Source of the DNA: Candidatus Marispirochaeta associata
GTDB taxonomy: Bacteria > Spirochaetota > Spirochaetia > JC444 > Marispirochaetaceae
DNA length: 64,000 nucleotides
Assembly: GCA_001749745.1 (NCBI GenBank)
Contig: JWTM01000424.1
Span: forward strand, 744,001 to 808,000
Direction of reading: 5' to 3'
Positions 1-64,000 of this stretch are shown piece after piece (the stretch's first letter is position 1; each line of letters opens with the position of its first letter). The notes below the pieces were generated by a model. That model saw only the letters and a list, made by a program, of their open reading frames with translations, was not told where the DNA came from and did not search any database. A program made the translations under genes and the position numbers.

Positions 1-92
1 CCACCATGATCACCCTGCCGGTGCTGGTGCTCTTTCTCATTTTCCAAAAGGCTTTCGTAAAATCTGTCGCCTCCAGCGGCGTAAAAGGATAG
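1..92 (+). CDS. Carbohydrate ABC transporter permease, C-terminal fragment (MalG-like)
   Basis: Only the last 29 residues lie in the window, in frame from base 3 and ending at a TAG at 90-92. The segment reads TLPVLVLFLIFQKAF, then a short tail ending in SGVKG. This is the standard ending of inner-membrane permeases of the CUT1 (MalG) sugar-importer family: a last hydrophobic helix, F-Q-K/R-x-F, then G-V/A-V-K-G. The GH32 gene starts 10 bases downstream, so the two are probably one operon in which the importer brings in a sucrose- or fructan-type sugar for hydrolysis. The sugar is inferred only from that neighbour. Confidence 0.75.
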   Translation, partial: TMITLPVLVLFLIFQKAFVKSVASSGVKG

Positions 93-102
93 TTCGTATT
101 CT

Positions 103-1446
103 ATGCAGCATCTCAAGCCTGTCTATCATCTCCGGCCCGGGGTTAACTGGATCAACGATCCCAATGCCCCGGTCTACTGGCGCGGGGAGTATCACCTCTT
201 TTTTCAGTACAACCCCAACGAGGCCCGCTGGGGTAGCATCCATTGGGGACATGCAGTCAGCGAGGACCTGCTCCGTTGGCGTTTCCTTAGCCCGGCTCTT
301 TCGCCCGGGCCGGAGGAGTATGACCGGGAGGGGATATTCTCCGGGGGAGGAGTGGTGCATGATGACCATCTCTACCTCTACTACACCGGTGCCGAGCCGC
401 AGAGTCAGTGTCTGGCCGTCTCCGATGCGGCCGGCGGATTCAAGAAGCATCCCCTCAATCCGCTGATTCCGGCGCCGCCTCCCGCTTACCCGACCGGAGA
501 TTTTCGCGATCCCTTCGTCTGGAAGAGCGGCGACGAGTACCGGATGATCGTAGCCGCGGGCTATGGGGGGCGGGGGATAATCTTTCGCTACGTCTCGCAG
601 GATCTGATCTCCTGGCGCTATGAGGGGGAGTTTTTCGCCGAGGAGCTTCGCCCCGGCGTCCCCGCTTTCGAGTGTCCCCTCTATTTTACGCTGGCGGGCC
701 GGGAGGTGCTGGTTATCTCTCCCTATGCGAGCCCCTTCTATCTAATCGGCCGCACCGAGGATACACGCTTTATTCCCGAAGTCCGGGGAATCTTCGATGC
801 AAATCCAGGCTGGTATGCGCCCAACACCCTGCAAACACCCGACGGGAGGCGGATCATCTTCGCCTGGTTGCAGGAGGAACGGTCTGAGGCGGACCAGCTA
901 GCCGACGGTTGGAGCGGGGCTTTCGCCCTTCCCCGGGAGATTCGGCTGGAAGCGGACGGCGGAATACGCCAGGCGCCGCTGCGGGAGTTAACCGAGCTCC
1001 GTACCGCCAGCCGCAGGCTGAGTCTAGAATCTGCCGACGGCCGCTTCATTTTGGGCGATCTACCCTGGTCTGCCGAACTGGAGTTCACTCTTCCCCGTCC
1101 GGCCTCAGGAAGCTGGGAGTTGCGACTGCGGGAGAATGCGATCGGGGATTCATACTACTCGGTAGAAATAGATCGGGATGAGATTGTGTTGACCGATATG
1201 CTCAACGCTCCCGGCGGGGCGACGCTTGAGAAACGCGCGCCGTTGCCGCAGAACGGCGAGGTACTCGAGATTCGGCTCTTCCTGGACGCTTCGATTATAG
1301 AGCTGTTTATCAATCGGCAAACGGCGCTCTCTTCTCGGCTCTATCCGCCCCACCCCGAGCAGCGGGGAGCGGCATTGATTCCCCCCACGCAGCGTGCGCG
1401 CAAGCCGGAAGTTCTCCTCCATACCCTGGACGGGGTACGTATTTAG
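103..1446 (+). CDS. GH32 beta-fructofuranosidase (sucrose/sucrose-6-phosphate hydrolase family)
   Basis: 447 aa, cytoplasmic (no signal peptide). It hydrolyses terminal beta-fructosyl bonds. The three GH32 landmarks are visible: WINDPN at residues 16-21 with the nucleophile Asp19, FRDP at 134-137 (transition-state stabiliser), and FEC at 189-191 with the acid/base Glu190. An N-terminal five-bladed propeller is followed from about residue 315 by the usual C-terminal beta-sandwich. The gene follows an ABC sugar permease tail by 10 bases, which suggests hydrolysis of an imported, non-phosphorylated fructoside rather than of a PTS product. The exact substrate (sucrose, fructo-oligosaccharide) cannot be told from sequence. 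Its stop overlaps the convergent glycosyltransferase by 4 bases. Confidence 0.9.
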   Translation: MQHLKPVYHLRPGVNWINDPNAPVYWRGEYHLFFQYNPNEARWGSIHWGHAVSEDLLRWRFLSPALSPGPEEYDREGIFSGGGVVHDDHLYLYYTGAEPQSQCLAVSDAAGGFKKHPLNPLIPAPPPAYPTGDFRDPFVWKSGDEYRMIVAAGYGGRGIIFRYVSQDLISWRYEGEFFAEELRPGVPAFECPLYFTLAGREVLVISPYASPFYLIGRTEDTRFIPEVRGIFDANPGWYAPNTLQTPDGRRIIFAWLQEERSEADQLADGWSGAFALPREIRLEADGGIRQAPLRELTELRTASRRLSLESADGRFILGDLPWSAELEFTLPRPASGSWELRLRENAIGDSYYSVEIDRDEIVLTDMLNAPGGATLEKRAPLPQNGEVLEIRLFLDASIIELFINRQTALSSRLYPPHPEQRGAALIPPTQRARKPEVLLHTLDGVRI

Positions 1447-2696
1447 GCCCCGAAGAAGGTTTTCATCAGAAAGATCATGGCCTCTTCTACCATCTCATAG
1501 GAGTAGTACTGTTGGGCGATCCGGTAGTTCGTCTCGGCCATGGACTTCATCCGCTCCGGATCGTCCAGCACCTGCCGGGTGAACTCGACGATCTCATCCG
1601 AGAGGAACTCGTCCATCTCGATCACCTGGAAGCCCTTCGGCTTGATGTCGTGGGAATAGATCGAGTAGTTGTTGACCATGATCGGCCGCTTGAAGTAGAC
1701 CGCTTCCAAGAAGGCGTTGCCGAAGCCCTCGAAGAGCGAGGGATAGGTGACCAGATCCGCATGGGGATAGACGTCCTGTAGGGTGTAGGTCTTGCGTCCG
1801 TCGGCGGTGTACTCACGGGTCTCCCGGATAATATCGTCCACGAAAATGGCCCGGATCTTCATCAAGTCGGCATAGTCGTGTACCCGCTTCTGATACTCGT
1901 AGCCCTCGTCTCCAGAAGCGTGGGAGATTACCAGCGCCGCCTTGCGTTCCAGTCGAGCGACAAGCTCGATAGCATGTTCGATTCCCTTGCGCTGCACGAC
2001 CCGGGTCGGCTGCAGGATCAGGAGTTCGTCGTCGTCGATCTTGAAGGCGGAGCGAACGTCCCGGTTCCAGTCGTCGATGCCGGGAGGGGGAGTGGCGTAG
2101 TCCATCACGTTCGGAATCAGGGTCGCGTTGATGCCGGTCCGGAGCGCCAGCTGGTTCTGGGCCGACGAGTTGATAACCACATGCTGGATATTCTTTAGAT
2201 GGGGCGGATAGCAGGAGTTGAAGTAGTCCCAGACGCAGTTGCGCAGGAAGCGTTTCCGTTCCCAGAAGAAGTCGTGGTGGTGGGCGATGGTAGGGATTCC
2301 ACTCTCGGCGATTACCTCGGTCAGGGCCATCGCCAAGGGTACGTTCAGGGGAATGGTCAGGGTATTCTCCGGAACCAGTACGTCTAGTGAGAACTTCTCG
2401 ATGAAGATGTAAAGCTCCTCCTTCAGGCGTTCCCGATAGAGGTGGAGTTTCTTGGTTAATTTCGGCGGCCGAAACTGGTTATTGAAGCAGCCGTCGTAGA
2501 GTTCCTTGATCTCGTCGGTTTGAAAATGGGCCTCCGGCGCAATGAAGGAGACCTTCGGATCGGTATCGAGCTCTCCGGCCATGTAGTAACAGCTGTGCCC
2601 CAATCGTTCCAGGATGTAGGCCCATTTCTTGGTCTCCAGGGAAACGCCGTCGGTTCCGGATATCCTGAACGAGATAAAGCCGATGTTTTTACCCAT
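1443..2696 (-). CDS. GT4 glycosyltransferase, probable mannosylglucosylglycerate synthase
   Basis: 417 aa retaining glycosyltransferase of the GT-B fold. The N-terminus (GFISFRISGTDGVSLETKKW) carries the acceptor-side glycine loop. The C-terminal half has a QPTRVVQRKGIEHAIELV segment at about 229-246 and the E-x7-E pair Glu323/Glu331 in FEGFGNAFLE, both used for nucleotide-sugar binding in GT4. A conserved HHHDFFWER block sits at 139-147. The overall pattern resembles the mannosylglucosylglycerate synthases that add mannose to glucosylglycerate to make an osmolyte. That subfamily call is from memory of the family and is less certain than GT4 itself. It is downstream of the OmpA-like gene (6-base gap) on the same strand. 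Confidence 0.68.
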   Translation of the reverse strand: MGKNIGFISFRISGTDGVSLETKKWAYILERLGHSCYYMAGELDTDPKVSFIAPEAHFQTDEIKELYDGCFNNQFRPPKLTKKLHLYRERLKEELYIFIEKFSLDVLVPENTLTIPLNVPLAMALTEVIAESGIPTIAHHHDFFWERKRFLRNCVWDYFNSCYPPHLKNIQHVVINSSAQNQLALRTGINATLIPNVMDYATPPPGIDDWNRDVRSAFKIDDDELLILQPTRVVQRKGIEHAIELVARLERKAALVISHASGDEGYEYQKRVHDYADLMKIRAIFVDDIIRETREYTADGRKTYTLQDVYPHADLVTYPSLFEGFGNAFLEAVYFKRPIMVNNYSIYSHDIKPKGFQVIEMDEFLSDEIVEFTRQVLDDPERMKSMAETNYRIAQQYYSYEMVEEAMIFLMKTFFGA

Positions 2697-2702
2697 ACTG
2701 AA

Positions 2703-3629
2703 CTACTCTCCCTCTACGATAATCTCTACCCGGCGGTTGAGGTACTGATCCTTCTCCTCCAGGGTTATCGGCTCTTCGGCGCCCAGCCCACGGCTGTTGT
2801 CGATCCGGAAGCCGTTGCTCCTCAAGAGCGTCGCCGCGGCCGCGGCCCGTTCCTCCGAGAGTTCCCGCCGGCCCTCCTCGGTGCCTTTGACAGCGCAGTG
2901 ACCGCGCACGGTGATGCGGATATCCGGGTAATCTCGAATATCAGCCGCCAATTGTTCGATCACCTCCCTGGCCCGGTCGGTCAGGGCGGAACTGTCGGGA
3001 TTGAAGTAGATCGTGCGCCGAATAGGCTCGCTCAGAACCGCCGCTGGTTCGGGTTCAGGTTCGGGTGCCGGCAGTTCTTCAACAACCTCGGCCGGCTCCG
3101 ACTCCGGCTCAGCGATAGGCTCGCTCTCGCTCCGCTCCTCGATAGGCGCGTCGACAGTAGAGACGGCATCCGTCCTTGTTTCCGATCGGCTCGGAAGGGG
3201 ATCAGGAGCGGAAGCTGTTGCAGGGCGTAGCAAGAAGAGTGAGAGAAGCCCCAGCAGCAGGATGATCAGCGCCCCGAGAAGCCACCACCAGATTCGACCG
3301 CCCCCGGGGAGTCTAAAGCGGTCGGCCGCGATTCTCCGACGGCCGAGACTCAGCTCGATGTCGACCGATCGCGGACCGGATTTCCGGCTCGTAAGCTGGA
3401 TCTGCGGTTCTCCGGCCTTACCCGAGGGGAGAGGGCTGACTGTGTACTGTTTGAGTAGAATCTCGCGCCCGTCCCGATCCTTACGATAGATACTTACGAT
3501 AGCGGTGCGCTGTCCGTCCTTCAAAGTGGTCAGGTTAAGGCTGCGCTTCTGATCCTTGTCTAGATCGAAGAAGGGGACAAGACTTTTATTTTCTATTCGC
3601 ACATAGAGTTGTCGATCCACACCCTTCAT
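2703..3629 (-). CDS. Membrane-anchored OmpA-domain protein with Hsp70 substrate-binding-like N-terminus
   Basis: The start chosen at 3629 gives 308 aa. Open frame continues upstream to 3851, but those residues look non-coding. Three parts are visible. Residues 10-100 resemble the beta-sandwich substrate-binding domain of DnaK: an N-K-S-L-x-P opening, a D-G-Q-x3-V-x-I-Y strand (38-48), and a P-x-G...P-Q-I segment (68-77). Residues 113-134 form one transmembrane helix. A Pro/Glu-rich linker (140-200) then leads to an OmpA-type peptidoglycan-binding domain (205-308) with the NRRVEI signature at 298-303. The likely topology is a cytoplasmic N-domain and a periplasmic OmpA domain. There is no ATPase domain. 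The SBD likeness is by eye and tentative; the OmpA domain is firm. Confidence 0.8.
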   Translation of the reverse strand: MKGVDRQLYVRIENKSLVPFFDLDKDQKRSLNLTTLKDGQRTAIVSIYRKDRDGREILLKQYTVSPLPSGKAGEPQIQLTSRKSGPRSVDIELSLGRRRIAADRFRLPGGGRIWWWLLGALIILLLGLLSLFLLRPATASAPDPLPSRSETRTDAVSTVDAPIEERSESEPIAEPESEPAEVVEELPAPEPEPEPAAVLSEPIRRTIYFNPDSSALTDRAREVIEQLAADIRDYPDIRITVRGHCAVKGTEEGRRELSEERAAAAATLLRSNGFRIDNSRGLGAEEPITLEEKDQYLNRRVEIIVEGE

Positions 3630-3843
3630 TGTAGTCGCAAAAATCCTCAGGTCAAGTCGAAAACCCCATAACCGACGGATGGACCGATTTTTCTTCCTTT
3701 GTAGCCGCCCCGATGCCTCTATTAAGCGGGGAAAGCGCCGATAATATGATATGATTAACGAGTAGATAGAAGAAAGCGGGGAGGAAATTATCCTTTTTTC
3801 CGGAGTAATTCTAAAAATTATCGAAGAGATCTCGGACGGATTC

Positions 3844-5598
3844 TTGATCATCGATCAAGAGGGGGAGATTCTCTTCTTCAACGAGATCCTCCTGACTATG
3901 CTCGGCTGGCGCAGTATGGATATCTTTACCCGGAGGGAGGAGTTCCTCGCCTTTTTGAAAATCGATCCCGGGGAAGAGACCAAGAAAGAGATCGCTATTC
4001 CCGGGGCCGACGGCAAGGAGTTCCTCTACAGCTTGAGCTCCTTTACCATACAGGCCCAGGAAGGCGCCTATACCCTGGTCAGTCTGGTTCCCAAAGCTGA
4101 GGCCACAAGTGAGGATTCCGGCGGCTACAAGGAGCTTTACCACAGCCTTTTTACCAATCTGAGCGAGGCCTTCTTCACGGCCGACTTCTCAGGAAGGATC
4201 CTTTCCTGTAACCCCAGTTGTCTGCATATGCTGGGCTATGAAGAGGGGGAGTTTCCCCGCAGTGTGGACGAGCTCTACGCAAGCCCTGAGGATCTGGACG
4301 AGAAGATCGACTGCCTGCAGAAGGACGAGGTTTGCCGAGATCAGGAGTTGATCGTCAACGGCGCCATGGGAATTCGCTGCCGGGTAATGGATACCTCCTG
4401 GGTTAACCGCGATGGGGACGGCCGGATTATCGGTTATACCACTCACCTGAAGGATGTAACCTACATCAAGAATATCGAATCCAGGCTGATGCTCTCCGAG
4501 AAGAACTTTACTACCCTCTTCGATACTATCCTCTCGTCGATCATCATCGTCGATCCCCTGGGGATGATCCTCAATATGAATTCCGCCGCGGAGAAGGCTT
4601 ACGGCTATACCTGGGACGAGATATTCGGGGAGCACTATGATTCGGTCTTCAGGGCCAGCAAGGAGTCGCCCTCCTTTACCAAACTGGTGGCGCTGATCGA
4701 ACGCAACGAAGGCCACTATATCGACCGGGAAGCCACCCGAAAGTGTAAGGACGGCGAGATCAAATACACCTTCGCCTCCTACTCGGCGGTAACCGACTCA
4801 TCCGGGGAGGAGGTCGCCTATTCTATAGTGGAGAAGGATCTGACCGAGCGGATGAATCTGGAGACGAAGCTGAAGGAGACGATCTCCCGGCTCAAGAAGA
4901 CTCAGTCGGCGGCCATCATGGGATTCGCCAAGCTGACCGAGTTCCGCGACAAGAGTACCGGCAAGCACCTGGAGCGTATCCGTGAGTTTACCCGTATTTT
5001 GGCCCTTAAATTGCGGGAACTGCCCCAGTACAGGGATTATATCACCGACGAGTATCTGGACGATCTCTATATCTCCGCCATCCTTCACGATGTGGGTAAG
5101 GTCGGCATCGAGGATCAGATCCTCCTTAAACCCGGTCCTCTCTCGACCGACGAGTTCGACAAGATCAAGGAGCATGTGGTGCTGGGGGGTGAGGCCCTGG
5201 GGAATGTGGACAAGACCATGCAGCAGGAGTCCTTTCTGACTATCGGAAAGGAGATCGCCTATTATCACCACGAACGCTGGGACGGGAAGGGCTATCCCGA
5301 AGGCCGCAAAGGGCAGGAGATTCCCCTCTCCGCCCGAATCGTGGCTATTGCCGACGTCTACGATGCGTTGACCAGTCTGCGCCCCTACAAGCAGGCCTTG
5401 AGCCACGAGGAGGCCCTGGAGATGATCAGCGCCGAGCGAGGGAAGCACTTCGATCCTCAGATCGTCGATATCTTCGTCGAAAACCAGGAGGTTTTTCAGC
5501 GTATCAAGCGCTTTGTAGAGTTCGAGGATAACCCCGAAACAATTTTTGATCTGCTGAGCGAGCGGCCTCCGTCCGCCGAACGTCAAGGCTCCGCTTGA
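3844..5598 (+). CDS. PAS-PAS-PAS-HD-GYP c-di-GMP phosphodiesterase-like protein
   Basis: About 584 aa with three PAS sensor domains (about 1-95, 98-215 and 219-335), a short coiled coil, and a C-terminal HD-GYP domain. The metal-binding HDVGK (about 415-419) and the family-defining HHERWDGKGYP (about 475-485) are intact, so cyclic-di-GMP hydrolysis is likely. There are no transmembrane helices, so it is a soluble sensor. The start is uncertain: TTG at 3844 is the first conventional start, but the frame stays open back to 3766 and the residues just upstream (KIIEEISDG) look like the natural beginning of the first PAS domain. The divergent OmpA gene starts at 3629. A 7-bp hairpin (5589-5608) sits over the stop without a T-run. 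Confidence 0.88.
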   Translation: MIIDQEGEILFFNEILLTMLGWRSMDIFTRREEFLAFLKIDPGEETKKEIAIPGADGKEFLYSLSSFTIQAQEGAYTLVSLVPKAEATSEDSGGYKELYHSLFTNLSEAFFTADFSGRILSCNPSCLHMLGYEEGEFPRSVDELYASPEDLDEKIDCLQKDEVCRDQELIVNGAMGIRCRVMDTSWVNRDGDGRIIGYTTHLKDVTYIKNIESRLMLSEKNFTTLFDTILSSIIIVDPLGMILNMNSAAEKAYGYTWDEIFGEHYDSVFRASKESPSFTKLVALIERNEGHYIDREATRKCKDGEIKYTFASYSAVTDSSGEEVAYSIVEKDLTERMNLETKLKETISRLKKTQSAAIMGFAKLTEFRDKSTGKHLERIREFTRILALKLRELPQYRDYITDEYLDDLYISAILHDVGKVGIEDQILLKPGPLSTDEFDKIKEHVVLGGEALGNVDKTMQQESFLTIGKEIAYYHHERWDGKGYPEGRKGQEIPLSARIVAIADVYDALTSLRPYKQALSHEEALEMISAERGKHFDPQIVDIFVENQEVFQRIKRFVEFEDNPETIFDLLSERPPSAERQGSA

Positions 5599-5656
5599 CG
5601 GAGGCATGCGCTGATGCTACTGTCCCAGAAATCCGGATTGTCAAGGAAGTTCAGGT

Positions 5657-7090
5657 ATGCAAGCTAAACGGAAGCCGTTCTTTCAACTCCTCGAGGAGCG
5701 AATCGCGCAATCCCAATCCCTGCTCTGCATCGGCCTCGATCCGCGGGTGGCACCGGGGGAAGGGGCGGTCGATACGATTCTCGCGCAAAATCGTACGCTG
5801 ATCGAAGCGACCGCCGAATATGCGGCCTGCTATAAACCCAATATCGCCTTCTACGAGGCCCACGGACCGGCCGGTCTGGAGGCTCTCATCCAAACCCTCG
5901 AGATGATCCCCGAGGAGATCCCGGTTCTGCTGGATGCTAAGCGGGGAGATATCGGCGCCACCGCCGAGGCCTACGCCTCCCTCGTTTTCGATCGTCTGGG
6001 CGCGGATGCGGTCACCTTGAGTCCCTACATGGGGAAGAGTTCGGCCGATCCCTTCCTGAAATATAAAGATAAGGGCTTCTTTTTTCTCTGTCGCACCTCG
6101 AATCCCGGGGCGGAGCGGATTCAGGAGTTGACCGTCGGGTCAGCCGGCGGAGATCCTCTCTATATCCGGATAGCCTCGGAAGTGGACAGCTGGTCGGAGA
6201 CCGCCGGACTGGTGGTGGCCGGGAATGATCTCCGCAGCCTGGCCGCGGTCCGTCGCCGGTTTCCCAAGCTCTGGATTCTCGCCCCCGGCATCGGCGCCCA
6301 GGGCGGATCTGCGGAGGAGGCGGTTGCAGCCGGAGTCGGCGACGACGGTTCCCGGCTTCTGCCGGTTGTAGCCCGGGCGATCAGCGGCGCCGAGGATCCT
6401 GCCTTAGCGGCGAAGGAGTTTCGGGATCAGATCAATCGAGCCCGGGAGTCCGCCCTGAAGGCCAGTATCGGGTCCAAGCTGGCCGGTAAACCGCGGGATT
6501 ACCGCAAGGAAGAGATCTTTCAGGGGCTGGTGGACACCGGCTGTTTCCGCCTGGGGAACTTCACCCTGAAGTCGGGTCTCGTCTCGCCCTTCTACCTCGA
6601 TCTGCGGCGAATCTCCTCCTCTCCCGGTTTGATGCGCCTGGTTGCCAGGGCTTATGCTTCAATACTCCCGGCCGGGAAGATCGACCGCCTGGCGGGCATC
6701 CCCGTAGCGGCGGTGCCCTTTTCGACCGCCCTCTCCCTGGAGACCGACATTCCGATGATCTATCCCCGGATGAACTCTAAGGGCCACGGCACGGGGAACC
6801 GCATCGAGGGGGATTACGCCCCGGGCGAGCGGGTGGTTCTGGTGGATGATCTGATCACCACCGGCAAGAGTAAGATCGAAGCGGCGGAAATCCTCAGGGC
6901 GGAGGAGCTCAAGGTCACCGAACTGGTAGTTCTCCTGGAGCGGGGAACCCAGGGGCGGCTCGATATGGAGCGCCACGGAATCGACCTGTATGCCTACGCC
7001 CAGGCCGAGGAGCTCTTCGGCTATCTTCTCGACCGGGGAATCATCAATCAGGCCAAACACCAGGAACTGATTGATTTTATAAGCGATTAG
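5657..7090 (+). CDS. pyrFE: Bifunctional OMP decarboxylase / orotate phosphoribosyltransferase
   Basis: 477 aa fusion catalysing the last two steps of UMP synthesis. The N-terminal half (1 to about 265) is a PyrF type 2 decarboxylase with LLDAKRGDIG at about 91-100, which carries the catalytic Asp-Lys-Asp network. The C-terminal half (about 280-477) is PyrE, with the PRPP-binding loop VVLVDDLITTGKS at about 394-406. The order is decarboxylase first, the reverse of animal UMP synthase. An AAGGA Shine-Dalgarno lies 9 bases before ATG 5657. The mechanosensitive channel follows after 12 bases, so they may be co-transcribed. Both active sites look complete. Confidence 0.93.
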   Translation: MQAKRKPFFQLLEERIAQSQSLLCIGLDPRVAPGEGAVDTILAQNRTLIEATAEYAACYKPNIAFYEAHGPAGLEALIQTLEMIPEEIPVLLDAKRGDIGATAEAYASLVFDRLGADAVTLSPYMGKSSADPFLKYKDKGFFFLCRTSNPGAERIQELTVGSAGGDPLYIRIASEVDSWSETAGLVVAGNDLRSLAAVRRRFPKLWILAPGIGAQGGSAEEAVAAGVGDDGSRLLPVVARAISGAEDPALAAKEFRDQINRARESALKASIGSKLAGKPRDYRKEEIFQGLVDTGCFRLGNFTLKSGLVSPFYLDLRRISSSPGLMRLVARAYASILPAGKIDRLAGIPVAAVPFSTALSLETDIPMIYPRMNSKGHGTGNRIEGDYAPGERVVLVDDLITTGKSKIEAAEILRAEELKVTELVVLLERGTQGRLDMERHGIDLYAYAQAEELFGYLLDRGIINQAKHQELIDFISD

Positions 7091-7102
7091 GACGGTCTCG
7101 GG

Positions 7103-8293
7103 ATGCAGGAAATCCTCTCCATACTGTCGCGTATTTTTCTCTCTCCCATGCATGTCGGGGAGCTGGAGTTTCCTTTCTCGCTCTTACGCCTGATTCTCGA
7201 ACTGATCCTGCCGCTGATCCTGATCGTCGTCGCCTACAAGCTCTTGAGCCTAAGCCTGCGCAAGTTGGTGGAGCGGAGCGGCTGGCGGGATGAGATAAAG
7301 ACCAGAGTGGTCCGCTGGGTGCGGCTGGTTCTCAGGTTAATCCTCCTCTTAGGGGCGACCAGTCTGGTGATGCGGCTCTTAGGGGCGGAGATCGCCAAGT
7401 ATAGCCGCTTTATCTACAATGTGATAAACACCCCCCTGGTGGAATCCGGGGGAACGAAGATCTCGATTCTTACCCTGATGCTGCTGATCCCGGTCTTCTA
7501 TCTGGCCGGCAAGGCGGGACAGATCACCAGGAATCTGACCGATCAGTACTTTTTGACCAGGGTCGGACTGGACGAGTCGAAGAAGTTCAGCATCGTCAGC
7601 CTGCTGCGCTATACGGCCATGGTGCTGACGGTGATGATCGGACTCTCGGTTATCGGGATAGATCTCTCCGCTCTGGCGGTGCTATTCGGTGTACTCGGTA
7701 TCGGTCTCGGATTCGGTCTGCAGAACGTGGTGGCCAATATCTTCGCCGGTATCGTGATCATCTTTACCCGTCCGATCAAGGAGGGCGATAGAATTCTGGT
7801 CAACGAGTACGAAGGAACGGTCGTGACTATCCGGCTCCTCTCGACGGTGATCAACACTATATTCTACGAGACGATTATCGTTCCCAACCGGCAGCTGATC
7901 GACAGCACCGTTTACAACTTCTCTTACGACGACCGGCGCATTATCCTGCAGAATCCGGTGCAGGTAAGTTACGGTACCGACCTGGATAAGGCGATAGAGC
8001 TTATGCGTAAGGTGGGATTGACGAATCCCTATGCGCTGAAGATCCCCGAACCCGATGTGCGGGTCAGCTCCTTCGATGATTCGGGCATAACCCTTACCCT
8101 GTTAACCTGGATTCAGGATGTTACGCACAAACAGTCCGGCTTGTCGTGGAATAATCTCGAGATTTGGCGTTCTTTTCGTGACGAGGGAATCGAAATACCC
8201 TTTCCCCAGCGGGATCTGCATCTTAAGAGCGGGCTCGACCCCCTGCTGAGGGAATTGCGGGAATTCCGTAAACAGGGGCCAAGGAAGAGCTGA
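7103..8293 (+). CDS. MscS-family mechanosensitive ion channel
   Basis: 396 aa inner-membrane protein. Several hydrophobic helices occupy residues 20-190. They are followed by the MscS pore helix and beta-domain entry: a glycine-rich LGIGLGFGLQNVVANIFAG (about 199-217), then IFTRPIKEGDRI and the EGTV strand. MscS channels open under membrane tension and release solutes on hypo-osmotic shock, which suits an organism that appears to make osmolytes (see the GT4 and ablAB genes). The Gly/Ala packing of the pore helix is kept. It follows pyrFE closely and ends 5 bases before the convergent Rrf2 gene. Confidence 0.9.
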   Translation: MQEILSILSRIFLSPMHVGELEFPFSLLRLILELILPLILIVVAYKLLSLSLRKLVERSGWRDEIKTRVVRWVRLVLRLILLLGATSLVMRLLGAEIAKYSRFIYNVINTPLVESGGTKISILTLMLLIPVFYLAGKAGQITRNLTDQYFLTRVGLDESKKFSIVSLLRYTAMVLTVMIGLSVIGIDLSALAVLFGVLGIGLGFGLQNVVANIFAGIVIIFTRPIKEGDRILVNEYEGTVVTIRLLSTVINTIFYETIIVPNRQLIDSTVYNFSYDDRRIILQNPVQVSYGTDLDKAIELMRKVGLTNPYALKIPEPDVRVSSFDDSGITLTLLTWIQDVTHKQSGLSWNNLEIWRSFRDEGIEIPFPQRDLHLKSGLDPLLRELREFRKQGPRKS

Positions 8294-8298
8294 CCTGC

Positions 8299-8715
8299 CT
8301 AGATCTTTACTGGATTAGCGTCGACAATGTCCTGAATGCTGATACCGTTAAAATACTCTTTTAGATGATTCGAGGCCTCGACCCACACCTTGTGACTGAT
8401 GCAGTTCTTATGATCGCAGGGTTCCGCATCTTCAACAGTACAGGGGGCGAGATCGAGCCCTTCGCCGACGGCCTCGAAGATCTCGGTGATCGAGATATCT
8501 GAAGGCTCTTTATTCAGACTGAAGCCGCCGCCGGGACCGCGGGTCGAGTTGATCAGACCGGCCTTGCGCAGTTTGTAGAAGATCTGTTCCAAGAATTCGG
8601 GGGAGAGACTCTCCATCTCGGCCAGCTCGCGGATCGATATCGGTTTGTCGGTATAGTTAGCGGCAAGCTGTGAGACGGCGCGTATAGCGTAGCGTCCTTT
8701 GGTAGTGATTCTCAT
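8299..8715 (-). CDS. Rrf2/IscR-like transcriptional regulator
   Basis: 138 aa. An N-terminal winged helix (MRITTKGRYAIRAVSQLA, then ISIRELAEMESLSPEFLEQI) is followed by the Rrf2 wing RGPGGGFSL (59-67). Three cysteines at 92, 100 and 105 have nearly the spacing of the IscR [2Fe-2S] ligands, so an iron-sulfur sensing role is likely. No isc or suf genes are in the window, so targets cannot be named; the methyltransferase immediately upstream is a separate unit on the same strand. The upstream 53 bases are AT-rich and may hold the promoter. Confidence 0.88.
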   Translation of the reverse strand: MRITTKGRYAIRAVSQLAANYTDKPISIRELAEMESLSPEFLEQIFYKLRKAGLINSTRGPGGGFSLNKEPSDISITEIFEAVGEGLDLAPCTVEDAEPCDHKNCISHKVWVEASNHLKEYFNGISIQDIVDANPVKI

Positions 8716-8768
8716 CTCATCTTTACCTCGGCGCTAATATATCATAGATGTTTATCGGGGATAAAGGC

Positions 8769-9953
8769 CTATGCGAGAACTAGGGCTCGAAAGCCGCGGA
8801 ACTTCCGACTCTCGATACTCCTTTTCTTCGGAAGATCCTTTAAAAAGAGGTGCACCGCCGAGCTTCGCCCGTATACCAGCAGCCGGCCTCCGGGCTTTAA
8901 GCGCCGGAAGAGGGTATCGAAGCCGAGGGCGGGGGAGACCTTGGGCACCGGATCGAGTTCGGCGCAGATAAGATCGTAGCTCCGGTCGCCCATCTCCCCG
9001 GCTCCGGGCCAGGGAATGATAAAGCTCTCGGAATCTATTCCGCTTCGATTCAGCTGCAGATTGTGGTCTGCAGTGATGAGTTGCAGCAGATCTCTGCCGG
9101 CCAGATCGATACGCTCGGGCTTGAGGCCCGCGGCGAGCCATGCGGGAAGATGCCCTTGGCCGGGATTGAGGGAGAGCACCTGCCCCCCTTGCGGCAGGGA
9201 GAACTGTAGCCCCGCCGCGGCTTGTACGGCGTACGAGGGGGTGTCGAACTCCGGGAGTCCGTAGACCGTCTCCATGGCGTAGCTCCTCTTTTCAAGCGAC
9301 GGCCGTATATTCTGCCGGTACGCGGCACCCAACGGGTGGCCGGGACTCTTTTCGCCTCCCGATTCCGCCTGCGCCGCAGAAAGATGCAGTACCAGATGGT
9401 TGGCGGTCTGCTCCTCGTAGATGATCGCGAGTCCGGTCCTGAGGATCGCCGCTCGGAAGCTCTCCTCTAAGGGGCTGACGATTACCAGGGCGGCAATCCC
9501 TTTTTTCGAGAGTATCTCCGGCAGGGAGGCCAAGAACGCCCGGTGAACCGCCTCTCCCGCCTTGGCCGGCACATTACAGAGGAGGAGGTCGATGCCTTCC
9601 AAGCCGGTGCTGTCCATCAGCGCCGGGAAGGAACGGTCTATGGTGATCTGGTTGAGTTCGGCGTTGCGAAGGCTCATAGCCACGGCCAGCGCATCCCGGT
9701 CGCAGATGCTCATCGTCAGCTTGGGAAAGCGCTTCTTCAGCGCCACCCCCAGGGTCCCCACGCCGCAGCCGACATCCGCAGCCGTCTCTCTGCCCTCCAT
9801 CTTGATTCGCTGGGCGATCGTCTTCAAGAGCAATCTACTCCCGTCGTCGATCTTGAAGCTCGAGAAGAGGGCCTGGGAGAGATCAAAAAAAAGGCGCTCC
9901 CCCATGAACTGTAGGGGAACGCGCTTATTAATCAGTGAATCGAACAGGTTCAA
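8769..9953 (-). CDS. Class I SAM methyltransferase with two Rossmann domains (RsmC/RlmG type)
   Basis: 394 aa. The first domain carries the SAM-binding motif ADVGCGVGTLGVAL at about 59-72. The position of the usual N-P-P-F catalytic loop reads CNVPAK, a variant. The second half (from about 235) is another Rossmann-like domain with SLNPGQGHLPAWLA and a DLICAELD strand. Tandem domains of this type occur in the rRNA guanine-N2 methyltransferases RsmC and RlmG, where only one half is catalytic. The substrate is inferred. The start is a TTG overlapping the efp stop (TTGA), which suggests translational coupling to EF-P. An in-frame ATG at 9905 is the alternative. Confidence 0.72.
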   Translation of the reverse strand: MNLFDSLINKRVPLQFMGERLFFDLSQALFSSFKIDDGSRLLLKTIAQRIKMEGRETAADVGCGVGTLGVALKKRFPKLTMSICDRDALAVAMSLRNAELNQITIDRSFPALMDSTGLEGIDLLLCNVPAKAGEAVHRAFLASLPEILSKKGIAALVIVSPLEESFRAAILRTGLAIIYEEQTANHLVLHLSAAQAESGGEKSPGHPLGAAYRQNIRPSLEKRSYAMETVYGLPEFDTPSYAVQAAAGLQFSLPQGGQVLSLNPGQGHLPAWLAAGLKPERIDLAGRDLLQLITADHNLQLNRSGIDSESFIIPWPGAGEMGDRSYDLICAELDPVPKVSPALGFDTLFRRLKPGGRLLVYGRSSAVHLFLKDLPKKRSIESRKFRGFRALVLA

Positions 9954-10516
9954 TTATTTACCCGTTCTACATACTCCCGGGTTTCGGTGTTGACCATGAT
10001 CCGCTCGCCCTGCTTGATGAAGATCGGAACCTTCACCTGCAGACCCGTCTCTACGGTGACAACCTTGGTCGCGCCGGTGACCGTATCGCCCTTGACCGCT
10101 TCGGCCGCTTCGGTTACCTCATAAACCACCTTGTAGGGGATCTTGATGTCGATCGGTTTTCCCTCCCAGAAGACGACCCGGTAGGTTTCGCCGTCCTTCA
10201 TGAAGAGACCCTTGTCCGCCGTAGCGCCCTCGCTGGGAACCTCGAACTGCTCGTAGGTGGTGGAATCCATAAAGTGGTACGCTTCGCCGTCGCTGTAGAG
10301 GTACTGACAGTCGTGGTCCTCGACGGTACACTCCTCCACCGAATCCTGGGTCTTGTAGGTCGGTTTCAAGACCGATCCGCTGACCACATGTTTCAGCTTT
10401 AGCTTAACGAAGGCCGAACCCTTCCCGGGATTGACGAACTCCCGCTCCACAACCGAATAGGGCTCTTCCTTTACCAAAAGGAACATCCCCTGCTCAATCT
10501 GTCCTGCTTTGATCAT
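9950..10516 (-). CDS. efp: Translation elongation factor P
   Basis: 188 aa, normal length, with the three beta-barrel domains of EF-P. It binds ribosomes stalled on polyproline and stimulates peptide bond formation. The tip of domain I reads NPGKGSA (29-35), placing the modifiable lysine at Lys32, equivalent to E. coli Lys34. A lysine here, together with the EpmA gene about 0.6 kb away, argues for beta-lysylation rather than rhamnosylation. An AAGGAAA Shine-Dalgarno lies before ATG 10516. It overlaps the downstream methyltransferase start by 4 bases. Confidence 0.97.
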   Translation of the reverse strand: MIKAGQIEQGMFLLVKEEPYSVVEREFVNPGKGSAFVKLKLKHVVSGSVLKPTYKTQDSVEECTVEDHDCQYLYSDGEAYHFMDSTTYEQFEVPSEGATADKGLFMKDGETYRVVFWEGKPIDIKIPYKVVYEVTEAAEAVKGDTVTGATKVVTVETGLQVKVPIFIKQGERIMVNTETREYVERVNN

Positions 10517-10668
10517 CTTTGCTTTCCTTATCTAAGTTCGATCTGTATGCTGATCTAATTATTACGATTCTGAATGAGCCATGAGTATAGCGGAATCGGC
10601 GTTTTTAATCGAGCCCCCGGACCGGAAATATGCTTGTCTTCGCCTTTACTCCATGCTTAACTAAGGGT

Positions 10669-11175
10669 ATGCAGCTAAGTGAATTGATTCTACAGCTTGG
10701 GCTCATTCCCCATCCCGAGGGCGGGCACTACGCCGAAACCTACCGCAGCCAAGCGGGAATTCCCGGCGGCAAACCGGGGCGGAGCATCTGTACCGCCATC
10801 TACTACCTGCTCCAGGCCGGAGAGTTCTCCGCTTTCCACCGCATTAAATCCGATGAGATGTGGCATCTCTATCTCGGCGGGCCGCTCGATATCCACGTCC
10901 TCGATCCCGCTTCCGGATACCGGCTCATTCAGCTCGGCTACGACCTGGCCTCAGGAGAGCGCCCCCAAGGCCTTGTCCCTGCCGGCGCCTGGTTCGCCGC
11001 AGCCCCCGCTACAGGCTGCGATTATGCATTGTGCGGCTGTACCGTCTCGCCGGGTTTCGAGTTCGCCGATTTCGAGCTCGCCTCGGAAGCGACTCTTCGG
11101 GCCGAGTACCCCGATTACGCCGGGCTGATTAGGCGTTTTTGCCATTCATCTCAGTCGGGACTGAACGGAAAGTAG
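10669..11175 (+). CDS. DUF985 cupin-family protein
   Basis: 168 aa from ATG 10669, which has a TAAGG ribosome-binding site and aligns with the usual DUF985 start (LILQLGLIPHPEGGHYAETY). The double-stranded beta-helix fold is supported by SAFHRIKSDEMWHLYLG and VPAGAWFAA strands. Members resemble yeast YML079w and sugar epimerase-like cupins, but their biochemical role is not established. It is convergent with epmA, with the last 25 bases overlapping. A longer reading from 10630 has no good start signal. Confidence 0.85.
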   Translation: MQLSELILQLGLIPHPEGGHYAETYRSQAGIPGGKPGRSICTAIYYLLQAGEFSAFHRIKSDEMWHLYLGGPLDIHVLDPASGYRLIQLGYDLASGERPQGLVPAGAWFAAAPATGCDYALCGCTVSPGFEFADFELASEATLRAEYPDYAGLIRRFCHSSQSGLNGK

Positions 11176-12119
11176 ATTACCTCATCGATCGCTTCTTTTT
11201 CGGCCAGAATCATCATCAGCCGATCGAAGCCGAGGGCGACCCCCGATGATTCCGGATAGTCCCCTTCAAATACCCGCCAGTACTCCCTATCTATCGCGAC
11301 CGGAACCGCCGCTATCCGCTCCTTCTCGGCCCCCTCCTCCTCGAAGAGACTCCGCACCGCCGCGGGATCGATCAGCTCGCTATAGCAGTTAGCAAGCTCC
11401 ATCCCCTGCCAGTAGAGCTCCCATCGCTCCCGGTAAGGGGTGCCCGGCTTCTTCTTGGCCAGGCAGACGATCTCCGCCGGGTAATCGGTCAGGAAGAGGG
11501 GCTCGTCGGTGGGAATCTCCGGCTCCACCAGAGAAATGAAGATGCGCTGGAAGAGATCGTTCCAGCTATCCGACGGCTCAAAGGCGATCTCCAATCTATT
11601 CGCCTCCGCCTGTAGCGGCTCTAAACCGGCGCAAAGCGGTCGAAGCTCAATACCGGCAAGCTCATGGCAGGCCTCCTCCACGCTGAGCCGCTTAAACCGC
11701 GGCTCCTCCCGACCCGCCGCCCTGCACATGTGCCGGATCAAGGCCTCCGTATCCTCCATGCTCTGCAAATAGTCGCTCTGCGGCCGGTACCACTCCAGCA
11801 TGGTGAACTCGATATTGTGCAGCCGGCCGGTCTGCTCCCGGTTGCGGAAGGCCTTGGCCAGCTGGAATATAGGAGTCTCCGGGAATGCGCCCAGTACCTT
11901 CTTGAGCCAATACTCCGGCGACGGCAGCAGGTAGAGCTCCCGGTCCTCCCCGTAGGGGTGGGAGAAGCGGGCCGGAAAGAGCTCGATCGTCGATTCGGGG
12001 ATCACCTTTTCCGCCAGTAGGGGGGTATCCGTCTCTAAAAAGCCAAGTGAGCGGAAGAAGCTGCGGGTTTCGTGGAGCATATCGGCCCGAAGGCGTGCGG
12101 TCTCAATATCCATCATCAA
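11151..12119 (-). CDS. epmA: EF-P--(R)-beta-lysine ligase EpmA (PoxA/GenX)
   Basis: 322 aa class II lysyl-tRNA synthetase paralogue lacking the anticodon-binding domain, the hallmark of EpmA. Motif 2 (FRNREQTGRLHNIEFTMLEWY region, about 91-111) and motif 3 (GVALGFDRLMMIL, about 293-305) are intact. It adenylates beta-lysine and attaches it to the EF-P tip lysine. efp is nearby on the same strand with a divergently oriented cupin gene between. No separate epmB is visible; the only 2,3-aminomutase here is the ablA gene at 58148. Three consecutive ATG codons begin the gene, so the start may shift by up to 6 bases. Confidence 0.93.
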   Translation of the reverse strand: MMMDIETARLRADMLHETRSFFRSLGFLETDTPLLAEKVIPESTIELFPARFSHPYGEDRELYLLPSPEYWLKKVLGAFPETPIFQLAKAFRNREQTGRLHNIEFTMLEWYRPQSDYLQSMEDTEALIRHMCRAAGREEPRFKRLSVEEACHELAGIELRPLCAGLEPLQAEANRLEIAFEPSDSWNDLFQRIFISLVEPEIPTDEPLFLTDYPAEIVCLAKKKPGTPYRERWELYWQGMELANCYSELIDPAAVRSLFEEEGAEKERIAAVPVAIDREYWRVFEGDYPESSGVALGFDRLMMILAEKEAIDEVIYFPFSPD

Positions 12120-12233
12120 CTCCGATCCTACCCCAATTTCCGATTTTCATGAATCAGCTGCTTGCGCAGAAGCACCGAGGACTTTCCATTGCTGGTATAT
12201 AGAGAATGGATGTATACTTATAAGGAGATGACC

Positions 12234-13001
12234 GTGGAATCATTGGCGAACATTCTCGAACACGAACTTACCAGCGCTTTCGAGGTGAAGGATGAAGGAT
12301 CGCTTCACCGCTATATATCCGTGCTGGCTGAGCAGCTTGCAGTGAACGAGCGCAGCGAACGGGAGCATACCGAGTTTCGAGAGACCATTGCCCGCATCGA
12401 TACCCGCATCGAAGAGGGGTTCAAGCGCATGGACCAGCGCTTCGAAGCCGTCGACAAACGATTTGAAGCATCGGATCAGCGTTTCGAATCGATGCAGAAG
12501 AGCATGGATCAACGTTTTGAATCCGTACAGAAGACAATGCAACAGCGCTTCGAGGCCACGGATCAACGCTTTGAGACGCTGCAGAACACCATGGACCAGC
12601 GCTTCGAATCGATGCAGAAAAATATGAATGAACGCTTCGAAGCCGTACAGGAATCCATGAATCAGCGTTTTGAGATGATGCAGAGTAGCATGGATGAGCG
12701 CTTCGAATCGACGCAGAAAAATATGAATGAACGCTTCGAAGCCGTACAGGAATCCATGAATCAGCGTTTTGAGATGATGCAGAGCAGCATGGATGAGCGC
12801 TTCGAATCGATGCAGAGCAGCATGAATCAACGTTTCGAATCCGTCCAGGAGACGATGAATCAACGCTTTGAAACCGTGCAGCAGGCCATGGACAAACGCT
12901 TCGACGACGTCAACCGGCGCTTCGACATGATCTTTCGCTTCGTGACCGTCGGTTTCGTGGTCCTCGCCACCCTGATGTCGGTCTATCAGTTTCTGGTATA
13001 G
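12234..13001 (+). CDS. Hendecad-repeat coiled-coil protein with C-terminal membrane anchor (Bdr-like layout)
   Basis: 255 aa from GTG 12234, preceded 6 bases earlier by an AAGGAG site. A longer TTG start at 12162 lacks one. A short N-terminal region (ESLANILEHELTSAFEV) leads into about 14 copies of an 11-residue unit of the form M-D/N-Q/E-R-F-E-S-M-Q-K-S (about residues 65-225), a hendecad coiled coil. The last 20-25 residues form a transmembrane helix. This is the layout of Borrelia Bdr proteins, but homology to them is not shown. A 99-bp stretch is duplicated almost exactly in tandem (12619-12816). The function is unknown; it could be a membrane-tethered rod. Confidence 0.75.
   Translation: MESLANILEHELTSAFEVKDEGSLHRYISVLAEQLAVNERSEREHTEFRETIARIDTRIEEGFKRMDQRFEAVDKRFEASDQRFESMQKSMDQRFESVQKTMQQRFEATDQRFETLQNTMDQRFESMQKNMNERFEAVQESMNQRFEMMQSSMDERFESTQKNMNERFEAVQESMNQRFEMMQSSMDERFESMQSSMNQRFESVQETMNQRFETVQQAMDKRFDDVNRRFDMIFRFVTVGFVVLATLMSVYQFLV
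12619..12816 (+). repeat. 99-bp tandem duplication (3 hendecads) inside the coiled-coil gene
   Basis: Two near-identical 99-bp copies, about 12619-12717 and 12718-12816, each begin aatatgaatgaacgcttcga and encode three 11-residue units. Only a few bases differ (for example agtagc/agcagc and cgacgc/cgatgc). The smaller 33-bp period runs through the whole repeat region. The closeness of the copies indicates recent expansion, and the length may vary between strains. Confidence 0.9.
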
Positions 13002-13219
13002 AAACAGAGGCCGATTTATCAATCTTTCGCGCTAGTATTTTGTATATAACCTGGGCAACTCCTAAAAAATCGACCTTTTTAAATGTCTCCATATATGAAA
13101 TTTGCTATCAAAAACGCCCTTTTTTAACCCCTTTTTCTTGCAATACCCCCCATTAGCGGTTAAGCTAATCTAAAGGTCGGTCATGGACCGATTAAAAAAC
13201 CTAATTTAGGAGATTGAGC

Positions 13220-14179
13220 ATGAAGAAACTCGCACTTCTACTCTTGGCTCTGGCGATCGTGATTCCCGCGTTTGCCGACGACGCGAAGGTTATGCCCGCC
13301 GGTGTACTGCGGACATATGTAACGATGGCTTATAATTCATTTGATGAGGCTTATGATGCAGATGGGGAGTTGCAGGATGCAGCTTATGGCGGTGTCACTG
13401 CACTAAATTTTGGTGGTGCTCTGGAATTTGGTGTAACAGAACAAATTACTGCTGCTATCCAATGGGCTCCCGGATATACTGTTTCTTCTGAGTTTGCAGA
13501 CCCAATTAACTTAGGAGCAGGGCCAAGTGATAAAGGTAATGTAAATGGTATCAATGATGTATTTATTGGGGCAAAAGCTCAGATATTAGGTCCCAATGGT
13601 TTTGTTCCAAATGACACGATGCGTTTTGCGGCAGCTCTGGGACTTATGATCCCGCTTGCTGATCCAGACTTCGAAGAATCCGTCCAAGATTATCTTGCAG
13701 GTGATGATTTCCTCGTTAATGCTTCAAGCAAAGAGGCTCTTGGCTATGGATTCCGTCTCTATTATGATTATATCATCAATGATATGATCTTCTTGAACCT
13801 CTATAATGAGACCATTTTTTATGCTCCTGTCGAAAAGGACACGCTTGCAACAGCAGGAACGGATCAAGAATATAAGTATGGTTATGACGCTACCTTCGAG
13901 TTCGAGCCCCACTTTGAATATCCCCTCAACGAGACGGTTAACTTGAGTGCCGGATTGCCCTTGACTTATACCATGAGTCCTGAGGTAGAGGTAGAGGGTA
14001 CTGAGGTTGCTGACTCCGACTCGAGTCTTTTGAAGCTGACCCCTAGTGTCTCTGCTTTCTTGATGACTGCATTGCCTGTCGAGTTCAAGGTTGGTTACGG
14101 ATTCCCCCTCATGGGTAAGAACGATAACGCTTCGAAAACATTTATCGCCCAGATTAAGCTCTACGCAAAATTCTACTAA
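13220..14179 (+). CDS. Predicted outer-membrane beta-barrel protein with signal peptide
   Basis: 319 aa from ATG 13220 with an AGGAG site 7 bases upstream. Residues 1-21 are a signal peptide ending in the A-F-A motif. The mature chain alternates polar and hydrophobic residues and ends in KLYAKFY, a C-terminal aromatic residue typical of BAM-inserted barrels. No family is recognised; a transporter- or porin-like role is a guess. Codon use is odd: the signal peptide and the last third are GC-rich like the neighbours, whereas about 13310-13850 prefers A/T third positions. This suggests an imported central segment. It stands alone, with its own terminator just downstream. Confidence 0.8.
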   Translation: MKKLALLLLALAIVIPAFADDAKVMPAGVLRTYVTMAYNSFDEAYDADGELQDAAYGGVTALNFGGALEFGVTEQITAAIQWAPGYTVSSEFADPINLGAGPSDKGNVNGINDVFIGAKAQILGPNGFVPNDTMRFAAALGLMIPLADPDFEESVQDYLAGDDFLVNASSKEALGYGFRLYYDYIINDMIFLNLYNETIFYAPVEKDTLATAGTDQEYKYGYDATFEFEPHFEYPLNETVNLSAGLPLTYTMSPEVEVEGTEVADSDSSLLKLTPSVSAFLMTALPVEFKVGYGFPLMGKNDNASKTFIAQIKLYAKFY

Positions 14180-14202
14180 TTTGTACTAATTTCCAGATCC
14201 AC

Positions 14203-14230
14203 AGCCCGGCCTCGGCCGGGCTCATTTTTT
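14203..14230 (+). terminator. Rho-independent terminator after the outer-membrane protein gene
   Basis: Perfect 8-bp stem agcccggc/gccgggct (14203-14210 with 14215-14222) and a 4-base loop, followed by ca and six T residues. It lies 24 bases after the stop at 14179. Confidence 0.9.
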
Positions 14231-14606
14231 ATCCCCCCATCAAATGCGAACAGTCCAATAAACGCCACCCCCGCCCTCAAGTTCAACCGAGCATTTCCCA
14301 ATAGTCGATCTCCCAGAGAAGGGGACCCGCAACGTTATTCAGTGAAGGGTTCCCTTCTCTGGGAGATCAGATTGATGTGATTCTCGTTTGACCTTGCCGG
14401 GCGAGGATGCGTCTTGCCATTCTGTCCGCGTTCTGATAAGTTTACGTATCCCATGTCTTTCCGTTCAGCAACGTAAATGACTATTTTTCGCGACTCGTCG
14501 GCCTTCAGCATGCCCGAAATGGGTAATTTCTGCTGTATTGGCCTAAAGTGCGTACTAATTCAATGCCGTAACGGCGTTTCTTGAGTAAGAAGGAGAAGAA
14601 GAGTAT
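14231..14606. other. Non-coding stretch between the OMP terminator and tex
   Basis: About 375 bases without a convincing reading frame on either strand. It contains one strong inverted repeat (14307-14368, listed separately). The remainder (14370-14590) shows no recognisable promoter with both boxes, although it must include the tex promoter. It could be a decayed gene or an RNA gene. I see no family match. Confidence 0.6.
14307..14368. repeat. 22-bp inverted repeat (long hairpin)
   Basis: Arms 14307-14328 and 14347-14368 are complementary except for one or two central positions, around an 18-base spacer. The outer part gatctcccagagaa pairs perfectly with ttctctgggagatc. There is no T-run, so it is not a simple terminator. 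The length and near-perfection suggest a small non-autonomous repeat element or a structured RNA. I did not notice a second copy in the window. Confidence 0.85.
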
Positions 14607-16889
14607 ATGCCAGACAGCTATCCAGAGGTGATCGCCCTCGAGCAGACTATCGAAGCGCAGCAGGTTACAGCTGTAATCAAGCTGTTCGAGGAAGGAGCGA
14701 CGGTACCGTTTATCGCCCGTTATCGTAAAGAGGCCACCGGCGGGCTCGATGAGGTACAGATTATCACGATCCGGGATCGTCTGGAGAAGCTCAAAGAGCT
14801 CGACAAGCGCCGGGAAGCAATCCTCAAATCGATGCGCGACCACGACCAGCTTACCCCCGAGCTCGAGAAGGAGATAACCGAGACCAAGACCCTCGCCCAT
14901 CTCGAGGATATCTATCTCCCCTTCCGGCCGAAGCGTCGCACCCGAGCGATTATCGCCAAAGAGAAGGGGCTGGAAGAGCTGGCCCATAAGATCTACGACG
15001 AGGATCATATCGATCTCAACGCCGAAGCCGAGAAGGCGGTTAACCCCGAGAAGGGCGTTGATTCGGTGGAGTTCGCCCTCCAGGGCGCCCGGGACATCGT
15101 GGCTGAGTGGATCAGTGAAGATCCCGACGTACGGGCCGACCTGCGGCATCTCTTCGAGGACGAGGCGATTATCACCGCGTCGGTGGTCAAGGGCAAGGAG
15201 CGCGATCGGGACGCCATGAAGTACAAGGACTACTTCAACTGGACCGAGAAGGCCCACAGCGCCCCCTCCCACCGGATTCTAGCCGCCATGCGCGGCGCCG
15301 ACGAGGGCTATCTGACCCTGCATATCCGGCCCGATGAAGAGGCCACCATCGATATGCTGATCCGCGGCTTTACCAACGGCCGGGACGACGATACCGAGCA
15401 GCTGCAGCTCTCGATTCGCGACGCCTACAAACGGCTGATCGGCCCCTCTTTGGAGAATGAGTTCAAGAAGACGGTCAAGCAGAAGGCCGATGAAGAAGCG
15501 GTGCAGGTCTTCGCCCAGAACTTGAAGGATCTGATGCTGGCCGCCCCTCTGGGCCAGAAGCCGGTATTGGCTCTCGATCCGGGCTTACGCACAGGCTGTA
15601 AGCTGGTATGTCTTACCGCCCAGGGCGACCTGGTCCATACCGAAACCGTCTACCCCCTGCCGCCGCGGAACCGCAAGCAGGATGCGGCCGAAACTATTCG
15701 CAAATTAGTGGAGAAATATAAGATCGAGGCCATCGCCATCGGAAACGGCACCGGCGGCCGGGAGGCCTTCTCCTTCGCCCGCTCCTTGGGGCTGAAGATT
15801 CCCCTGGTGATGGTCAACGAATCGGGGGCATCGGTCTACTCCGCCTCCAAAGCGGCCCGGGACGAATTCCCCGACTACGACGTTACCGTCCGCGGTTCGA
15901 TCTCTATCGGCCGGCGTTTGATGGATCCCCTGGCCGAACTGGTCAAGGTCGATCCCAAGGCGATCGGTGTGGGGCAGTATCAGCACGACGTGGATCAGAA
16001 GCTCCTCAAGCGCAGCCTGGACGACGTGGTCGTCTCGGCGGTTAACTCGGTCGGCGTCGAGGTCAACACCGCCTCTCCCCACCTGCTGCAGTACGTCAGC
16101 GGTCTGGGCGGACGTCTGGCCAAGGCGATCGCCAAGCACCGGGAAGAGTACGGCCCCTTTAAAACCCGTGAAGCGATTCGCAAGGTAGAGGGGCTGGGAG
16201 ACAAGACCTACGAACTCGCCGCCGGATTCCTGCGGATTCAGGATGCGGAGAATCCTCTCGACGCGAGCGCCGTTCACCCCGAGCGTTATGAGGTGGTCGA
16301 GAAGATGGCCAAGGATATCGGCGTCGACGTACGCACCCTGATGGAGGACGAGACCCTGCGGGAACAGATCGACTTGGAGAGTTACGCCACCGATGATCTG
16401 GGACTCCCCACCCTGAAGGATATTATGGAGGAGCTGGCCAAGCCTGGCCGGGACCCCCGGGACGAGTTCGAAGCGATCAGCTTCGCTGAGGGCGTCACCG
16501 AGATCAAGGATCTTCAGCCGGGGATGGAGCTGCCGGGTATCGTTACCAACGTTACCAACTTCGGCGCCTTCGTCGACATCGGCGTCCACCAGGACGGACT
16601 GGTCCATATCAGCGAGCTCTCCGACGAGTTTATCCAGAATCCCGCCGATGTGGTCAAGGTGCATCAGCAGGTGAAGGTGAAGGTTCTCGAGGTCGATGTG
16701 GATCGGAAACGGATCGCCCTGACCATGAAGAGCGGATCCTCCGCCCGTAGCAACGATCGCCGGCCTCCGCGCAACGACAGTCGCGGCGGCGGTCCCCGGG
16801 GCGGGGGTAAACGCGGCGGCGGCCGGGGAGGCAGAAACGACAACTCCTCGGGCGACTCCTACAATCCCTTTGCGGACCTGCTCTCCTAG
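14607..16889 (+). CDS. tex: Tex-family RNA-binding transcription accessory protein
   Basis: 760 aa, usual length. The domains in order are an N-terminal Tex helical region (1-200), a YqgF-like RNase H fold with LALDPGLRTGCKLV (about 321-334), a helix-hairpin-helix pair around 490-560, and a C-terminal S1 domain (about 635-707: GIVTNVTNFGAFVDIGVHQDGLVHIS). The last 50 residues are an Arg/Gly-rich tail with repeated RGG motifs, which should add nonspecific RNA binding. Tex is a conserved cytoplasmic factor linked to transcription and RNA metabolism. ATG 14607 is preceded by AAGGAGAAGAAG. Confidence 0.95.
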   Translation: MPDSYPEVIALEQTIEAQQVTAVIKLFEEGATVPFIARYRKEATGGLDEVQIITIRDRLEKLKELDKRREAILKSMRDHDQLTPELEKEITETKTLAHLEDIYLPFRPKRRTRAIIAKEKGLEELAHKIYDEDHIDLNAEAEKAVNPEKGVDSVEFALQGARDIVAEWISEDPDVRADLRHLFEDEAIITASVVKGKERDRDAMKYKDYFNWTEKAHSAPSHRILAAMRGADEGYLTLHIRPDEEATIDMLIRGFTNGRDDDTEQLQLSIRDAYKRLIGPSLENEFKKTVKQKADEEAVQVFAQNLKDLMLAAPLGQKPVLALDPGLRTGCKLVCLTAQGDLVHTETVYPLPPRNRKQDAAETIRKLVEKYKIEAIAIGNGTGGREAFSFARSLGLKIPLVMVNESGASVYSASKAARDEFPDYDVTVRGSISIGRRLMDPLAELVKVDPKAIGVGQYQHDVDQKLLKRSLDDVVVSAVNSVGVEVNTASPHLLQYVSGLGGRLAKAIAKHREEYGPFKTREAIRKVEGLGDKTYELAAGFLRIQDAENPLDASAVHPERYEVVEKMAKDIGVDVRTLMEDETLREQIDLESYATDDLGLPTLKDIMEELAKPGRDPRDEFEAISFAEGVTEIKDLQPGMELPGIVTNVTNFGAFVDIGVHQDGLVHISELSDEFIQNPADVVKVHQQVKVKVLEVDVDRKRIALTMKSGSSARSNDRRPPRNDSRGGGPRGGGKRGGGRGGRNDNSSGDSYNPFADLLS

Positions 16890-16920
16890 AGCGACTTTCC
16901 CATTTATATGCGGAATGTGT

Positions 16921-16946
16921 ATATTCCCTCCATACGGAGGGAATAT
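16921..16946 (+). promoter_or_regulatory. Perfect hairpin masking the rhodanese Shine-Dalgarno and start codon
   Basis: The 11-base arms atattccctcc (16921-16931) and ggagggaatat (16936-16946) are fully complementary across a 4-base loop. The right arm contains the GGAGGGA ribosome-binding site and the first two bases of the ATG at 16945. In RNA this would block initiation, like a thermometer or a translational switch. Whether it is regulated is inference. Confidence 0.75.
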
Positions 16947-17331
16947 GCCCGCTAAATATCAAATTATATTACTAGTACTATTTTGTATCGGCGGACTGGT
17001 CTTCGCCCAGAGCGGTGATGAGAGGTTTGCTACACCCGAAGGGCTCCAGGAGCTGATTGGAGAGGGAGAGCGGGAGTATCTGCTCCTCGATGTTCGGACC
17101 GCCAGGGAATATAAGAGCGGACACATCCCGACCGCCGATCATATCCATTTCCGACAGATCACGAATTATCCGAATCTGCCCGAAGAGAAAGACGCCCTGA
17201 TAATCCTCTACTGTCAAAGCGGCGCCCGCTCGGGAAGAGCCCATTGGGATTTAGAGAGGATGGGCTATACAAACGTGCATAACTTCGGCGGCATCGTCGA
17301 TTGGCCGGGCCGGATAGTCCGCGACGAATAA
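16945..17331 (+). CDS. Exported single-domain rhodanese
   Basis: 128 aa from ATG 16945, which has a GGAGGGA site; an upstream in-frame start would overlap tex. Residues 1-21 are a signal peptide (hydrophobic core LLVLFCIGGLVFA). The mature protein is one rhodanese domain with the DVRTAREYKSGHIPTA motif (49-64) and the active-site loop CQSGARS, with the persulfide-carrying Cys90. Single-domain periplasmic rhodaneses transfer sulfane sulfur or relay it to partners. No sulfur-oxidation genes are nearby. Its start codon is enclosed in a perfect hairpin. Confidence 0.88.
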   Translation: MPAKYQIILLVLFCIGGLVFAQSGDERFATPEGLQELIGEGEREYLLLDVRTAREYKSGHIPTADHIHFRQITNYPNLPEEKDALIILYCQSGARSGRAHWDLERMGYTNVHNFGGIVDWPGRIVRDE

Positions 17332-17359
17332 TCATACCAACAGGAGCAGTACCCACAGC

Positions 17360-20305
17360 ATGAGCGTTCCACAGCCAGGATCACGACTACACGGTTTTCA
17401 TATCGAGTCCAACACTGATCTCCCCGAATTCAAGGGGACGGGAGTTTTTGCCCGGCATGAACGGACCGGTCTCGAGCTCTATCACCTGCACAACGACGAT
17501 GAAGAGAATCTCTTCTCTTTTATCTTCAAGACCCCGCCGAAGGATAACAGCGGCGTTGCCCATATCGTCGAGCATGCAGTCCTCGCCGGCTCGAAACGTT
17601 TCCCGATCAAAGATCCCTTCCTCGTCCTCTTGAAGGGGAGTCTCAACACCTTCCTCAATGCAATGACCTATCCGGACAAAACGGTTTATCCCGGGGCGAG
17701 CACGGTTAAGAAGGATTACTACAATTTGATGACCGTCTACGGCGACGCGGTCTTCTTCCCGCTCTTGAGAAAGGAGATCTTCCACCAGGAGGGCGTCCGG
17801 CTCCAACAGGGGGAGGAGGGGCTCGAGGTCTCCGGGGTGGTCTTCAACGAGATGCAGGGGAACTACTCCTCGGCGGAGTCGATCATCGGCGAATGGTCCT
17901 ATCGCGGACTCTTTCCTGATTCGAGTTACGGCTACGACTCCGGCGGCGAACCGCCCGCCATCCGCGATCTGAGCTACGAAGAATTCACCCGGTATCATGC
18001 CCAATACTACCACCCCTCGAACTGCCGTATCTTTCTCTACGGCAATATTCCCACCGAGGAGCAGCTCGCTTTCATCGAGGAGCAGTTTCTCGCCTCCTTC
18101 GACGCTCCGCGTGCGGTAGATGCCGAGATCAACGCCGAGCCGGAGTGGGAAGCTCCCCGTTCGATTACGGTGGATGCACCGGTCGGTTCGGACGAAGAGA
18201 GCGGCGCGACCCTGCTTATCAGCTGGCGTATGGGAACCATCAAGGATCCGGTCTATCTGCTGGCCTGGGAGGTCCTGGCGGAGATCCTTCTGGGCAATCC
18301 CGGATCCCCCCTCTACAAAGCCCTGGTCGACTCCCGCCTGGGAGAGGATCTTTCACCCTCCTGCGGACTCGATTCTGAACTTCGGGACCTGGTCTTCTCC
18401 GCCGGTCTGAGGGGCATAGATCCGGAGAAGCGGGAGGAACTCAACGAGGTGATCTTCGGAATTTTGAGGAGTCTCGCCGCCGAAGGGATTGCCGAGGAGA
18501 TTCTTAAGGCGGCCCTGGCCAGGATCGATTTCCGCCACCGGGAGATCAAGGGCGGCGTCCCCTTCGGGCTGCGGCTGATGGGACGGTCTCTGCGCGGCTG
18601 GCTCCACGGCGAGAATCCCGAGGCGACTCTCCGCTACCAGGCGGTGATTACCGAGCTAAAGCGGCGCATCGATGAGCGTGAGAATTTCTTCGCCGAGCTG
18701 ATCGAACAGGATCTGCTCACCAATCCCAATCGGGTAGAGGTGACGGTCCGCCCCGACGAGAGCTACTACCGCCGTCGGGAAGAGGATCAGCAAGTCTGGC
18801 TCGATGCCAAAGAGGACGCCCTGGGCGATACCGGTCTGAGCGAGGTACAGCGGGATTACGATGCGATGAGCGCCTTCCAGACCGCTCCCGACGCCCCTGA
18901 TGAGTTGGCGAAGATTCCCTGCGTTGCCAAGAGCGATCTGCCTAAGGAGATTCGACGCCTGACTTTGGAGGAGTCCCGGATAGGGACTGTTCCCTTCTAT
19001 CACCATGCGGCCTTCACCAACGGGATCGCCTACCTGGATGTGGCCGTCGACATCAGCGGTCTGAGCGAGGAGGAGTATCTGCTGCTCCCGATATTCTCGA
19101 AGCTCCTCTGCAATACCGGTTACCCCGGGGTCTCATACGATCGGGTGGCGACCCTCTTAAGCAGGCACAGCGGCGGATTCTACTCCTTCTTAGAGGCCTC
19201 CGACCGGGTCGCGAACCTGGAACAGCCTGCGCTCTTTCTCTTCTTTCGCCTGAAAGCCCTGGAAGAGGAGTTCCCCCGGGCGGTGGAGATCGTGGGAAAT
19301 CTCCTCTCATCGGCCATCCTCGACGACAAGCAGCGAATGAAGGAGGAACTCTTCGAGCTGCGGAACGATATGCGTGCTTCGATAGTCTCGTCGGGACACT
19401 CCTACGCCTCCTTGCGCTCCTCCCGGGCTTACTCCCAGGTGCTGGATCTGGAGGAGCGCTGGCGCGGGATCGATCAGTTCCTCTACATCTCCGGCCTGAC
19501 AGGGGATTTCGATAATAAGTGGCGGCAGCTTAGGGATAGCATGGCCGCCCTGAAAGAGCGGATCTTCCGGCGGAACCGGGTTAGCCTCAATCTGACTTCC
19601 CGCGCCGATTTCCGCGGCCGGGCGGAGCCGGTCATGACTGCTTTTCTCGATCAGTTCGGTGAACCCGTGGAGGAATCCGGCGGCCTGAGTCTTATTCGTG
19701 AAGCGCCGGCCCCGTACCAGGCGCTGATAGCCCCCAGTAAGGTCAACTTTGCCGCCCTCTCCTTTCCGGCGGAACGGATCGGCTCGGCCGGGCACGTCTA
19801 CGAGGTGTTGGCGGCCCACATCCTGAAGGTGGAATCCCTGTGGGAGAAGATTCGCATGCAGGGCGGCGCCTACGGAGCCTTCGCTACGGTCAATGCCACC
19901 GAGGGGGTTTTCAGTATGGCCTCGTACCGGGATCCCCATACCCACCGCACCCTAAATGCCTTCAAGGAATCCCTTGCCGAGCTGGCGGCGGGGGTGGATT
20001 CGGGGCTGCTGGAAAAGGCGATCATCAGCGTCGTCGGCCGGGAGCTGAAACCCCATGCCCCAGGCGAGGAGGGGATGCTCGCCCTGCGGCGGAAACTCTA
20101 TGGGATCAGCGACGATCTGCGCCAGACAAAACGGGAGCTGCTCCTCTCGGCGACCCCCGCCGCAGTGGCGGCGGCGGTCGAAGGACTGATTGCGTCGATG
20201 CGGAATGAGGGCAGCGCGGTGCTCCTCGGGAGCGACGAAGCCCTGAAGGATGCGGCCCAGGTTATACCCGGTTTCGATGAAAACCGGCTGACCCTGCCGC
20301 TCTAG
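17360..20305 (+). CDS. M16C zinc metalloprotease (PreP/presequence protease family)
   Basis: 981 aa, the size of single-chain clam-shell M16C peptidases. The inverted zinc motif HxxEH is present as HIVEH (68-72). A candidate third ligand is the Glu in VVFNEMQG (about 164). The C-terminal half (from about 520) carries the non-catalytic partner domains. It degrades short unfolded peptides. There is no signal peptide, so it is presumably cytoplasmic. Related genes occur in Borrelia and Treponema. It lies 28 bases after the rhodanese on the same strand with an AGGAG-like site somewhat far from the ATG. Confidence 0.93.
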   Translation: MSVPQPGSRLHGFHIESNTDLPEFKGTGVFARHERTGLELYHLHNDDEENLFSFIFKTPPKDNSGVAHIVEHAVLAGSKRFPIKDPFLVLLKGSLNTFLNAMTYPDKTVYPGASTVKKDYYNLMTVYGDAVFFPLLRKEIFHQEGVRLQQGEEGLEVSGVVFNEMQGNYSSAESIIGEWSYRGLFPDSSYGYDSGGEPPAIRDLSYEEFTRYHAQYYHPSNCRIFLYGNIPTEEQLAFIEEQFLASFDAPRAVDAEINAEPEWEAPRSITVDAPVGSDEESGATLLISWRMGTIKDPVYLLAWEVLAEILLGNPGSPLYKALVDSRLGEDLSPSCGLDSELRDLVFSAGLRGIDPEKREELNEVIFGILRSLAAEGIAEEILKAALARIDFRHREIKGGVPFGLRLMGRSLRGWLHGENPEATLRYQAVITELKRRIDERENFFAELIEQDLLTNPNRVEVTVRPDESYYRRREEDQQVWLDAKEDALGDTGLSEVQRDYDAMSAFQTAPDAPDELAKIPCVAKSDLPKEIRRLTLEESRIGTVPFYHHAAFTNGIAYLDVAVDISGLSEEEYLLLPIFSKLLCNTGYPGVSYDRVATLLSRHSGGFYSFLEASDRVANLEQPALFLFFRLKALEEEFPRAVEIVGNLLSSAILDDKQRMKEELFELRNDMRASIVSSGHSYASLRSSRAYSQVLDLEERWRGIDQFLYISGLTGDFDNKWRQLRDSMAALKERIFRRNRVSLNLTSRADFRGRAEPVMTAFLDQFGEPVEESGGLSLIREAPAPYQALIAPSKVNFAALSFPAERIGSAGHVYEVLAAHILKVESLWEKIRMQGGAYGAFATVNATEGVFSMASYRDPHTHRTLNAFKESLAELAAGVDSGLLEKAIISVVGRELKPHAPGEEGMLALRRKLYGISDDLRQTKRELLLSATPAAVAAAVEGLIASMRNEGSAVLLGSDEALKDAAQVIPGFDENRLTLPL

Positions 20306-20315
20306 GCTCTCCGCC

Positions 20316-21278
20316 CTAATAGCCCCTGCTGCGGTCGGCGAGGTTCTCCAATGTCTCGCCGTCCAGGTAGCGGCGCAGATTGGCTAGGAATATCTCCTCG
20401 GCCCGCTCCTCGTAGTGGGGGGTGAACCCGGCATAGTGGCAGGTCATGGCCACGTTCTCCATGCGCCACAGGGGGGAGGTATCCGGCAGCGGTTCGGGAT
20501 CGAATACGTCGAGCCCTGCGGCCAGGATCTCTCCCTTCTCCAGGGCCTTGATCAGCGCCTGCTGCTTAACGGTCTTGCCGCGCCCCAGATTAAGGAACAC
20601 TGCCTCGGATTTCATCTGGCTGAACTCCTTGTCTCCGAAGAGACCCTCTGTGTCGGGAGTAAGAGGCAGGATATTCAAGACCACATCCGCCCGACCCAGA
20701 TACTCCCGAAAGGCCTCCCAGGCCACCACCTCGTCGTAGGGGCCTAAGCGCTCCAGGTGGCGCCGTTTGACTGCGATTACCCGCATACCGAAGGCCCGGG
20801 CTACGGTGGCGGTACGGCGGCCGATCCTGCCGGCGCCTAAGATCAGCATGGTCTTACCTTCCAGCTCGAAGAGGCTCTGCTGATCTACCTTGACCCAGCG
20901 CCGTTCCTGCCGGTAGAGATTGTTGCGAACCAGGCCGCGGCTAAGACTCAACAGAAGCGAGAATATGTGTTCGGCCATGGGTACCGGGTGGATGCCGCTG
21001 GCGCTGGTAATCTGGAAGTCGCCGTTGCGAATGGCATCGTATGCAATCAGATGATCCACCCCGGCGCTCCAGGCCTGATACCAGCGCAGGGAGGGCATCT
21101 CCGTCAAAAGCTCCGTATCGGGGGAACGAAAGGCGATCTCAATCTCACCCAAGTAAGCGTCGAGCTCATTGCGGCTCTGGCCGCTTATGACGCTATATTC
21201 CGGGGCTATTTCACTGATCCGACGGATCAGATCCTGATTTGCATTCTCTCGATCTATCCCATAGGCTATATACTTCAT
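20316..21278 (-). CDS. D-isomer-specific 2-hydroxyacid dehydrogenase
   Basis: 320 aa from ATG 21278, with AAGGAG about 10 bases before it; an upstream in-frame start at 21335 would have no such site. The NAD-binding Rossmann motif GAGRIGRRTA lies around residues 145-155. The catalytic Arg is in LNLGRGK and the catalytic His in CHYAG, a variant of the common S-P-H-x-x-G. The family reduces 2-keto acids or oxidises 2-hydroxyacids with NAD(P). The substrate is not deducible. It is convergent with the M16C protease (10-base gap). Confidence 0.88.
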   Translation of the reverse strand: MKYIAYGIDRENANQDLIRRISEIAPEYSVISGQSRNELDAYLGEIEIAFRSPDTELLTEMPSLRWYQAWSAGVDHLIAYDAIRNGDFQITSASGIHPVPMAEHIFSLLLSLSRGLVRNNLYRQERRWVKVDQQSLFELEGKTMLILGAGRIGRRTATVARAFGMRVIAVKRRHLERLGPYDEVVAWEAFREYLGRADVVLNILPLTPDTEGLFGDKEFSQMKSEAVFLNLGRGKTVKQQALIKALEKGEILAAGLDVFDPEPLPDTSPLWRMENVAMTCHYAGFTPHYEERAEEIFLANLRRYLDGETLENLADRSRGY

Positions 21279-21394
21279 CCTAATAAACTCCTTAGAATCT
21301 GAATATAGCCTTAATGGATCGACCCAGGCAAACAAGAGCCGGAAGTTTCGGCCTAAGCGGTTTGACTTTTTTTCGTTTGAGTATAGAATTTATC

Positions 21395-22348
21395 ATGATG
21401 CACTTCCGTCGCCTTGCTCTACTGGTATCCCTCTCTCTTCTTTCCTTTGGGTTGGTAGTGTCGTGCCAGCGAACTCCTCTTAAGCCCGCTCCTGATAAAT
21501 CCCCGAATCAAGGGGTATCCCAGGCGGATAGACCGGAATTGGTACTCAATGAGGAGGAGCTCGAGTTTATTAAAAGCCTGCGCGACCGGGGAGGATTGCG
21601 GATTGCAATCAGTAACGAGGAGACTATCTATGAGGAGCAGCCCGACGGCACTATTCAGGGCCTGCATTATCGGATGACCGAGCATCTGGCCCGGCTCCTC
21701 GATCTACCGGTGAGCTACACTCCGGTCTACTTTACCCAATTTTTCGAGTATCAAGGATCGGTTCCGGACGAGGTGCGAACTAATCCCGATTTTCGCTATA
21801 CTCCGGATCTGCTCATCGGCCACGATTTCTACGCCGGTACCCTGACCCCCCTTCCGTGGCGGGAAAAGATCCTTGATTTCATACCCGTCTACCTCACCCG
21901 GCTCATCTTTGTCTCCCGTCGAGGGGAGGAGATAAACCGCATCGCCGACCTGGAGGGCAAGCGGATTGCGCTCATCCGGAATACCTCCTATCAGAGCTGG
22001 TTTGAATCCTTAGAGGGGATCAACCCGGCGGATCTTATTTATGTGGATTCACGCACAGGATTGGAGACGATCGAGATGGTCGCCTCCGGTGAGGCCGACG
22101 TAACCATAAGCGACGCGAATCTGGCGATTGTTCAAGTCCGGAAGTTCAACAATCTGAATGTGACCACCGCCGCCTCTTCGCTCGATGAGTTGGCCTGGGC
22201 GGTGGCCGAGGGAAATTATCTGATGCGCTCTATTCTCGAGAAGTATATCGACTTGATACGACAGGACGGGAGCTTCGAGAGGTTCTGGATGCAATATTAT
22301 GAAATTTCCAGCCTCGACTACCTTGATCTAATCGGATATAACGAGTAG
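21395..22348 (+). CDS. Family 3 extracellular solute-binding lipoprotein (sensor partner)
   Basis: 317 aa from ATG 21395 (a second ATG follows at once). Residues 1-25 are a lipoprotein signal with lipobox L-V-V-S-C. The mature part is a periplasmic binding protein of the amino-acid/SBP_bac_3 type: LRIAISNEE entry strand, a long central lobe, GKRIALIRNTSYQSW, and the closing ADVTISDANLAI segment. No ABC permease or ATPase is next to it. Instead a histidine kinase starts 6 bases downstream, so it probably feeds a signal rather than a transporter. The ligand is unknown. Confidence 0.82.
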   Translation: MMHFRRLALLVSLSLLSFGLVVSCQRTPLKPAPDKSPNQGVSQADRPELVLNEEELEFIKSLRDRGGLRIAISNEETIYEEQPDGTIQGLHYRMTEHLARLLDLPVSYTPVYFTQFFEYQGSVPDEVRTNPDFRYTPDLLIGHDFYAGTLTPLPWREKILDFIPVYLTRLIFVSRRGEEINRIADLEGKRIALIRNTSYQSWFESLEGINPADLIYVDSRTGLETIEMVASGEADVTISDANLAIVQVRKFNNLNVTTAASSLDELAWAVAEGNYLMRSILEKYIDLIRQDGSFERFWMQYYEISSLDYLDLIGYNE

Positions 22349-22354
22349 ACCGCA

Positions 22355-23917
22355 GTGAAGTTCTCCTCGAAGCTGCTTGTATTTCTTTTCCCCTTCGTTG
22401 TACTTCCGCCGCTTATTGTGGCTTCTCTGTTTCGAATCTATACCTGGCAGGGATTGACCGGCATGAGCAGGGAGCTGCTTCTCTCGCAGCTGACCTCTTT
22501 CGAAGCGCAGGTTAAACAGGAGTATTCGGTTCTGCAACGCCTCCAGCTGGAGGATATTGACTTCTACCGGGCCAATACGCAGCGCAAGGTGCTGGAGGCG
22601 GCGGCGGAAATCGACCTCATCGGCTCGGCGCTTATTTTTATCCTCGACGGTCAAGCCAATCAGCTCTTTCCCACAGGCATGGAGATCCCTACAGCAGAGC
22701 GTTTCGAGATTATCCGAGCCCCTTCCCGTTTCAAGGGATTCAGTTATGGGGAGGGACTGAATCGCAAAACCTATATGGGACGCAGCATCCGCTTCGAGAA
22801 TTGGAATTGGGTAATCGGTATACTCATGGCCGAAGAGGATGTCTATCGGCCGATCCGCAATGCTACCCGCGGAGCGGCGGCGGTCTTCATTATCATTGTC
22901 TCGCTCTCCCTCTTTGTCGGGCATCTTCTGGGACGCAGTATGAGTCGTCCTCTGCAGGATCTATTGAGCACCACCCAGCGTTTAGGTGAGGGCGATCTAT
23001 CCGCCCGGGCCGAATCGACGAGCGGAGATGAGTTTGGTCAGTTGGCAGAAGCCTATAACAGGATGGCGGAGAACCTACAGCAGTTCAATCAGCGCCTGGA
23101 GGAGCTCGTAGCCGAACGTACCCGGGAGCTGAACGACTCCCTCACCGTGCTGCGCAGTACCCAGCATCAGCTGGTCGAGAAGGAGAAGATGGCCGCCCTG
23201 GGATCCCTCGTGGCCGGGATCGCCCATGAGATCAATACCCCCCTTGGGGTGGGGGTTACGGCGGCGACTTTCTTGAAGCGTCGGGCGGATGAAGTGATGG
23301 GGGAGTTCTCCCGGGACGAGCTCTCGAAAAAGGAGCTCGAGGGTTTCTTAAGAACCAGTATCGATTCGAGCGATATTATCAGCCGAAATCTCGAGCGGGC
23401 CCATGAGCTGATCAAGAGTTTTAAGCAACTGGCGATGGATCAGTCAACCACCGAGAATCGGATCTTTTATGTCGGCCGTTATGTGCGGGACATAGTACGC
23501 AGTCTGGGCCCCGAGTTTAAAGGGTTCCAGGTGGAAAGCCATGTCGATTGCGACGATTCTATTCGTATCGATGCTCCGGCGGGGCTGCTGGCCCAAGTGA
23601 TCACCAACCTGGTAATGAACTCCCTGATTCACGGTTTTGCCGACTCGAAGGCAGGGAGCATCCACATCGGCATCCGCCGCAGCGGGGAGCTCCTTCATAT
23701 AACCTACATTGATAACGGTTGCGGGATGGAAGCTGCTACCCTGAAACATCTCTTCGAGCCCTTCTTTACCACCCGGCGTGGACAGGGCGGGAGCGGGTTG
23801 GGGATGAACATCGTCTACAACATCGTCACTCAGCACTTCCGGGGATCGATCCGGGTGGATTCAGAACGCGGACAAGGAGTCCGCTACGATATGCGTATTC
23901 CCGTCGTCTTCGCCTAA
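22355..23917 (+). CDS. Membrane sensor histidine kinase (HAMP-HisKA-HATPase)
   Basis: 520 aa from GTG 22355. There is an N-terminal membrane helix (8-26), a periplasmic sensing segment (about 30-165), a second helix (about 168-192), then a HAMP domain, a coiled coil (LEELVAERTRELNDSL), the H-box GIAHEINTPLGV and an HATPase domain ending in GQGGSGLGMNIVYNIV. No receiver domain is fused and no response regulator is adjacent, so it is an orphan kinase whose partner is elsewhere. Its near-overlap with the binding lipoprotein suggests that the lipoprotein detects the ligand and this protein passes the signal on. Confidence 0.9.
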   Translation: MKFSSKLLVFLFPFVVLPPLIVASLFRIYTWQGLTGMSRELLLSQLTSFEAQVKQEYSVLQRLQLEDIDFYRANTQRKVLEAAAEIDLIGSALIFILDGQANQLFPTGMEIPTAERFEIIRAPSRFKGFSYGEGLNRKTYMGRSIRFENWNWVIGILMAEEDVYRPIRNATRGAAAVFIIIVSLSLFVGHLLGRSMSRPLQDLLSTTQRLGEGDLSARAESTSGDEFGQLAEAYNRMAENLQQFNQRLEELVAERTRELNDSLTVLRSTQHQLVEKEKMAALGSLVAGIAHEINTPLGVGVTAATFLKRRADEVMGEFSRDELSKKELEGFLRTSIDSSDIISRNLERAHELIKSFKQLAMDQSTTENRIFYVGRYVRDIVRSLGPEFKGFQVESHVDCDDSIRIDAPAGLLAQVITNLVMNSLIHGFADSKAGSIHIGIRRSGELLHITYIDNGCGMEAATLKHLFEPFFTTRRGQGGSGLGMNIVYNIVTQHFRGSIRVDSERGQGVRYDMRIPVVFA

Positions 23918-24903
23918 TCTATATCGGCGGCGACCCGGAATCCGAGGTTGGTGGTGGCGCTCTCCGGCGTATTGGAGCTCCTGGCGGCTACCCGGTAACG
24001 GTTGCAGTAGGAGGCGTGACAGAGGTAGGAACCGCCCCTCATTACCCGTCGGCTGCCGTAGGGAGGCCCGATAGGATTCGTCTGAGTCCCTTTGAGGTGA
24101 TAATCGCTGCTCCAGCGGTCGGCGCACCACTCCCACACATTTCCGGCTACGCAGTAGAGGCCGAACCCGTTCGCTTCGTAGGCGTCCGCCGGGCCCGGGG
24201 CGGTGTAGCCGTCATCCCCGCTGTCGCGATAGGGAAACTCCCCCTGCCAGATATTGCACATATGTTTTCCCCCGGGGGTAAGCTCATCCCCCCAGGGATA
24301 CCGTTTGCCCTCAAGGCCTCCCCGGGCGGCGTACTCCCACTCGGCCTCCGTCGGTAGGCGTCCGCCGCTCCAGCGGCAGAAGGCCTGGGCGTCGTTCCAG
24401 CTCACGTGGGTCACCGGATGATTCTCCAGTCCGCTAAGATTGCTTTCGGGACCGAAGGGGTGTCGCCAATCGGCTCCCGGTACTCCCAGCCACCACTCGA
24501 CCCCGGGGACCGGCCGTACCCGACCGTTTTTCCTGGTTTCGTCCGCTAGATTGCCGTGGAAGACGAAGGACCAGCCGAAGTGCTCCGCTTCGGTTCGATA
24601 TCCCGTCTCTTTTACGAAGCGGCTAAAGTCGGCGGTCGTTACTGTCCGGGCTGAAATCTTGAAGGGCTTCAAGCTCACCTTGCGTACCGGTCCTTCGCCG
24701 TCGGCATGAAAGCCGACGGAGTCCTTGGTGCCCATCAGAAACTCTCCCCCGGGCAGAGCTATCAGTTGCTCGGCATTCGCCTGAGAGGAGGGTGCACTCT
24801 CGATCGTCGTTTCTGTTTTCCGGCTTTGAGGTTCCCGGCCGGGGCTGCAGCAGGAGGAGTTGTTCATGATCAAAATAGTAAGAATAAGTCGGGGCTTGGT
24901 CAA
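23914..24903 (-). CDS. Formylglycine-generating enzyme (FGE/SUMF1 family)
   Basis: About 329 aa. The FGE-sulfatase fold is clear: GGEFLMGT, the HPVTHVSWNDAQAFCRWSGG segment, LPTEAEWEYAARGG, and the C-terminal RGGSYLCHASYCNRYRVAAR. The latter holds both cysteines (C-x4-C) that in true FGEs bind copper and oxidise the target Cys to formylglycine, so it looks catalytically competent. No sulfatase is in the window. The start is uncertain: TTG 24903 gives a weakly hydrophobic N-terminus, and ATG 24867 is the next choice; neither has a clear ribosome-binding site. The Cys-Cys near residue 18 could be a poor lipobox. It overlaps the convergent histidine kinase by 4 bases. Confidence 0.9.
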   Translation of the reverse strand: MTKPRLILTILIMNNSSCCSPGREPQSRKTETTIESAPSSQANAEQLIALPGGEFLMGTKDSVGFHADGEGPVRKVSLKPFKISARTVTTADFSRFVKETGYRTEAEHFGWSFVFHGNLADETRKNGRVRPVPGVEWWLGVPGADWRHPFGPESNLSGLENHPVTHVSWNDAQAFCRWSGGRLPTEAEWEYAARGGLEGKRYPWGDELTPGGKHMCNIWQGEFPYRDSGDDGYTAPGPADAYEANGFGLYCVAGNVWEWCADRWSSDYHLKGTQTNPIGPPYGSRRVMRGGSYLCHASYCNRYRVAARSSNTPESATTNLGFRVAADID

Positions 24904-25014
24904 TCAGGCCGGGATTAATAACCGTCGGCGCCGTGCGGGAGTTTCCGCGGTACGTGAAGGGTGGAGAAGTGTATCGGCTTCATCCTCCCGCGCGGCGCCT
25001 CAGGTACTCTTGTC

Positions 25015-25953
25015 TTAAAAAATCTCCGGATGGAGGATTGCGGCCAGGGATTCCAATCCCTCAATCAGCCGCGGTCCCTGTCGGTCGATGGTGTCGACGT
25101 CGATAGGATAGACCCTGCCGGACTTCACGGCTCTCAGCTCCCGGTAGCCGGGGGTCTTCATCAGCCGTTCCCTAACTCCCGTTTCGTCGGAACAGATAAG
25201 GATATCGGGATCCTGCTTGAGGAGCATCTCCAGGCTGTAGGACCATCCCTCGAGATCGGCGGCGATATTGCGCCCGCCGGCCAGTTCTATCAACTGATGG
25301 ATAAAGGTATCCCCCCCGGCGGTATAGTTTCCGCTCTCTCCAAAACCGATAACGTAGTAGACCTGCGGTCTCTCCCGGCCTTCCAGACGGCTTCTGAGGG
25401 TGGTTATCCTTTTCTGCATTGAGTCGATATAGGCTCTGCCCGACGACTCGATAGCTAAGGCCGCCGAAATCCCTTGGATGAGCTCATAGACCCCATCGAT
25501 TCCGTTCTTGCCGTAGAGCACCAGAGTCGGAATCTCGAGCTGTTCCATCATCTGGAGGCTCTCCTTTTGGAAATGGGTCGAGGCGATAATCAGGTCGGGC
25601 TGAAGGGCCACGATCGCCTCTATATTGGGTTCCATCAAGCTGCCTACCACGGGGATAGAGGCCGTCTCTGCGGGGTAGTCGCACCAGCTCGTACGGCCCA
25701 CCAGCCGCCCTTCCTGCCCCAGGGCGAAGAGGGTTTCGGTAACATTGGGTCCTAAGGAGACAATCCGCCCAGGCGGGGAGGGTATCGTTACCTCTCGTCC
25801 GTAGGAGTCGGTCAGGCTTCGCGGATAGGAGGCCGAGCCGGTCACCTCCTGAAGAGGCGTATCCTGAGTTCCCCCGGCAAAGAGTGCCGAGTAGAGAAGC
25901 ATCGAGAGGAGTATCAAGCTGTAAAGGCGTGTACGCGGCGGAATCGACACCAT
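25015..25953 (-). CDS. btuF: Corrinoid ABC-transporter substrate-binding protein (BtuF-like)
   Basis: About 312 aa with a signal peptide (core LYSLILLSMLLYSALFA) and the two-lobed helical-backbone fold of the TroA/BtuF family. VSLGPNVTETLFALG and DYPAETASIPVVG lie in the N-lobe and YVIGFGESGNYTAGGDTFIHQLIELAGG in the C-lobe. The cobalamin specificity comes from the B12 riboswitch directly upstream; by sequence alone it could also bind siderophores. No BtuC or BtuD follows, so the transporter core must be encoded elsewhere. The start is ATG 25953, or the next codon GTG at 25950, which is better spaced from the AAGGAG site. Confidence 0.85.
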   Translation of the reverse strand: MVSIPPRTRLYSLILLSMLLYSALFAGGTQDTPLQEVTGSASYPRSLTDSYGREVTIPSPPGRIVSLGPNVTETLFALGQEGRLVGRTSWCDYPAETASIPVVGSLMEPNIEAIVALQPDLIIASTHFQKESLQMMEQLEIPTLVLYGKNGIDGVYELIQGISAALAIESSGRAYIDSMQKRITTLRSRLEGRERPQVYYVIGFGESGNYTAGGDTFIHQLIELAGGRNIAADLEGWSYSLEMLLKQDPDILICSDETGVRERLMKTPGYRELRAVKSGRVYPIDVDTIDRQGPRLIEGLESLAAILHPEIF

Positions 25954-25987
25954 TTCTCCTTCGGCCGTCGTCAAGTACGGCGGAGAA
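25954..25987 (-). promoter_or_regulatory. Shine-Dalgarno-sequestering hairpin (riboswitch expression platform)
   Basis: In the leader RNA, TTCTCC-GCCGT (25987-25977) pairs with ACGGC (25968-25964) and GGAGAA (25959-25954). This hides the GGAG ribosome-binding site directly before the btuF start. It is the kind of output stem expected for a translational B12 riboswitch. Confidence 0.7.
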
Positions 25988-26041
25988 GGCGTGCAGTCCC
26001 TGCCATACCCGATTCATGCACCGTGAACCCCATGGGTATTC

Positions 26042-26204
26042 GTAGCGGGCAGGTCTCCTGACTTCGGGGTTTCACGCCGGCAATCTTCCCATGTATGTAT
26101 ACACAGTGATTTAGAGCCGGAAACCCCCGTTACAGTGGCGGGACCGTACGGGATTTACACCCGTTTCCCTTTTCATCGAACCGTCGGCGGTTCGAACCCG
26201 TTAC
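26042..26204 (-). ncRNA. Cobalamin (B12) riboswitch
   Basis: In the minus direction, P1 is gtaacggg/cccgctac (26204-26197 with 26049-26042, one mismatch). The core has the conserved AAAAGGGAA, GGTGTAAATCCC, the B12 box CCCGCCACTGTAA and the closing AAGTCAGGAGACCTGC. It lies about 90 bases upstream of the BtuF-like gene and should repress it when cobalamin is bound. A tRNA-like GGTTCGAACC segment near 26180-26196 is the P2 hairpin. Confidence 0.95.
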
Positions 26205-26210
26205 GTCTCC

Positions 26211-26239
26211 CTTATACACCGAGGCCGATGCAGGGTCAA
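26211..26239 (-). promoter_or_regulatory. Sigma70-type promoter for the riboswitch/btuF transcript
   Basis: Minus-strand TTGACC (26239-26234), a 17-base spacer and TATAAG (26216-26211). The predicted start, about 7 bases on, falls at 26204, exactly the 5' edge of riboswitch stem P1. Confidence 0.75.
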
Positions 26240-26282
26240 GGGTCTTCCTTCGTCGCTCCGATTGGGGTAGAGTCTTGAATCG

Positions 26283-27095
26283 ATGAAGGTGCCTGATTCT
26301 ATTCAATCGATTTCCCAACGCTATAATGAGCACAACGGGCCAATGCTGGCCAAAGGGCTCAGTTTTAACTTCCTGCTTGGCTTTCTGCCGCTGATCTTTC
26401 TCGCTTTCTGGTCGGCCGCACTGCTGGTCAATTTTGCCCCCGGTTTGCAGGAGCTCCTGGAAACGGAGATCTTTAAGGTACTGCCCACCGCGATTCATGA
26501 GCCGGTCCGCAATCAGATCTCCTACCTGAGTCGTTCGGGGGGAACCCTGGGCTTGATTACCCTGTTCACCTTCGCAGTGACCGTCTTCTTCATCTTTGAG
26601 TCCCTGGAACGTACGGTCCGCACCATGATCGGCAGCGAGACGCGCAGCTGGATCAAGGCCCGGGCCATTAACTTCGCCATGGTCCTCGGAAGTATCCTCT
26701 TCGTCTACTCCGCCGCCATCCTCTCGGTGGCCGGGAGAATCGTCAGGGATATGGGATTTTTACATCCCCGGCTCCTCAGCCTGGGGGCACCGGCCGTGTC
26801 GATAAGCATGATCGGCCTCTTTTTCGCCTTTTGCGAGTTTATCTATGCGCGAAAGAAGCTGAAACCTGTTCCGCTTCTGCTTATCTCCCTGGGGGCCTCG
26901 GCGGGCTGGTTCTTCACCGCCGCCTTTAGCGGACTTCTCGTTCGAAGTGCGGGCCGCCGCTTTATTGTCTACGGTGCCATTACCGGAGCGGTTACCTACA
27001 CCATGTTTTTGAGGATCCTGGCGGAGATTGTGATATTTGCGACGCTCTTGATCCGGGAGTTTGCAGTGGCGGAGGAGGAGCAGGCAGATGCTTGA
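26283..27095 (+). CDS. YihY/BrkB-family integral membrane protein
   Basis: 270 aa with about six hydrophobic helices: around residues 22-48, 85-108, 131-155, 168-190, 196-220 and 225-255. The family opening (RYNEHNGPMLAKGLSFNFLLGFLPLIF) is recognisable. YihY proteins, once mislabelled RNase BN, have no settled function. It starts about 80 bases from the divergent riboswitch promoter, and its last 8 bases overlap cbiZ, which suggests translational coupling. A link to corrinoid handling is only suggested by that arrangement. Confidence 0.85.
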   Translation: MKVPDSIQSISQRYNEHNGPMLAKGLSFNFLLGFLPLIFLAFWSAALLVNFAPGLQELLETEIFKVLPTAIHEPVRNQISYLSRSGGTLGLITLFTFAVTVFFIFESLERTVRTMIGSETRSWIKARAINFAMVLGSILFVYSAAILSVAGRIVRDMGFLHPRLLSLGAPAVSISMIGLFFAFCEFIYARKKLKPVPLLLISLGASAGWFFTAAFSGLLVRSAGRRFIVYGAITGAVTYTMFLRILAEIVIFATLLIREFAVAEEEQADA

Positions 27096-27774
27096 GACTC
27101 TGCGGGAGTTGGAACTTTTCCCCCGGGGAGTAGTCGTCCGATTCTCCCAACCGACCCGACTCCTGAGCTCCTGCGTAGTCGGCGGCGGCCTGCAGCGGGT
27201 AAGGAGCTTTCTCAATCTCCAGGTGGCCTCGAATCCCGCACCGCTCGCCCTGGACCGGGATTATCCCCCGCCTGAGACGACGATAGAGCAGGAGATTGAG
27301 CGCTTAGAGCTCGCTACACCGGTGGCCGCCATGATGACCGCCGCCAGTATGGATTCATTCAGGCATGTCCGAAGAGAGTTCGGCAAGATATGCATTGAAG
27401 CCCTGCTTACCTCGGGTCTCTCGAATGCTCGTCGGGCAGGCGATCCGGCGGATCAAGCGCTCCCTGCGGGCCGGAGCGGACCGCCTGGGACGATCAACAT
27501 CCTGGTAGGGACCAATGTGGCCTTGAGTCCGGCGGCCATGGCGGAGGCGCTAATTCTGATCGGAGAGGTGAAGGCGGCGGTGATGATCGATCTCGCCTAC
27601 CCCAGTCCGGCCAGCGGTCGGCCGGCGACCGGCACGGGTACCGACTCGGCGGGGGTCTACTGCGGCGAGGGCGCTAGGGTCGACTACTGCGGGAAGCATA
27701 CCCTCTTTGGTGAGCATCTCGCCGGTGCGGTTGCGGAAGCCCTGGAATCCTCTGTGGCCTGGTATAAGGGATAG
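27088..27774 (+). CDS. cbiZ: Adenosylcobinamide amidohydrolase CbiZ
   Basis: 228 aa from ATG 27088, which overlaps the YihY stop. The family signature is visible: LLSSCVVGGG near the N-terminus, then MMTAASMDSF, the LLTSGLSNARRAGDP block with the conserved S/T-x-G-L-x-N-A-R-R-x-G-D, GTINILVGTNVALS, and GRPATGTGTDS near the C-terminus. CbiZ cleaves the aminopropanol side of pseudocobalamin or adenosylcobinamide so that the corrinoid can be rebuilt with the preferred lower ligand. Together with the riboswitch-controlled BtuF-like protein on the other strand it points to corrinoid scavenging and remodelling. Confidence 0.88.
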   Translation: MLETLRELELFPRGVVVRFSQPTRLLSSCVVGGGLQRVRSFLNLQVASNPAPLALDRDYPPPETTIEQEIERLELATPVAAMMTAASMDSFRHVRREFGKICIEALLTSGLSNARRAGDPADQALPAGRSGPPGTINILVGTNVALSPAAMAEALILIGEVKAAVMIDLAYPSPASGRPATGTGTDSAGVYCGEGARVDYCGKHTLFGEHLAGAVAEALESSVAWYKG

Positions 27775-27777
27775 CAT

Positions 27778-27811
27778 AAAAAAAAAGACCGCCGGCAGCT
27801 CGCAGGCGGTC
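27778..27811 (-). terminator. Rho-independent terminator of the CreBC-like operon
   Basis: Minus-strand stem GACCGCC/GGCGGTC (27811-27805 with 27793-27787), an 11-base loop and a run of nine T residues. It lies about 117 bases beyond the histidine kinase stop at 27928 and directly abuts the cbiZ stop on the other strand. Confidence 0.85.
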
Positions 27812-27927
27812 CCCGATGGAAGAAGCTGATACATCCTCGTAAGTAACTCCACTATTATTGTATGCTATTCAAAACAAGAAATCCAATAAAAAAGAGGAGA
27901 AAATCCCAGAATTTTTCATTCCGACCT

Positions 27928-29544
27928 TCATCGGACCCAAACAGCGGGGAGTTCAATTCGTATATGCCCCCCAGAGCGGTTCTCCTCCGGGTCCAGGGCC
28001 TGAATAGTTCCCCCGTGGGCCTCGATAATCGAGCGGGCGACGGAGAGTCCTATCCCGCGATGCTGTCCCGCTTCTGCGGCGCCCGGTCTGTAGGAGAAGA
28101 AGCGCTGAAAGATCTTCTCCCGATCCTCCCGACGTATCCCCGGCCCCTGATCGAGGATGTCGATGCTTAGGGTTCTATCGCTAGTCTGCAGGGAGATTTG
28201 GATGCTCTTGCCCTTGGGGGAGAACTCCTCTGCATTCTGAAGACAAGCCGTCAGGGCCTGCCTCAAGCGACGGGGAGCGCCGGTTATCCGGATATCTAAT
28301 CTTCCGGAAGGCCGCTGCAGTTCCAGCGGGCACTCCCCGCGCCACTCTTCGACCATCGCCTCCAGCAGGGCGGCCGGATCGATTCTCTCCGCCGGTTCCC
28401 GTTCGAGCCTGGCGTCAAGATAGCTCAGCTCCCGCATTCCATCGGCGGTTTCCACGATCCGCTCGGCTTCGGCCAGAATCCGCTCGATGAAGTAACGCTG
28501 CTCCGGATTCGTCCCCATCTCTAATGCAATCTCCGCGGCTGAGCGGATGGAGGCGACCGGATTCTTGATCTCGTGGGCTACGTCGGCGGCGAAATCCTCC
28601 ATGAAATCGATATGGCGATTCAGCCGCCGGCCGGCTTCCGCCAAGCCCCGGGCCAGGGAGCCGATCTCGTCGCGGCGCCGTTGCTGGGGGAAGTCGTCCA
28701 ACCGGCGCTGGGTCGGATCGAGGGCTGCCCGGGCCGCTTTTCCCAGGCTCTTCAACGGCCGGGTAATGGTCAGACTGGCCAGTATGCTCATCACCAGGGC
28801 CGTCAGCAGGGAGTAGAGGAAGACCCGGCCTATATCCAGTCGGAGCTCGTAGAGGTCCTGCAGGATTCGGAAGGTCGATTGGGAGGCGAGAACCGCGCCG
28901 ATTACCTCGTCGTCGGCAGAACGAATCGGAATGGCGGAGTAGAGGGTTACCGAGTTCTGTCCGCCGCTCGAGATCCTGGTTGCGGCTCCGTAGCGCCCCT
29001 CCAGCGCCGCCTGGATCTCGGTTCCGGTTAGCCGGTCGGCACCGGAGTAGAACTCCCCGGTTCCCAGGTCGGCATCGGGGGCCTGCAGATAGCTGCGGTA
29101 GAAACGGACCGGAACGGATGCGAGCCGGTAGATCAGAGCATCCTCGGGGCCGGGATCGGCGAGTTCCAAGCTTCGCCGGGAGTAGTCGGCGGAACGGTGC
29201 ACAGCATCTGTCGGGGCCTCCCCGCCCAGGCGGGAGGTGTCGGCCAGGAGAAGCCCCTTTGCATCCACCACCCGTAGGCGCGCCTCGTGCCGTCCGGCGA
29301 GGGCGGTGAAAAGCCGCAGGGCTTGATTCTCCAGATCCTCCCCTCCCTGCAGAGCGGCGGCGCTGAGCCGGGCCTGTTGGACCAGCGCATGTTCGAGACT
29401 GGCCAGGAGCTGATTCTCGTAGGTCTCGAGGAGCAGCAGAGAGGCGATGGGCATGAATAGGATCAGCAGGTTGAAGATCAGAATTCGGAGGATGATGGGC
29501 ACCGTAAAGGGAAGACGGAGGGAGAAGGGAGCGCGCATCCTCAA
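27928..29544 (-). CDS. Sensor histidine kinase, CreC-like
   Basis: 538 aa. An N-terminal membrane helix (about 14-36) leads into a large periplasmic sensing domain (about 37-245). This is followed by a second helix (about 250-270), HAMP, the H-box FAADVAHEIKNPVASIR, and an HATPase with N, G1 and G2 boxes (CLQNAEEFS, DQGPGI, GIGLSVARSII). It follows the response regulator with a 4-base ATGA overlap. Because creD lies divergently across the promoter region, I assign it to the CreBC type; a ChvG-like assignment is possible from the stimulus domain. A terminator lies downstream at 27778. Confidence 0.85.
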   Translation of the reverse strand: MRMRAPFSLRLPFTVPIILRILIFNLLILFMPIASLLLLETYENQLLASLEHALVQQARLSAAALQGGEDLENQALRLFTALAGRHEARLRVVDAKGLLLADTSRLGGEAPTDAVHRSADYSRRSLELADPGPEDALIYRLASVPVRFYRSYLQAPDADLGTGEFYSGADRLTGTEIQAALEGRYGAATRISSGGQNSVTLYSAIPIRSADDEVIGAVLASQSTFRILQDLYELRLDIGRVFLYSLLTALVMSILASLTITRPLKSLGKAARAALDPTQRRLDDFPQQRRRDEIGSLARGLAEAGRRLNRHIDFMEDFAADVAHEIKNPVASIRSAAEIALEMGTNPEQRYFIERILAEAERIVETADGMRELSYLDARLEREPAERIDPAALLEAMVEEWRGECPLELQRPSGRLDIRITGAPRRLRQALTACLQNAEEFSPKGKSIQISLQTSDRTLSIDILDQGPGIRREDREKIFQRFFSYRPGAAEAGQHRGIGLSVARSIIEAHGGTIQALDPEENRSGGHIRIELPAVWVR

Positions 29545-30257
29545 TTTCCCTCTATGCCGTGAAGGCGGTATCCGACGCTGTAGACGGTCTCGATCGTCTC
29601 CTTGGAGCCGCCGCCCGATTCAAGCTTACCCCGCAACCGTTTTATGTGGGTATCGAGGGTACGGGCCTCGACATAGGTCTGCTCCTGGTAGGCCCGCCTG
29701 ATAAGCTCCTCCCTCGGCCAGGCCCGTCCCGGATCGCTGGCCAGGGTCCAGAGCAGCCGGAACTCGGTGGCCGTCAGCTCCAGGTCGTGCCCGTCGAAGC
29801 GGGCGCGAAACTCCCGCCGGTCGATAAAGAGCGGTCCCACCTCGATATACTCATCCTGCCCGGCCTCACCCCCGGGCGTCCCGCGACGCCTGGCCTGCAC
29901 ACCGACCCGGGCGATCAGTTCCCGCAGGGAGAAGGGTTTGCAGAGGTAGTCGTCGCCGCCGATCTCGAGACCCATTACCCGCTCGTACTCCCCGTCCCGG
30001 GAGGTGAGGAAGATAATCCCCACTTCGCTGTCCAGCGCCCGGACCCGCTTACAGAGTTCGATGCCGTCCAGGCCGGGCATCATTATATCCAGGAGCAGAA
30101 TGTCGGGACGCTGCTCCTTGAGTTCCGCCCAGGCGCTTGTGCCGTCGGCATGTTCTATAACCCGATAGCCCTCCTTCTTCAGGGCATAGGCCAAACTGAT
30201 GCGCAGGGTCTCCTCATCGTCGACCACCATGATGCTCAACTGATCTTCTCTCACCAT
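29541..30257 (-). CDS. OmpR-family response regulator, CreB-like
   Basis: 238 aa with an N-terminal receiver (MVVDDEETLRISLAYALKKEG; phospho-acceptor Asp in LLLDIMMPG at about 57; Lys in LCKPF at about 107) and a C-terminal winged helix (about 140-235: LTATEFRLLWTLAS, ARTLDTHIKRLRGKLE, VYSVGYRL). It is co-transcribed with the downstream kinase. The candidate target is creD, whose upstream region carries a near cre-tag. ATG 30257 has a GAGAGAAG-like site. Confidence 0.92.
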   Translation of the reverse strand: MVREDQLSIMVVDDEETLRISLAYALKKEGYRVIEHADGTSAWAELKEQRPDILLLDIMMPGLDGIELCKRVRALDSEVGIIFLTSRDGEYERVMGLEIGGDDYLCKPFSLRELIARVGVQARRRGTPGGEAGQDEYIEVGPLFIDRREFRARFDGHDLELTATEFRLLWTLASDPGRAWPREELIRRAYQEQTYVEARTLDTHIKRLRGKLESGGGSKETIETVYSVGYRLHGIEGN

Positions 30258-30341
30258 GCAATGAACTCTATCACATATCCCCTCCTCCGGCCGCCCGAGA
30301 GGAGGAGTGTCAGAAAATAGCCAGATTCTCTTTGCCGGAGT

Positions 30342-30357
30342 TTCATATTTCCCTCAC
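30342..30357 (+). promoter_or_regulatory. Candidate cre-tag (CreB-binding direct repeat)
   Basis: TTCAT-N6-CTCAC. The E. coli consensus is TTCAC-N6-TTCAC, so this is 8 of 10 with the correct 6-base spacing. It lies 59 bases upstream of the creD start, between the divergent regulator and creD. Confidence 0.45.
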
Positions 30358-30416
30358 CTCTGTGCCATATCTGCGAGGCATACTGGTAAGCATCGAATAT
30401 GCATGGAGGTAGTGCG

Positions 30417-31739
30417 ATGGCTGTAACTGAGAAGATGAAGCAGGGCGGGCCGGAACGGCGTTTCCCGGGATTCAAGTATCTGGTGATAGTGGGGATGGGG
30501 TTGATACTCCTCATCCCGCTGGTGATGATCCGCGGCTTGGTGGACGAACGCCACTACCGTAGTCTGTCGGTGAGTGAGGAGATTCGATCCCTTTGGGGGG
30601 GCTATCAGCGCTTGAGCGGTCCCTACTTGGCGGTGCCCTACCGCTACCGTTATCTCGATGCCGAAGGTGAAGAGAGGATCGGCCGGCGGGAGGCCTATTT
30701 TCTTCCCGAAGAGCTCGATATCCGCGGGGAACTGCTGCCCGAGAGCCGCTCCCGGGGCATCTACTCGGTTTCACTCTTTATGGCCGAGCTTGAACTATCA
30801 GGAAGCTTTAATTTTCCGGATGCATCCAAGCTGGGAATAGCCGCGGAGGATCTGCTGTTCGACGAGGCCCGGCTCTACCTCTCCCTGGCCGATCCGCGGG
30901 GGATTCGCTCCGCCGAAGGGGTCAGCTGGAACGGTACCGCGGTCGCCCCCGAACCGGGAACCGATCCGGTGGAGGGCTCGGGTGCGGTCTGGATCCCGGT
31001 AGACTTGAACTCTTCGACCCGCGCTGAAAGCTACCCCTTCGAACTCCGGCTCGACCTGGCCTGCGGCGGCTCCTTAATGTTGGTTCCCGCCGGTCGGGAG
31101 ACCCGGGTGGAGCTTATTAGCAGTTGGCCGAGTCCGAGTTATACCGGCGCCTACCTGCCGACCGCCCATGAACTGGAGGATGATGGATTTCGAGCCGACT
31201 GGGAGCTGAGCGCGCTGGGGAGAGCCTTTCCGATGAGCTGGACTTCCGCCGAACCTCCCGTTTCGACGCTCTCCGCCTCGGCCTTCGGGGTAGAGTTCTT
31301 CGATCCGGTGAATCTCTACGCCAAGAACGAACGGGCGGTCAAGTACGGACTCCTCTTCGTACTGGTTCCCTTTCTGGTCTTTGTTTTGGCGGAGCTCCTC
31401 ACCCGGATTCGGATCCATCCGCTGCAGTACCTGATCGCCGTCAGCGCGAATTTGATCTTCTTTCTGCTGCTCCTCTCTCTATCGGAGCATATACCTTTCT
31501 ATTTTGCCTTCCTGTTAGCTGCGGGCGGCTCGGCGGGCGAGCTCTTTTTCTACAGCCGCTACGCCCTCGGCAGCCGCGGGGTGGCCTGGTCGATGCTCGC
31601 TGCGTCGGCGGGTCTCTACGGCTTCCTCTATACCGCCCTACAGAGCGAGGATTACGCCCTGCTGATCGGCTCGGTCGGCCTCTTTCTGATCCTGGGACTG
31701 GTCATGCTCTTGACCGGCAGGATCCGCTGGTATGGGTGA
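30417..31739 (+). CDS. creD: Inner-membrane protein CreD
   Basis: 440 aa from ATG 30417 with a GGAGGT site 6 bases earlier. It has one N-terminal helix (about 20-40) and the CreD signature of a Y-R region followed by SLWGGYQRLSGPYLAVPY (about 60-77). A large periplasmic domain follows (to about 300), and five C-terminal helices (about 305-435). CreD is the main effector of the Cre regulon, linked to envelope integrity and beta-lactam response, with unknown biochemistry. Its divergent placement next to a two-component system reproduces the cre locus logic, though creA is absent here. Confidence 0.9.
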   Translation: MAVTEKMKQGGPERRFPGFKYLVIVGMGLILLIPLVMIRGLVDERHYRSLSVSEEIRSLWGGYQRLSGPYLAVPYRYRYLDAEGEERIGRREAYFLPEELDIRGELLPESRSRGIYSVSLFMAELELSGSFNFPDASKLGIAAEDLLFDEARLYLSLADPRGIRSAEGVSWNGTAVAPEPGTDPVEGSGAVWIPVDLNSSTRAESYPFELRLDLACGGSLMLVPAGRETRVELISSWPSPSYTGAYLPTAHELEDDGFRADWELSALGRAFPMSWTSAEPPVSTLSASAFGVEFFDPVNLYAKNERAVKYGLLFVLVPFLVFVLAELLTRIRIHPLQYLIAVSANLIFFLLLLSLSEHIPFYFAFLLAAGGSAGELFFYSRYALGSRGVAWSMLAASAGLYGFLYTALQSEDYALLIGSVGLFLILGLVMLLTGRIRWYG

Positions 31740-31741
31740 GA

Positions 31742-33865
31742 TTAATCGATCTTCGGCGGTTTGCGTCGGACGGTAAACTCCCGCCGGGGCGAGACCACCG
31801 GGATATCGGCCCTCTTCACGGCGAAGCGGTGGAACTCCTCCTGAGCCCGCTTCGCCTCTTCCCCGGGGGCGGGTTTGAGTTTGCGGTAGCTGCCGTCGCT
31901 CCGCAGTTCGTGGGTCTTCCGGTTGGCGCTGAAGTAAAGATCCAGGGCCCGGGAGAGCCGCTTCTTGTGGTTCTCTTGGGTTACCGGGAACATCAGCTCT
32001 ACCCGGCGCTCCAGGTTGCGGGGCATCCAGTCGGCGCTGGAGAGGTAGTATTCATCGTTTCCGCCGTTGTGAAAATGAAAGAGCCGGGTATGCTCCAGGT
32101 AGCGGTCGATAACCGAGATTACCCGGATGTGCTCGCTCAAGCCCTTTACGCCGGGGACGAGCATGCAGATTCCCCGCACATTGAGTTCTACCCGCACCCC
32201 CGCCGAGGAGGCCATGTAGAGGGCGCGGATCACCTCGGGATCAGCCAGGGAGTTCATCTTGGCTCTGATCAGCCCGGGAGAATCCTTGGTCGACCGGGCC
32301 GTCTCCCGCTCGATCATCTTGATCAGGCGGCTCTTCAGGCTCAAGGGCGCCATGATCAGCTCCCGCAGTTCGGGGATGTTGGAGTAGCCGGTAATCGCGT
32401 TGAAGACCAGGGCGGCATCCTGGCAGATCTCCTCCCGGGTGGTCATCAAACCTATATCCGTATAGAGCTTAGCGGTACTGTCGTTGTAGTTACCCGTGCC
32501 TAAATGAACGTAGCGGCGTATCCGATCCTCTTCCTTGCGGACGATCATCAACAGCTTGGCATGAATCTTCAGGTGGGCGATGCCGTAGACTACGATTACC
32601 CCGGCCCGCTCGAGCTCCTCGGCCCACTGAATATTCCGTTCCTCATCGAACCGAGCCTTGAGTTCGACGACCACGGTGACGTGCTTGCCGTTTGTCGCCG
32701 CCTCCTTCAAGGCTTTGACGATCGGCGAGGAGCCGGAGGTCCGATAGAGGGTCATTTTGATGGCCAGCACGCCGGCGTCGCGGCTGGCCAACTGTAGCAG
32801 GTGGGTAACCGTGTCGAAGCGTTCATAAGGGTGATGCAGGAGCACGTCCCGATCACGCAGGGTCTCCCAGAGTTCCTGTTCCTCATCGATATCGGCGGCC
32901 CGTACAGGTTGCCACTCCGGATCCTGCATGCTGGGTGTGGTCTTGGTGAAGGAGAGACTCATCAGACTCTTCAGATCCAGCGGCCCCTCTATGTCGTAGA
33001 TATCCTCACCGGCGATCTCCAGCTTTTCTACGATCTGGGTCCGCAGTTTGGCCGAATGGGTGCTGATCTCCAGCCGGATAACGCGGCTTGTGAGTCGGCT
33101 TTCGAGCACCTCTTCCATGGCTTCGACGAAATCCTCGTCCCGCTGCTCGTCGACCCCCATGTCCGCATCCCGGGTTATTCGGAAGACCGAGGCCTCTTTG
33201 ATCCGGTAGCCGGGGAAGAGATGTTCCGCCTGGTGGATAACAAGATCTTCCAGCAGGGCGAAGGTTTTTGTTGCTCCCGTATCGGGAAGGAAGATAATCC
33301 GTTTCTGTTCCTGAGGCATCTGCACCAGCACGGTTTTCTCGACCTCGCTCTCTTCCGGCTGAATAATGAAGGCAGCATTGAGCCGGAGGCCGCTTAAAAA
33401 GGGGAGAGGTTCGTCGGTTTCGATTCTGACCGGGCTAATTACCGGGAAGATCTGTTCCTGGAAGAGATTACTCAGATAGCGGAGCTGCTCGGCAGTCCAA
33501 TCATTAGGCGCGGCATAGCTCAAGCCCTGAGACTGCATCTCGGGAATCAGCTCCTTCTTGAGGCAGGTATACTGGGTCTTGACGATATCCCGCACCAGCC
33601 GGTCGATTTCCTTCAGCTGTTGGGAGGGACAGAGGCCCGATGGGCAGTTCACCTGATCTCCCCGGCGGACCGCGCGCTTCAAGGTCGCTACCCGGACCAT
33701 AAAGAACTCATCGAAATTGGAGCTCGTGATAGAGAGGAACTTGAGCCGCTCCAAGAGCGGGACGCTGGGATCGAGACCTTCCGAGAGTACCCGACGGTTG
33801 AATTCAACCCAGCTGAGGTCCCGGTTGAAGTAGAGGTGTTTGTCATTGTTTGTCTGTTTCATCAA
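31742..33865 (-). CDS. ppk: Polyphosphate kinase 1
   Basis: 707 aa, full length. It polymerises inorganic polyphosphate from ATP. The four domains are in order, starting with YFNRDLSWVEFNRRVL (12-27). Both catalytic histidines are visible: His in RRYVHLGTGNYN (autophosphorylation site, about 446) and His in LFHFHNGGNDEYYLSSADWM (about 600). It is the last gene of a ROK kinase-Ppx-Ppk operon, 19 bases after ppx. The very basic C-terminus is normal for the family. Confidence 0.97.
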   Translation of the reverse strand: MMKQTNNDKHLYFNRDLSWVEFNRRVLSEGLDPSVPLLERLKFLSITSSNFDEFFMVRVATLKRAVRRGDQVNCPSGLCPSQQLKEIDRLVRDIVKTQYTCLKKELIPEMQSQGLSYAAPNDWTAEQLRYLSNLFQEQIFPVISPVRIETDEPLPFLSGLRLNAAFIIQPEESEVEKTVLVQMPQEQKRIIFLPDTGATKTFALLEDLVIHQAEHLFPGYRIKEASVFRITRDADMGVDEQRDEDFVEAMEEVLESRLTSRVIRLEISTHSAKLRTQIVEKLEIAGEDIYDIEGPLDLKSLMSLSFTKTTPSMQDPEWQPVRAADIDEEQELWETLRDRDVLLHHPYERFDTVTHLLQLASRDAGVLAIKMTLYRTSGSSPIVKALKEAATNGKHVTVVVELKARFDEERNIQWAEELERAGVIVVYGIAHLKIHAKLLMIVRKEEDRIRRYVHLGTGNYNDSTAKLYTDIGLMTTREEICQDAALVFNAITGYSNIPELRELIMAPLSLKSRLIKMIERETARSTKDSPGLIRAKMNSLADPEVIRALYMASSAGVRVELNVRGICMLVPGVKGLSEHIRVISVIDRYLEHTRLFHFHNGGNDEYYLSSADWMPRNLERRVELMFPVTQENHKKRLSRALDLYFSANRKTHELRSDGSYRKLKPAPGEEAKRAQEEFHRFAVKRADIPVVSPRREFTVRRKPPKID

Positions 33866-33884
33866 TATTTCCTCATTCCCGATC

Positions 33885-35417
33885 CTAGAGCACCACGACC
33901 TTCAGGCCGAAGACCTCTTCGAACAGGTCCCGCTTGTCGGCTACCCCGGCCCGTTCGATGGTCATATCTCCGGTGTAATTACAGTTTATGATCAACCGAT
34001 CCTCGTCACGCTCGAGGCGCACGCTCCTCACCCGGCCGGTGTGCCCTCGGTCGAGGGCGTCGGCAATCCGCAGGATGGCCGCCAGCTTCAGCACTCGCAG
34101 TCGTTCCCTGCGCGGCAGGCGCTCATAGCTGAGGTTGGCCGGGTTAGGCGCCTTCTTACGATGGTAGCGGACTACATTGGAGATGATCTGGATATCCGCT
34201 CTCGTCAGGCCGAAGATCTCCGAGTTTTCTACCAGGTATTGACCGTGTTTGTGGTGTCCGGCCGTTCGAATGTAGGTGCCGATATCGTGCAGAATCCCCG
34301 CTACCTCGAGCAGCAGTCGTGATTCCCGGTGCAGCTGGAACTCCTGCTGCAGTCCGTCGAAGAGGGCCAGGGCCAGCTGGGTTACCTGCTTCGAGTGTTT
34401 CTCATCGTAATGGTACTTCCGTCCCAGATTAATGGCCGAGGCTTGGATCTGGGCGGCGAATTTCTCCTTCACGGCGTGCCCCGTGTCGAGCACATAATTC
34501 AGGAGCACCCCTTCGCGAATGCTGAGCGAGGGGATCACTATCTCCTCGGCGCTGGTGCCGTCGAGAAACTCCTGATACATAATCAGCGCCGGAGCGAGGA
34601 GCTCGGCCGAGGTGTAGGGTATCTGCAGCTGCTCGACTACATCGTCTATACTCAGGGAGGCGATTCGGGCTACGAAGGCGGCGAACTCCTTCTTAGCCAC
34701 AACCGTATAGAACTCATTCTCCTTGCGGCCGATCTGGTTCGCCACTACCCGGGCGTCGCCGCCGACGGCGATGAAGTGCTTAATACGCTTTAACTCGAAC
34801 TCGCTGTCGAGCCGGTCTTTCAGGGTCTGCACTCCTTCACTGACCAGCTGAGGCATATGATCCTTGAAGCCCGGAGTGGTAAGCACCTGCTGCTGGGTGC
34901 GCACGGTTCCTATCTTAAGGGAGTGGGCGGCTACCATCCGGTTTCGCTGTAAAAGCATCACCTCGGTGGTTCCGCCGCCGACCTCCATAATGAGGGAGTT
35001 CGAGCGGCCGATCTGCGCGCTGATCGGCGAGAGGGCGTATTGAACGGCGATGAAGGTCAGCCGGTTCTCCTCGATCCCGTCGGCGATGTTGATCAGGATG
35101 CCGGTCTGAATGGCGATGCGGTCGATGAAGGTGTCCCGGTTGGCGGCCTCCCGTACGGCGGAGGTAGCGATGGCCCGCACATCCTCAGGCGCGATGTTCC
35201 AGCCCTTGAGGATTTCGATAAAGCCTTTCAGGATCTGTACGGCTTGGCGCAGGGTTCTGGGTTTGATCCGTCCGGCGGTAAAGGCGTCCTGCCCGAGGGG
35301 AATCGATTTTCCCGCCGATTCGACGATCCGCCAGTTCTTCTCCTCATCCACCTCGGCGATCAGCATCCGGATAGCGGTGGAGCCGATGTCGACGACGGCG
35401 ATCAGATTGTATTTCAT
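33885..35417 (-). CDS. ppx: Ppx/GppA exopolyphosphatase with C-terminal HD domain
   Basis: 510 aa, long-form Ppx/GppA. The N-terminal actin-like ATPase fold is marked by VDIGSTAIRMLIAEV (9-23) and MEVGGGTTEVMLL (about 145-157). The C-terminal half holds an HD domain with LEVAGILHDIGTYI and TAGHHKHGQYL. It removes terminal phosphates from polyphosphate or hydrolyses pppGpp; the two roles are not separable by sequence. It overlaps the upstream ROK kinase by 4 bases and precedes ppk, giving synthesis and breakdown in one operon. Confidence 0.92.
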   Translation of the reverse strand: MKYNLIAVVDIGSTAIRMLIAEVDEEKNWRIVESAGKSIPLGQDAFTAGRIKPRTLRQAVQILKGFIEILKGWNIAPEDVRAIATSAVREAANRDTFIDRIAIQTGILINIADGIEENRLTFIAVQYALSPISAQIGRSNSLIMEVGGGTTEVMLLQRNRMVAAHSLKIGTVRTQQQVLTTPGFKDHMPQLVSEGVQTLKDRLDSEFELKRIKHFIAVGGDARVVANQIGRKENEFYTVVAKKEFAAFVARIASLSIDDVVEQLQIPYTSAELLAPALIMYQEFLDGTSAEEIVIPSLSIREGVLLNYVLDTGHAVKEKFAAQIQASAINLGRKYHYDEKHSKQVTQLALALFDGLQQEFQLHRESRLLLEVAGILHDIGTYIRTAGHHKHGQYLVENSEIFGLTRADIQIISNVVRYHRKKAPNPANLSYERLPRRERLRVLKLAAILRIADALDRGHTGRVRSVRLERDEDRLIINCNYTGDMTIERAGVADKRDLFEEVFGLKVVVL

Positions 35418-36388
35418 GCCTGTTCCAGCTCTTCCCGGGCCAGTGCTGCGGCGCCGATGAAGACCGCATCGTCTCCGAGGCTGGCGTTGAGAACCTTTAC
35501 CTCCTCTACCATGCCCTTCATACCGTGGGCCCGCATCGAATCGGCGGCCTCCTTGATATAGGGCTTGCCGAGCTTCTCGACCAGGCCGCCTCCGAGGATT
35601 ATCGCTTCCGGATTAAGGATGTTGACGCAGTTGGCCATGCCGATGCCCAAGGTTCGAGCCGAACGCCTGATCAGCTCGACCATGGCGGTCTCGTTCTGTT
35701 TCCAGGCCTTGGCGAAGATCTTGCTCTTGTAATTCTTGATGTCCGTACCCGCCTCTTTGAAGGTTAGCGGTGCGTTTCCGCTGGAGGCGAGGGCTACCGC
35801 GTCCTTGGAGATCGAGAGACGGCTGGCCAGGGCCTCGAGACAGCCGTGCTGCCCGCAGCCGCAGAGGGGGCCGTCGATCTTGACGATCATGTGGCCGATC
35901 TCGCCGGCATTACCGGTGGCTCCGCGATAGAGCCGGCCGTTGAGAATCAATCCGCCGCCGATGCCGGTACCGGGAAAGAGTCCGATCAATTCGCTGTAGC
36001 CCCGGCCTGCGCCGCGCACATACTCCCCGTAGGTGCCGGCGTTGACGTCGTTTTCCAGCACCAGCTTGAGTCCGGTCTTTTTTTCCAGATAGTCCCGTAC
36101 GGGAGTATCCTCAAATCCCAGATTCGGCGTCTTTAGGATAACCCCGGCTTTGCGGTCGATGGGACCGGGAATGGCCATGCCGATTCCCCTGATCTGTTCC
36201 CGGTCGACACCGCTTTCCTGAATTAAAGATTCGATGGTCGCGGCTATGCGCTTCAGGACTGCGGCGGATCCCTCTTGGGCGTGGGTCTTCTCCTTTATCT
36301 GTTCGACTATCTCGAACTCATCATCGACCAGGGCGGCGATCATCTTGGTGCCTCCCAGGTCAAAACCGATCCAATACTCTTTCTTCAC
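35414..36388 (-). CDS. ROK-family sugar kinase (glucokinase type)
   Basis: 324 aa. The phosphate-binding FDLGGTKMIAAL (9-20), the ROK catalytic region LENDVNAGTYGEY (about 113-125) and the zinc site CGCGQHGCLEA (about 176-186) are intact. It phosphorylates glucose or a related hexose. It is first in an operon with Ppx and Ppk, so a polyphosphate-dependent kinase is possible, but its nucleotide loop looks like that of ATP-using members. ATG 36388 is divergent from a nitroreductase across 113 bases. Confidence 0.88.
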   Translation of the reverse strand: MKKEYWIGFDLGGTKMIAALVDDEFEIVEQIKEKTHAQEGSAAVLKRIAATIESLIQESGVDREQIRGIGMAIPGPIDRKAGVILKTPNLGFEDTPVRDYLEKKTGLKLVLENDVNAGTYGEYVRGAGRGYSELIGLFPGTGIGGGLILNGRLYRGATGNAGEIGHMIVKIDGPLCGCGQHGCLEALASRLSISKDAVALASSGNAPLTFKEAGTDIKNYKSKIFAKAWKQNETAMVELIRRSARTLGIGMANCVNILNPEAIILGGGLVEKLGKPYIKEAADSMRAHGMKGMVEEVKVLNASLGDDAVFIGAAALAREELEQA

Positions 36389-36501
36389 GATTGAAAATCT
36401 CCTGCCGTTCTGAGGTAAATATAAAAAATGGCGGGAAAAAACTCAACGCGGGCTTGCCTGACCCGATCGAGGGGGCTATTTTCTCGTCAAAGGATAGAGA
36501 T

Positions 36502-37089
36502 ATGCGCAGAACAGACAACCCTAAAGTACTCGATCTCCTGGCCGAACGCTATAGTCCGCGAAGCTTCGCCGATCGTCCGATCAGCCGAGATGATTTTCAG
36601 ACGATTCTCGAGGCGGGACGGCTCTCCCTCTCCTGCTTCAATGGGCAACCCTGGGCAACGGTCTACGCACACCGGGAGGAGAGCGAAGATTTCGAGCGGA
36701 TTCTCTCCTGCCTGATGAAGAAGAACCGACTCTGGGCCGGCCGGGCATCGGTTTTGATGATTACCGCCGCCCGGGTGAACTTTGCTCACAGCGGTCGGGC
36801 GAACCGCCATGCCTGGCACGATGTGGGATTGTGGACGATGTCGATGCTGGTACAGGGGATGGGAATGGGCGTTTACGGTCATCCGATGGCGGGGTTCGAT
36901 GCCGAAAAGGCGAGGGAGCTCCTCTCTATTCCGGATACCCATCTGCCGGTAACGGCGATGGCCTTCGGCTACCCTGCCGGCGCCGACGAGGCGCCCGAGG
37001 AGTTCCGGGAGCAGGAAAGAGTCCGCACCCCGCGCATGAAGCTTGAAGAATTTGCCTTCCCCGGCCGCTGGACCGGGGAAGAACGATAG
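36502..37089 (+). CDS. Nitroreductase-family flavoprotein
   Basis: 195 aa from ATG 36502, preceded by AAGGATAGAGAT; the frame is open further upstream but without a good start signal. FMN contacts are seen in RYSPRSFADRPI (17-28), LSLSCFNGQPW (about 48-58) and the GMGVYGHPMAGFD segment (about 119-131). The family uses NAD(P)H to reduce nitro compounds, quinones or enones; the physiological substrate is unknown. It is not obviously part of an operon, and is convergent with the aldolase (3-base gap). Confidence 0.88.
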   Translation: MRRTDNPKVLDLLAERYSPRSFADRPISRDDFQTILEAGRLSLSCFNGQPWATVYAHREESEDFERILSCLMKKNRLWAGRASVLMITAARVNFAHSGRANRHAWHDVGLWTMSMLVQGMGMGVYGHPMAGFDAEKARELLSIPDTHLPVTAMAFGYPAGADEAPEEFREQERVRTPRMKLEEFAFPGRWTGEER

Positions 37090-37092
37090 TAT

Positions 37093-37743
37093 TTAACGGG
37101 TTGCGGCCACGGCTTCCCGGGCCAGTTCGCTGATTCTGGCCCAGTCGCCGGCGGCTATCAGATCACCGGCCACCATCCAGCTCCCGCCGCAGGCGACGAC
37201 CCGCGGAAAGGCGAGGTAGTCGGCCACATTGGAGGCCTTGATTCCTCCGGTGGGCATGAAGCGAATGCCGCCGTAGGGAGCAGCCATGGCTTTCAGCATT
37301 CCCAGGCCGCCCGAGGCTTCGGCCGGGAAAAATTTGACCACCGGGAGCTGCCGCTCGAGGGCCGCTTCAATGCCGGTCGGGTTGTTGATACCGGGAAAGA
37401 TAGGGAGATTCTTCTCCAAACAGTAGTCGACCACCCGGGGATTGAATCCGGGCGAGACGATGAACGAGGCGCCCGCCTCTTCCGCCTTATCTACCTGCTC
37501 CGGGGTGAGCACCGTTCCCGCTCCCAGCATCAGGTCCGGAAGCTCCTTCTTGAGGAGGGCAATCGCTTCCGGGGCGGCGCCGGTACGGAAGGTTATCTCC
37601 GCGCAGGGGAGTCCGCCCTCGATCAGGGCCTTTCCCAGGGGGAGCGCCATGGAGGGATCCTCGATTTTGACTACCGGTACGATCTTCACCTTCTCTAATT
37701 GCGCTATGGATTTAGCATAGCGGTCTTTGAGTTCTTGATTCAT
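37093..37743 (-). CDS. eda: KDPG/KHG aldolase
   Basis: 216 aa TIM-barrel class I aldolase splitting 2-keto-3-deoxy-6-phosphogluconate (or 4-hydroxy-2-oxoglutarate) to pyruvate. The Schiff-base lysine is in VVKFFPAEASGG (about 134-145) and the catalytic Glu in CAEITFRTG (about 43-51), with FMPTGGI near the C-terminus. It sits 11 bases after an IclR-type regulator on the same strand, a common arrangement for uronate or gluconate catabolism, although no KDG kinase is present here. Confidence 0.94.
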   Translation of the reverse strand: MNQELKDRYAKSIAQLEKVKIVPVVKIEDPSMALPLGKALIEGGLPCAEITFRTGAAPEAIALLKKELPDLMLGAGTVLTPEQVDKAEEAGASFIVSPGFNPRVVDYCLEKNLPIFPGINNPTGIEAALERQLPVVKFFPAEASGGLGMLKAMAAPYGGIRFMPTGGIKASNVADYLAFPRVVACGGSWMVAGDLIAAGDWARISELAREAVAATR

Positions 37744-37754
37744 CTTATTTCTCC

Positions 37755-38498
37755 TTATGGATTGATATAGCCCAGGCGGCCGGATATGCCGGCTACGCAG
37801 CGCTGTAAGGGCGGTATGAGCTCGGATTCGTTCCTCAGAGCGGTAATATAGGGGATGCTCACCGCCGCGATCCAGGTGCCGAAGGAATCCTTCACCGGAG
37901 CGGCCACCCCGCTGATACCCAGGGTCTCCTCTTCGCCGTCTCGGGCGATCATCTCCTCCCGTATAGCGACGACGGCTCTGCGCAGCTTTTCGGCCTCGAC
38001 GATGGAGCGGGTCGTGTATGCCTCGAGACTGTGGTTGAGATACTCTTCAATCTCCTCGTCCTGCAGGGAGGCCAATAAGAGCTTACTGGCTGCGCCGATA
38101 TGGGGCGGAAATACGGCGCCGGTCTCGACGGTAATCTTCATCTGCCGAGGGCTCAGTACCGTATTGATCACATAGATCTTCTGGTGCCGGATAACCGAGA
38201 GTTTTACGGTCTCCTCGGTCTCTTTCGCCAATTCCTCCAGGAAGGGAACGGCGATTCTGTTCAGATTGAGCTTTTGCTCCGCCGCCCGGGAGAGGGAGAG
38301 GAGCTTTGGTCCCAGGGTATAGCGGCCGTTGACCCCATCCTGCTCGAGGTAATCGAACTGAGAGAGGGAGAGCAGCATCCGATGGGCGGTAGATTTGGGA
38401 ATATCCAGGGTGGTGCTGATCTCCTTGAGACTGGCCCCTTCCGGATGATGCATGAGATAGGTGAAGATACTATCCGCTTTCTCTATCGCCGGTACCAT
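37755..38498 (-). CDS. IclR-family transcriptional regulator (KdgR-like context)
   Basis: 247 aa. An N-terminal winged helix (ASLKEISTTLDIPKSTAHRML at about 20-40, the longest run being typical of IclR) is followed by the effector-binding domain (about 75-245), with ETVKLSVIRHQKIYVI and GVAAPVKDSFGTWIAAVSIP. It lies directly upstream of eda, so it probably controls that gene in response to a sugar-acid intermediate. Repressor versus activator is not deducible. Confidence 0.9.
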   Translation of the reverse strand: MVPAIEKADSIFTYLMHHPEGASLKEISTTLDIPKSTAHRMLLSLSQFDYLEQDGVNGRYTLGPKLLSLSRAAEQKLNLNRIAVPFLEELAKETEETVKLSVIRHQKIYVINTVLSPRQMKITVETGAVFPPHIGAASKLLLASLQDEEIEEYLNHSLEAYTTRSIVEAEKLRRAVVAIREEMIARDGEEETLGISGVAAPVKDSFGTWIAAVSIPYITALRNESELIPPLQRCVAGISGRLGYINP

Positions 38499-38563
38499 AG
38501 TGTTTGGATTCTACCGATCTCTCAGGGTTTCGTCAATCAGTTCCGTATGTTGAATAGTGTCTC

Positions 38564-39826
38564 TTATTTGGTACGCTTGGGTCTTTTCTTGGGTGTAGCG
38601 GTCGAGCGCGACGATTGTTCCCCCAGCTCTATCCGATTTCGGCCCTTCGACTTCGCGCGATAGAGGGCCGCGTCCGCCTGTTTCAGGGTCTCCGCCAGGG
38701 TGTTGGTCCGATTATTGCGGGAGGCGGCGCCGCAGGAGAGGGTAACCTTGATCTCCCGTCCAGCATGCACGACCTTCAGAGTCTCTACCCTTTTTCGGGT
38801 ACGTTCCAGGTCCGCCAGCACCTCCCTGCCCGAGCGGCCGGGAAAAAAGACGATAATCTCCTCGCCGCCGTAGCGGCAGACGATTCCCGCCGGAATCAGT
38901 TCCCGTTGTATCGTCTGAGCGGTTTGGAAGAGAACCGCATCCCCCGCTTGATGACCGTAGGTGTCGTTGATCTTCTTGAAATGGTCCAGATCGAAGAGGG
39001 CAATTGCTAAAGGGGGGTCGAGGGAGACCGCGCTTCGTTCGCTCAAGATTGATTCACAGTAGCCGCGGTTATAGATCTGCAGCAGGGGATCGTAGAGGGC
39101 GCGGTGTTCCATACGTCGCAGCCAGTGGAGCAGGGTGCCGACCCCCGCCAGAAACGGCGTGGCCAGACTGAAGAGGAGGGCGATATCCCGGGCTCCCGGG
39201 CGGAGGGCGCTGATCCAGTTTATTCCCAATAGAAAGGCTATCCCCGCCACAAGCCCTCCCAGGGAGAACTCCTGCCGCAGCTTCAGGAGACTCAAGGCGC
39301 TAACAGCGGTAAGGAGGGCCATAGAGAATCCCAGCATTGCCAGCGGGGACGCCGCTTCCAATCTGCGAATAAGGGCGGCGATAGAGGGTAATCCCAGCGG
39401 CAGCAGGCTGAGCAGCAGGAAGAGGGCGAATAGAATTCCCGCCAAGAGCCGGGAAAGCCGGGGCTTCAGGAATGCCGGCAGGAGCAGGGCCGGAATCAGC
39501 AACAGCTGGGCGACCAGGCTGCTCCAGGCGGTCAGGAGATGAGCTGCAAGATTTATCTCGAAAAGCCCGAGCAGGGTAAGGTAGAGGGCGTTCAGGACGC
39601 TTAAGCCGCCGGGGATCAGCAGGTGCAGATGCTGAATTCTCGGATAAGCCGCGGCGATTCCGGCGGCGGCCGTCAGCGCGAAGAGTACCGTTAGAATCGG
39701 AATGCCGCTCTGGTAGAGGCCCGGGTAAGCGGATGACGGGTAGTGGTATGCAGTCAGAAGCCCGGCGGGAAGCATGGCTGCGGCCAGCAGGAATATGCCG
39801 CTTCCCCAGCGGCGGTGGTCGGACAT
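38564..39826 (-). CDS. Membrane-bound diguanylate cyclase (GGDEF)
   Basis: 420 aa. About eight hydrophobic segments fill residues 8-240 (a 7TM-like sensor). A C-terminal GGDEF domain follows: DPLLQIYNRGYCESIL entry, LFDLDHFKKINDTYGHQAGDAVL, and the active-site loop RYGGEEIIVFF. The loop is GGEEI rather than GGEEF; the last position tolerates change in active enzymes. An allosteric I-site R-x-x-D is not evident. It should make cyclic-di-GMP, opposing the HD-GYP protein at 3844. The downstream edge is basic (KKRPKRTK). Confidence 0.9.
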   Translation of the reverse strand: MSDHRRWGSGIFLLAAAMLPAGLLTAYHYPSSAYPGLYQSGIPILTVLFALTAAAGIAAAYPRIQHLHLLIPGGLSVLNALYLTLLGLFEINLAAHLLTAWSSLVAQLLLIPALLLPAFLKPRLSRLLAGILFALFLLLSLLPLGLPSIAALIRRLEAASPLAMLGFSMALLTAVSALSLLKLRQEFSLGGLVAGIAFLLGINWISALRPGARDIALLFSLATPFLAGVGTLLHWLRRMEHRALYDPLLQIYNRGYCESILSERSAVSLDPPLAIALFDLDHFKKINDTYGHQAGDAVLFQTAQTIQRELIPAGIVCRYGGEEIIVFFPGRSGREVLADLERTRKRVETLKVVHAGREIKVTLSCGAASRNNRTNTLAETLKQADAALYRAKSKGRNRIELGEQSSRSTATPKKRPKRTK

Positions 39827-39830
39827 TGTA

Positions 39831-41048
39831 TTACAGTTTATCCGCCAGGGAGTGAAAGAGGGTGAGGAATTCCTCTAATCCGCTCTGATCCGTTCCGGCT
39901 CCCTGCCAGAACGGAGGACGGCCGCCCCCCTTGCCGGCAATGGGCCGTAGCAGTTCTTCCCGATGCTGCTGAAAGAAAGCGCCGTGCTCCTCCGGTACGA
40001 AGAGCACCCAGCGGAGTTCTTCGTTCGTCCTCGTTATCAGCGCGGCGGCAAGCGGGCCCTGCTTCTGCAGGGCCTGGGCAATCTCCCGCAGCTGATCGGC
40101 CGACTCCTCCGGTATCTCCGACGCAACTATCCCGAAAGCTCCGCGCTCCCGCCGATTACGGTAGAGTTCCTCGGCCAGAAAGGTGTTGACTCTCCGTTTA
40201 AGAGTGCTGATTTCCCGGTCTTTCTCGAGACTCCGGCTCTCGAAGGCATCCAGCTTCTCTCTGTGTTCGGCGGGAGGAGCCGAAAGGATATCCGAGAGTC
40301 GAGCCGATACGCGGCTCTTGCTGCGATAATCGGCCATGGCCGCATCGCCGATCAGGAAGGTGTAGCGGCTGTTTCCCCGGACGCTCTCGGTTCCCACATG
40401 TTTGATCAGCCGAATCTCTCCGGTCCGTTCCAGATGTACGCCGCCGCAGCCGACCAGATCCATGTCGGCGATCTCTACCAACCTTATATTCTCTTCGGCC
40501 TTCAGGGAGCGGCGGAGCTTGAGCTGTTTCAGCTCCTTGGGGCCTACGAAGAGTCCGTGGATGGGACGATTCTCGCAGATTACCCGGTTGACCTGATCCT
40601 CCAGCTGGACAATCTCGAACTCGGAGAGTTCAGGCCCCTCGGCTTCGATACTGGTCGATTCATCACCCAAATGGACCGACACGGTAGCCCGGTTGAAATA
40701 GCGGGCTAAAACCGCCGAGATCAGGTGTTGTCCGCTGTGCTGCTGCATGTAGTGACGTCGATGCATCGGCTCTAGACGACCGACAACCTCATCCTGAGCA
40801 TCCGCCTCATCCAGGGGATCTTCCAAGAGATGGACGATCTCATCCCCCTCCTTGAGAACCTCCGTGACCTCGTGCTCGTTCAGGGTGCCCAGATCCGAGG
40901 GCTGCCCTCCGCCGGCCGGGTAGAAACAGGTCGCCGAGAGTACGACCCGCCAGCGCGGCCCCAGATCGGTCTCGCTTTTCTGCTGGCTGACAAGCCTGGC
41001 GCTAAACTCAGTTCGGTATGGATCCTGGTAGTAGAGCTTTTCGGTCAT
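39831..41048 (-). CDS. AlaX-type alanyl-tRNA editing protein with DHHA1 domain
   Basis: 405 aa. It contains the AlaRS-like editing core with the zinc ligands HSGQH (about 104-108) and CGGVH (about 207-211), preceded by the N-terminal barrel (LSATCFYPAGGGQPSD). It ends in a DHHA1 domain with the glycine-rich GKGGGRPPFWQGAG. No aminoacylation domain is present, so it is a free-standing trans-editing factor that hydrolyses mischarged Ser- or Gly-tRNA(Ala). The DHHA1 extension makes it the long AlaX class. It is 4 bases downstream of nothing shared; the diguanylate cyclase follows on the same strand. Confidence 0.88.
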   Translation of the reverse strand: MTEKLYYQDPYRTEFSARLVSQQKSETDLGPRWRVVLSATCFYPAGGGQPSDLGTLNEHEVTEVLKEGDEIVHLLEDPLDEADAQDEVVGRLEPMHRRHYMQQHSGQHLISAVLARYFNRATVSVHLGDESTSIEAEGPELSEFEIVQLEDQVNRVICENRPIHGLFVGPKELKQLKLRRSLKAEENIRLVEIADMDLVGCGGVHLERTGEIRLIKHVGTESVRGNSRYTFLIGDAAMADYRSKSRVSARLSDILSAPPAEHREKLDAFESRSLEKDREISTLKRRVNTFLAEELYRNRRERGAFGIVASEIPEESADQLREIAQALQKQGPLAAALITRTNEELRWVLFVPEEHGAFFQQHREELLRPIAGKGGGRPPFWQGAGTDQSGLEEFLTLFHSLADKL

Positions 41049-41142
41049 ACCGGGAGTGTAGCGTAGAAGCGCCGGGAGTGAAAAGAAGATCCGGAAGGAT
41101 CAGAGTGAGACTCCCGTTAAGAATACCGAAAGGACTTGCAAA

Positions 41143-41382
41143 ATGCGGGTGGAGCGTCTACTATTTTTAACCATGGACCAGGAAGGTATTGATCTCTTAA
41201 AGAAGCTGATCTCCCAGCTGGAAGGCGCGCCGTTTCCCAACACGATCTCTGCTGAGCTCTACGAGATCTGGTACGATCACACCCGGGACGCCGTCAGCGA
41301 CGCCCTCGGCTATCTCAACCGGATCGGCGCGATCGATCCGAAGACCAACGTCGCCGATTTCGAGGTTGAAGAGGATATCTAG
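41143..41382 (+). CDS. Small acidic protein of unknown function
   Basis: 79 aa from ATG 41143, preceded by an AAGGA site 8 bases away. An internal ATG at 41173 (69 aa) lacks such a site. It is predominantly helical, with a hydrophobic N-terminus (VERLLFLTM), a central HTRDAVSDALGYLNRIGAI segment and an acidic end (FEVEEDI). No motif is recognised. It is divergent from the AlaX gene and its stop overlaps the convergent FAD enzyme by 4 bases. The good start signal and clean codon use support it as real. Confidence 0.6.
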   Translation: MRVERLLFLTMDQEGIDLLKKLISQLEGAPFPNTISAELYEIWYDHTRDAVSDALGYLNRIGAIDPKTNVADFEVEEDI

Positions 41383-42668
41383 TCCAGCATTCCCCGGGCG
41401 GCCCGAATCCCCGCCGCCCAGGCTGCGGTGATCCCGCGGCTGGTTCCTGCTCCGTCTCCGGCCATATAAATCCCCTCGGTAACCTGAAAATAGTCATCCA
41501 TGAACTCGGGCCGGTTGGCGTAGAGCTTTATCTCCGGATAGTACATGATAGTACTGGGATGAAGCAGACCGGGTACGATGGTATCCAGGAGTTTCATCGA
41601 TTTCCATATTCCCCGAAGGATCTTGGCCGGCATCGAGAGGCTGATATCCCCAGGGGTGCAGTTTTTTAAGGTCGGCTCGAAGTCGTAGAGGTCGTGGGAG
41701 AACGACTCGCGTTTGGAACGCTTCCCCAAGCGGAAATCTCCCACCCGCTGCATGATAGGATGCCCGCCGCCCATCAACATCGCCTGCAACCCGAGCCCTT
41801 CGGCGAAGGCCTGGCCCGAGGCGACCGGCTGGGTTAGTCGTATCGTCTTCAGCATGGCGAAATTGACCAGCCCGTTCTCCTTCCCCTTCGCTTGAGAGTA
41901 GGCGTGACCGTTGACGCTGTAGAAGGGGCTTCCCGCGCTGCTCTGATAGCGCTCCTGTACTACATGGGCATTGCCCGAGTTGGTGCAAAAGGTGCGCACC
42001 CGGTCGGGAAAGTGGAACTTGGGGTCGTAGTAATCCCTGACGATGGGATAGCGCTCAATCCGGGATTCAACCCGGATCCCGATATCGACGACATGATCGA
42101 CGTAGCGAACGCCGAGGGAATCCATGGTGTTCTGCAGGAACTTGAAGCCTTTCCGACCCGGGGCGATCAGGATCTTGCCGTACTCAATCTCGCGGATTGA
42201 GCTTCGGATGCGCCGGGCTTGCGGATCTATCTCGAGCATCTCCTCTCCCAACGAGATTTCGACGCCCCGTTCCCCAAGTTCAGCGGTCAGTTCCTTAATC
42301 AGCTCTAAACCGCCGTCGGTGCCCAGGTGGGTCTGTTCTATCTCCAGGAGCTCTACCCCCAGCCGTTCCGCTCGACGGCTGTAGATTCCCAGGTTTGTTT
42401 TAGCGAGAATCGAGGGGGCCAGCTTCCTTCGCACCAGTTCCAGATACTCCTCGCCCTGCTCCCGGGTCCAATTCTCTTCGGGAAAACCGATGGGGTAGGT
42501 GAAGTTCATCTTGCAGTCGTTGCGGAGTCCACCGGTGGAGAATTTCTCCTTGTCGATGATGAGAATCGAAGCATCTCTCCGAGCATTCGACAGCTGGTAG
42601 GCGGCGCCTAAGCCAGCCGGCCCGGATCCGACAATGAGGTAATCGTAGTGTGCGTTGTTATTCGTCAT
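41379..42668 (-). CDS. FAD-dependent dehydrogenase (COG2509-like)
   Basis: 429 aa. The N-terminal dinucleotide fold is clear: YDYLIVGSGPAGLGAAYQL (9-27), with the acidic end of the second strand in ILIIDKE. A KILIAPGRKGF second FAD contact lies near 166-176, and the C-terminal IYMAGDGAGTSRGITAAWAAG (about 399-419) closes the FAD site. It resembles a conserved but uncharacterised group of FAD-dependent dehydrogenases. The substrate is unknown. It stands alone. Confidence 0.8.
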   Translation of the reverse strand: MTNNNAHYDYLIVGSGPAGLGAAYQLSNARRDASILIIDKEKFSTGGLRNDCKMNFTYPIGFPEENWTREQGEEYLELVRRKLAPSILAKTNLGIYSRRAERLGVELLEIEQTHLGTDGGLELIKELTAELGERGVEISLGEEMLEIDPQARRIRSSIREIEYGKILIAPGRKGFKFLQNTMDSLGVRYVDHVVDIGIRVESRIERYPIVRDYYDPKFHFPDRVRTFCTNSGNAHVVQERYQSSAGSPFYSVNGHAYSQAKGKENGLVNFAMLKTIRLTQPVASGQAFAEGLGLQAMLMGGGHPIMQRVGDFRLGKRSKRESFSHDLYDFEPTLKNCTPGDISLSMPAKILRGIWKSMKLLDTIVPGLLHPSTIMYYPEIKLYANRPEFMDDYFQVTEGIYMAGDGAGTSRGITAAWAAGIRAARGMLD

Positions 42669-42753
42669 GCCGGAATCGCATGCTATCAGCTATCGATCGG
42701 TACTTCAAGCAGCAGAGGCCGCCCCGGCGATCATGCCAAATATCTCTAATAGC

Positions 42754-42781
42754 TTGACAAGCTGCAGTAAAAGATTATAAT
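42754..42781 (+). promoter_or_regulatory. Strong sigma70 promoter close to the ATG of the Cys-rich gene
   Basis: Perfect TTGACA (42754-42759), a 16-base spacer and perfect TATAAT (42776-42781). The expected start of transcription, 42788-42789, coincides with the ATG at 42789. Confidence 0.8.
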
Positions 42782-42788
42782 AATACTC

Positions 42789-43151
42789 ATGTATTCCGGC
42801 GATGCCTTTCCGAAGATGTTGATATCCCCCGCCAAAAAGCACTGTTCCCTCGACTTAGGACGGATTCTAAACGAGCTGCAAGCCAGCGGAAGGTCGGTGT
42901 TCTGCTGCGCCTACTGTAACTTCCCCGATATCCGCCGGGAAATCTGCGGATTCCTCGCTGATGAGTGCGATACATATCTCCATTCGATGGCTATCACCGG
43001 TGGAGAGACTCCGGTCTTTGTACTCTATGATTCCCGACGCATCAAAATAACCGTCGAGGAGGCACATAACCTGGCCGGACCGATTTTCGATCGCTGCCGC
43101 GGCTGCTGGACCGGGTCCGATCACTTCAGTCTACATTCCGCAGGTGAATAG
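42789..43151 (+). CDS. Cysteine-rich protein of unknown function, possibly leaderless mRNA
   Basis: 120 aa. Eight cysteines include FCCAYC (38-43), an isolated pair at about 53 and 60, and RCRGCW near the C-terminus, an arrangement suited to binding a metal or an iron-sulfur cluster. No family is recognised. There is no ribosome-binding site before ATG 42789. The perfect promoter at 42754-42781 would start the mRNA at or one base before this ATG, so translation may be leaderless. ATG 42816 is the alternative. A glutaredoxin-like gene with its own promoter follows, which hints at a redox or metal theme. Confidence 0.6.
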   Translation: MYSGDAFPKMLISPAKKHCSLDLGRILNELQASGRSVFCCAYCNFPDIRREICGFLADECDTYLHSMAITGGETPVFVLYDSRRIKITVEEAHNLAGPIFDRCRGCWTGSDHFSLHSAGE

Positions 43152-43191
43152 CCGGTGCGGCGATATAATACCCCGAAATAGGTCTCTCCCC

Positions 43192-43220
43192 TTGACAAAT
43201 CAAACTACCCGGCCTATGGT
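43192..43220 (+). promoter_or_regulatory. Sigma70-type promoter for the glutaredoxin-like gene
   Basis: TTGACA (43192-43197), a 17-base spacer and TATGGT (43215-43220). The leader is about 62 bases and ends with a GGGAGG ribosome-binding site before GTG 43289. Confidence 0.7.
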
Positions 43221-43248
43221 ATTTATATATTAAAAAATATATATAAAT
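43221..43248. promoter_or_regulatory. AT-rich palindrome overlapping the transcription start (possible operator)
   Basis: Arms atttatatatt (43221-43231) and aatatatataaat (43236-43248) form a near-perfect dyad made only of A and T in an otherwise GC-rich region. It sits at the predicted start of transcription, where a repressor would act. No known consensus is matched closely. Confidence 0.45.
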
Positions 43249-43288
43249 AAATAATAATGTAACGAATAGAACATCGAGGGAGGTTGCA

Positions 43289-43603
43289 GTGTCCTTAAAT
43301 TATACCGAGGTGAACGGCAAATACAGTCAACCCAGGCTGACCCTCTATTCCCTCTCCTACTGCGAAAGTTGTAAGACCGCAAAAGAATTATTAGATAAGC
43401 GAGAGCTCTCCTATCGTATCCTCTTAGTGGACACCCTTCCGCGAAAGCAGATCATCGAGGTCAAACGCCGCATCGGACAGGAAAACGGACGAAGTGTGCT
43501 TTATCCTGTCCTTCAGATCGACGAGGAGGAGTGTGTCTACGGATTCAACGCGGTGGTTTGGTCGCGGAAACTCGACGCATTGATACCCGCCGCCGCAGGC
43601 TGA
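43289..43603 (+). CDS. Glutaredoxin-like thiol-disulfide protein
   Basis: 104 aa from GTG 43289 with a strong GGGAGG site. The thioredoxin fold is seen as RLTLYSLSYCESCKTAKELLDKREL (15-40), with the redox pair C-E-S-C at about 25-28 following a Y, as in glutaredoxin/NrdH. The cis-proline region is VLYPVLQID (about 72-80) and the VYGFNAVVWSRKL helix closes the domain. It should exchange thiols in the cytoplasm; its reductase is unknown. It has its own promoter and an AT-rich dyad upstream. Confidence 0.8.
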   Translation: MSLNYTEVNGKYSQPRLTLYSLSYCESCKTAKELLDKRELSYRILLVDTLPRKQIIEVKRRIGQENGRSVLYPVLQIDEEECVYGFNAVVWSRKLDALIPAAAG

Positions 43604-44248
43604 TCACATCCCGGAGGGAAACAAGAGTCCCTGCTTGTCACGCAGCCGCTTCTCAATAGTGGCGATAATCGCATTCAGGTCCGCCGAAGCCTCGACAAAA
43701 TCGAATCGATCCCCGGGAATAATCAAAACCGGAGCCAGGCTGAACGAGCCGATCCACTCCTCGTAGAGCCTGTTCAAACCGGATAGATACTCTTTTTCAA
43801 TATCGCTTTCGAAGTCCCGGCCCCGCTTGGCTATACGCTTTTGCAGGGTCTCAACCGAGGCCCGAATGTAGACCACCAGGTCAGGCGGCGGGAGCAGGCT
43901 GATTACCGCCCGATAGAGATCCTGATAGGTGTCCCAATCTCTGCCGCTCATGTTTCCCTGCTGATAGAGGTTGCGGGCGAACACTTGGGCATCCTCGTAG
44001 ATAGAGCGGTCCTGCACCACCGAAGCTGGATCATCCATAAGTCGTCGGTGAGACCGGACTCGGTGGGTCAGAAAGTAGGTCTGGGAATGAAAGGACCAAC
44101 GGGGCATGTCGGCGTAGAAATCCTCCAGATAGGGATTCTCCCCCACCGGTTCGTAGTAGGCCCGGAAACCGAGACGTTGGCTCAAGAGCTCCACTAAACT
44201 CGATTTTCCCGCCCCTATATTTCCCGCCAGTACCAGATATTTTTTCAT
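43604..44248 (-). CDS. Deoxynucleoside kinase
   Basis: 214 aa of the dCK/dGK-like family. It has a P-loop GNIGAGKSS (9-17), a substrate-binding E-P-V-G-E-N segment (33-38), the D-R-S motif in VVQDRSIYED (about 78-87) and an arginine-rich lid KRIAKRGRDFE (about 140-150). It phosphorylates deoxyadenosine/deoxyguanosine or related nucleosides for salvage. The gene is back-to-back with the glutaredoxin gene, with no spacer between stops. Confidence 0.92.
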   Translation of the reverse strand: MKKYLVLAGNIGAGKSSLVELLSQRLGFRAYYEPVGENPYLEDFYADMPRWSFHSQTYFLTHRVRSHRRLMDDPASVVQDRSIYEDAQVFARNLYQQGNMSGRDWDTYQDLYRAVISLLPPPDLVVYIRASVETLQKRIAKRGRDFESDIEKEYLSGLNRLYEEWIGSFSLAPVLIIPGDRFDFVEASADLNAIIATIEKRLRDKQGLLFPSGM

Positions 44249-44449
44249 TCCCTGCTCCCGCCTAGCGAGTGTAGCCTCAAGCCGATCGATTCCTCAAGTC
44301 TTGATCGATTTTTCGCTTCGTGATATGTAAATAAACATAATTCCAATCCGGCTGAAGAGAAGGGGTGACCCTTGAAAAGCCGCGGAATTCTCAACGATTT
44401 TTCCAGTGTTCAGACTCATCGTTCACTGGAGTCTCTGCGGAGGATTGGA

Positions 44450-45682
44450 ATGATTTCTGTAAATTTACGGCGCCGGTTGGCGCGCAACATCCCGGTTAAT
44501 TATCTCTTCACCTTTCTCTTCTTCACCGATCTGACCCGAGGCGTCTGGATGATCTACCTGGCGGGGCGGGGATTCTCATTGCTGCAGCTCGGCATCCTGG
44601 AGTCCGTCTTTCATATCACCTCCTTTCTGATGGAGGTCCCTACCGGGGCGGTGGCGGACTTGTGGGGACGGAAGGCGAGCCGCATCCTGAGTCGTACCCT
44701 CTTCCTCGGTAGTCTGGCGTTGATGTTCTTCTCTACGAGCTTTACCCTGCAGATCCTCGGTTTTATCGTTTGCGCCCTCAACTACAATCTTGAATCCGGG
44801 GCCGGAGAGGCGCTCCTGTACGACTCGATGCTCTTGCTCGAGCGTAAAGATGAGTATATGCGGATTAAAGGGCGGCAGGAGTTCCTGATTCAGTGCGCCG
44901 CTATCGTTGCCTTTCTGTGCGGCGGCTGGCTGGCGGTTCGCAGCTACAGCGCCAATTTCGCCCTTTCCGCCCTGGTCTGCTGCGGAGCGATCTGCACGGG
45001 GTTCTTCTTTCAGGAACCGCCCATACGGCGGGAGAAACGCTCTCGTGAGCAGGGGGTTCTCGCCGGGATCGCCCACGCCACCCGGCGGCAGACCTTGCGC
45101 AGTCTGGGAGTAATCCGTCGACGACCGCGGATAGCGCTCTTTATCCTCTTCTCGGAATTGATCTTCGCCTTCGGTACTACCGAATTCTTCTATCTGCAGA
45201 ATCATTGGAAGGCTCTCGGCCGGGACGAGTGGTATATCGGGATCATCTTCGCCGTACAATGCGCCGTCTCCGGAATCACCGGACTTCTGGCTCCTCGAAT
45301 CGAGGAACGCCTCGGCGAGCGGGGGATCCTGATTTCGGCGCCCTTACTGATGCTTGTCTGTCTTTGGGGTATCGCGCTCTCTCCCGTTCCGGGGCTCTTT
45401 TTCGTGCTCCTAGGGATTCTCGAAGGGGTGCTGCTGGTGGCAGTCAGCGACTATATCAACCGCTTGATTCCCTCTCGCTACCGGGCGACGATTCTCTCGT
45501 ATCAGAGTATGGTCTTCTCCTTCTTCATGATCCTCCTCTTTCCGCTGGTGGGCTGGATCGGCGAAAGCTGGAACCTCTCGCTGGGATTTCTGGTCCTAGC
45601 CCTGATCGCCAGCCTCGGTACGGCGGGATTCTTACTCTTCTACGGACGAACCGGCGCTCCCGAGAGTCAGTCCAGCGCGTAG
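44450..45682 (+). CDS. Major facilitator superfamily transporter
   Basis: 410 aa from ATG 44450, with GGAGG 6 bases earlier; an upstream TTG at 44372 in frame has none. It has twelve predicted helices. The loop 2-3 signature reads GAVADLWGRKASR, the MFS-1 D-x-x-G-R-K/R pattern. A central cytoplasmic loop (about 190-215) is basic. The substrate is unknown; the group contains many drug or metabolite exporters. It is convergent with the HAD gene, with a 16-base overlap. Confidence 0.87.
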   Translation: MISVNLRRRLARNIPVNYLFTFLFFTDLTRGVWMIYLAGRGFSLLQLGILESVFHITSFLMEVPTGAVADLWGRKASRILSRTLFLGSLALMFFSTSFTLQILGFIVCALNYNLESGAGEALLYDSMLLLERKDEYMRIKGRQEFLIQCAAIVAFLCGGWLAVRSYSANFALSALVCCGAICTGFFFQEPPIRREKRSREQGVLAGIAHATRRQTLRSLGVIRRRPRIALFILFSELIFAFGTTEFFYLQNHWKALGRDEWYIGIIFAVQCAVSGITGLLAPRIEERLGERGILISAPLLMLVCLWGIALSPVPGLFFVLLGILEGVLLVAVSDYINRLIPSRYRATILSYQSMVFSFFMILLFPLVGWIGESWNLSLGFLVLALIASLGTAGFLLFYGRTGAPESQSSA

Positions 45683-46368
45683 GTCTTGAAGCGGCATAGA
45701 TCCTTTCGCGGGGTTTCGGGATCGGGGGAGGTGATGGAATCGAGCAGCAGGACCTCCGCCCGGGGGAAGAATTCCTTGAAGCGGTTGGCATTGGCCGGCT
45801 CATTCTCGACCGCCGCTACTACCGTGCCTATCTCCTGAATCTCCTGCATTGCGTCCGTTTTGAAGAGAAGGTCGGGGATTTCCTTGTCCGGTTTAAAGAT
45901 AAATCGTGCTTCCGGTATTCCGTGGGCGGCAAAACTTGCACGGGTTCCCCGTTCCATCCCGGGGGCGTCCCTGCCGGTGAGGTAGACGATACTGTAAGCG
46001 AGTTGGATGAGCTTCTCGATAAACTCCCGCACCTGCGGATAGGGTCTGTCGGCTGTAAGATAGTCGTCGTGGAAGAAGCGGTCTTCCCAGAAGCTTTGCA
46101 GGGAGACAAGCAGATCTTGATCGGTGCATCCCCGACCTTCGATTAGACCGACTATATTCCAGCCCAGGTCATCCGCTCCGAGGTTCTCCGCAAATGGCGC
46201 CAATGTGGGCCAGCGGAGGACCGCCTCGTCGAGGATGCGTCTGTTCCGGTAGCCGGTGTGCATAATAGTCGAATCAATATCGAAGACAATCAACGGCTCG
46301 CTTACGCTCCGAGGATGCGATCGGCGTATCATCATATCGAGATGCTCGGGAGTCAGGTTCTCTATCAT
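45667..46368 (-). CDS. HAD-superfamily hydrolase
   Basis: 233 aa from ATG 46368, preceded by a GAGAAGAG site; the open frame extends to 46437, which would leave only 5 bases for the divergent gene. HAD motif I is IVFDIDSTI (nucleophile Asp), motif II is YLTGRD, and a Lys-rich motif III lies around KPDKEIPDLLFKTDA. The likely motif IV acidic pair is VAAVENE. It is probably a phosphatase of unknown substrate. It is divergent from the FNR-like gene. Confidence 0.8.
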   Translation of the reverse strand: MIENLTPEHLDMMIRRSHPRSVSEPLIVFDIDSTIMHTGYRNRRILDEAVLRWPTLAPFAENLGADDLGWNIVGLIEGRGCTDQDLLVSLQSFWEDRFFHDDYLTADRPYPQVREFIEKLIQLAYSIVYLTGRDAPGMERGTRASFAAHGIPEARFIFKPDKEIPDLLFKTDAMQEIQEIGTVVAAVENEPANANRFKEFFPRAEVLLLDSITSPDPETPRKDLCRFKTYALD

Positions 46369-46442
46369 CACTCTTCTCTCTTTCCTCACACTGTCTATCA
46401 GATGTCGAATCTTACCGGAACTAGTATATTCAATCAAAGATC

Positions 46443-47084
46443 ATGGTACAGCACATAATCGAAAAGAAATGGATTACCCCGTCGGTTTTTACCCTCCGAT
46501 TCTCCGGCGAAGGCTTCAGCTATCGGCCGGGGCAGTACTTGATGGCGGGACCGGCCGGCTTGGGACACCTGCGGGAGTACTCGATCGCGTCGACCGGGGA
46601 ATCCGGGGATGCCCGCGTTCTGGTTAAACGGATCGACGGCGGGTTCGTCTCGCCCCGTTTGGCGGAGATGGAGCCCGGTGATGAACTCCAGATTCGGGCC
46701 CCTTTCGGCGAGTTCCTGCTCCCCGAACAAGCCTCGCCGCGGCTGCTCTTTGTGGCCAGCGGTACCGGGATCGCACCCTTCGTCAGCCTCGCGGCCGCTT
46801 TGCCGGAGAAAGGGGACTACCTGCTGCTGCATGGAACCCGCTATGCGGAGGAGGCATACCTCCATTCCGAGTTCGATCCCCATCGTCTCGTTCACTGCGT
46901 TACCCGGGGGAACGGGGATTATCCCGGCCGAGTGACCGACTACTTCCTCGATTATCGGGATCAACTGAAAGAGTACGATTATATCTACGCCTGCGGCAAC
47001 AGCGACATGATCTACGAACTCTTCGCCCTGGCCAGACGAGCGGGATTCTCCCGTTCACGTCTAAGGGCCGAGATCTACTTCTAA
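46443..47084 (+). CDS. FAD/NAD(P)-binding oxidoreductase (ferredoxin-NADP reductase family)
   Basis: 213 aa. The FAD domain carries the REYSIAS motif (about 44-50), followed by the NAD(P) domain with ASGTGIAPFVS (about 103-113), ACGNSDMI (about 181-188) and a C-terminal aromatic residue (YF), all typical of FNR-like enzymes. No ferredoxin domain is attached. It passes electrons between NAD(P)H and a small carrier; the partner is unknown. It overlaps the convergent lipA by 4 bases. Confidence 0.88.
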   Translation: MVQHIIEKKWITPSVFTLRFSGEGFSYRPGQYLMAGPAGLGHLREYSIASTGESGDARVLVKRIDGGFVSPRLAEMEPGDELQIRAPFGEFLLPEQASPRLLFVASGTGIAPFVSLAAALPEKGDYLLLHGTRYAEEAYLHSEFDPHRLVHCVTRGNGDYPGRVTDYFLDYRDQLKEYDYIYACGNSDMIYELFALARRAGFSRSRLRAEIYF

Positions 47085-47974
47085 ATCCTCTCTAGCCGCT
47101 CCTTGATCAGGCGGTACTGATCGCCGGCATGGTAGCTCGAACGCACCATGGGCCCCGATTCGCAGTGCAGGAAACCTTTGGCGAGGGCCGCATCTTTCAG
47201 CTCGGCGAACTCATCCGGGTGCCAGTAACGCACCACCGGCAAATGGGATCTGCTCGGCTGCAGGTATTGTCCCAGGTTGACGATCTCAACCCCCTGGTCC
47301 AGTAGATCATCCATGGTTCGAAGAACCTCATCCCTCTCCTCTCCCAGACCGAGCATCATGCTCGATTTAGTGAGCTTCTGCGGATCGATCTCCTTGACCA
47401 TGCGCAAGAATCTTAAGGATCGGTCGTAATCGGACCGGGAGCGAACCTGAGGAGTCAGACGTCGCACCGTCTCCACATTGTGACTCATCACCTCCGGATT
47501 GCTCCTCATCATGATCTCCAGACTGGACCGGTCGCCCATCAGATCCGATGAGAGGACCTCGATACTGCAACCGGGACTCAGTTCATGGACCTTACGCACC
47601 GTAGCCGCCATCACCGTCGCTCCGCCGTCGTCCAGGTCGTCCCGATTGACCATGGTTATCACCGCATGGTCCGCACCCATCTCGGCGATGGTCTTCGCCA
47701 GCCTGAGGGGTTCCCCCAGGTCAACCTCGCCGGGAAGTCCGGTTTTAACCGCGCAGAACCGACAGCGCCGGGTGCAGGTATCCCCCAGGATCATAAAACT
47801 TGCGGTTTTATGCTCTCCCCAGCACTCATGTATATTCGGACAGCGGGCCTCTTCGCAGACAGTGGTCAGCTTCCGTTCCCCTACGTCCCGTTTGATCCGA
47901 TTGTAATCCTTGTTGGTCAGCAGGCTCATACGGATCCAGGCCGGCTTGCGGGTATAGTCGTAACGCTGTTTCAT
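47081..47974 (-). CDS. lipA: Lipoyl synthase
   Basis: 297 aa radical-SAM enzyme inserting two sulfurs into protein-bound octanoyl groups. The auxiliary [4Fe-4S] cysteines are in C-E-E-A-R-C-P-N-I-H-E-C (about 40-51), and the radical-SAM cluster is C-T-R-R-C-R-F-C (about 67-74). The R-S-S-Y closing segment near residue 280 (VRSSYHAGD) supplies the conserved serine. It is complete. No lipB or 2-oxoacid dehydrogenase genes are beside it. Confidence 0.97.
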   Translation of the reverse strand: MKQRYDYTRKPAWIRMSLLTNKDYNRIKRDVGERKLTTVCEEARCPNIHECWGEHKTASFMILGDTCTRRCRFCAVKTGLPGEVDLGEPLRLAKTIAEMGADHAVITMVNRDDLDDGGATVMAATVRKVHELSPGCSIEVLSSDLMGDRSSLEIMMRSNPEVMSHNVETVRRLTPQVRSRSDYDRSLRFLRMVKEIDPQKLTKSSMMLGLGEERDEVLRTMDDLLDQGVEIVNLGQYLQPSRSHLPVVRYWHPDEFAELKDAALAKGFLHCESGPMVRSSYHAGDQYRLIKERLERI

Positions 47975-48065
47975 GTCTGATTAAAATACTCAAGGTTGCC
48001 CGCCGGGGCAAACAGCCTTGTCTCCGCCGGTTCGGATCGACTACAATTCTTACTTAGGAGCGGAT

Positions 48066-48602
48066 ATGGAACTTTTTGAGGCAATTGATAAGCGCTACTC
48101 CTACCGGGGTAGATTCGGTCCGGAAGGGCCGTCGACGGATGAACTGAGACGCATACTTGCTGCGGGGGCTGCAGCGCCTTCGGGAATGAATGGTCAATCC
48201 GCCTCCTTCGTGGCGGTAACTGATGCTGGGAAGATCAATGCTATCGCCGATGTGATGAGCGGGAATCCCGCCGTTGCTACCGCCGGTGCGCTGATTGTGG
48301 TTACTATGGATCCCCAAGCCACCGCCCATCGGGGATTCACCTTCGGAGTCGAGGATTACGCGGCTGCGGTTGAGAATATGCTCCTGGCCGTTACCGCCCT
48401 GGGCTATGCCACGGTCTGGATCGACGGTGCACTCCGAAGGGATAACCGGGCCGAGCGCATTGCAGAACTCCTCGCAATACCCCCCTCTCTTCCTGTGCGG
48501 GTGCTGCTGCCTGTGGGGCGGCCGGTTGAAGAGGGCCCGCGCAAGGATAAGAAACCGCTCGCAGAACGGGCTTACCTCAACCGCTGGGGAGCGGGGGTGT
48601 GA
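48066..48602 (+). CDS. Nitroreductase-family protein
   Basis: 178 aa from ATG 48066 with a TAGGAG site; an in-frame upstream start at 48018 lacks one. It is a compact nitroreductase: KRYSYRGRFG (8-17) for FMN phosphate, GAAAPSGMNGQ (about 37-47), and a C-terminal VLLPVGRPVEEGP strand. It is shorter than classic NfsB types and distinct from the 36502 gene. The next gene begins with a GTGA overlap, so the two are coupled. The substrate is unknown. Confidence 0.85.
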   Translation: MELFEAIDKRYSYRGRFGPEGPSTDELRRILAAGAAAPSGMNGQSASFVAVTDAGKINAIADVMSGNPAVATAGALIVVTMDPQATAHRGFTFGVEDYAAAVENMLLAVTALGYATVWIDGALRRDNRAERIAELLAIPPSLPVRVLLPVGRPVEEGPRKDKKPLAERAYLNRWGAGV

Positions 48603-49372
48603 GATTTCGAGTCATGGCAGTGCTCCTCTCCGCCGTCTTGATCTCTCTTGCCGCTCAGGACAGGCAGTCTGCCATGGAGTTCAATGATATAGGTTTCGAG
48701 CTCTACGAGGAGGGGCGCTATACCGAAGCCCTTGCCAAGTTCGAAGCCTCCTGGCGGGCCGACGAAAGCTATATCTACGGTCACTATAACTACGCTTGTA
48801 CCTTGGGCATCCTTATTCGAGAAAAGGCCCACGAGTGGCATCATTTGAAAGAAAAGGCCTTCGAGCACCTGGAATCAACCCTCGCGATCCGTCCCGCCTA
48901 TGTTTCCAAGATGCTCTCCGATCCCGATCTCTCCGAATTGCGTAAGGATTTCCGTTTCTATTCGATCCTGGGATACGACATAAATGATCCTGAGGACGCT
49001 GTTTTCGTTCTGAGTTCGCTGAGCTGGTACGGCGGGGCCACCTCCGGGATTTTTCCCTATACCGCAGGAGCGGAATTCTACAGCGACGGGAGTTTCGAGT
49101 TTTGGTTCTACACCCCGAAATGGTTCGACTCCTTTGCGGCTGAGGATCTTTACCGGGTGAACGGGAGTTACCGTTGCCTGGAAGGAGGTAGACTCCAGAT
49201 GGACCTCTCCGGTCCTATGCTTCGCAAGCGGAATCTTGAGGATATCTACACCGCGCCGGATGATCTCGAACCTCGGAGGGAGTTTTCCGGTCGGCTGTCG
49301 GAGGAGGGGGAACTGAGTTTTGAGATTTTCGATTATCAATTCTACTCGACCTATGAGCAGTTCAGCTCGTGA
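48599..49372 (+). CDS. Exported TPR-containing protein of unknown function
   Basis: 257 aa from GTG 48599, overlapping the nitroreductase stop. It has a signal peptide (VMAVLLSAVLISLAAQ). One or two tetratricopeptide-like helical pairs follow (NDIGFELYEEGRYTEALAKFEASWRAD, about 29-55, and the next 60 residues). The second half (about 130-250) is rich in aromatic residues and beta structure (SDGSFEFWFYTPKWF). It is probably periplasmic or outer-membrane associated. No family is recognised. Confidence 0.65.
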   Translation: MRFRVMAVLLSAVLISLAAQDRQSAMEFNDIGFELYEEGRYTEALAKFEASWRADESYIYGHYNYACTLGILIREKAHEWHHLKEKAFEHLESTLAIRPAYVSKMLSDPDLSELRKDFRFYSILGYDINDPEDAVFVLSSLSWYGGATSGIFPYTAGAEFYSDGSFEFWFYTPKWFDSFAAEDLYRVNGSYRCLEGGRLQMDLSGPMLRKRNLEDIYTAPDDLEPRREFSGRLSEEGELSFEIFDYQFYSTYEQFSS

Positions 49373-49378
49373 GAAGGC

Positions 49379-50953
49379 TTAGAAGGGGAACTCATCCTCT
49401 GCGCTTGTATCGTCTACCCTCAATTCCTCGCCGGCAGCTTTCGGTTCCTCCTTGGGGATCGCCGGCAGCGCCCGGCCGTGGATATCCTTCGCCGCGACGA
49501 TAATCGCCTTCTGCGGCTCCGCCGGACAGGCGTTTTCGCAGTGTCCGCAGCCGATACATACCTCCGGAGTGGTTATCGGTATGGTCAGGAGGTCCTTGTG
49601 GGCTACCATTCGCGCCGCTCCGGTGGGGCAGACCTCGGCACAGGCCCCGCAGGCGGTACCTTCGGTTATCACGATGCAGCGATCTTCAATAAAACGGGCT
49701 TCGCCGATCTGGGTGCGGCGTTTTTCGGCGACTGAGAGAGGCAATATTGCTCCGGTAGGACAGGCCTGCCCGCATTCGATGCACTCATACTCACAGAATC
49801 CGGAAGCGAAATCCATGAAGGGCTGATTGATACTCTTAAAGCCGTAGGCGAAGAGCGCCGGCTGCAGCACCCGGGTAGGGCAGCGGCTGACACAGAGGTG
49901 ACAGGCAATGCAGTGCGAGGCGAATCGGCTGATTCCGGCTGATCCGGGAGGCGAGACGGCGCCGGGAAGGGAGCCGTCGTCGAGGATTCGATCGTCCTCG
50001 GATCGGGTTGCGCAGCCCCCGGCGAGGAGTCCGAGGCTGAGGGTAGAGAGTCCGGTCAGACGGATAAAGCTCCGGCGGTTAATATCCGGTTCTCCTTTTT
50101 GCGACTTCCCGGCATGCGGACTGATCGAAGGGCCGTAACTCAAAGCCGAGGTCGGGCAGCCGTCGAGGCACTCCAGGCAGAGCAGACAGCGTCCGGAGTC
50201 GACCTTCCGTTGCTCGAGGTCGATGCAACCCGCCGGACAGCGGGCGACGCAGGCCCCGCAGGCTATGCAGGCCGCCTCATCGAGACGTACCGCATAGCGG
50301 GGACGGACGGATGCGATCCTCAGCAGGCCGCCCACCGGGCAGAGGGTGTTGCAGAAGAGCCGTCCCGATAGCAGCACCGCTACCGTTAGTGCGGCGGCGC
50401 AGACTCCGGTCAGGAGGGCGGCGCCGGGATGGATTGTCAATGGATAAGGGGGGAGGTAGATCCCCAGCGGCATCAGCCCCCTGCCGAGGATGTTCGTCGC
50501 CCCTGCTGCCAAAGGTGCTGCCAGGTCTCTAAGGAAGCGGCCGAAGAGCGCGTAAGGGCCGATAAGGTTGATTAACATCATTACCCCTCCGACAGCGAAA
50601 ATCCACGCTGTTAGGGAGATGCCGATGTGTAGCGCGCCGAAGCGGGCCTGTTTCCGGTATGGACGTCGCCTGAGCACGGCAATCAGATCCTGGAGATGGC
50701 CGAGGGGGCAGAGTATCCCGCAGTAGACGCGGCCCAATAGAAGGCTTGAGAGCATCAGCAGGGCGAGGATTCCCCCTGCGGCCAGGGCTGCTGCAAGGCT
50801 TCCGGCGGCGAGAAGCCGTCCCAGGGCGGTGGAGAATTGAACTCTGACGAGCAGAGCGTGGAAGGGATAGATCAGCCGCAGGCCGAAGAAGCCCGCGCTC
50901 AGAAGGAGGATGAGGAGCAGCCCGATCCCCCTTCGCAGTCCGGCGGCTCTCAC
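49379..50953 (-). CDS. Fused NapH/NapG-like membrane polyferredoxin
   Basis: 524 aa. Four transmembrane helices fill residues 8-200, with NapH-type C-G-I-L-C-P (78-83) and C-N-T-L-C-P (201-206). Two 4Fe-4S clusters follow (229-270). Then come a twin-arginine-like I-N-R-R-S-F-I-R-L (291-299) with a short hydrophobic run, and four further ferredoxin motifs (about 345-505) in NapG/MauM style. An internal Tat-type signal in mid-protein is unusual and suggests a fusion of a membrane NapH-like and a periplasmic NapG-like part. It should pass electrons across the membrane. It overlaps the DUF362 gene by 4 bases. Confidence 0.82.
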   Translation of the reverse strand: MRAAGLRRGIGLLLILLLSAGFFGLRLIYPFHALLVRVQFSTALGRLLAAGSLAAALAAGGILALLMLSSLLLGRVYCGILCPLGHLQDLIAVLRRRPYRKQARFGALHIGISLTAWIFAVGGVMMLINLIGPYALFGRFLRDLAAPLAAGATNILGRGLMPLGIYLPPYPLTIHPGAALLTGVCAAALTVAVLLSGRLFCNTLCPVGGLLRIASVRPRYAVRLDEAACIACGACVARCPAGCIDLEQRKVDSGRCLLCLECLDGCPTSALSYGPSISPHAGKSQKGEPDINRRSFIRLTGLSTLSLGLLAGGCATRSEDDRILDDGSLPGAVSPPGSAGISRFASHCIACHLCVSRCPTRVLQPALFAYGFKSINQPFMDFASGFCEYECIECGQACPTGAILPLSVAEKRRTQIGEARFIEDRCIVITEGTACGACAEVCPTGAARMVAHKDLLTIPITTPEVCIGCGHCENACPAEPQKAIIVAAKDIHGRALPAIPKEEPKAAGEELRVDDTSAEDEFPF

Positions 50954-51864
50954 GCTCGAATCCGCTGGATGGTCATGGCGTCGATGTCGGTCCGGCCGAG
51001 GCCGTGCTTCGCGGCCATTCCGATGTGGGCTATTCTCTCCGGTCTGGTCCCCCAGGTCAGGGCGGCGGCCGCGTCGGCGGCTACCGGATCCCTGGAGAGG
51101 ATCAGGACCTGGTCGAGTCGGATCCCGGCGCCGGAGGAGCTGCCTCGCGGACCGCCGGAGGTCATTACCCGGTAGGCGTCGATAACCGTCAGTTGGGGCT
51201 TAATGAGAAGGCTGAAGTCGGCGATCGCCTGATGCAATCCAATCCGGTGGAAGGTCTGGCGGTTCCAGACGGTACCCATTAGATTCTTCAGTCCTGCGGT
51301 GATCCCCGTGCTGCCGTGATGCTTGAGTATCGGAACGTTGATGATTACGTCCGCCTCGAGAAAGACCTCGTGCACCGCGCTGCTCGACAACACGGCTGCT
51401 CCGGAAATGGAGCTGGCTTGGTAGTAGCGCTCGGCATTGGCCGGTACCAAGCGTCCGCCGGCGGCCTTTACCTCCGGCCCGATCCCAGAGACATCGTAGG
51501 CTCTGCGCCAGTCGGAGATCGTGTGATCGGCGACCAGTACCTCCCGGGCGCCGGCCTCTAAACAGTGCTCGACGATTCGCCCCACCAGCCCCGGATGGGT
51601 CGTGGCGCCCAGTTCGGGACCGGAGCTCCAGGATGCGTTGGGTTTGACCGCTACCCTCGCTCCGGGGCGGATGAACTCGGCCATTCCCGCTCCGCCGGTA
51701 AGAGCCTGAATCCCCAGGTCGAACATCCGGGCCGGCTCTCCCCCCTTTACCAGGGCGATATCGACACCCAAGGGGGTAGCGAATAGTCCCCGGGGGCGCA
51801 GCAGTATACCGCTCCCTACCGCAGTAGTCGCAGCCATACTGGTAATGAATTCTCGTCTAGTCAC
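50950..51864 (-). CDS. Tat-exported DUF362 protein
   Basis: 304 aa from GTG 51864, with T-R-R-E-F-I-T-S-M and a hydrophobic run giving a twin-arginine signal; upstream residues in frame do not look like coding sequence. The DUF362 core is visible: RVAVKPNASWSSGPELGATTHP, VLVADHTISDW, INVPILKHHGSTGITAGLKNLMG. DUF362 proteins often occur with iron-sulfur proteins and their function is unsettled. It is translationally coupled (ATGA) to the polyferredoxin downstream, so the two probably form one periplasmic redox module. Confidence 0.82.
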   Translation of the reverse strand: MTRREFITSMAATTAVGSGILLRPRGLFATPLGVDIALVKGGEPARMFDLGIQALTGGAGMAEFIRPGARVAVKPNASWSSGPELGATTHPGLVGRIVEHCLEAGAREVLVADHTISDWRRAYDVSGIGPEVKAAGGRLVPANAERYYQASSISGAAVLSSSAVHEVFLEADVIINVPILKHHGSTGITAGLKNLMGTVWNRQTFHRIGLHQAIADFSLLIKPQLTVIDAYRVMTSGGPRGSSSGAGIRLDQVLILSRDPVAADAAAALTWGTRPERIAHIGMAAKHGLGRTDIDAMTIQRIRA

Positions 51865-52005
51865 CCCTCTATTGTAGCTCGATTTCGTCAGAATGCAATA
51901 GGAATTATTCCTAACAGTTGACACTGTGCTTGGATGACTCCGCACTGAAGCTGTTTGACTTCCCGGATTGCTCTCCGTAACTTTTCTGTCAGGAGGACGG
52001 CTGAC

Positions 52006-53652
52006 ATGCAGGAAAGTATCGGCTACCTAGAACAGCTTTATGAAGGCGGCGCGGATTCCTCCGTGCTGGACGGACCTATCCTCGAATGGAATGAGGAGAA
52101 GGTTCAGAATTTTTTAAAAGAGTATCATGCCGCCCTGGAAGGGACGACTCCCTTAGGGCTTGAAAAAAGCGGTCGGCTTCCGGACGAGGTCATGGCGGGG
52201 CTGAAGAGATCGGGCATCTTCGGGTTGACTATACCCGCCGAGTATCGGGGACTCGGGATGAGCCTGAAGGAGTACCTGCGGGTCGTCGAGGAGGCTGCCA
52301 AGGACGATATGGCGCTGGTCCTTATTCCCCTGGCCCACCTCTCGATCGGTATGAAGGGCATCCTCCTTTTTGGCAACGAAGAACAGAAACAGCGCTATCT
52401 GCCCCGGGCGGCCACCGGCGAGATGGTCTTTGCCTACTGCCTTACAGAACCGAAGCAGGGCTCCGACGCCCAGCATATCGAAACCCGAGCCAAGCTGAGC
52501 GAAGACGGCACCCATTATATCCTCAACGGCGGGAAGACCTATATCACCAACGGCAACTACGCCGGAGGGTTGACGGTCTTCGCCCGCATAGAGGAGGCCG
52601 AAGCAAAGGCGGATAAGCCAAAGCTGGGAGCCTTTATCGTCGAGACCGGCTGGGACGGGGTTAAGGTCGGAGCGGATATGGCCAAGATGGGCTTGAAGAT
52701 CAGTTCGACTACGGCCATCCAGTTCAAGGATGTCAAAATCCCCGTGGAGAATCGTTTAGGCGAGGAGGGGGACGGTTTCAAGATCGCCATGACGATCCTC
52801 AACTATGGTCGACTGGGGTTAGGGGCCGCATCGGCGGGCATCATGTTCCAGGCCTATCGGGATATGAAGAAGCGGGCCGGGAAGCGGATACAATTCGGCC
52901 GACCCATAGCGGAGTTCGAACTGATCCAGGAGAAGATCGGCCGGGCATATGCCCACGGTATCGCCGCTTCGGCGATAACCTATCAGACCGCCTCCCTGTT
53001 AGAGAAGTCGCCGCTGATGAATGTCGCCATGGAGAGTTCCCACACCAAACTCTACGGCACCAACGCCGCCTGGGATACCCTCTACGATGCGGTGCAGACC
53101 TACGGCGGGTCGGGCTACATCGCCACCCAGGGCTATGAGAAGCGCATGCGTGATTTTCGGGTAACCACCATCTTCGAGGGTACCAGCGAGATTCACTCAA
53201 TCTATCCCCCCTTAGCCGCCGCCCGGAGTATCATGAAACGGCTGAAGGGGAAGGGCGGTCTGGGGAAATTCTTTACCCTCCTCGGTATCCGACGCAGTTC
53301 CCCGCCGCGGATCGCCTCTCCCGCCTTTCCCGGCGATACCGGTCTCGAGCAGGCCCTGATCCGGCGGGCGATAAAACTGGTAACCGGCGGAATGATGAAA
53401 TTCGGTCGCACGCTTCCGGAGCGGGAGTTCCTGCTACGCCGGGCTACGCGCCTCAGTCTCTACTACTACATCCTGCTTTCGACCCGACGCTATATAAGTG
53501 AGTTAAAGGCCGAGGGAAGGCATAGCTCCGAAGAAGCGAATCTCGGCGCGGCCTACGCTATCCTGGCTGCCGAGGCGGAGGAGGCGCTTGCTCTCGACGG
53601 CGATCTGCGTCCCGATCCGCGTTGGGAGGCCTATAGCCGTCTCAGCTCTTAG
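52006..53652 (+). CDS. Acyl-CoA dehydrogenase
   Basis: 548 aa from ATG 52006, with AGGAGG 9 bases upstream. The three-domain fold is complete: N-terminal helices, the FAD-binding strand FAYCLTEPKQGSDAQHIETRA, the T-T-A-I-Q-F strand, and the C-terminal helical domain with QTYGGSGYIATQGYEKRMRDFRVTTIFEGTSEI. The catalytic base is Glu in the final segment (F-E-G-T). It carries an extra C-terminal helical extension of about 110 residues (from about 435), like the very-long-chain and FadE-like members. It oxidises an acyl-CoA. No ETF genes are adjacent. Confidence 0.92.
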   Translation: MQESIGYLEQLYEGGADSSVLDGPILEWNEEKVQNFLKEYHAALEGTTPLGLEKSGRLPDEVMAGLKRSGIFGLTIPAEYRGLGMSLKEYLRVVEEAAKDDMALVLIPLAHLSIGMKGILLFGNEEQKQRYLPRAATGEMVFAYCLTEPKQGSDAQHIETRAKLSEDGTHYILNGGKTYITNGNYAGGLTVFARIEEAEAKADKPKLGAFIVETGWDGVKVGADMAKMGLKISSTTAIQFKDVKIPVENRLGEEGDGFKIAMTILNYGRLGLGAASAGIMFQAYRDMKKRAGKRIQFGRPIAEFELIQEKIGRAYAHGIAASAITYQTASLLEKSPLMNVAMESSHTKLYGTNAAWDTLYDAVQTYGGSGYIATQGYEKRMRDFRVTTIFEGTSEIHSIYPPLAAARSIMKRLKGKGGLGKFFTLLGIRRSSPPRIASPAFPGDTGLEQALIRRAIKLVTGGMMKFGRTLPEREFLLRRATRLSLYYYILLSTRRYISELKAEGRHSSEEANLGAAYAILAAEAEEALALDGDLRPDPRWEAYSRLSS

Positions 53653-53721
53653 CTCTTTTTCTGCTTGCAATTTTCATCCCTATTCCTGACAATGGGAATA
53701 TACCGGTATCAAGGAATGGGG

Positions 53722-54801
53722 ATGAAGCGAGTAGGCGAGATCACACTCTTTATCATAGCGGGCCTGGTTCTCGCGGGTACTAATCTCTGGGCTTCACCCT
53801 ACGACGCGCTCGTCGATGAGCTGGCCGCGTCCTTGCGGGATCGAGCGGCTACTGTAGCGGTGGCGGAACTCGAAAGCGATGCCGGCGGGCGTACGGGCCG
53901 GTTTATCGCCGCAGAGATTAGCGAGGCCTTTGTGCGGGCCGGCGTCCGGGTTGTGGATAGGACCAACATAGAACGGATCAGCGAGGAACTGGAGTTTCAA
54001 CTCTCCGGCGCCGTGCAAAATGATTCCGTCGCCGAGATCGGACAGGCCCTGGGGGCCGACTATCTGGTTTTCGGTACGGTCCGGGGGATAACCCGGCCGG
54101 GTTACTCGAACAAGGGGCTGAAGGTAAACGCTCAGTTGGTTGATGTCGCCCGCGGCCGGGTGGTGAGCTCCGGCTCTACCGAGGTAGAGGCCTCGGACAT
54201 GACCAGTCCCTACCGCCGCCGGGAGGTTCGTGCTTCGGCCGAGTATCCCGATTTTCTCGATCTCAAGCTCGCGGGGACCCTCTATCGAAGTTATTTCTAC
54301 GATTCGGGCGAGCTCTCCTTCGAGGAGGGGAACGGCCCGGGCGGGGAATTGGGGATCGCCTTTCAGCGTGAAGGGGATGGCTTCTTCTCCGGCGGCTGGG
54401 AGTTTCTCTACGGCTATGACTCACAATCCGAGAGCGATATCAACCTCTACAGTCACAGCTTCACTCTGGGGCGGCTCTTCCTCATTCGATTACCCCTGTG
54501 GCGCTACTTCGAGGGGTTTCCCTTTCTTACCCACGCTTATACGGGAGTCGCCGCATCGGCAGGCTTGAGCTATTACTACGGCGACGTGGATGATTACTTC
54601 GGTATCGGATTCAAGGCTGCGGTCCTTGCAGGCTGGTCTCAAGGCTTGAATGACAATCTGAATCTCTTCGCCGAATACCGCTACACCCCGAAAGCACTTA
54701 CCGGTGGTCTATACGGATTCGGCTCGGATAGTTCCGATTTCATCCACGCCTATCGGACGAGCGGTCATCAGCTCTTTCTGGGTCTGAAGCTGATGCCCTG
54801 A
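53722..54801 (+). CDS. CsgG/FlgO-like domain fused to an outer-membrane beta-barrel-like domain
   Basis: 359 aa from ATG 53722, with AAGGA 6 bases before it. It has a signal peptide (about 1-25). The first part (about 30-150) resembles the CsgG/FlgO/LppA fold: TVAVAELESDAGGRTGRFIAAEI, VVDRTNIERISEELEFQ, and ALGADYLVFGTVRG. The second part (about 170-359) alternates charged and aromatic residues and ends GHQLFLGLKLMP, consistent with a small barrel. There is no lipobox cysteine, unlike CsgG itself. The last 62 bases overlap the convergent MutS-family gene. Confidence 0.7.
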   Translation: MKRVGEITLFIIAGLVLAGTNLWASPYDALVDELAASLRDRAATVAVAELESDAGGRTGRFIAAEISEAFVRAGVRVVDRTNIERISEELEFQLSGAVQNDSVAEIGQALGADYLVFGTVRGITRPGYSNKGLKVNAQLVDVARGRVVSSGSTEVEASDMTSPYRRREVRASAEYPDFLDLKLAGTLYRSYFYDSGELSFEEGNGPGGELGIAFQREGDGFFSGGWEFLYGYDSQSESDINLYSHSFTLGRLFLIRLPLWRYFEGFPFLTHAYTGVAASAGLSYYYGDVDDYFGIGFKAAVLAGWSQGLNDNLNLFAEYRYTPKALTGGLYGFGSDSSDFIHAYRTSGHQLFLGLKLMP

Positions 54802-56416
54802 GCGACGATATTTCGGCGATCGCATCCGGTGTAAGCCCGTAGCGTTCGGCGATCTCCTTGGCGTAGCTTCTCCCGGATGGACACCCTGATTCTATACGAT
54901 AGGTGCGAACCGCTCCGGATTCCTTCTCATGCGCCCGAGCTACCAGGCTGCCGAATCCGGGAAACTCCGCCGGTCGATCCGCGAGCTTTCGAGCCAGACC
55001 ATGCAGGTGGGTGGCAATAATGCCCCGCGCCCCCAGCTGATTCAAGCCCTTCAGGATCCAACTTAGGATCTCCTCGGCCTCCCCGTGACTCGTCGAGGTG
55101 AGCGGTTCGTTCAACAAGAGCAAGGACGCTCTATCCGTCTGCTTCACGGCGCCGATAATCTCCGCCAGTCGACTTGCCTCTTCGTCGAAGCGGCCGGTGA
55201 GGATATTCCCCGCTTCGCCCTTGGGAAAATGGGTAAGCACCTGAGTCGCCGCACGAAGCTGCGCCTTCTCGGCGGGTACCGGAAATCCGGCGTTGGCGAG
55301 AGACTGGACAAGTCCCAATGCCTGTAGGTACGTAGTTTTCCCACCCTGATTGGGGCCGGTGAGAAGGTAGAGATCCGGATTTGCGCCGCCGGCGCTGAAG
55401 TCGTTGCGGATGATCTGAGCTCCCCGGGAACTCCGGAAAACGAGGTGAGGATTATAGAGGCCCCGGATCGCTATCCCTTTTGCACCGAATTCGGGAAGAG
55501 CCGTCGGCATTCCCAGTTCCTTAAGCTGCTCCTGAAACCGAACCGCCGCGCACAGTACGCCGATTTCCCGCCTGAGCCGGAGGAGAAAGCCGGTCTCCAC
55601 CTCCATATAAAGGCCGATCCTCGATTTAAGCTCCTGGGCGCCTTTGCCGACGATCCGGTCGAGGTCCTCAAAGAGGGGCGCCAGGGGAAAGAAGCCTTCG
55701 GGATACTGATCGGGATTCTCCGGAACGGGATTGCGCTTCAGGGGAACCGTCGAGCTGTAGTCGCTGTCTCCGGTGCCGAAGAGACGCTCGGCCAATCCCG
55801 ATTCTACAAAGCGTTCCTCATTTACCGAGATGATTACCGCTTCGATCGGGCGTAGATGGTCGTCGAGATTGATGCCCAGGGTTAGGCTTTGGCGCCCAGC
55901 GAGGCCTCTCTTTATTTTCGGGAGCTCCTCCTTGAGACGCAGGAAAATGGGTTCCTGCTCCTTACGGCGGATAAACTCACGCAAGGCCAGTAAGCCCGCT
56001 GAGTCGAGGGGCCGGTCGAGGATACGGCTCAATTCCTCCAGGGATCGCACGTATAGTTCCAACTCGCCGAGTTTCCATATCGCCTTCAAGAGCGGCGCTC
56101 GGGAGCCGGTAGGAGAGGTGCGGGGCAGTCGGGAATAATAATGCAGTTCCAGAATTACGGGAAGCAGACCTTCCAGCGCCCTTGTAAGATCGGGTTTGTC
56201 GCTTAATTCACGGATTACCTGGAATCGGTACTCGAGATCGGCGGATTCCACCGGAGCAGTGCGAAGGGCGGTTTCCAAGGCGTCTATATCGGCCTCGGGG
56301 ATTCTGATGCGCTTCAGTAGTTCCGACAGGCCGAGATCTCGAAAGGTCTCCTCTGCAATAGAGTGGTAGTTCCCCGCCGAATGCGGTCTGTAAAGCAGGG
56401 AAACGCCACCAAGCAT
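54740..56416 (-). CDS. MutS-family ATPase (MutS domain V without mismatch-recognition domain)
   Basis: 558 aa from ATG 56416, 11 bases after the lapA stop. The upstream in-frame start at 56473 would overlap lapA. A helical lever/clamp region (1 to about 350) leads to the ATPase core: Walker A GPNQGGKTTYLQALG (about 383-397), a Walker B-like LLLLNEPLTSTSHGEA (about 459-474), then IIATHLHGL. There is no N-terminal domain I (mismatch binding) and no Smr nuclease domain. This resembles the stand-alone MutS-like or MutS2-like proteins whose role is not settled. Confidence 0.82.
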   Translation of the reverse strand: MLGGVSLLYRPHSAGNYHSIAEETFRDLGLSELLKRIRIPEADIDALETALRTAPVESADLEYRFQVIRELSDKPDLTRALEGLLPVILELHYYSRLPRTSPTGSRAPLLKAIWKLGELELYVRSLEELSRILDRPLDSAGLLALREFIRRKEQEPIFLRLKEELPKIKRGLAGRQSLTLGINLDDHLRPIEAVIISVNEERFVESGLAERLFGTGDSDYSSTVPLKRNPVPENPDQYPEGFFPLAPLFEDLDRIVGKGAQELKSRIGLYMEVETGFLLRLRREIGVLCAAVRFQEQLKELGMPTALPEFGAKGIAIRGLYNPHLVFRSSRGAQIIRNDFSAGGANPDLYLLTGPNQGGKTTYLQALGLVQSLANAGFPVPAEKAQLRAATQVLTHFPKGEAGNILTGRFDEEASRLAEIIGAVKQTDRASLLLLNEPLTSTSHGEAEEILSWILKGLNQLGARGIIATHLHGLARKLADRPAEFPGFGSLVARAHEKESGAVRTYRIESGCPSGRSYAKEIAERYGLTPDAIAEISSLRASASDPERADDRSSDRRG

Positions 56417-56427
56417 TGGAGTAGATT

Positions 56428-56631
56428 CTACCGCCTGCGTCGCTGCCGCGATCCAAGGCCGGAGAGCAACCAACCGACGAGTATACCGGCGATCAGCACC
56501 GCCAGGACGATGAGCGAGCGGGGAGCTACGATCTGCCAGGCGAGGAACTCATATCCTACGCTTTCAGGGTTCTGGATGGCGAAAATGACGGTAAAAGCGC
56601 CGATAGCAAGACCTATAATAAATCTAAACAT
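56428..56631 (-). CDS. lapA: LapA/DUF1049 membrane protein
   Basis: 67 aa with two transmembrane helices (about 3-19 and 39-60), a FAIQNPESVGYEFLAW connection typical of the LapA N-terminus, and a basic tail (RQRRRR). AAGGAGG precedes ATG 56631. LapA works with LapB in regulating LPS assembly in E. coli. The family match is by pattern; lapB is not adjacent. The MutS-like gene follows at once. Confidence 0.78.
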   Translation of the reverse strand: MFRFIIGLAIGAFTVIFAIQNPESVGYEFLAWQIVAPRSLIVLAVLIAGILVGWLLSGLGSRQRRRR

Positions 56632-56713
56632 TCTGTTCCTCCTTCTATAATGAGTGAAGTATACTTCCGCTACCGGACGATATCAAGGCGAGCTTCGCGG
56701 CGAGGAAGGGGAA

Positions 56714-57247
56714 CTAAGCGAACCACTCTGTTTCTCGGAACTCTGCCCTCATCTCATCCCGCGCCTCCCGGGCCATCCGGTAGGCGTCGGCCGCCACTCG
56801 CATATCCGCCGACGAAGGGTTCCCCGGCGCCAGAGCGGCCCGGATGACGCGCTGCGCCTTATGCAGCGAAGCTCGGGGATCTCCCGGTACGGGCGAGAGG
56901 TCGGCCTTGATCGCTCCCCCCACGGCGTAGCTCTCGCCGTCTGGCCCGCGGCGGGTCTCCAGCATGACCCCCGAGGCGGCCGCTCCGCCCAGATTAAGCA
57001 GGTGGGACTTCTCGTGGGCCCGGACCTCCGCATCCCTGCGCCCGGCCTCGTCGGAGGCGCGTAACTCATAATCGGTCCCTGGAATGGGAAGCCCTGTTTT
57101 CGTGGAAGATGCGGGCCTGCTCTCTGCCTCCGCCGCCTTCTCGCGGCGGATAACCAGGACCTGTTCGGTGGTGGTCTCCTCTCCTGGCCGGGGAGGACGA
57201 ATGCCGGGGAGTCGAGGACCCATGCCGTAATCGAAGGCGATCCGCAT
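56714..57247 (-). CDS. SprA-related putative metalloprotease
   Basis: 177 aa. The core contains VRAHEKSHL (about 74-82) with an HExxH zinc motif, and the conserved downstream block YAVGGAIKADLSPVPGDP (about 103-120) with RAALAPGNPSSADMRVA. This is the SprA-related family, a group of small proteins that carry HExxH but lack proof of proteolysis. The N-terminus (PRLPGIRPPRPGEETTTEQ) is low complexity. No partner is evident; it lies 26 bases downstream of the ablB stop on the same strand. Confidence 0.8.
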   Translation of the reverse strand: MRIAFDYGMGPRLPGIRPPRPGEETTTEQVLVIRREKAAEAESRPASSTKTGLPIPGTDYELRASDEAGRRDAEVRAHEKSHLLNLGGAAASGVMLETRRGPDGESYAVGGAIKADLSPVPGDPRASLHKAQRVIRAALAPGNPSSADMRVAADAYRMAREARDEMRAEFRETEWFA

Positions 57248-57273
57248 CGTTTAAATATAGCGGCCCACTGGGC

Positions 57274-58146
57274 TCAATTCAAGGTTTTGTACCAGACGTT
57301 CATCGACTCGATCCCGCTGGAGATGCGGGTATTGTTAATCAGGGTTCCGGCGTAGCTGTAGCCGGAGCGCTTGAAGACGGTGTTGATGCCGATCGAATTG
57401 AGTCGAGCGATTGTGTAGGCGGTCCTAACCCCGGCCTGCTTCACCGCTTCTTCCAGGGGGCGGAGTAGGTGAATCCCGAGGCGTTCGCCCCGGTGTTCCG
57501 GTTCTACCGCAAAATCGCTCATCTCTGCGGTCTGGGAGGCGCTCTTCATCTCCGCCGAGGCGGCGGCCACCAGCTTTCCCCTGTTTCGGATCCCGAAATA
57601 GCGGAAATCCTGCCTCATTGTCTCCTTCAGGTACTCATCGTCGAAGATTGGAAAGGGGTATGCGTCGAAGACCCGACGGTAGAGCTCCGCCGTCTCCCGG
57701 GCCTGCTCCTCGCCTAGGCGAACATACTCGTACCCCCGGGGGAGACGACCCCGCATCAGCTGGCGATGGTTTCTAATGATTCGCCGGAATCGGTAGAGGG
57801 CCTCCTCGGGCGCCGCGGCCCGGGATTCTTCGCGGTACTTGGCCAGAAAGAGGCCGTCCTGGCTGCCTTGAAAAAAGCCGGGAATGCGCGCCTCCTCTCT
57901 ATACTCCTCTTCGAGGAATTGGGGCGCGAACTCCTCCGGGATTACGGCGAAGGTTTTCCCGTAACCCTTCTGGTCGCATATTTTCTCCATGGCGACAATG
58001 ATGGAGGGGAAATCATCCTCGTCGAGCTCCATCAGGTAGAGGCGGTCGTTATAGGGGCCGTGTTGGATCTTAGAGTTTCCGATCTTTTCGATCCGATCAT
58101 ACTCGACTGCTGTGGCGGTTTTGTTTGCTTGGTTCATCTTACTCAT
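57274..58146 (-). CDS. ablB: Beta-lysine N6-acetyltransferase AblB
   Basis: 290 aa GNAT protein from ATG 58146, 1 base after the ablA stop. The C-terminal acetyltransferase fold shows VAAASAEMKSASQTAEMSDFAVEPEHRGERLG (about 207-238), the acetyl-CoA pyrophosphate loop being HRGERLGIHLL. The N-terminus (DRIEKIGNSKIQHGPYNDRLYLM) is the conserved start of AblB. It acetylates beta-lysine to N-epsilon-acetyl-beta-lysine, a compatible solute of halotolerant bacteria and methanogens. A GGAGGG site lies 9 bases before the ATG, inside the end of ablA. Confidence 0.93.
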   Translation of the reverse strand: MSKMNQANKTATAVEYDRIEKIGNSKIQHGPYNDRLYLMELDEDDFPSIIVAMEKICDQKGYGKTFAVIPEEFAPQFLEEEYREEARIPGFFQGSQDGLFLAKYREESRAAAPEEALYRFRRIIRNHRQLMRGRLPRGYEYVRLGEEQARETAELYRRVFDAYPFPIFDDEYLKETMRQDFRYFGIRNRGKLVAAASAEMKSASQTAEMSDFAVEPEHRGERLGIHLLRPLEEAVKQAGVRTAYTIARLNSIGINTVFKRSGYSYAGTLINNTRISSGIESMNVWYKTLN

Positions 58147-58147
58147 T

Positions 58148-59452
58148 TTAGTCGTCCCTCCGTTCCATGCGCTGGTTTTCCGCGGGGACGAGGCAAGATC
58201 TCTCGTCCCAGTCGCAGAGTAATCCCTCAATGCCGACCGCCTTCGATTCGACGGCGTCATCGAGTTTTAGTTGCAGGTGACAATCATCGCAGCGGCGGTC
58301 GCAGTAGGTCGGCGGATATGCCTCCGGCTCCTGATAGGTAGTTATTACCCCTTCGTAGTTGCGCAGGACCACCTTGTTGGGAGACCAGGAGAGGAGGTAG
58401 TTAGGCATTACCGGAATCTTCCCGCCTCCTCCGGGGGCGTCGATCACGTAGGTGGGTACGGCGAAGCCGGAGGTGTGCCCGATCAGGCTTTCGATGATTT
58501 CGATTCCCTTTCCTACGGGTGTGCGGAAGTGGGAGAGCCCCTCGGAGAGATCGCACTGGTAGAGGTAGTAGGGGCGGACCCGATTGGCAGTCAGCTTATG
58601 TACCAGACTGCGGATTATCCGGGGACAGTCGTTGATATCCCGGAGAAGAACCGACTGATTCCCCAAGGGGATACCGGCGTCGGCAAGCTTATTCAGGGCC
58701 TCCCGGGAGGAGCGGGTTATCTCCCGGGGATGGTTGAAGTGGGTGTTGAGCCAGACCGGGTGGTGGCGTTTGAGTACCTCAACTAACTCATCGGTCACCC
58801 GGTAGGGGAGTACCACCGGCATGCGGCTGCCGATGCGAATCAACTCCACATGGGGTATAGCGCTGATCTCGCCTAAAATCCAATCCAGGTAGTCGTCGGA
58901 GAGCATGAGGGGGTCCCCTCCGGAGAGAAGGACGTCCCGGACTTGCGGGGTTTCCCGAATATAATCGATTCCCTCCCGCAGGGTCGCCCGATCGGGTATG
59001 TAGTCGCAATCGCCTACCTTCCGTTTTCTGGTACAATGACGGCAGTACATGGAACAGGTATTGCTGACCTGGAACAACACTCGATCAGGATAGCGGTGAG
59101 TTATGCAGGGGGCGGGGCTGTCTTCGTCTTCGTGCAGCGGGTCGGCTGTTTCTCCGCGCTGTACGATAAGTTCATCCACCGAAGGGAATGCCTGTTTGAA
59201 GATCGGATCGTTCTCATAGTCGTCTATCTGGATGAGCGAAAGATAGTAGGGGGTTATCGAAAGGGGAAAGCGGGAAAGGGTCCTTTCCAGGGCCTCTCGT
59301 TCCGCTTGGCCGAAGCGGATTCCGCTAAGACTCTCGAAAGACGCGAGGCTCTGAATCGAGTGCTTGAGTTGCCACTTCCAGTCGTTCCAGAGGCTGCGAG
59401 AGCCCTCTTCTTCAATCTTTCGGGCGATATTCTCTTGTCGGGCGGTCAACAT
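58148..59452 (-). CDS. ablA: Lysine 2,3-aminomutase AblA (KamA)
   Basis: 434 aa radical-SAM/PLP enzyme converting L-alpha-lysine to beta-lysine. The cluster motif is CSMYCRHC (about 133-140), and the C-terminal PLP lysine region and a four-Cys tail (Y-C-D-R-R-C-D-D-C near residue 377) are present. It is longer than EpmB (about 340 aa), and its direct coupling to ablB marks it as the osmolyte enzyme, although it might also supply beta-lysine to EpmA. A promoter is seen at 59642-59668 and the leader is about 185 bases. Confidence 0.94.
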
Positions 59453-59641
59453 GCGGCTGGTTCTCCTTTTGATGTCTCTCCGCCGCTCGAATCGTCCCTC
59501 CGTCTATATTTGTAGTGCACAAAATTACATTGATAATACCTACAGATAGAACTCCCCTTGAATAACACGAATATATCGACATAAGAGACGATATTGTAGA
59601 CACTTAGCGGAGATTTGCTCTGGTCTTCTTATATGTTTCAT

Positions 59642-59668
59642 ATTATAGCGGGGGATGTGATCTGTCAA
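59642..59668 (-). promoter_or_regulatory. Promoter for ablAB
   Basis: Minus-strand TTGACA (59668-59663), a 15-base spacer (short) and TATAAT (59647-59642) in an AT-rich 270-base gap. It implies a leader of about 185 bases, longer than needed and possibly regulatory. Confidence 0.6.
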
Positions 59669-59730
59669 TATATGTAGGGTGCTAAATAATTGGGTGACGA
59701 TTTCCGCTAAAACGAGCCTCTGGGGCGCAC

Positions 59731-60906
59731 TTAATCGACGATGACTCCCGAGCCGATCAGTTCTTCCCGGTCGTACCAGGCGGCGAACTGCCCCGGCGTC
59801 ACCGCTCGCTGGGGGGCGTCAAAGCGGATTACTACAGCCTCCCGGTCGAAGCGGAGCGTAGCCGGCTGCAGCGCCTGCCGGTAGCGGATCCGCACCAGGT
59901 AGCGGCGTTCGGAATCGTCGGACGGTTCTAAATCAGGACGGATCCAATGGCATTCGCTGCGGGGGATTCGGATGGTATCCCTGAAGAGCAGGGGGTGGTC
60001 GCCGGTGCCGATATAGACGATGTTCTCATCCGTATCGACGGCCAGTACATAGCGTGGTTCAGACCCTCCGCCGGCATTGAGGCCGCGGCGTTGGCCGACG
60101 GTATAGTAGTGGGCGCCGTTATGCTCCCCCACAATATTGCCGTTCTCAGGGCTGAAGCCCCCAGCAGCCTGCTCCTTGGGGATCTCGATCATGCGCCCCG
60201 TTTTGGGTTTGAGCTTCTGCTGCAGAAACTCGGGAAGATGGACCTTGCCCACGAAGCAGATTCCCTGGGAGTCTTTTCGGGTGGCCGAGGCGAGATTCTG
60301 CTCGTCGGCGATGCGCCTGACCTCCGGTTTGGTGAGCCCCCCGATGGGAAAGAGCGCCTTCGCCAACTGATCCTGGGAGAGTTGGCAGAGGAAGTAGCTC
60401 TGATCCTTATTGGGGTCGATTCCGGCCAGTAATCGGTGAATCTCCCCTTCCGCTTCTTGGAGCGACTCTTTTCGGCAGTAGTGGCCGGTGGCGACGTAGT
60501 CGGCTCCCATCTCCAGTGCGGCTTTGAGGAAGGAGTCGAACTTGATCTCTCGATTGCAGAGGACGTCGGGATTCGGAGTACGTCCTCGGGCATACTCGTC
60601 GAACATGTAGTCCACAACCCGGGCCCGGTACTCCTGGCTGAGATCGATCTCGGTCAGAGGAATCCCCAGCCGCGAGGCCACCAAGCGGGCCATCATAATG
60701 TCGTCCTCATAGCTGCAGCCGCCGGACTTCAGTCCGGTATCGTCGTGCCAGTTGCGCATAAAGAGGGCCTCTACCCGGTACCCTTGCTGTTTTAACAGAT
60801 AGGCGGCGACGCTGGAATCGACCCCGCCGGAGAGACCGACCACGACGGAGGGGGATGCCGATGGGAAGGCGCTGGCGCGGGATAGGGATTGGGGCTGGGA
60901 TTGCAT
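59731..60906 (-). CDS. mnmA: tRNA-specific 2-thiouridylase MnmA
   Basis: 391 aa. It has the N-terminal PP-loop VGLSGGVDSSVAAYLL (23-38) and two catalytic cysteines: in TPNPDVLCNREIKFD (about 110-124) and in KDSQGICFVGK (about 208-218). A C-terminal beta-barrel follows (about 300-391). It installs 2-thiouridine at tRNA position 34. The sulfur donor relay (IscS/Tus) is not nearby. It is complete and transcribed away from the MFS-HEAT gene. Confidence 0.96.
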   Translation of the reverse strand: MQSQPQSLSRASAFPSASPSVVVGLSGGVDSSVAAYLLKQQGYRVEALFMRNWHDDTGLKSGGCSYEDDIMMARLVASRLGIPLTEIDLSQEYRARVVDYMFDEYARGRTPNPDVLCNREIKFDSFLKAALEMGADYVATGHYCRKESLQEAEGEIHRLLAGIDPNKDQSYFLCQLSQDQLAKALFPIGGLTKPEVRRIADEQNLASATRKDSQGICFVGKVHLPEFLQQKLKPKTGRMIEIPKEQAAGGFSPENGNIVGEHNGAHYYTVGQRRGLNAGGGSEPRYVLAVDTDENIVYIGTGDHPLLFRDTIRIPRSECHWIRPDLEPSDDSERRYLVRIRYRQALQPATLRFDREAVVIRFDAPQRAVTPGQFAAWYDREELIGSGVIVD

Positions 60907-61047
60907 GAACGCAGCCTACCAGAAAAGCCGAGAATCGACAACTCTCATAGCATTCTTGACTATTCGCCAAAGGGGCGCGTCCCCAGTTTCCCATAGATCG
61001 CAATAGCCCTTGTCCAGTTTCGGCGCTAAAGGTAGGATGCTGCAAGG

Positions 61048-63261
61048 ATGCTTTCCCTCAACCGGCTAAAACAGGCCCAGCGGGATTACCGCTTTTTCGT
61101 CGCCTTCAATGTGGTCTCCTTCAGTTTCATGACCGGCAATATCATCTTCCTCTATGCCATGCGACTGGGGGCGGGGACCCGATTGATCGGCTTTCTCTCC
61201 GCTCTGGGATCGATTACCTTCATCTTCAGCCTCCTGGGGCGACGGATTATCCGTTATCTTGGGATCGTTAAGACCAGGGGCTACTTCTGGCTGGGCCGTT
61301 ATCTGATTATGATTCCGGTGTTGATCACGCTGATACCCTCCGTGCGCGGCAATGCTCTCCTCTCTTTAACGATTGTTACCGGCGGTTATCTCGGTTTCAA
61401 CATGCTCAAAGGGATCGCCCTGGCCGCGGCAAAGCCGATTCTGGGGTATATCTCCCGGGCTGCCGATCGGGCGGCCTTTGTGGCCGGGAACAATTCGATC
61501 ACCTTCATCGGTCAGATCGTGACCGGCCTTACTATGGCCTTTCTCTTAGGGGAGGAGAGCCCGCTCTATATGTACGGTCTTTTCATCGCCGCCGGGATTA
61601 GCGCTGGGGTAGTGGCCTCCCGATTCTCCCTCAAGCTTCCCGAGCCGGAATCGGAGTCGCCGGTGGCGGAGGTTTCGCTCTTAGGGAGCGTTCGCGAGGC
61701 GGTGAAGCGGCCTGAGTTTAGTCGACTGGTACTCTTGGTGATGCTCAGTAATATCGCCATCGGGATGGCCATGGGTTTCATCGTCGTCTACGCCAAGACG
61801 GTATACGCTCAGCCCGATAACCTGGTGGTCTTCTTTACCGTGGCCGGCGCCGTCGGCGCCCTGGGGATGGCGGGACTCTCCCGCTTTTTGACCGATAGGA
61901 TCGGTTCCAAGCCGATGTACTTCCTCTTCAACGGATTGAGGATTCTGATCCTGATACCGGTAATCTGGGCTCCCCGCTTCGAGGATCCGCGCAGCTCTCT
62001 GCTCTTTTTGTTGGGGGTCTTCTTTATGCACCAGATGACTACCTGGGGTATCCACTCCACGGCGGACCTCTATTTCTTCGCCACCACCAAGGCTAAGGAC
62101 CGGGTCGATTTAGGGATAGTCTTCAACATAACCCGGGGGCTCTTCGGCATGATCGGTTCCTTGGGAGGCGGTTTTCTCCTCGGCTGGCTGCAGGGGATCT
62201 ACGGGCCTGGCGATCTATTGACTCCCTTCCGCATCCATTTTGCCATATCCGCCCTCTTTCTGCTCGCTAATCTGCCCCTGATCGCCAGATTACCGGACGT
62301 CAGCGACTACTCCATCATTGACCTGTTGAGTATTATCTTCTCGCCCCGGGATCTCAAGGCGATCTACTATCTAAATAAGCTGGAAAAGAGCTCTTCATCG
62401 GAGGAGGAGCGGACCATTATCTCGGCAATGGGGAGTAATCGCAGTCCCATTTCCGAGGGAGAGCTCAAACGGCGCCTTGAATCTCCCGATTTCTTTGTAC
62501 GCATGGAAGCCTTGAACGGTTTGAAGAGCCTCCCCGGCGACTTGGAGACGGTTCAGCTTCTGATAGAGGAGATCCGTAACCACCCATATACCACCGCTCA
62601 TGTGGCGGCCCGGGCTCTGGCCGACTGTTTGAACGGGAGTACTGCGCTTGCAGATAAGTTGCACCGGGAGGCGATAGCCGTCTTACGGGAAGCCCTCGAC
62701 TCTGAGGATTACCTCCTGAAGAGCAAGGCCGCGCTCTCTTTGGCGGAACTTGGCGAGGACGAAGCGGAGGAGAGGATTCTAGAGATTCTGGAGAATACCG
62801 AGAATCCCCGGGAGATCATCTATACCGTCAAGGCTCTGGAAACCCTGAGGTCTTCGACGGCGCTGCCCACTATCCTCTCTAGAATCGGGACCAGCGCCTA
62901 CCCCTATCTCGCCGACGACCTTACATTGAGCGCCGCGGGGATACTGGGTATGGGGGAGTGGTTTTATCCTCATTTCATGGGCTTTCGCCAAAAACCGAAA
63001 CGGGGATTGAGCTCCTTGAAGCAAGCTGTGGATGATGAGAAGTTCGCCGCTATGCTCGACCCGCTCTTCTCGAACTTCGGCGAAGACCATTTCGGTCGGG
63101 AGTATCGAGAGAGCTTGACCTCCGAATGCGACCCAGTTATGAAGCATCTTGCTGCAGGCCTTAACGGCTACGCCGACCATCCGTCGGTACGATTCTTGGC
63201 CTTAGGATATCTGGTTTTTCAGGAAGTAATGGTGAAAAGAGATCCGGCTTCCCGATCTTGA
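61048..63261 (+). CDS. MFS transporter fused to C-terminal HEAT repeats
   Basis: 737 aa. The first about 430 residues form a 12-helix MFS permease (FFVAFNVVSFSFMTGNIIFLYAM; VLLVMLSNIAIGMAMGFIVVYA; GLFGMIGSLGGGFLLG). A cytoplasmic linker (about 430-470) leads to alpha-helical HEAT/PBS-lyase-type repeats (about 475-620: FFVRMEALNGLKSL, AAALSLAELGED-like units, IIYTVKALETLRS). A further helical tail follows. The fusion of a transporter with a HEAT scaffold suggests protein partners control it. The substrate is unknown. A terminator overlaps its end. Confidence 0.8.
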   Translation: MLSLNRLKQAQRDYRFFVAFNVVSFSFMTGNIIFLYAMRLGAGTRLIGFLSALGSITFIFSLLGRRIIRYLGIVKTRGYFWLGRYLIMIPVLITLIPSVRGNALLSLTIVTGGYLGFNMLKGIALAAAKPILGYISRAADRAAFVAGNNSITFIGQIVTGLTMAFLLGEESPLYMYGLFIAAGISAGVVASRFSLKLPEPESESPVAEVSLLGSVREAVKRPEFSRLVLLVMLSNIAIGMAMGFIVVYAKTVYAQPDNLVVFFTVAGAVGALGMAGLSRFLTDRIGSKPMYFLFNGLRILILIPVIWAPRFEDPRSSLLFLLGVFFMHQMTTWGIHSTADLYFFATTKAKDRVDLGIVFNITRGLFGMIGSLGGGFLLGWLQGIYGPGDLLTPFRIHFAISALFLLANLPLIARLPDVSDYSIIDLLSIIFSPRDLKAIYYLNKLEKSSSSEEERTIISAMGSNRSPISEGELKRRLESPDFFVRMEALNGLKSLPGDLETVQLLIEEIRNHPYTTAHVAARALADCLNGSTALADKLHREAIAVLREALDSEDYLLKSKAALSLAELGEDEAEERILEILENTENPREIIYTVKALETLRSSTALPTILSRIGTSAYPYLADDLTLSAAGILGMGEWFYPHFMGFRQKPKRGLSSLKQAVDDEKFAAMLDPLFSNFGEDHFGREYRESLTSECDPVMKHLAAGLNGYADHPSVRFLALGYLVFQEVMVKRDPASRS

Positions 63262-63290
63262 ATGTGGAAGCCGGACTCTATTCTATTTTA
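63244..63290 (+). terminator. Rho-independent terminator overlapping the MFS-HEAT stop
   Basis: Stem CCGGCTTCC (63244-63252) and GGAAGCCGG (63266-63274), 9 bp perfect, 13-base loop, followed by a T-rich actctattctatttta. The left arm lies in the last codons of the gene. Confidence 0.8.
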
Positions 63291-63825
63291 TCTCCGGGAT
63301 ACTCGGCCGGAATGAGCTGTAGTCGGGAATCTGGAATCCTGAGGGGAACTCCGATCGGGAGTAGGGTTTCCAGATCTGATTGCGACCGATAAAGGCTATT
63401 TTTCCGCGAACGGTAAGGTCGTTGCCCTCTTTCCAGACGGCGGCGCCGTAGATCTTCGGTTCCTTCTCTTCGGCATCACCGGGATCCATAATGTTGCCCC
63501 CCAGCCATTGATCCTTGCGGCGGTTATATTCCAGGCCCCAGAAGATATCGAGACCGGCGAATGGCGGTTCTCCCTCCAAGTAGGGGCTCCGCTTTTCCTG
63601 CTTGTAGATGTCGTCCGCCACGGTCCGTCCGTCCTCTTCGTAGATCAATACAACCCGCCCGTGAAGCTGATCGTTGTAGGTGTAGATGGCTACCACGGAC
63701 TTCGGCAATCCTGTCTCGTCGTCGATGGTCTTCCAGAAGCCGGTAACATCCTTCTCGGCAAACAGGGCCATGCTCATGCAGAGAAGCATCAGGACTATAA
63801 CCGGAATACGTATACTCTTCATCAT
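63283..63825 (-). CDS. DUF2147 exported protein
   Basis: 180 aa from ATG 63825, with AGGAG 6 bases upstream. It has a signal peptide (about 1-23, ending A-L-F-A). The mature protein is the DUF2147 domain: DVTGFWKTIDDETGLPKSVVAIY (about 25-47), LHGRVV, and the YNRRKDQWLGGNIMDPGDAEEK segment with a G-N-I-M-D-P block. It is lipocalin-like, probably periplasmic; the ligand is unknown. It runs convergent with the MFS-HEAT gene. Confidence 0.9.
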   Translation of the reverse strand: MMKSIRIPVIVLMLLCMSMALFAEKDVTGFWKTIDDETGLPKSVVAIYTYNDQLHGRVVLIYEEDGRTVADDIYKQEKRSPYLEGEPPFAGLDIFWGLEYNRRKDQWLGGNIMDPGDAEEKEPKIYGAAVWKEGNDLTVRGKIAFIGRNQIWKPYSRSEFPSGFQIPDYSSFRPSIPEIK

Positions 63826-63873
63826 TCAATACTCCTATAAAAAGTCAACCGTGAGCCGTAAGACTCACACTGT

Positions 63874-64000
63874 CTAAGCGGCATTGAATGCTGCCGCACG
63901 CATTTCCCGCGCCTTGCGGCGCATCTCTGAATCAGTCATCCGAAGCGGATCAAACGGTTCGCTTTTGGTCAGCATATGCCAGATGATCTCACTCAAAAGC
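63874..64000 (-). CDS. C-terminus of a probable IS110-type transposase (partial)
   Basis: The frame enters from the right edge and ends at a TAG (63876-63874). The visible 41 residues read LLSEIIWHMLTKSEPFDP..., then a basic helical tail ending AAAFNAA. The I-I-W-H-M-L-T-x-x-E-P-F/Y segment is typical of the end of IS110/IS116/IS902 transposases. A 5-bp hairpin (63851-63868) follows the stop. The element's other end lies outside the window, so intactness cannot be judged. Confidence 0.55.
   Translation of the reverse strand, partial: LLSEIIWHMLTKSEPFDPLRMTDSEMRRKAREMRAAAFNAA

Follow-up and report, generated by a model that had tools for sequence, protein, structure and literature searches.

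The window, a 64,000-nucleotide stretch of DNA from Candidatus Marispirochaeta associata, contains a gene for an envelope protein whose N-terminal head is a motor-less copy of the peptide-binding domain of Hsp70. The protein is assembled from known domains in a new combination, in which an Hsp70-type substrate-binding domain (SBD) forms the head and is joined by one membrane helix and a Pro/Glu linker to an OmpA domain; we regard this fold and architecture as close to certain. The OmpA-type protein is a minority paralogue of a phylum-wide family in which the SBD is instead combined with a LysM domain (the LysM-type, or SBD-LysM family). The functional reading that we favour, with a rough probability of 0.55, is that the head would serve as a nucleotide-independent peptide-docking module tying a cytoplasmic partner to the cell wall. 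This reading is the best supported because the region of the peptide groove is conserved, the contacts with the ATPase domain are lost, the topology is predicted and an OmpA domain is present. Neither the SBD-OmpA nor the SBD-LysM form appears to have been described before; no description of such fusions, of BB0260 or of TP0042 was found in the non-subscription literature covered. Pfam labels the LysM-type head as HSP70, and databases may therefore already display the architecture unremarked.

The features of the locus, in window coordinates, are as follows.

1443-2696, minus strand: GT4 glycosyltransferase gene, downstream, 6 bases after the SBD-OmpA stop codon
2703-3629, minus strand: SBD-OmpA coding sequence, 308 residues, running from an Hsp70-SBD-like head through one membrane helix and a Pro/Glu linker to an OmpA domain
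2745-3008, minus strand: OmpA-like domain, residues 208-295 (Pfam PF00691, E=1.7e-13)
3021-3221, minus strand: Pro/Glu-rich spacer, residues ~137-203, seen in the sequence and predicted to be periplasmic
3222-3293, minus strand: single transmembrane helix, residues ~113-136, predicted N-in/C-out from hydropathy and K/R count
3309-3611, minus strand: SBD-like head, residues 7-107, eight strands in the fold of the Hsp70 substrate-binding beta-subdomain (AlphaFold2, Foldseek, and hhalign with shuffled controls)
3495-3602, minus strand: groove-equivalent segment, residues 10-45, from column entropy in 14 OmpA-type relatives
3844-5598, plus strand: PAS-HD-GYP protein gene, divergent upstream neighbour

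The initial annotation had placed an open frame at 2703-3629. The coordinates stand; the direction is that of the minus strand, from 3629 down to 2703, and the plus strand is interrupted by stops. The frame is a real gene, since close orthologues from the same genus and the same family share 34-49% identity with its product along almost its entire length. Translation could start at ATG 3629 or at GTG 3620, and the frame of the close orthologues opens with V-D-Q-K, which is of the GTG type.

The fold of the head was examined by structure prediction and by profile comparison. AlphaFold2 applied to residues 1-112 as a single sequence returned eight strands with a pLDDT of 83.8 and a pTM of 0.76. 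When this alignment-free model was compared with the PDB by Foldseek, the top 50 matches were all Hsp70 SBDs or two ciliary SBD-like chains (probability 1.00, E of 1.6e-3 to 2e-2, query TM of 0.50-0.70), and in a search of viral predicted structures with the head model the viral Hsp70s rank top. Prediction with 57 aligned LysM-type rows gave a pLDDT of 86.1 and a pTM of 0.77, with Foldseek matches at an E of 2.5e-5 and a TM of up to 0.80. Because MAFFT wrongly placed these C-terminal strands when the focal head was aligned with the LysM-type rows, the alignment-free model was run as an independent test. In hhalign comparisons the 14 OmpA-type relatives match the spirochaete DnaK SBDs at E=2.4e-7 and the SBD-LysM family at E=3.1e-12, against values of 0.05-0.7 for the reversed or shuffled negative controls.

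The resemblance to Hsp70 might still be fortuitous, the head being a small beta-domain unrelated to it and carried by an ordinary OmpA-family protein. Residues 1-111 by themselves matched nothing in Pfam or NCBIfam, and phmmer with these residues against all PDB sequences retrieved almost exclusively Hsp70s at a weak best E of 0.005. Against a fortuitous origin stand the alignment-free structure prediction, the profile-profile scores with their negative controls, and relatives that grade into unambiguous HSP70 matches, and we consider it hardly credible. The head is silent in the family libraries yet has the SBD fold, and rejection on the libraries would have misled. The central claim of the initial annotation, a head resembling the DnaK substrate-binding beta-sandwich, is thus upheld, since the AlphaFold2 and Foldseek results agree with the controlled profile-profile comparison; neither an unrelated fold nor a lack of profile similarity to Hsp70 was observed. 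The Hsp70 landmarks that it had quoted are likewise found in the head, as N14-K-S-L-V-P19, D38-G-Q-R-T-A-I-V-S-I47 and P75-Q-I77; the second of these corresponds to D-N-Q-x-x-V-x-I of Hsp70. As had also been noted, the ATPase domain is absent: the 308-residue coding sequence begins at the SBD and Pfam finds no ATPase part.

Comparison with the SBD beta-subdomain of Hsp70 (the C-terminal part of PF00012; 1dkx, 3h0x, 4po2) reveals a common eight-strand beta-sandwich, the shared landmarks T-T-x-x-D-x-Q and G-x-P-x-I, and hydrophobic groove positions that are mostly retained. The focal protein, in contrast to Hsp70, lacks the ATPase domain, the interdomain linker and the helical lid (SBD-alpha), and is fused to a membrane helix, which begins within ~6 residues of the SBD, and to a wall-type domain. 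The groove of DnaK, which we take to comprise I401, T403, M404, F426-A429, D431, Q433, V436, I438 and I472, aligns so that V10, I12 and E13 are equivalent to I401, T403 and M404, L33-T34-T35-L36 to F426-A429, and D38, Q40, A43 and V45 to D431, Q433, V436 and I438, the alignment being less certain for residues 10-24 than for 31-79. Across the 14 OmpA-type relatives the mean column entropy is 0.72 bits at the 12 groove positions, some of which also pack the core, versus 2.18 bits elsewhere in the head, and none of 20,000 random position sets of equal size was as low. I12, T34, Q40 and A43 are invariant in these relatives, the Gln also in the LysM-type. The C-terminal half of the OmpA-type head is poorly conserved.

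The side that faces the ATPase domain in Hsp70 has drifted. In DnaK, K414 and D481 contact the ATPase domain (PMC4595643); the aligned positions of the focal head are occupied by Leu and Pro, and the N-T-T-I-P-T loop of DnaK is missing. A conserved groove combined with lost ATPase-domain contacts is the pattern expected where the peptide site is kept and nucleotide control is lost, although it speaks for this indirectly. The focal protein is not an Hsp70; it may act as the peptide-binding half of an Hsp70 does. Its ligand, if any, must differ from that of DnaK, because the arch residue M404 has become Glu and the deep-pocket residue V436 has become Ala.

These two substitutions count against peptide docking and would suit another reading, in which the head is a true descendant of the Hsp70 SBD that has lost peptide binding and serves an envelope protein purely for structure or oligomerisation. 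The poorly conserved C-terminal half points the same way, as do the ciliary matches. FAP363 and a second ciliary chain (6u42, 8glv) have, like the focal head, an SBD-like fold that lacks the ATPase domain and occurs outside a chaperone context, which indicates that the SBD fold can occur in a structural protein; unlike the focal protein, FAP363 is a eukaryotic microtubule inner protein with no membrane or wall link. The conserved groove residues could, moreover, be kept for folding. Against a purely structural role, conservation in the head is highest at the groove-equivalent positions, which include the polar invariants T34 and Q40, while the surface facing the ATPase domain has drifted. We hold the structural reading possible but doubtful, and retain peptide docking as the preferred one.

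A single membrane helix and a Pro/Glu linker joining the head to the OmpA domain, as proposed in the initial annotation, are seen at residues ~113-136 and ~137-203. Exactly one hydrophobic helix is found in each of 13 OmpA-type relatives, and 10 of the 13 carry an excess of K/R on its N-terminal side, the remaining three being balanced; this supports an N-in orientation. One helix with a K/R excess before it would make the head cytoplasmic and the OmpA domain periplasmic, and we infer this topology for the focal protein from the sequence.

The C-terminal domain had been called peptidoglycan-binding. It is an OmpA domain, but of the non-canonical spirochaetal kind as judged by its motif, GHCA-x8-E-x2-LS-x2-RA (C-A-x8-E-x2-LS-x2-RA), in which Ala replaces the DAP-binding Asp of the canonical GHTD. 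The Asp-to-Ala change occurs in all full OmpA-type relatives read. The canonical DAP-binding motif is TD-x7-N-x2-LS-x2-RA; the spirochaetal protein Tp0624, with the same Asp-to-Ala change, failed to bind DAP, and the wall of its bacteria mostly contains ornithine (PMC5104382). The OmpA domain of Tp0624, from Treponema pallidum, resembles that of the focal protein in this substitution and in the replacement of the Asn; Tp0624 differs from the focal protein in its N-terminal domains and in having a signal peptide for export. We infer wall binding rather than read it from the motif, because the canonical Asp is lost as in Tp0624, and the loss weighs against the docking model. MotB/PomB and the long form of TssL share with the focal protein a short cytoplasmic part, one transmembrane helix and a periplasmic OmpA domain. 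MotB differs in having no SBD head and in its partners, the MotA channel subunits; no MotA-like channel gene lies beside the SBD-OmpA gene, and the MotB NCBIfam scores fall far below the cut-off. The focal protein is not MotB-like beyond the arrangement of helix and OmpA domain.

The homologue survey shows that the order of SBD, membrane helix and wall-type domain is conserved across relatives, and that the design is wider than the initial annotation could see. The source genome itself encodes a second member, P0002 (322 residues; L169:7625-8593, contig C394), in which one membrane helix and a Pro/Glu spacer connect an SBD to a LysM domain. The head of P0002 matches Pfam HSP70 at 1.3e-11 and NCBIfam DnaK at 8.8e-13, and its best PDB match is the Kar2/GRP78 SBD at 4.4e-11, which makes the SBD-LysM family an unambiguous intermediate. 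The two types share a head of the same family (hhalign E=3e-12), an N-in single transmembrane helix, a proline-rich spacer and a peptidoglycan-type C-terminal domain. The SBD-LysM type differs from the focal protein in carrying LysM rather than OmpA, in a long acidic cytoplasmic linker with Y-D-x-P-D-F-x-L, and in a fixed linkage to a flagellar transglycosylase. The focal protein fits a spirochaete family, defined here by an SBD head, one transmembrane helix and a LysM or OmpA domain. The OmpA-type stands nearer to the LysM-type than to DnaK, so that the simplest history would be that a DnaK SBD was captured once and the wall domain was later exchanged.

Relatives were found in 294 stretches of species-representative genomes, the best 80 of the 294 all being titled spirochaetes except one 'bacterium'. 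Within Spirochaetota, 214 of 393 genomes contain a profile match at E<=1e-12, the weakest of these matches being DnaK itself. The OmpA-type is rarer than the LysM-type and occurs in at least eight spirochaete families (f1, f22, f23, f25, f31, f35, f36 and f39, the last belonging to another class). An SBD-LysM-type member is present in a Treponema genome of T. pallidum size (L177; label putative, from genome size and gene order). T. pallidum TP0046-48 was dropped as a candidate locus; the gene in the L177 genome sits between an 814-residue neighbour and a transglycosylase-mnmG pair. Borrelia-like genomes (label putative on the same grounds) contain a divergent member; that of G021 (L178:6453-7736) adjoins the BB0259 homologue and retains a divergent SBD and the transmembrane helix, together with an acidic linker of great length. 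It has lost the LysM domain, which suggests that the head and the membrane anchor may be the essential part.

Several variants were also observed. Two genomes of family f7 (G009 and G034) contain two paralogues, a ~204-residue SBD frame beside the transglycosylase and an SBD-LysM gene elsewhere in the genome, and a 156-residue frame of G091 (L128, 1495-1962) consists of an SBD and a transmembrane helix with no OmpA domain. Frames of 733-743 residues in G346 and G367 were ruled out as a new architecture, being read-through of an upstream open frame. Just after the SBD, the cytoplasmic linker of the LysM-type (P0002 ~122-129) carries a conserved Y-[DE]-x-P-[DE]-F-x-[LFI], strict in 38 of 66 members; this could possibly be a pseudo-substrate or a partner motif. 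Mimicry of the FtsZ tail by Y-D-x-P-D-F-x-L looks weak when compared with 16 spirochaete FtsZ tails, which are of the DLGIPTxLR type.

Among the 55 loci that hold the gene after SBD-LysM, the next downstream gene is a lytic transglycosylase of the BB0259 type on the same strand in 48, with a median gap of 11 bases; the name of the enzyme, after Borrelia BB0259, comes from NF047373. In 36 of the 55 the SBD-LysM gene has a divergent TPR gene before it, and UppP and FtsK are frequent further on. Periplasmic flagella require BB0259 (PMC8517470). The LysM-type is absent from all 14 FliF-lacking genomes checked (twelve of family f8, together with G005 and G006). The link to FliF is not strict, as no member was detected in the FliF-positive genomes G008, G016, G022 and G294. 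In family f11 and in G289, FliF and the SBD-LysM gene are present and the BB0259-type transglycosylase was not detected; in family f11 (L179) the SBD-LysM gene adjoins FtsK.

No flagellar genes lie beside the SBD-OmpA gene at its loci, a point against the docking model. The GT4 gene is probably co-transcribed with it, and their adjacency is retained in two genomes of the same genus and one of another family. The divergent PAS-HD-GYP gene also adjoins the SBD-OmpA gene in f1 and f25 genomes, and a neighbourhood of PAS-HD-GYP, pyrF-pyrE, MscS, an Rrf2-type regulator and an RsmC-like methyltransferase, in some cases with GT4, is partly kept in same-family, f23 and f25 genomes. We also note that the GT4 protein (1443-2696) is mannosylglucosylglycerate-synthase-like at a score below the cut-off, that a GH32-family glycoside hydrolase gene (window 103-1446) is convergent with the GT4 gene with a four-base overlap, and that the pyrF-pyrE fusion gene (window 5657-7090) adjoins the gene of the MscS-type channel.

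The neighbourhoods also bear on a third possibility, that the protein is a membrane-bound helper of DnaK, holding unfolded segments at the membrane and passing them to DnaK or competing with it. The head does belong to the same domain family as DnaK and, by the predicted topology, lies in the same compartment. The neighbourhoods examined show no linkage of the SBD-OmpA gene to dnaK, dnaJ or grpE, the residues that would contact the ATPase domain are lost, the sister family follows flagella and wall enzymes, not chaperone genes, and the strict conservation of the groove argues for one or a few ligands. A helper role is accordingly improbable.

In the docking model, the focal protein would be a single-pass tether of the inner membrane. 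Its cytoplasmic head, a lid-less SBD beta-subdomain stripped of the ATPase domain and of the surface that contacts it, would use the retained groove region to dock, constitutively, a short stretch of extended peptide belonging to a partner in the cytoplasm or the membrane. Having no ATP cycle, the head would not actively release the docked peptide. The membrane helix and the ~65-residue Pro/Glu spacer would carry the OmpA-like domain into the periplasm, where it would hold the spirochaetal wall, probably of the ornithine type, and the docking would thereby position the partner at the wall. By analogy with the LysM paralogue, whose gene is coupled to that of the flagellar transglycosylase, the partner would more probably belong to a machine of envelope or flagellar assembly than be a misfolded client.

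A bolder extension, which we put forward tentatively and think less probable than not, is that an Hsp70 SBD became a nucleotide-independent transmembrane receptor coupling a specific cytoplasmic peptide signal to the wall. The LysM branch would recruit the flagellar lytic transglycosylase or gate it, confining the opening of the wall to places where a motor is being built, and the OmpA branch would do likewise for another envelope machine. The SBD-LysM family is probably more important than the focal gene, and it offers a concrete candidate for the means by which spirochaetes keep in check the lytic transglycosylase that makes way in the wall for periplasmic flagella. The function of Hsp70 is taught as inseparable from its ATP cycle. 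If the docking model is true, an ATPase-free, membrane-anchored SBD kept across much of the phylum would mean that the peptide-binding module lends itself to reuse as a transmembrane docking device.
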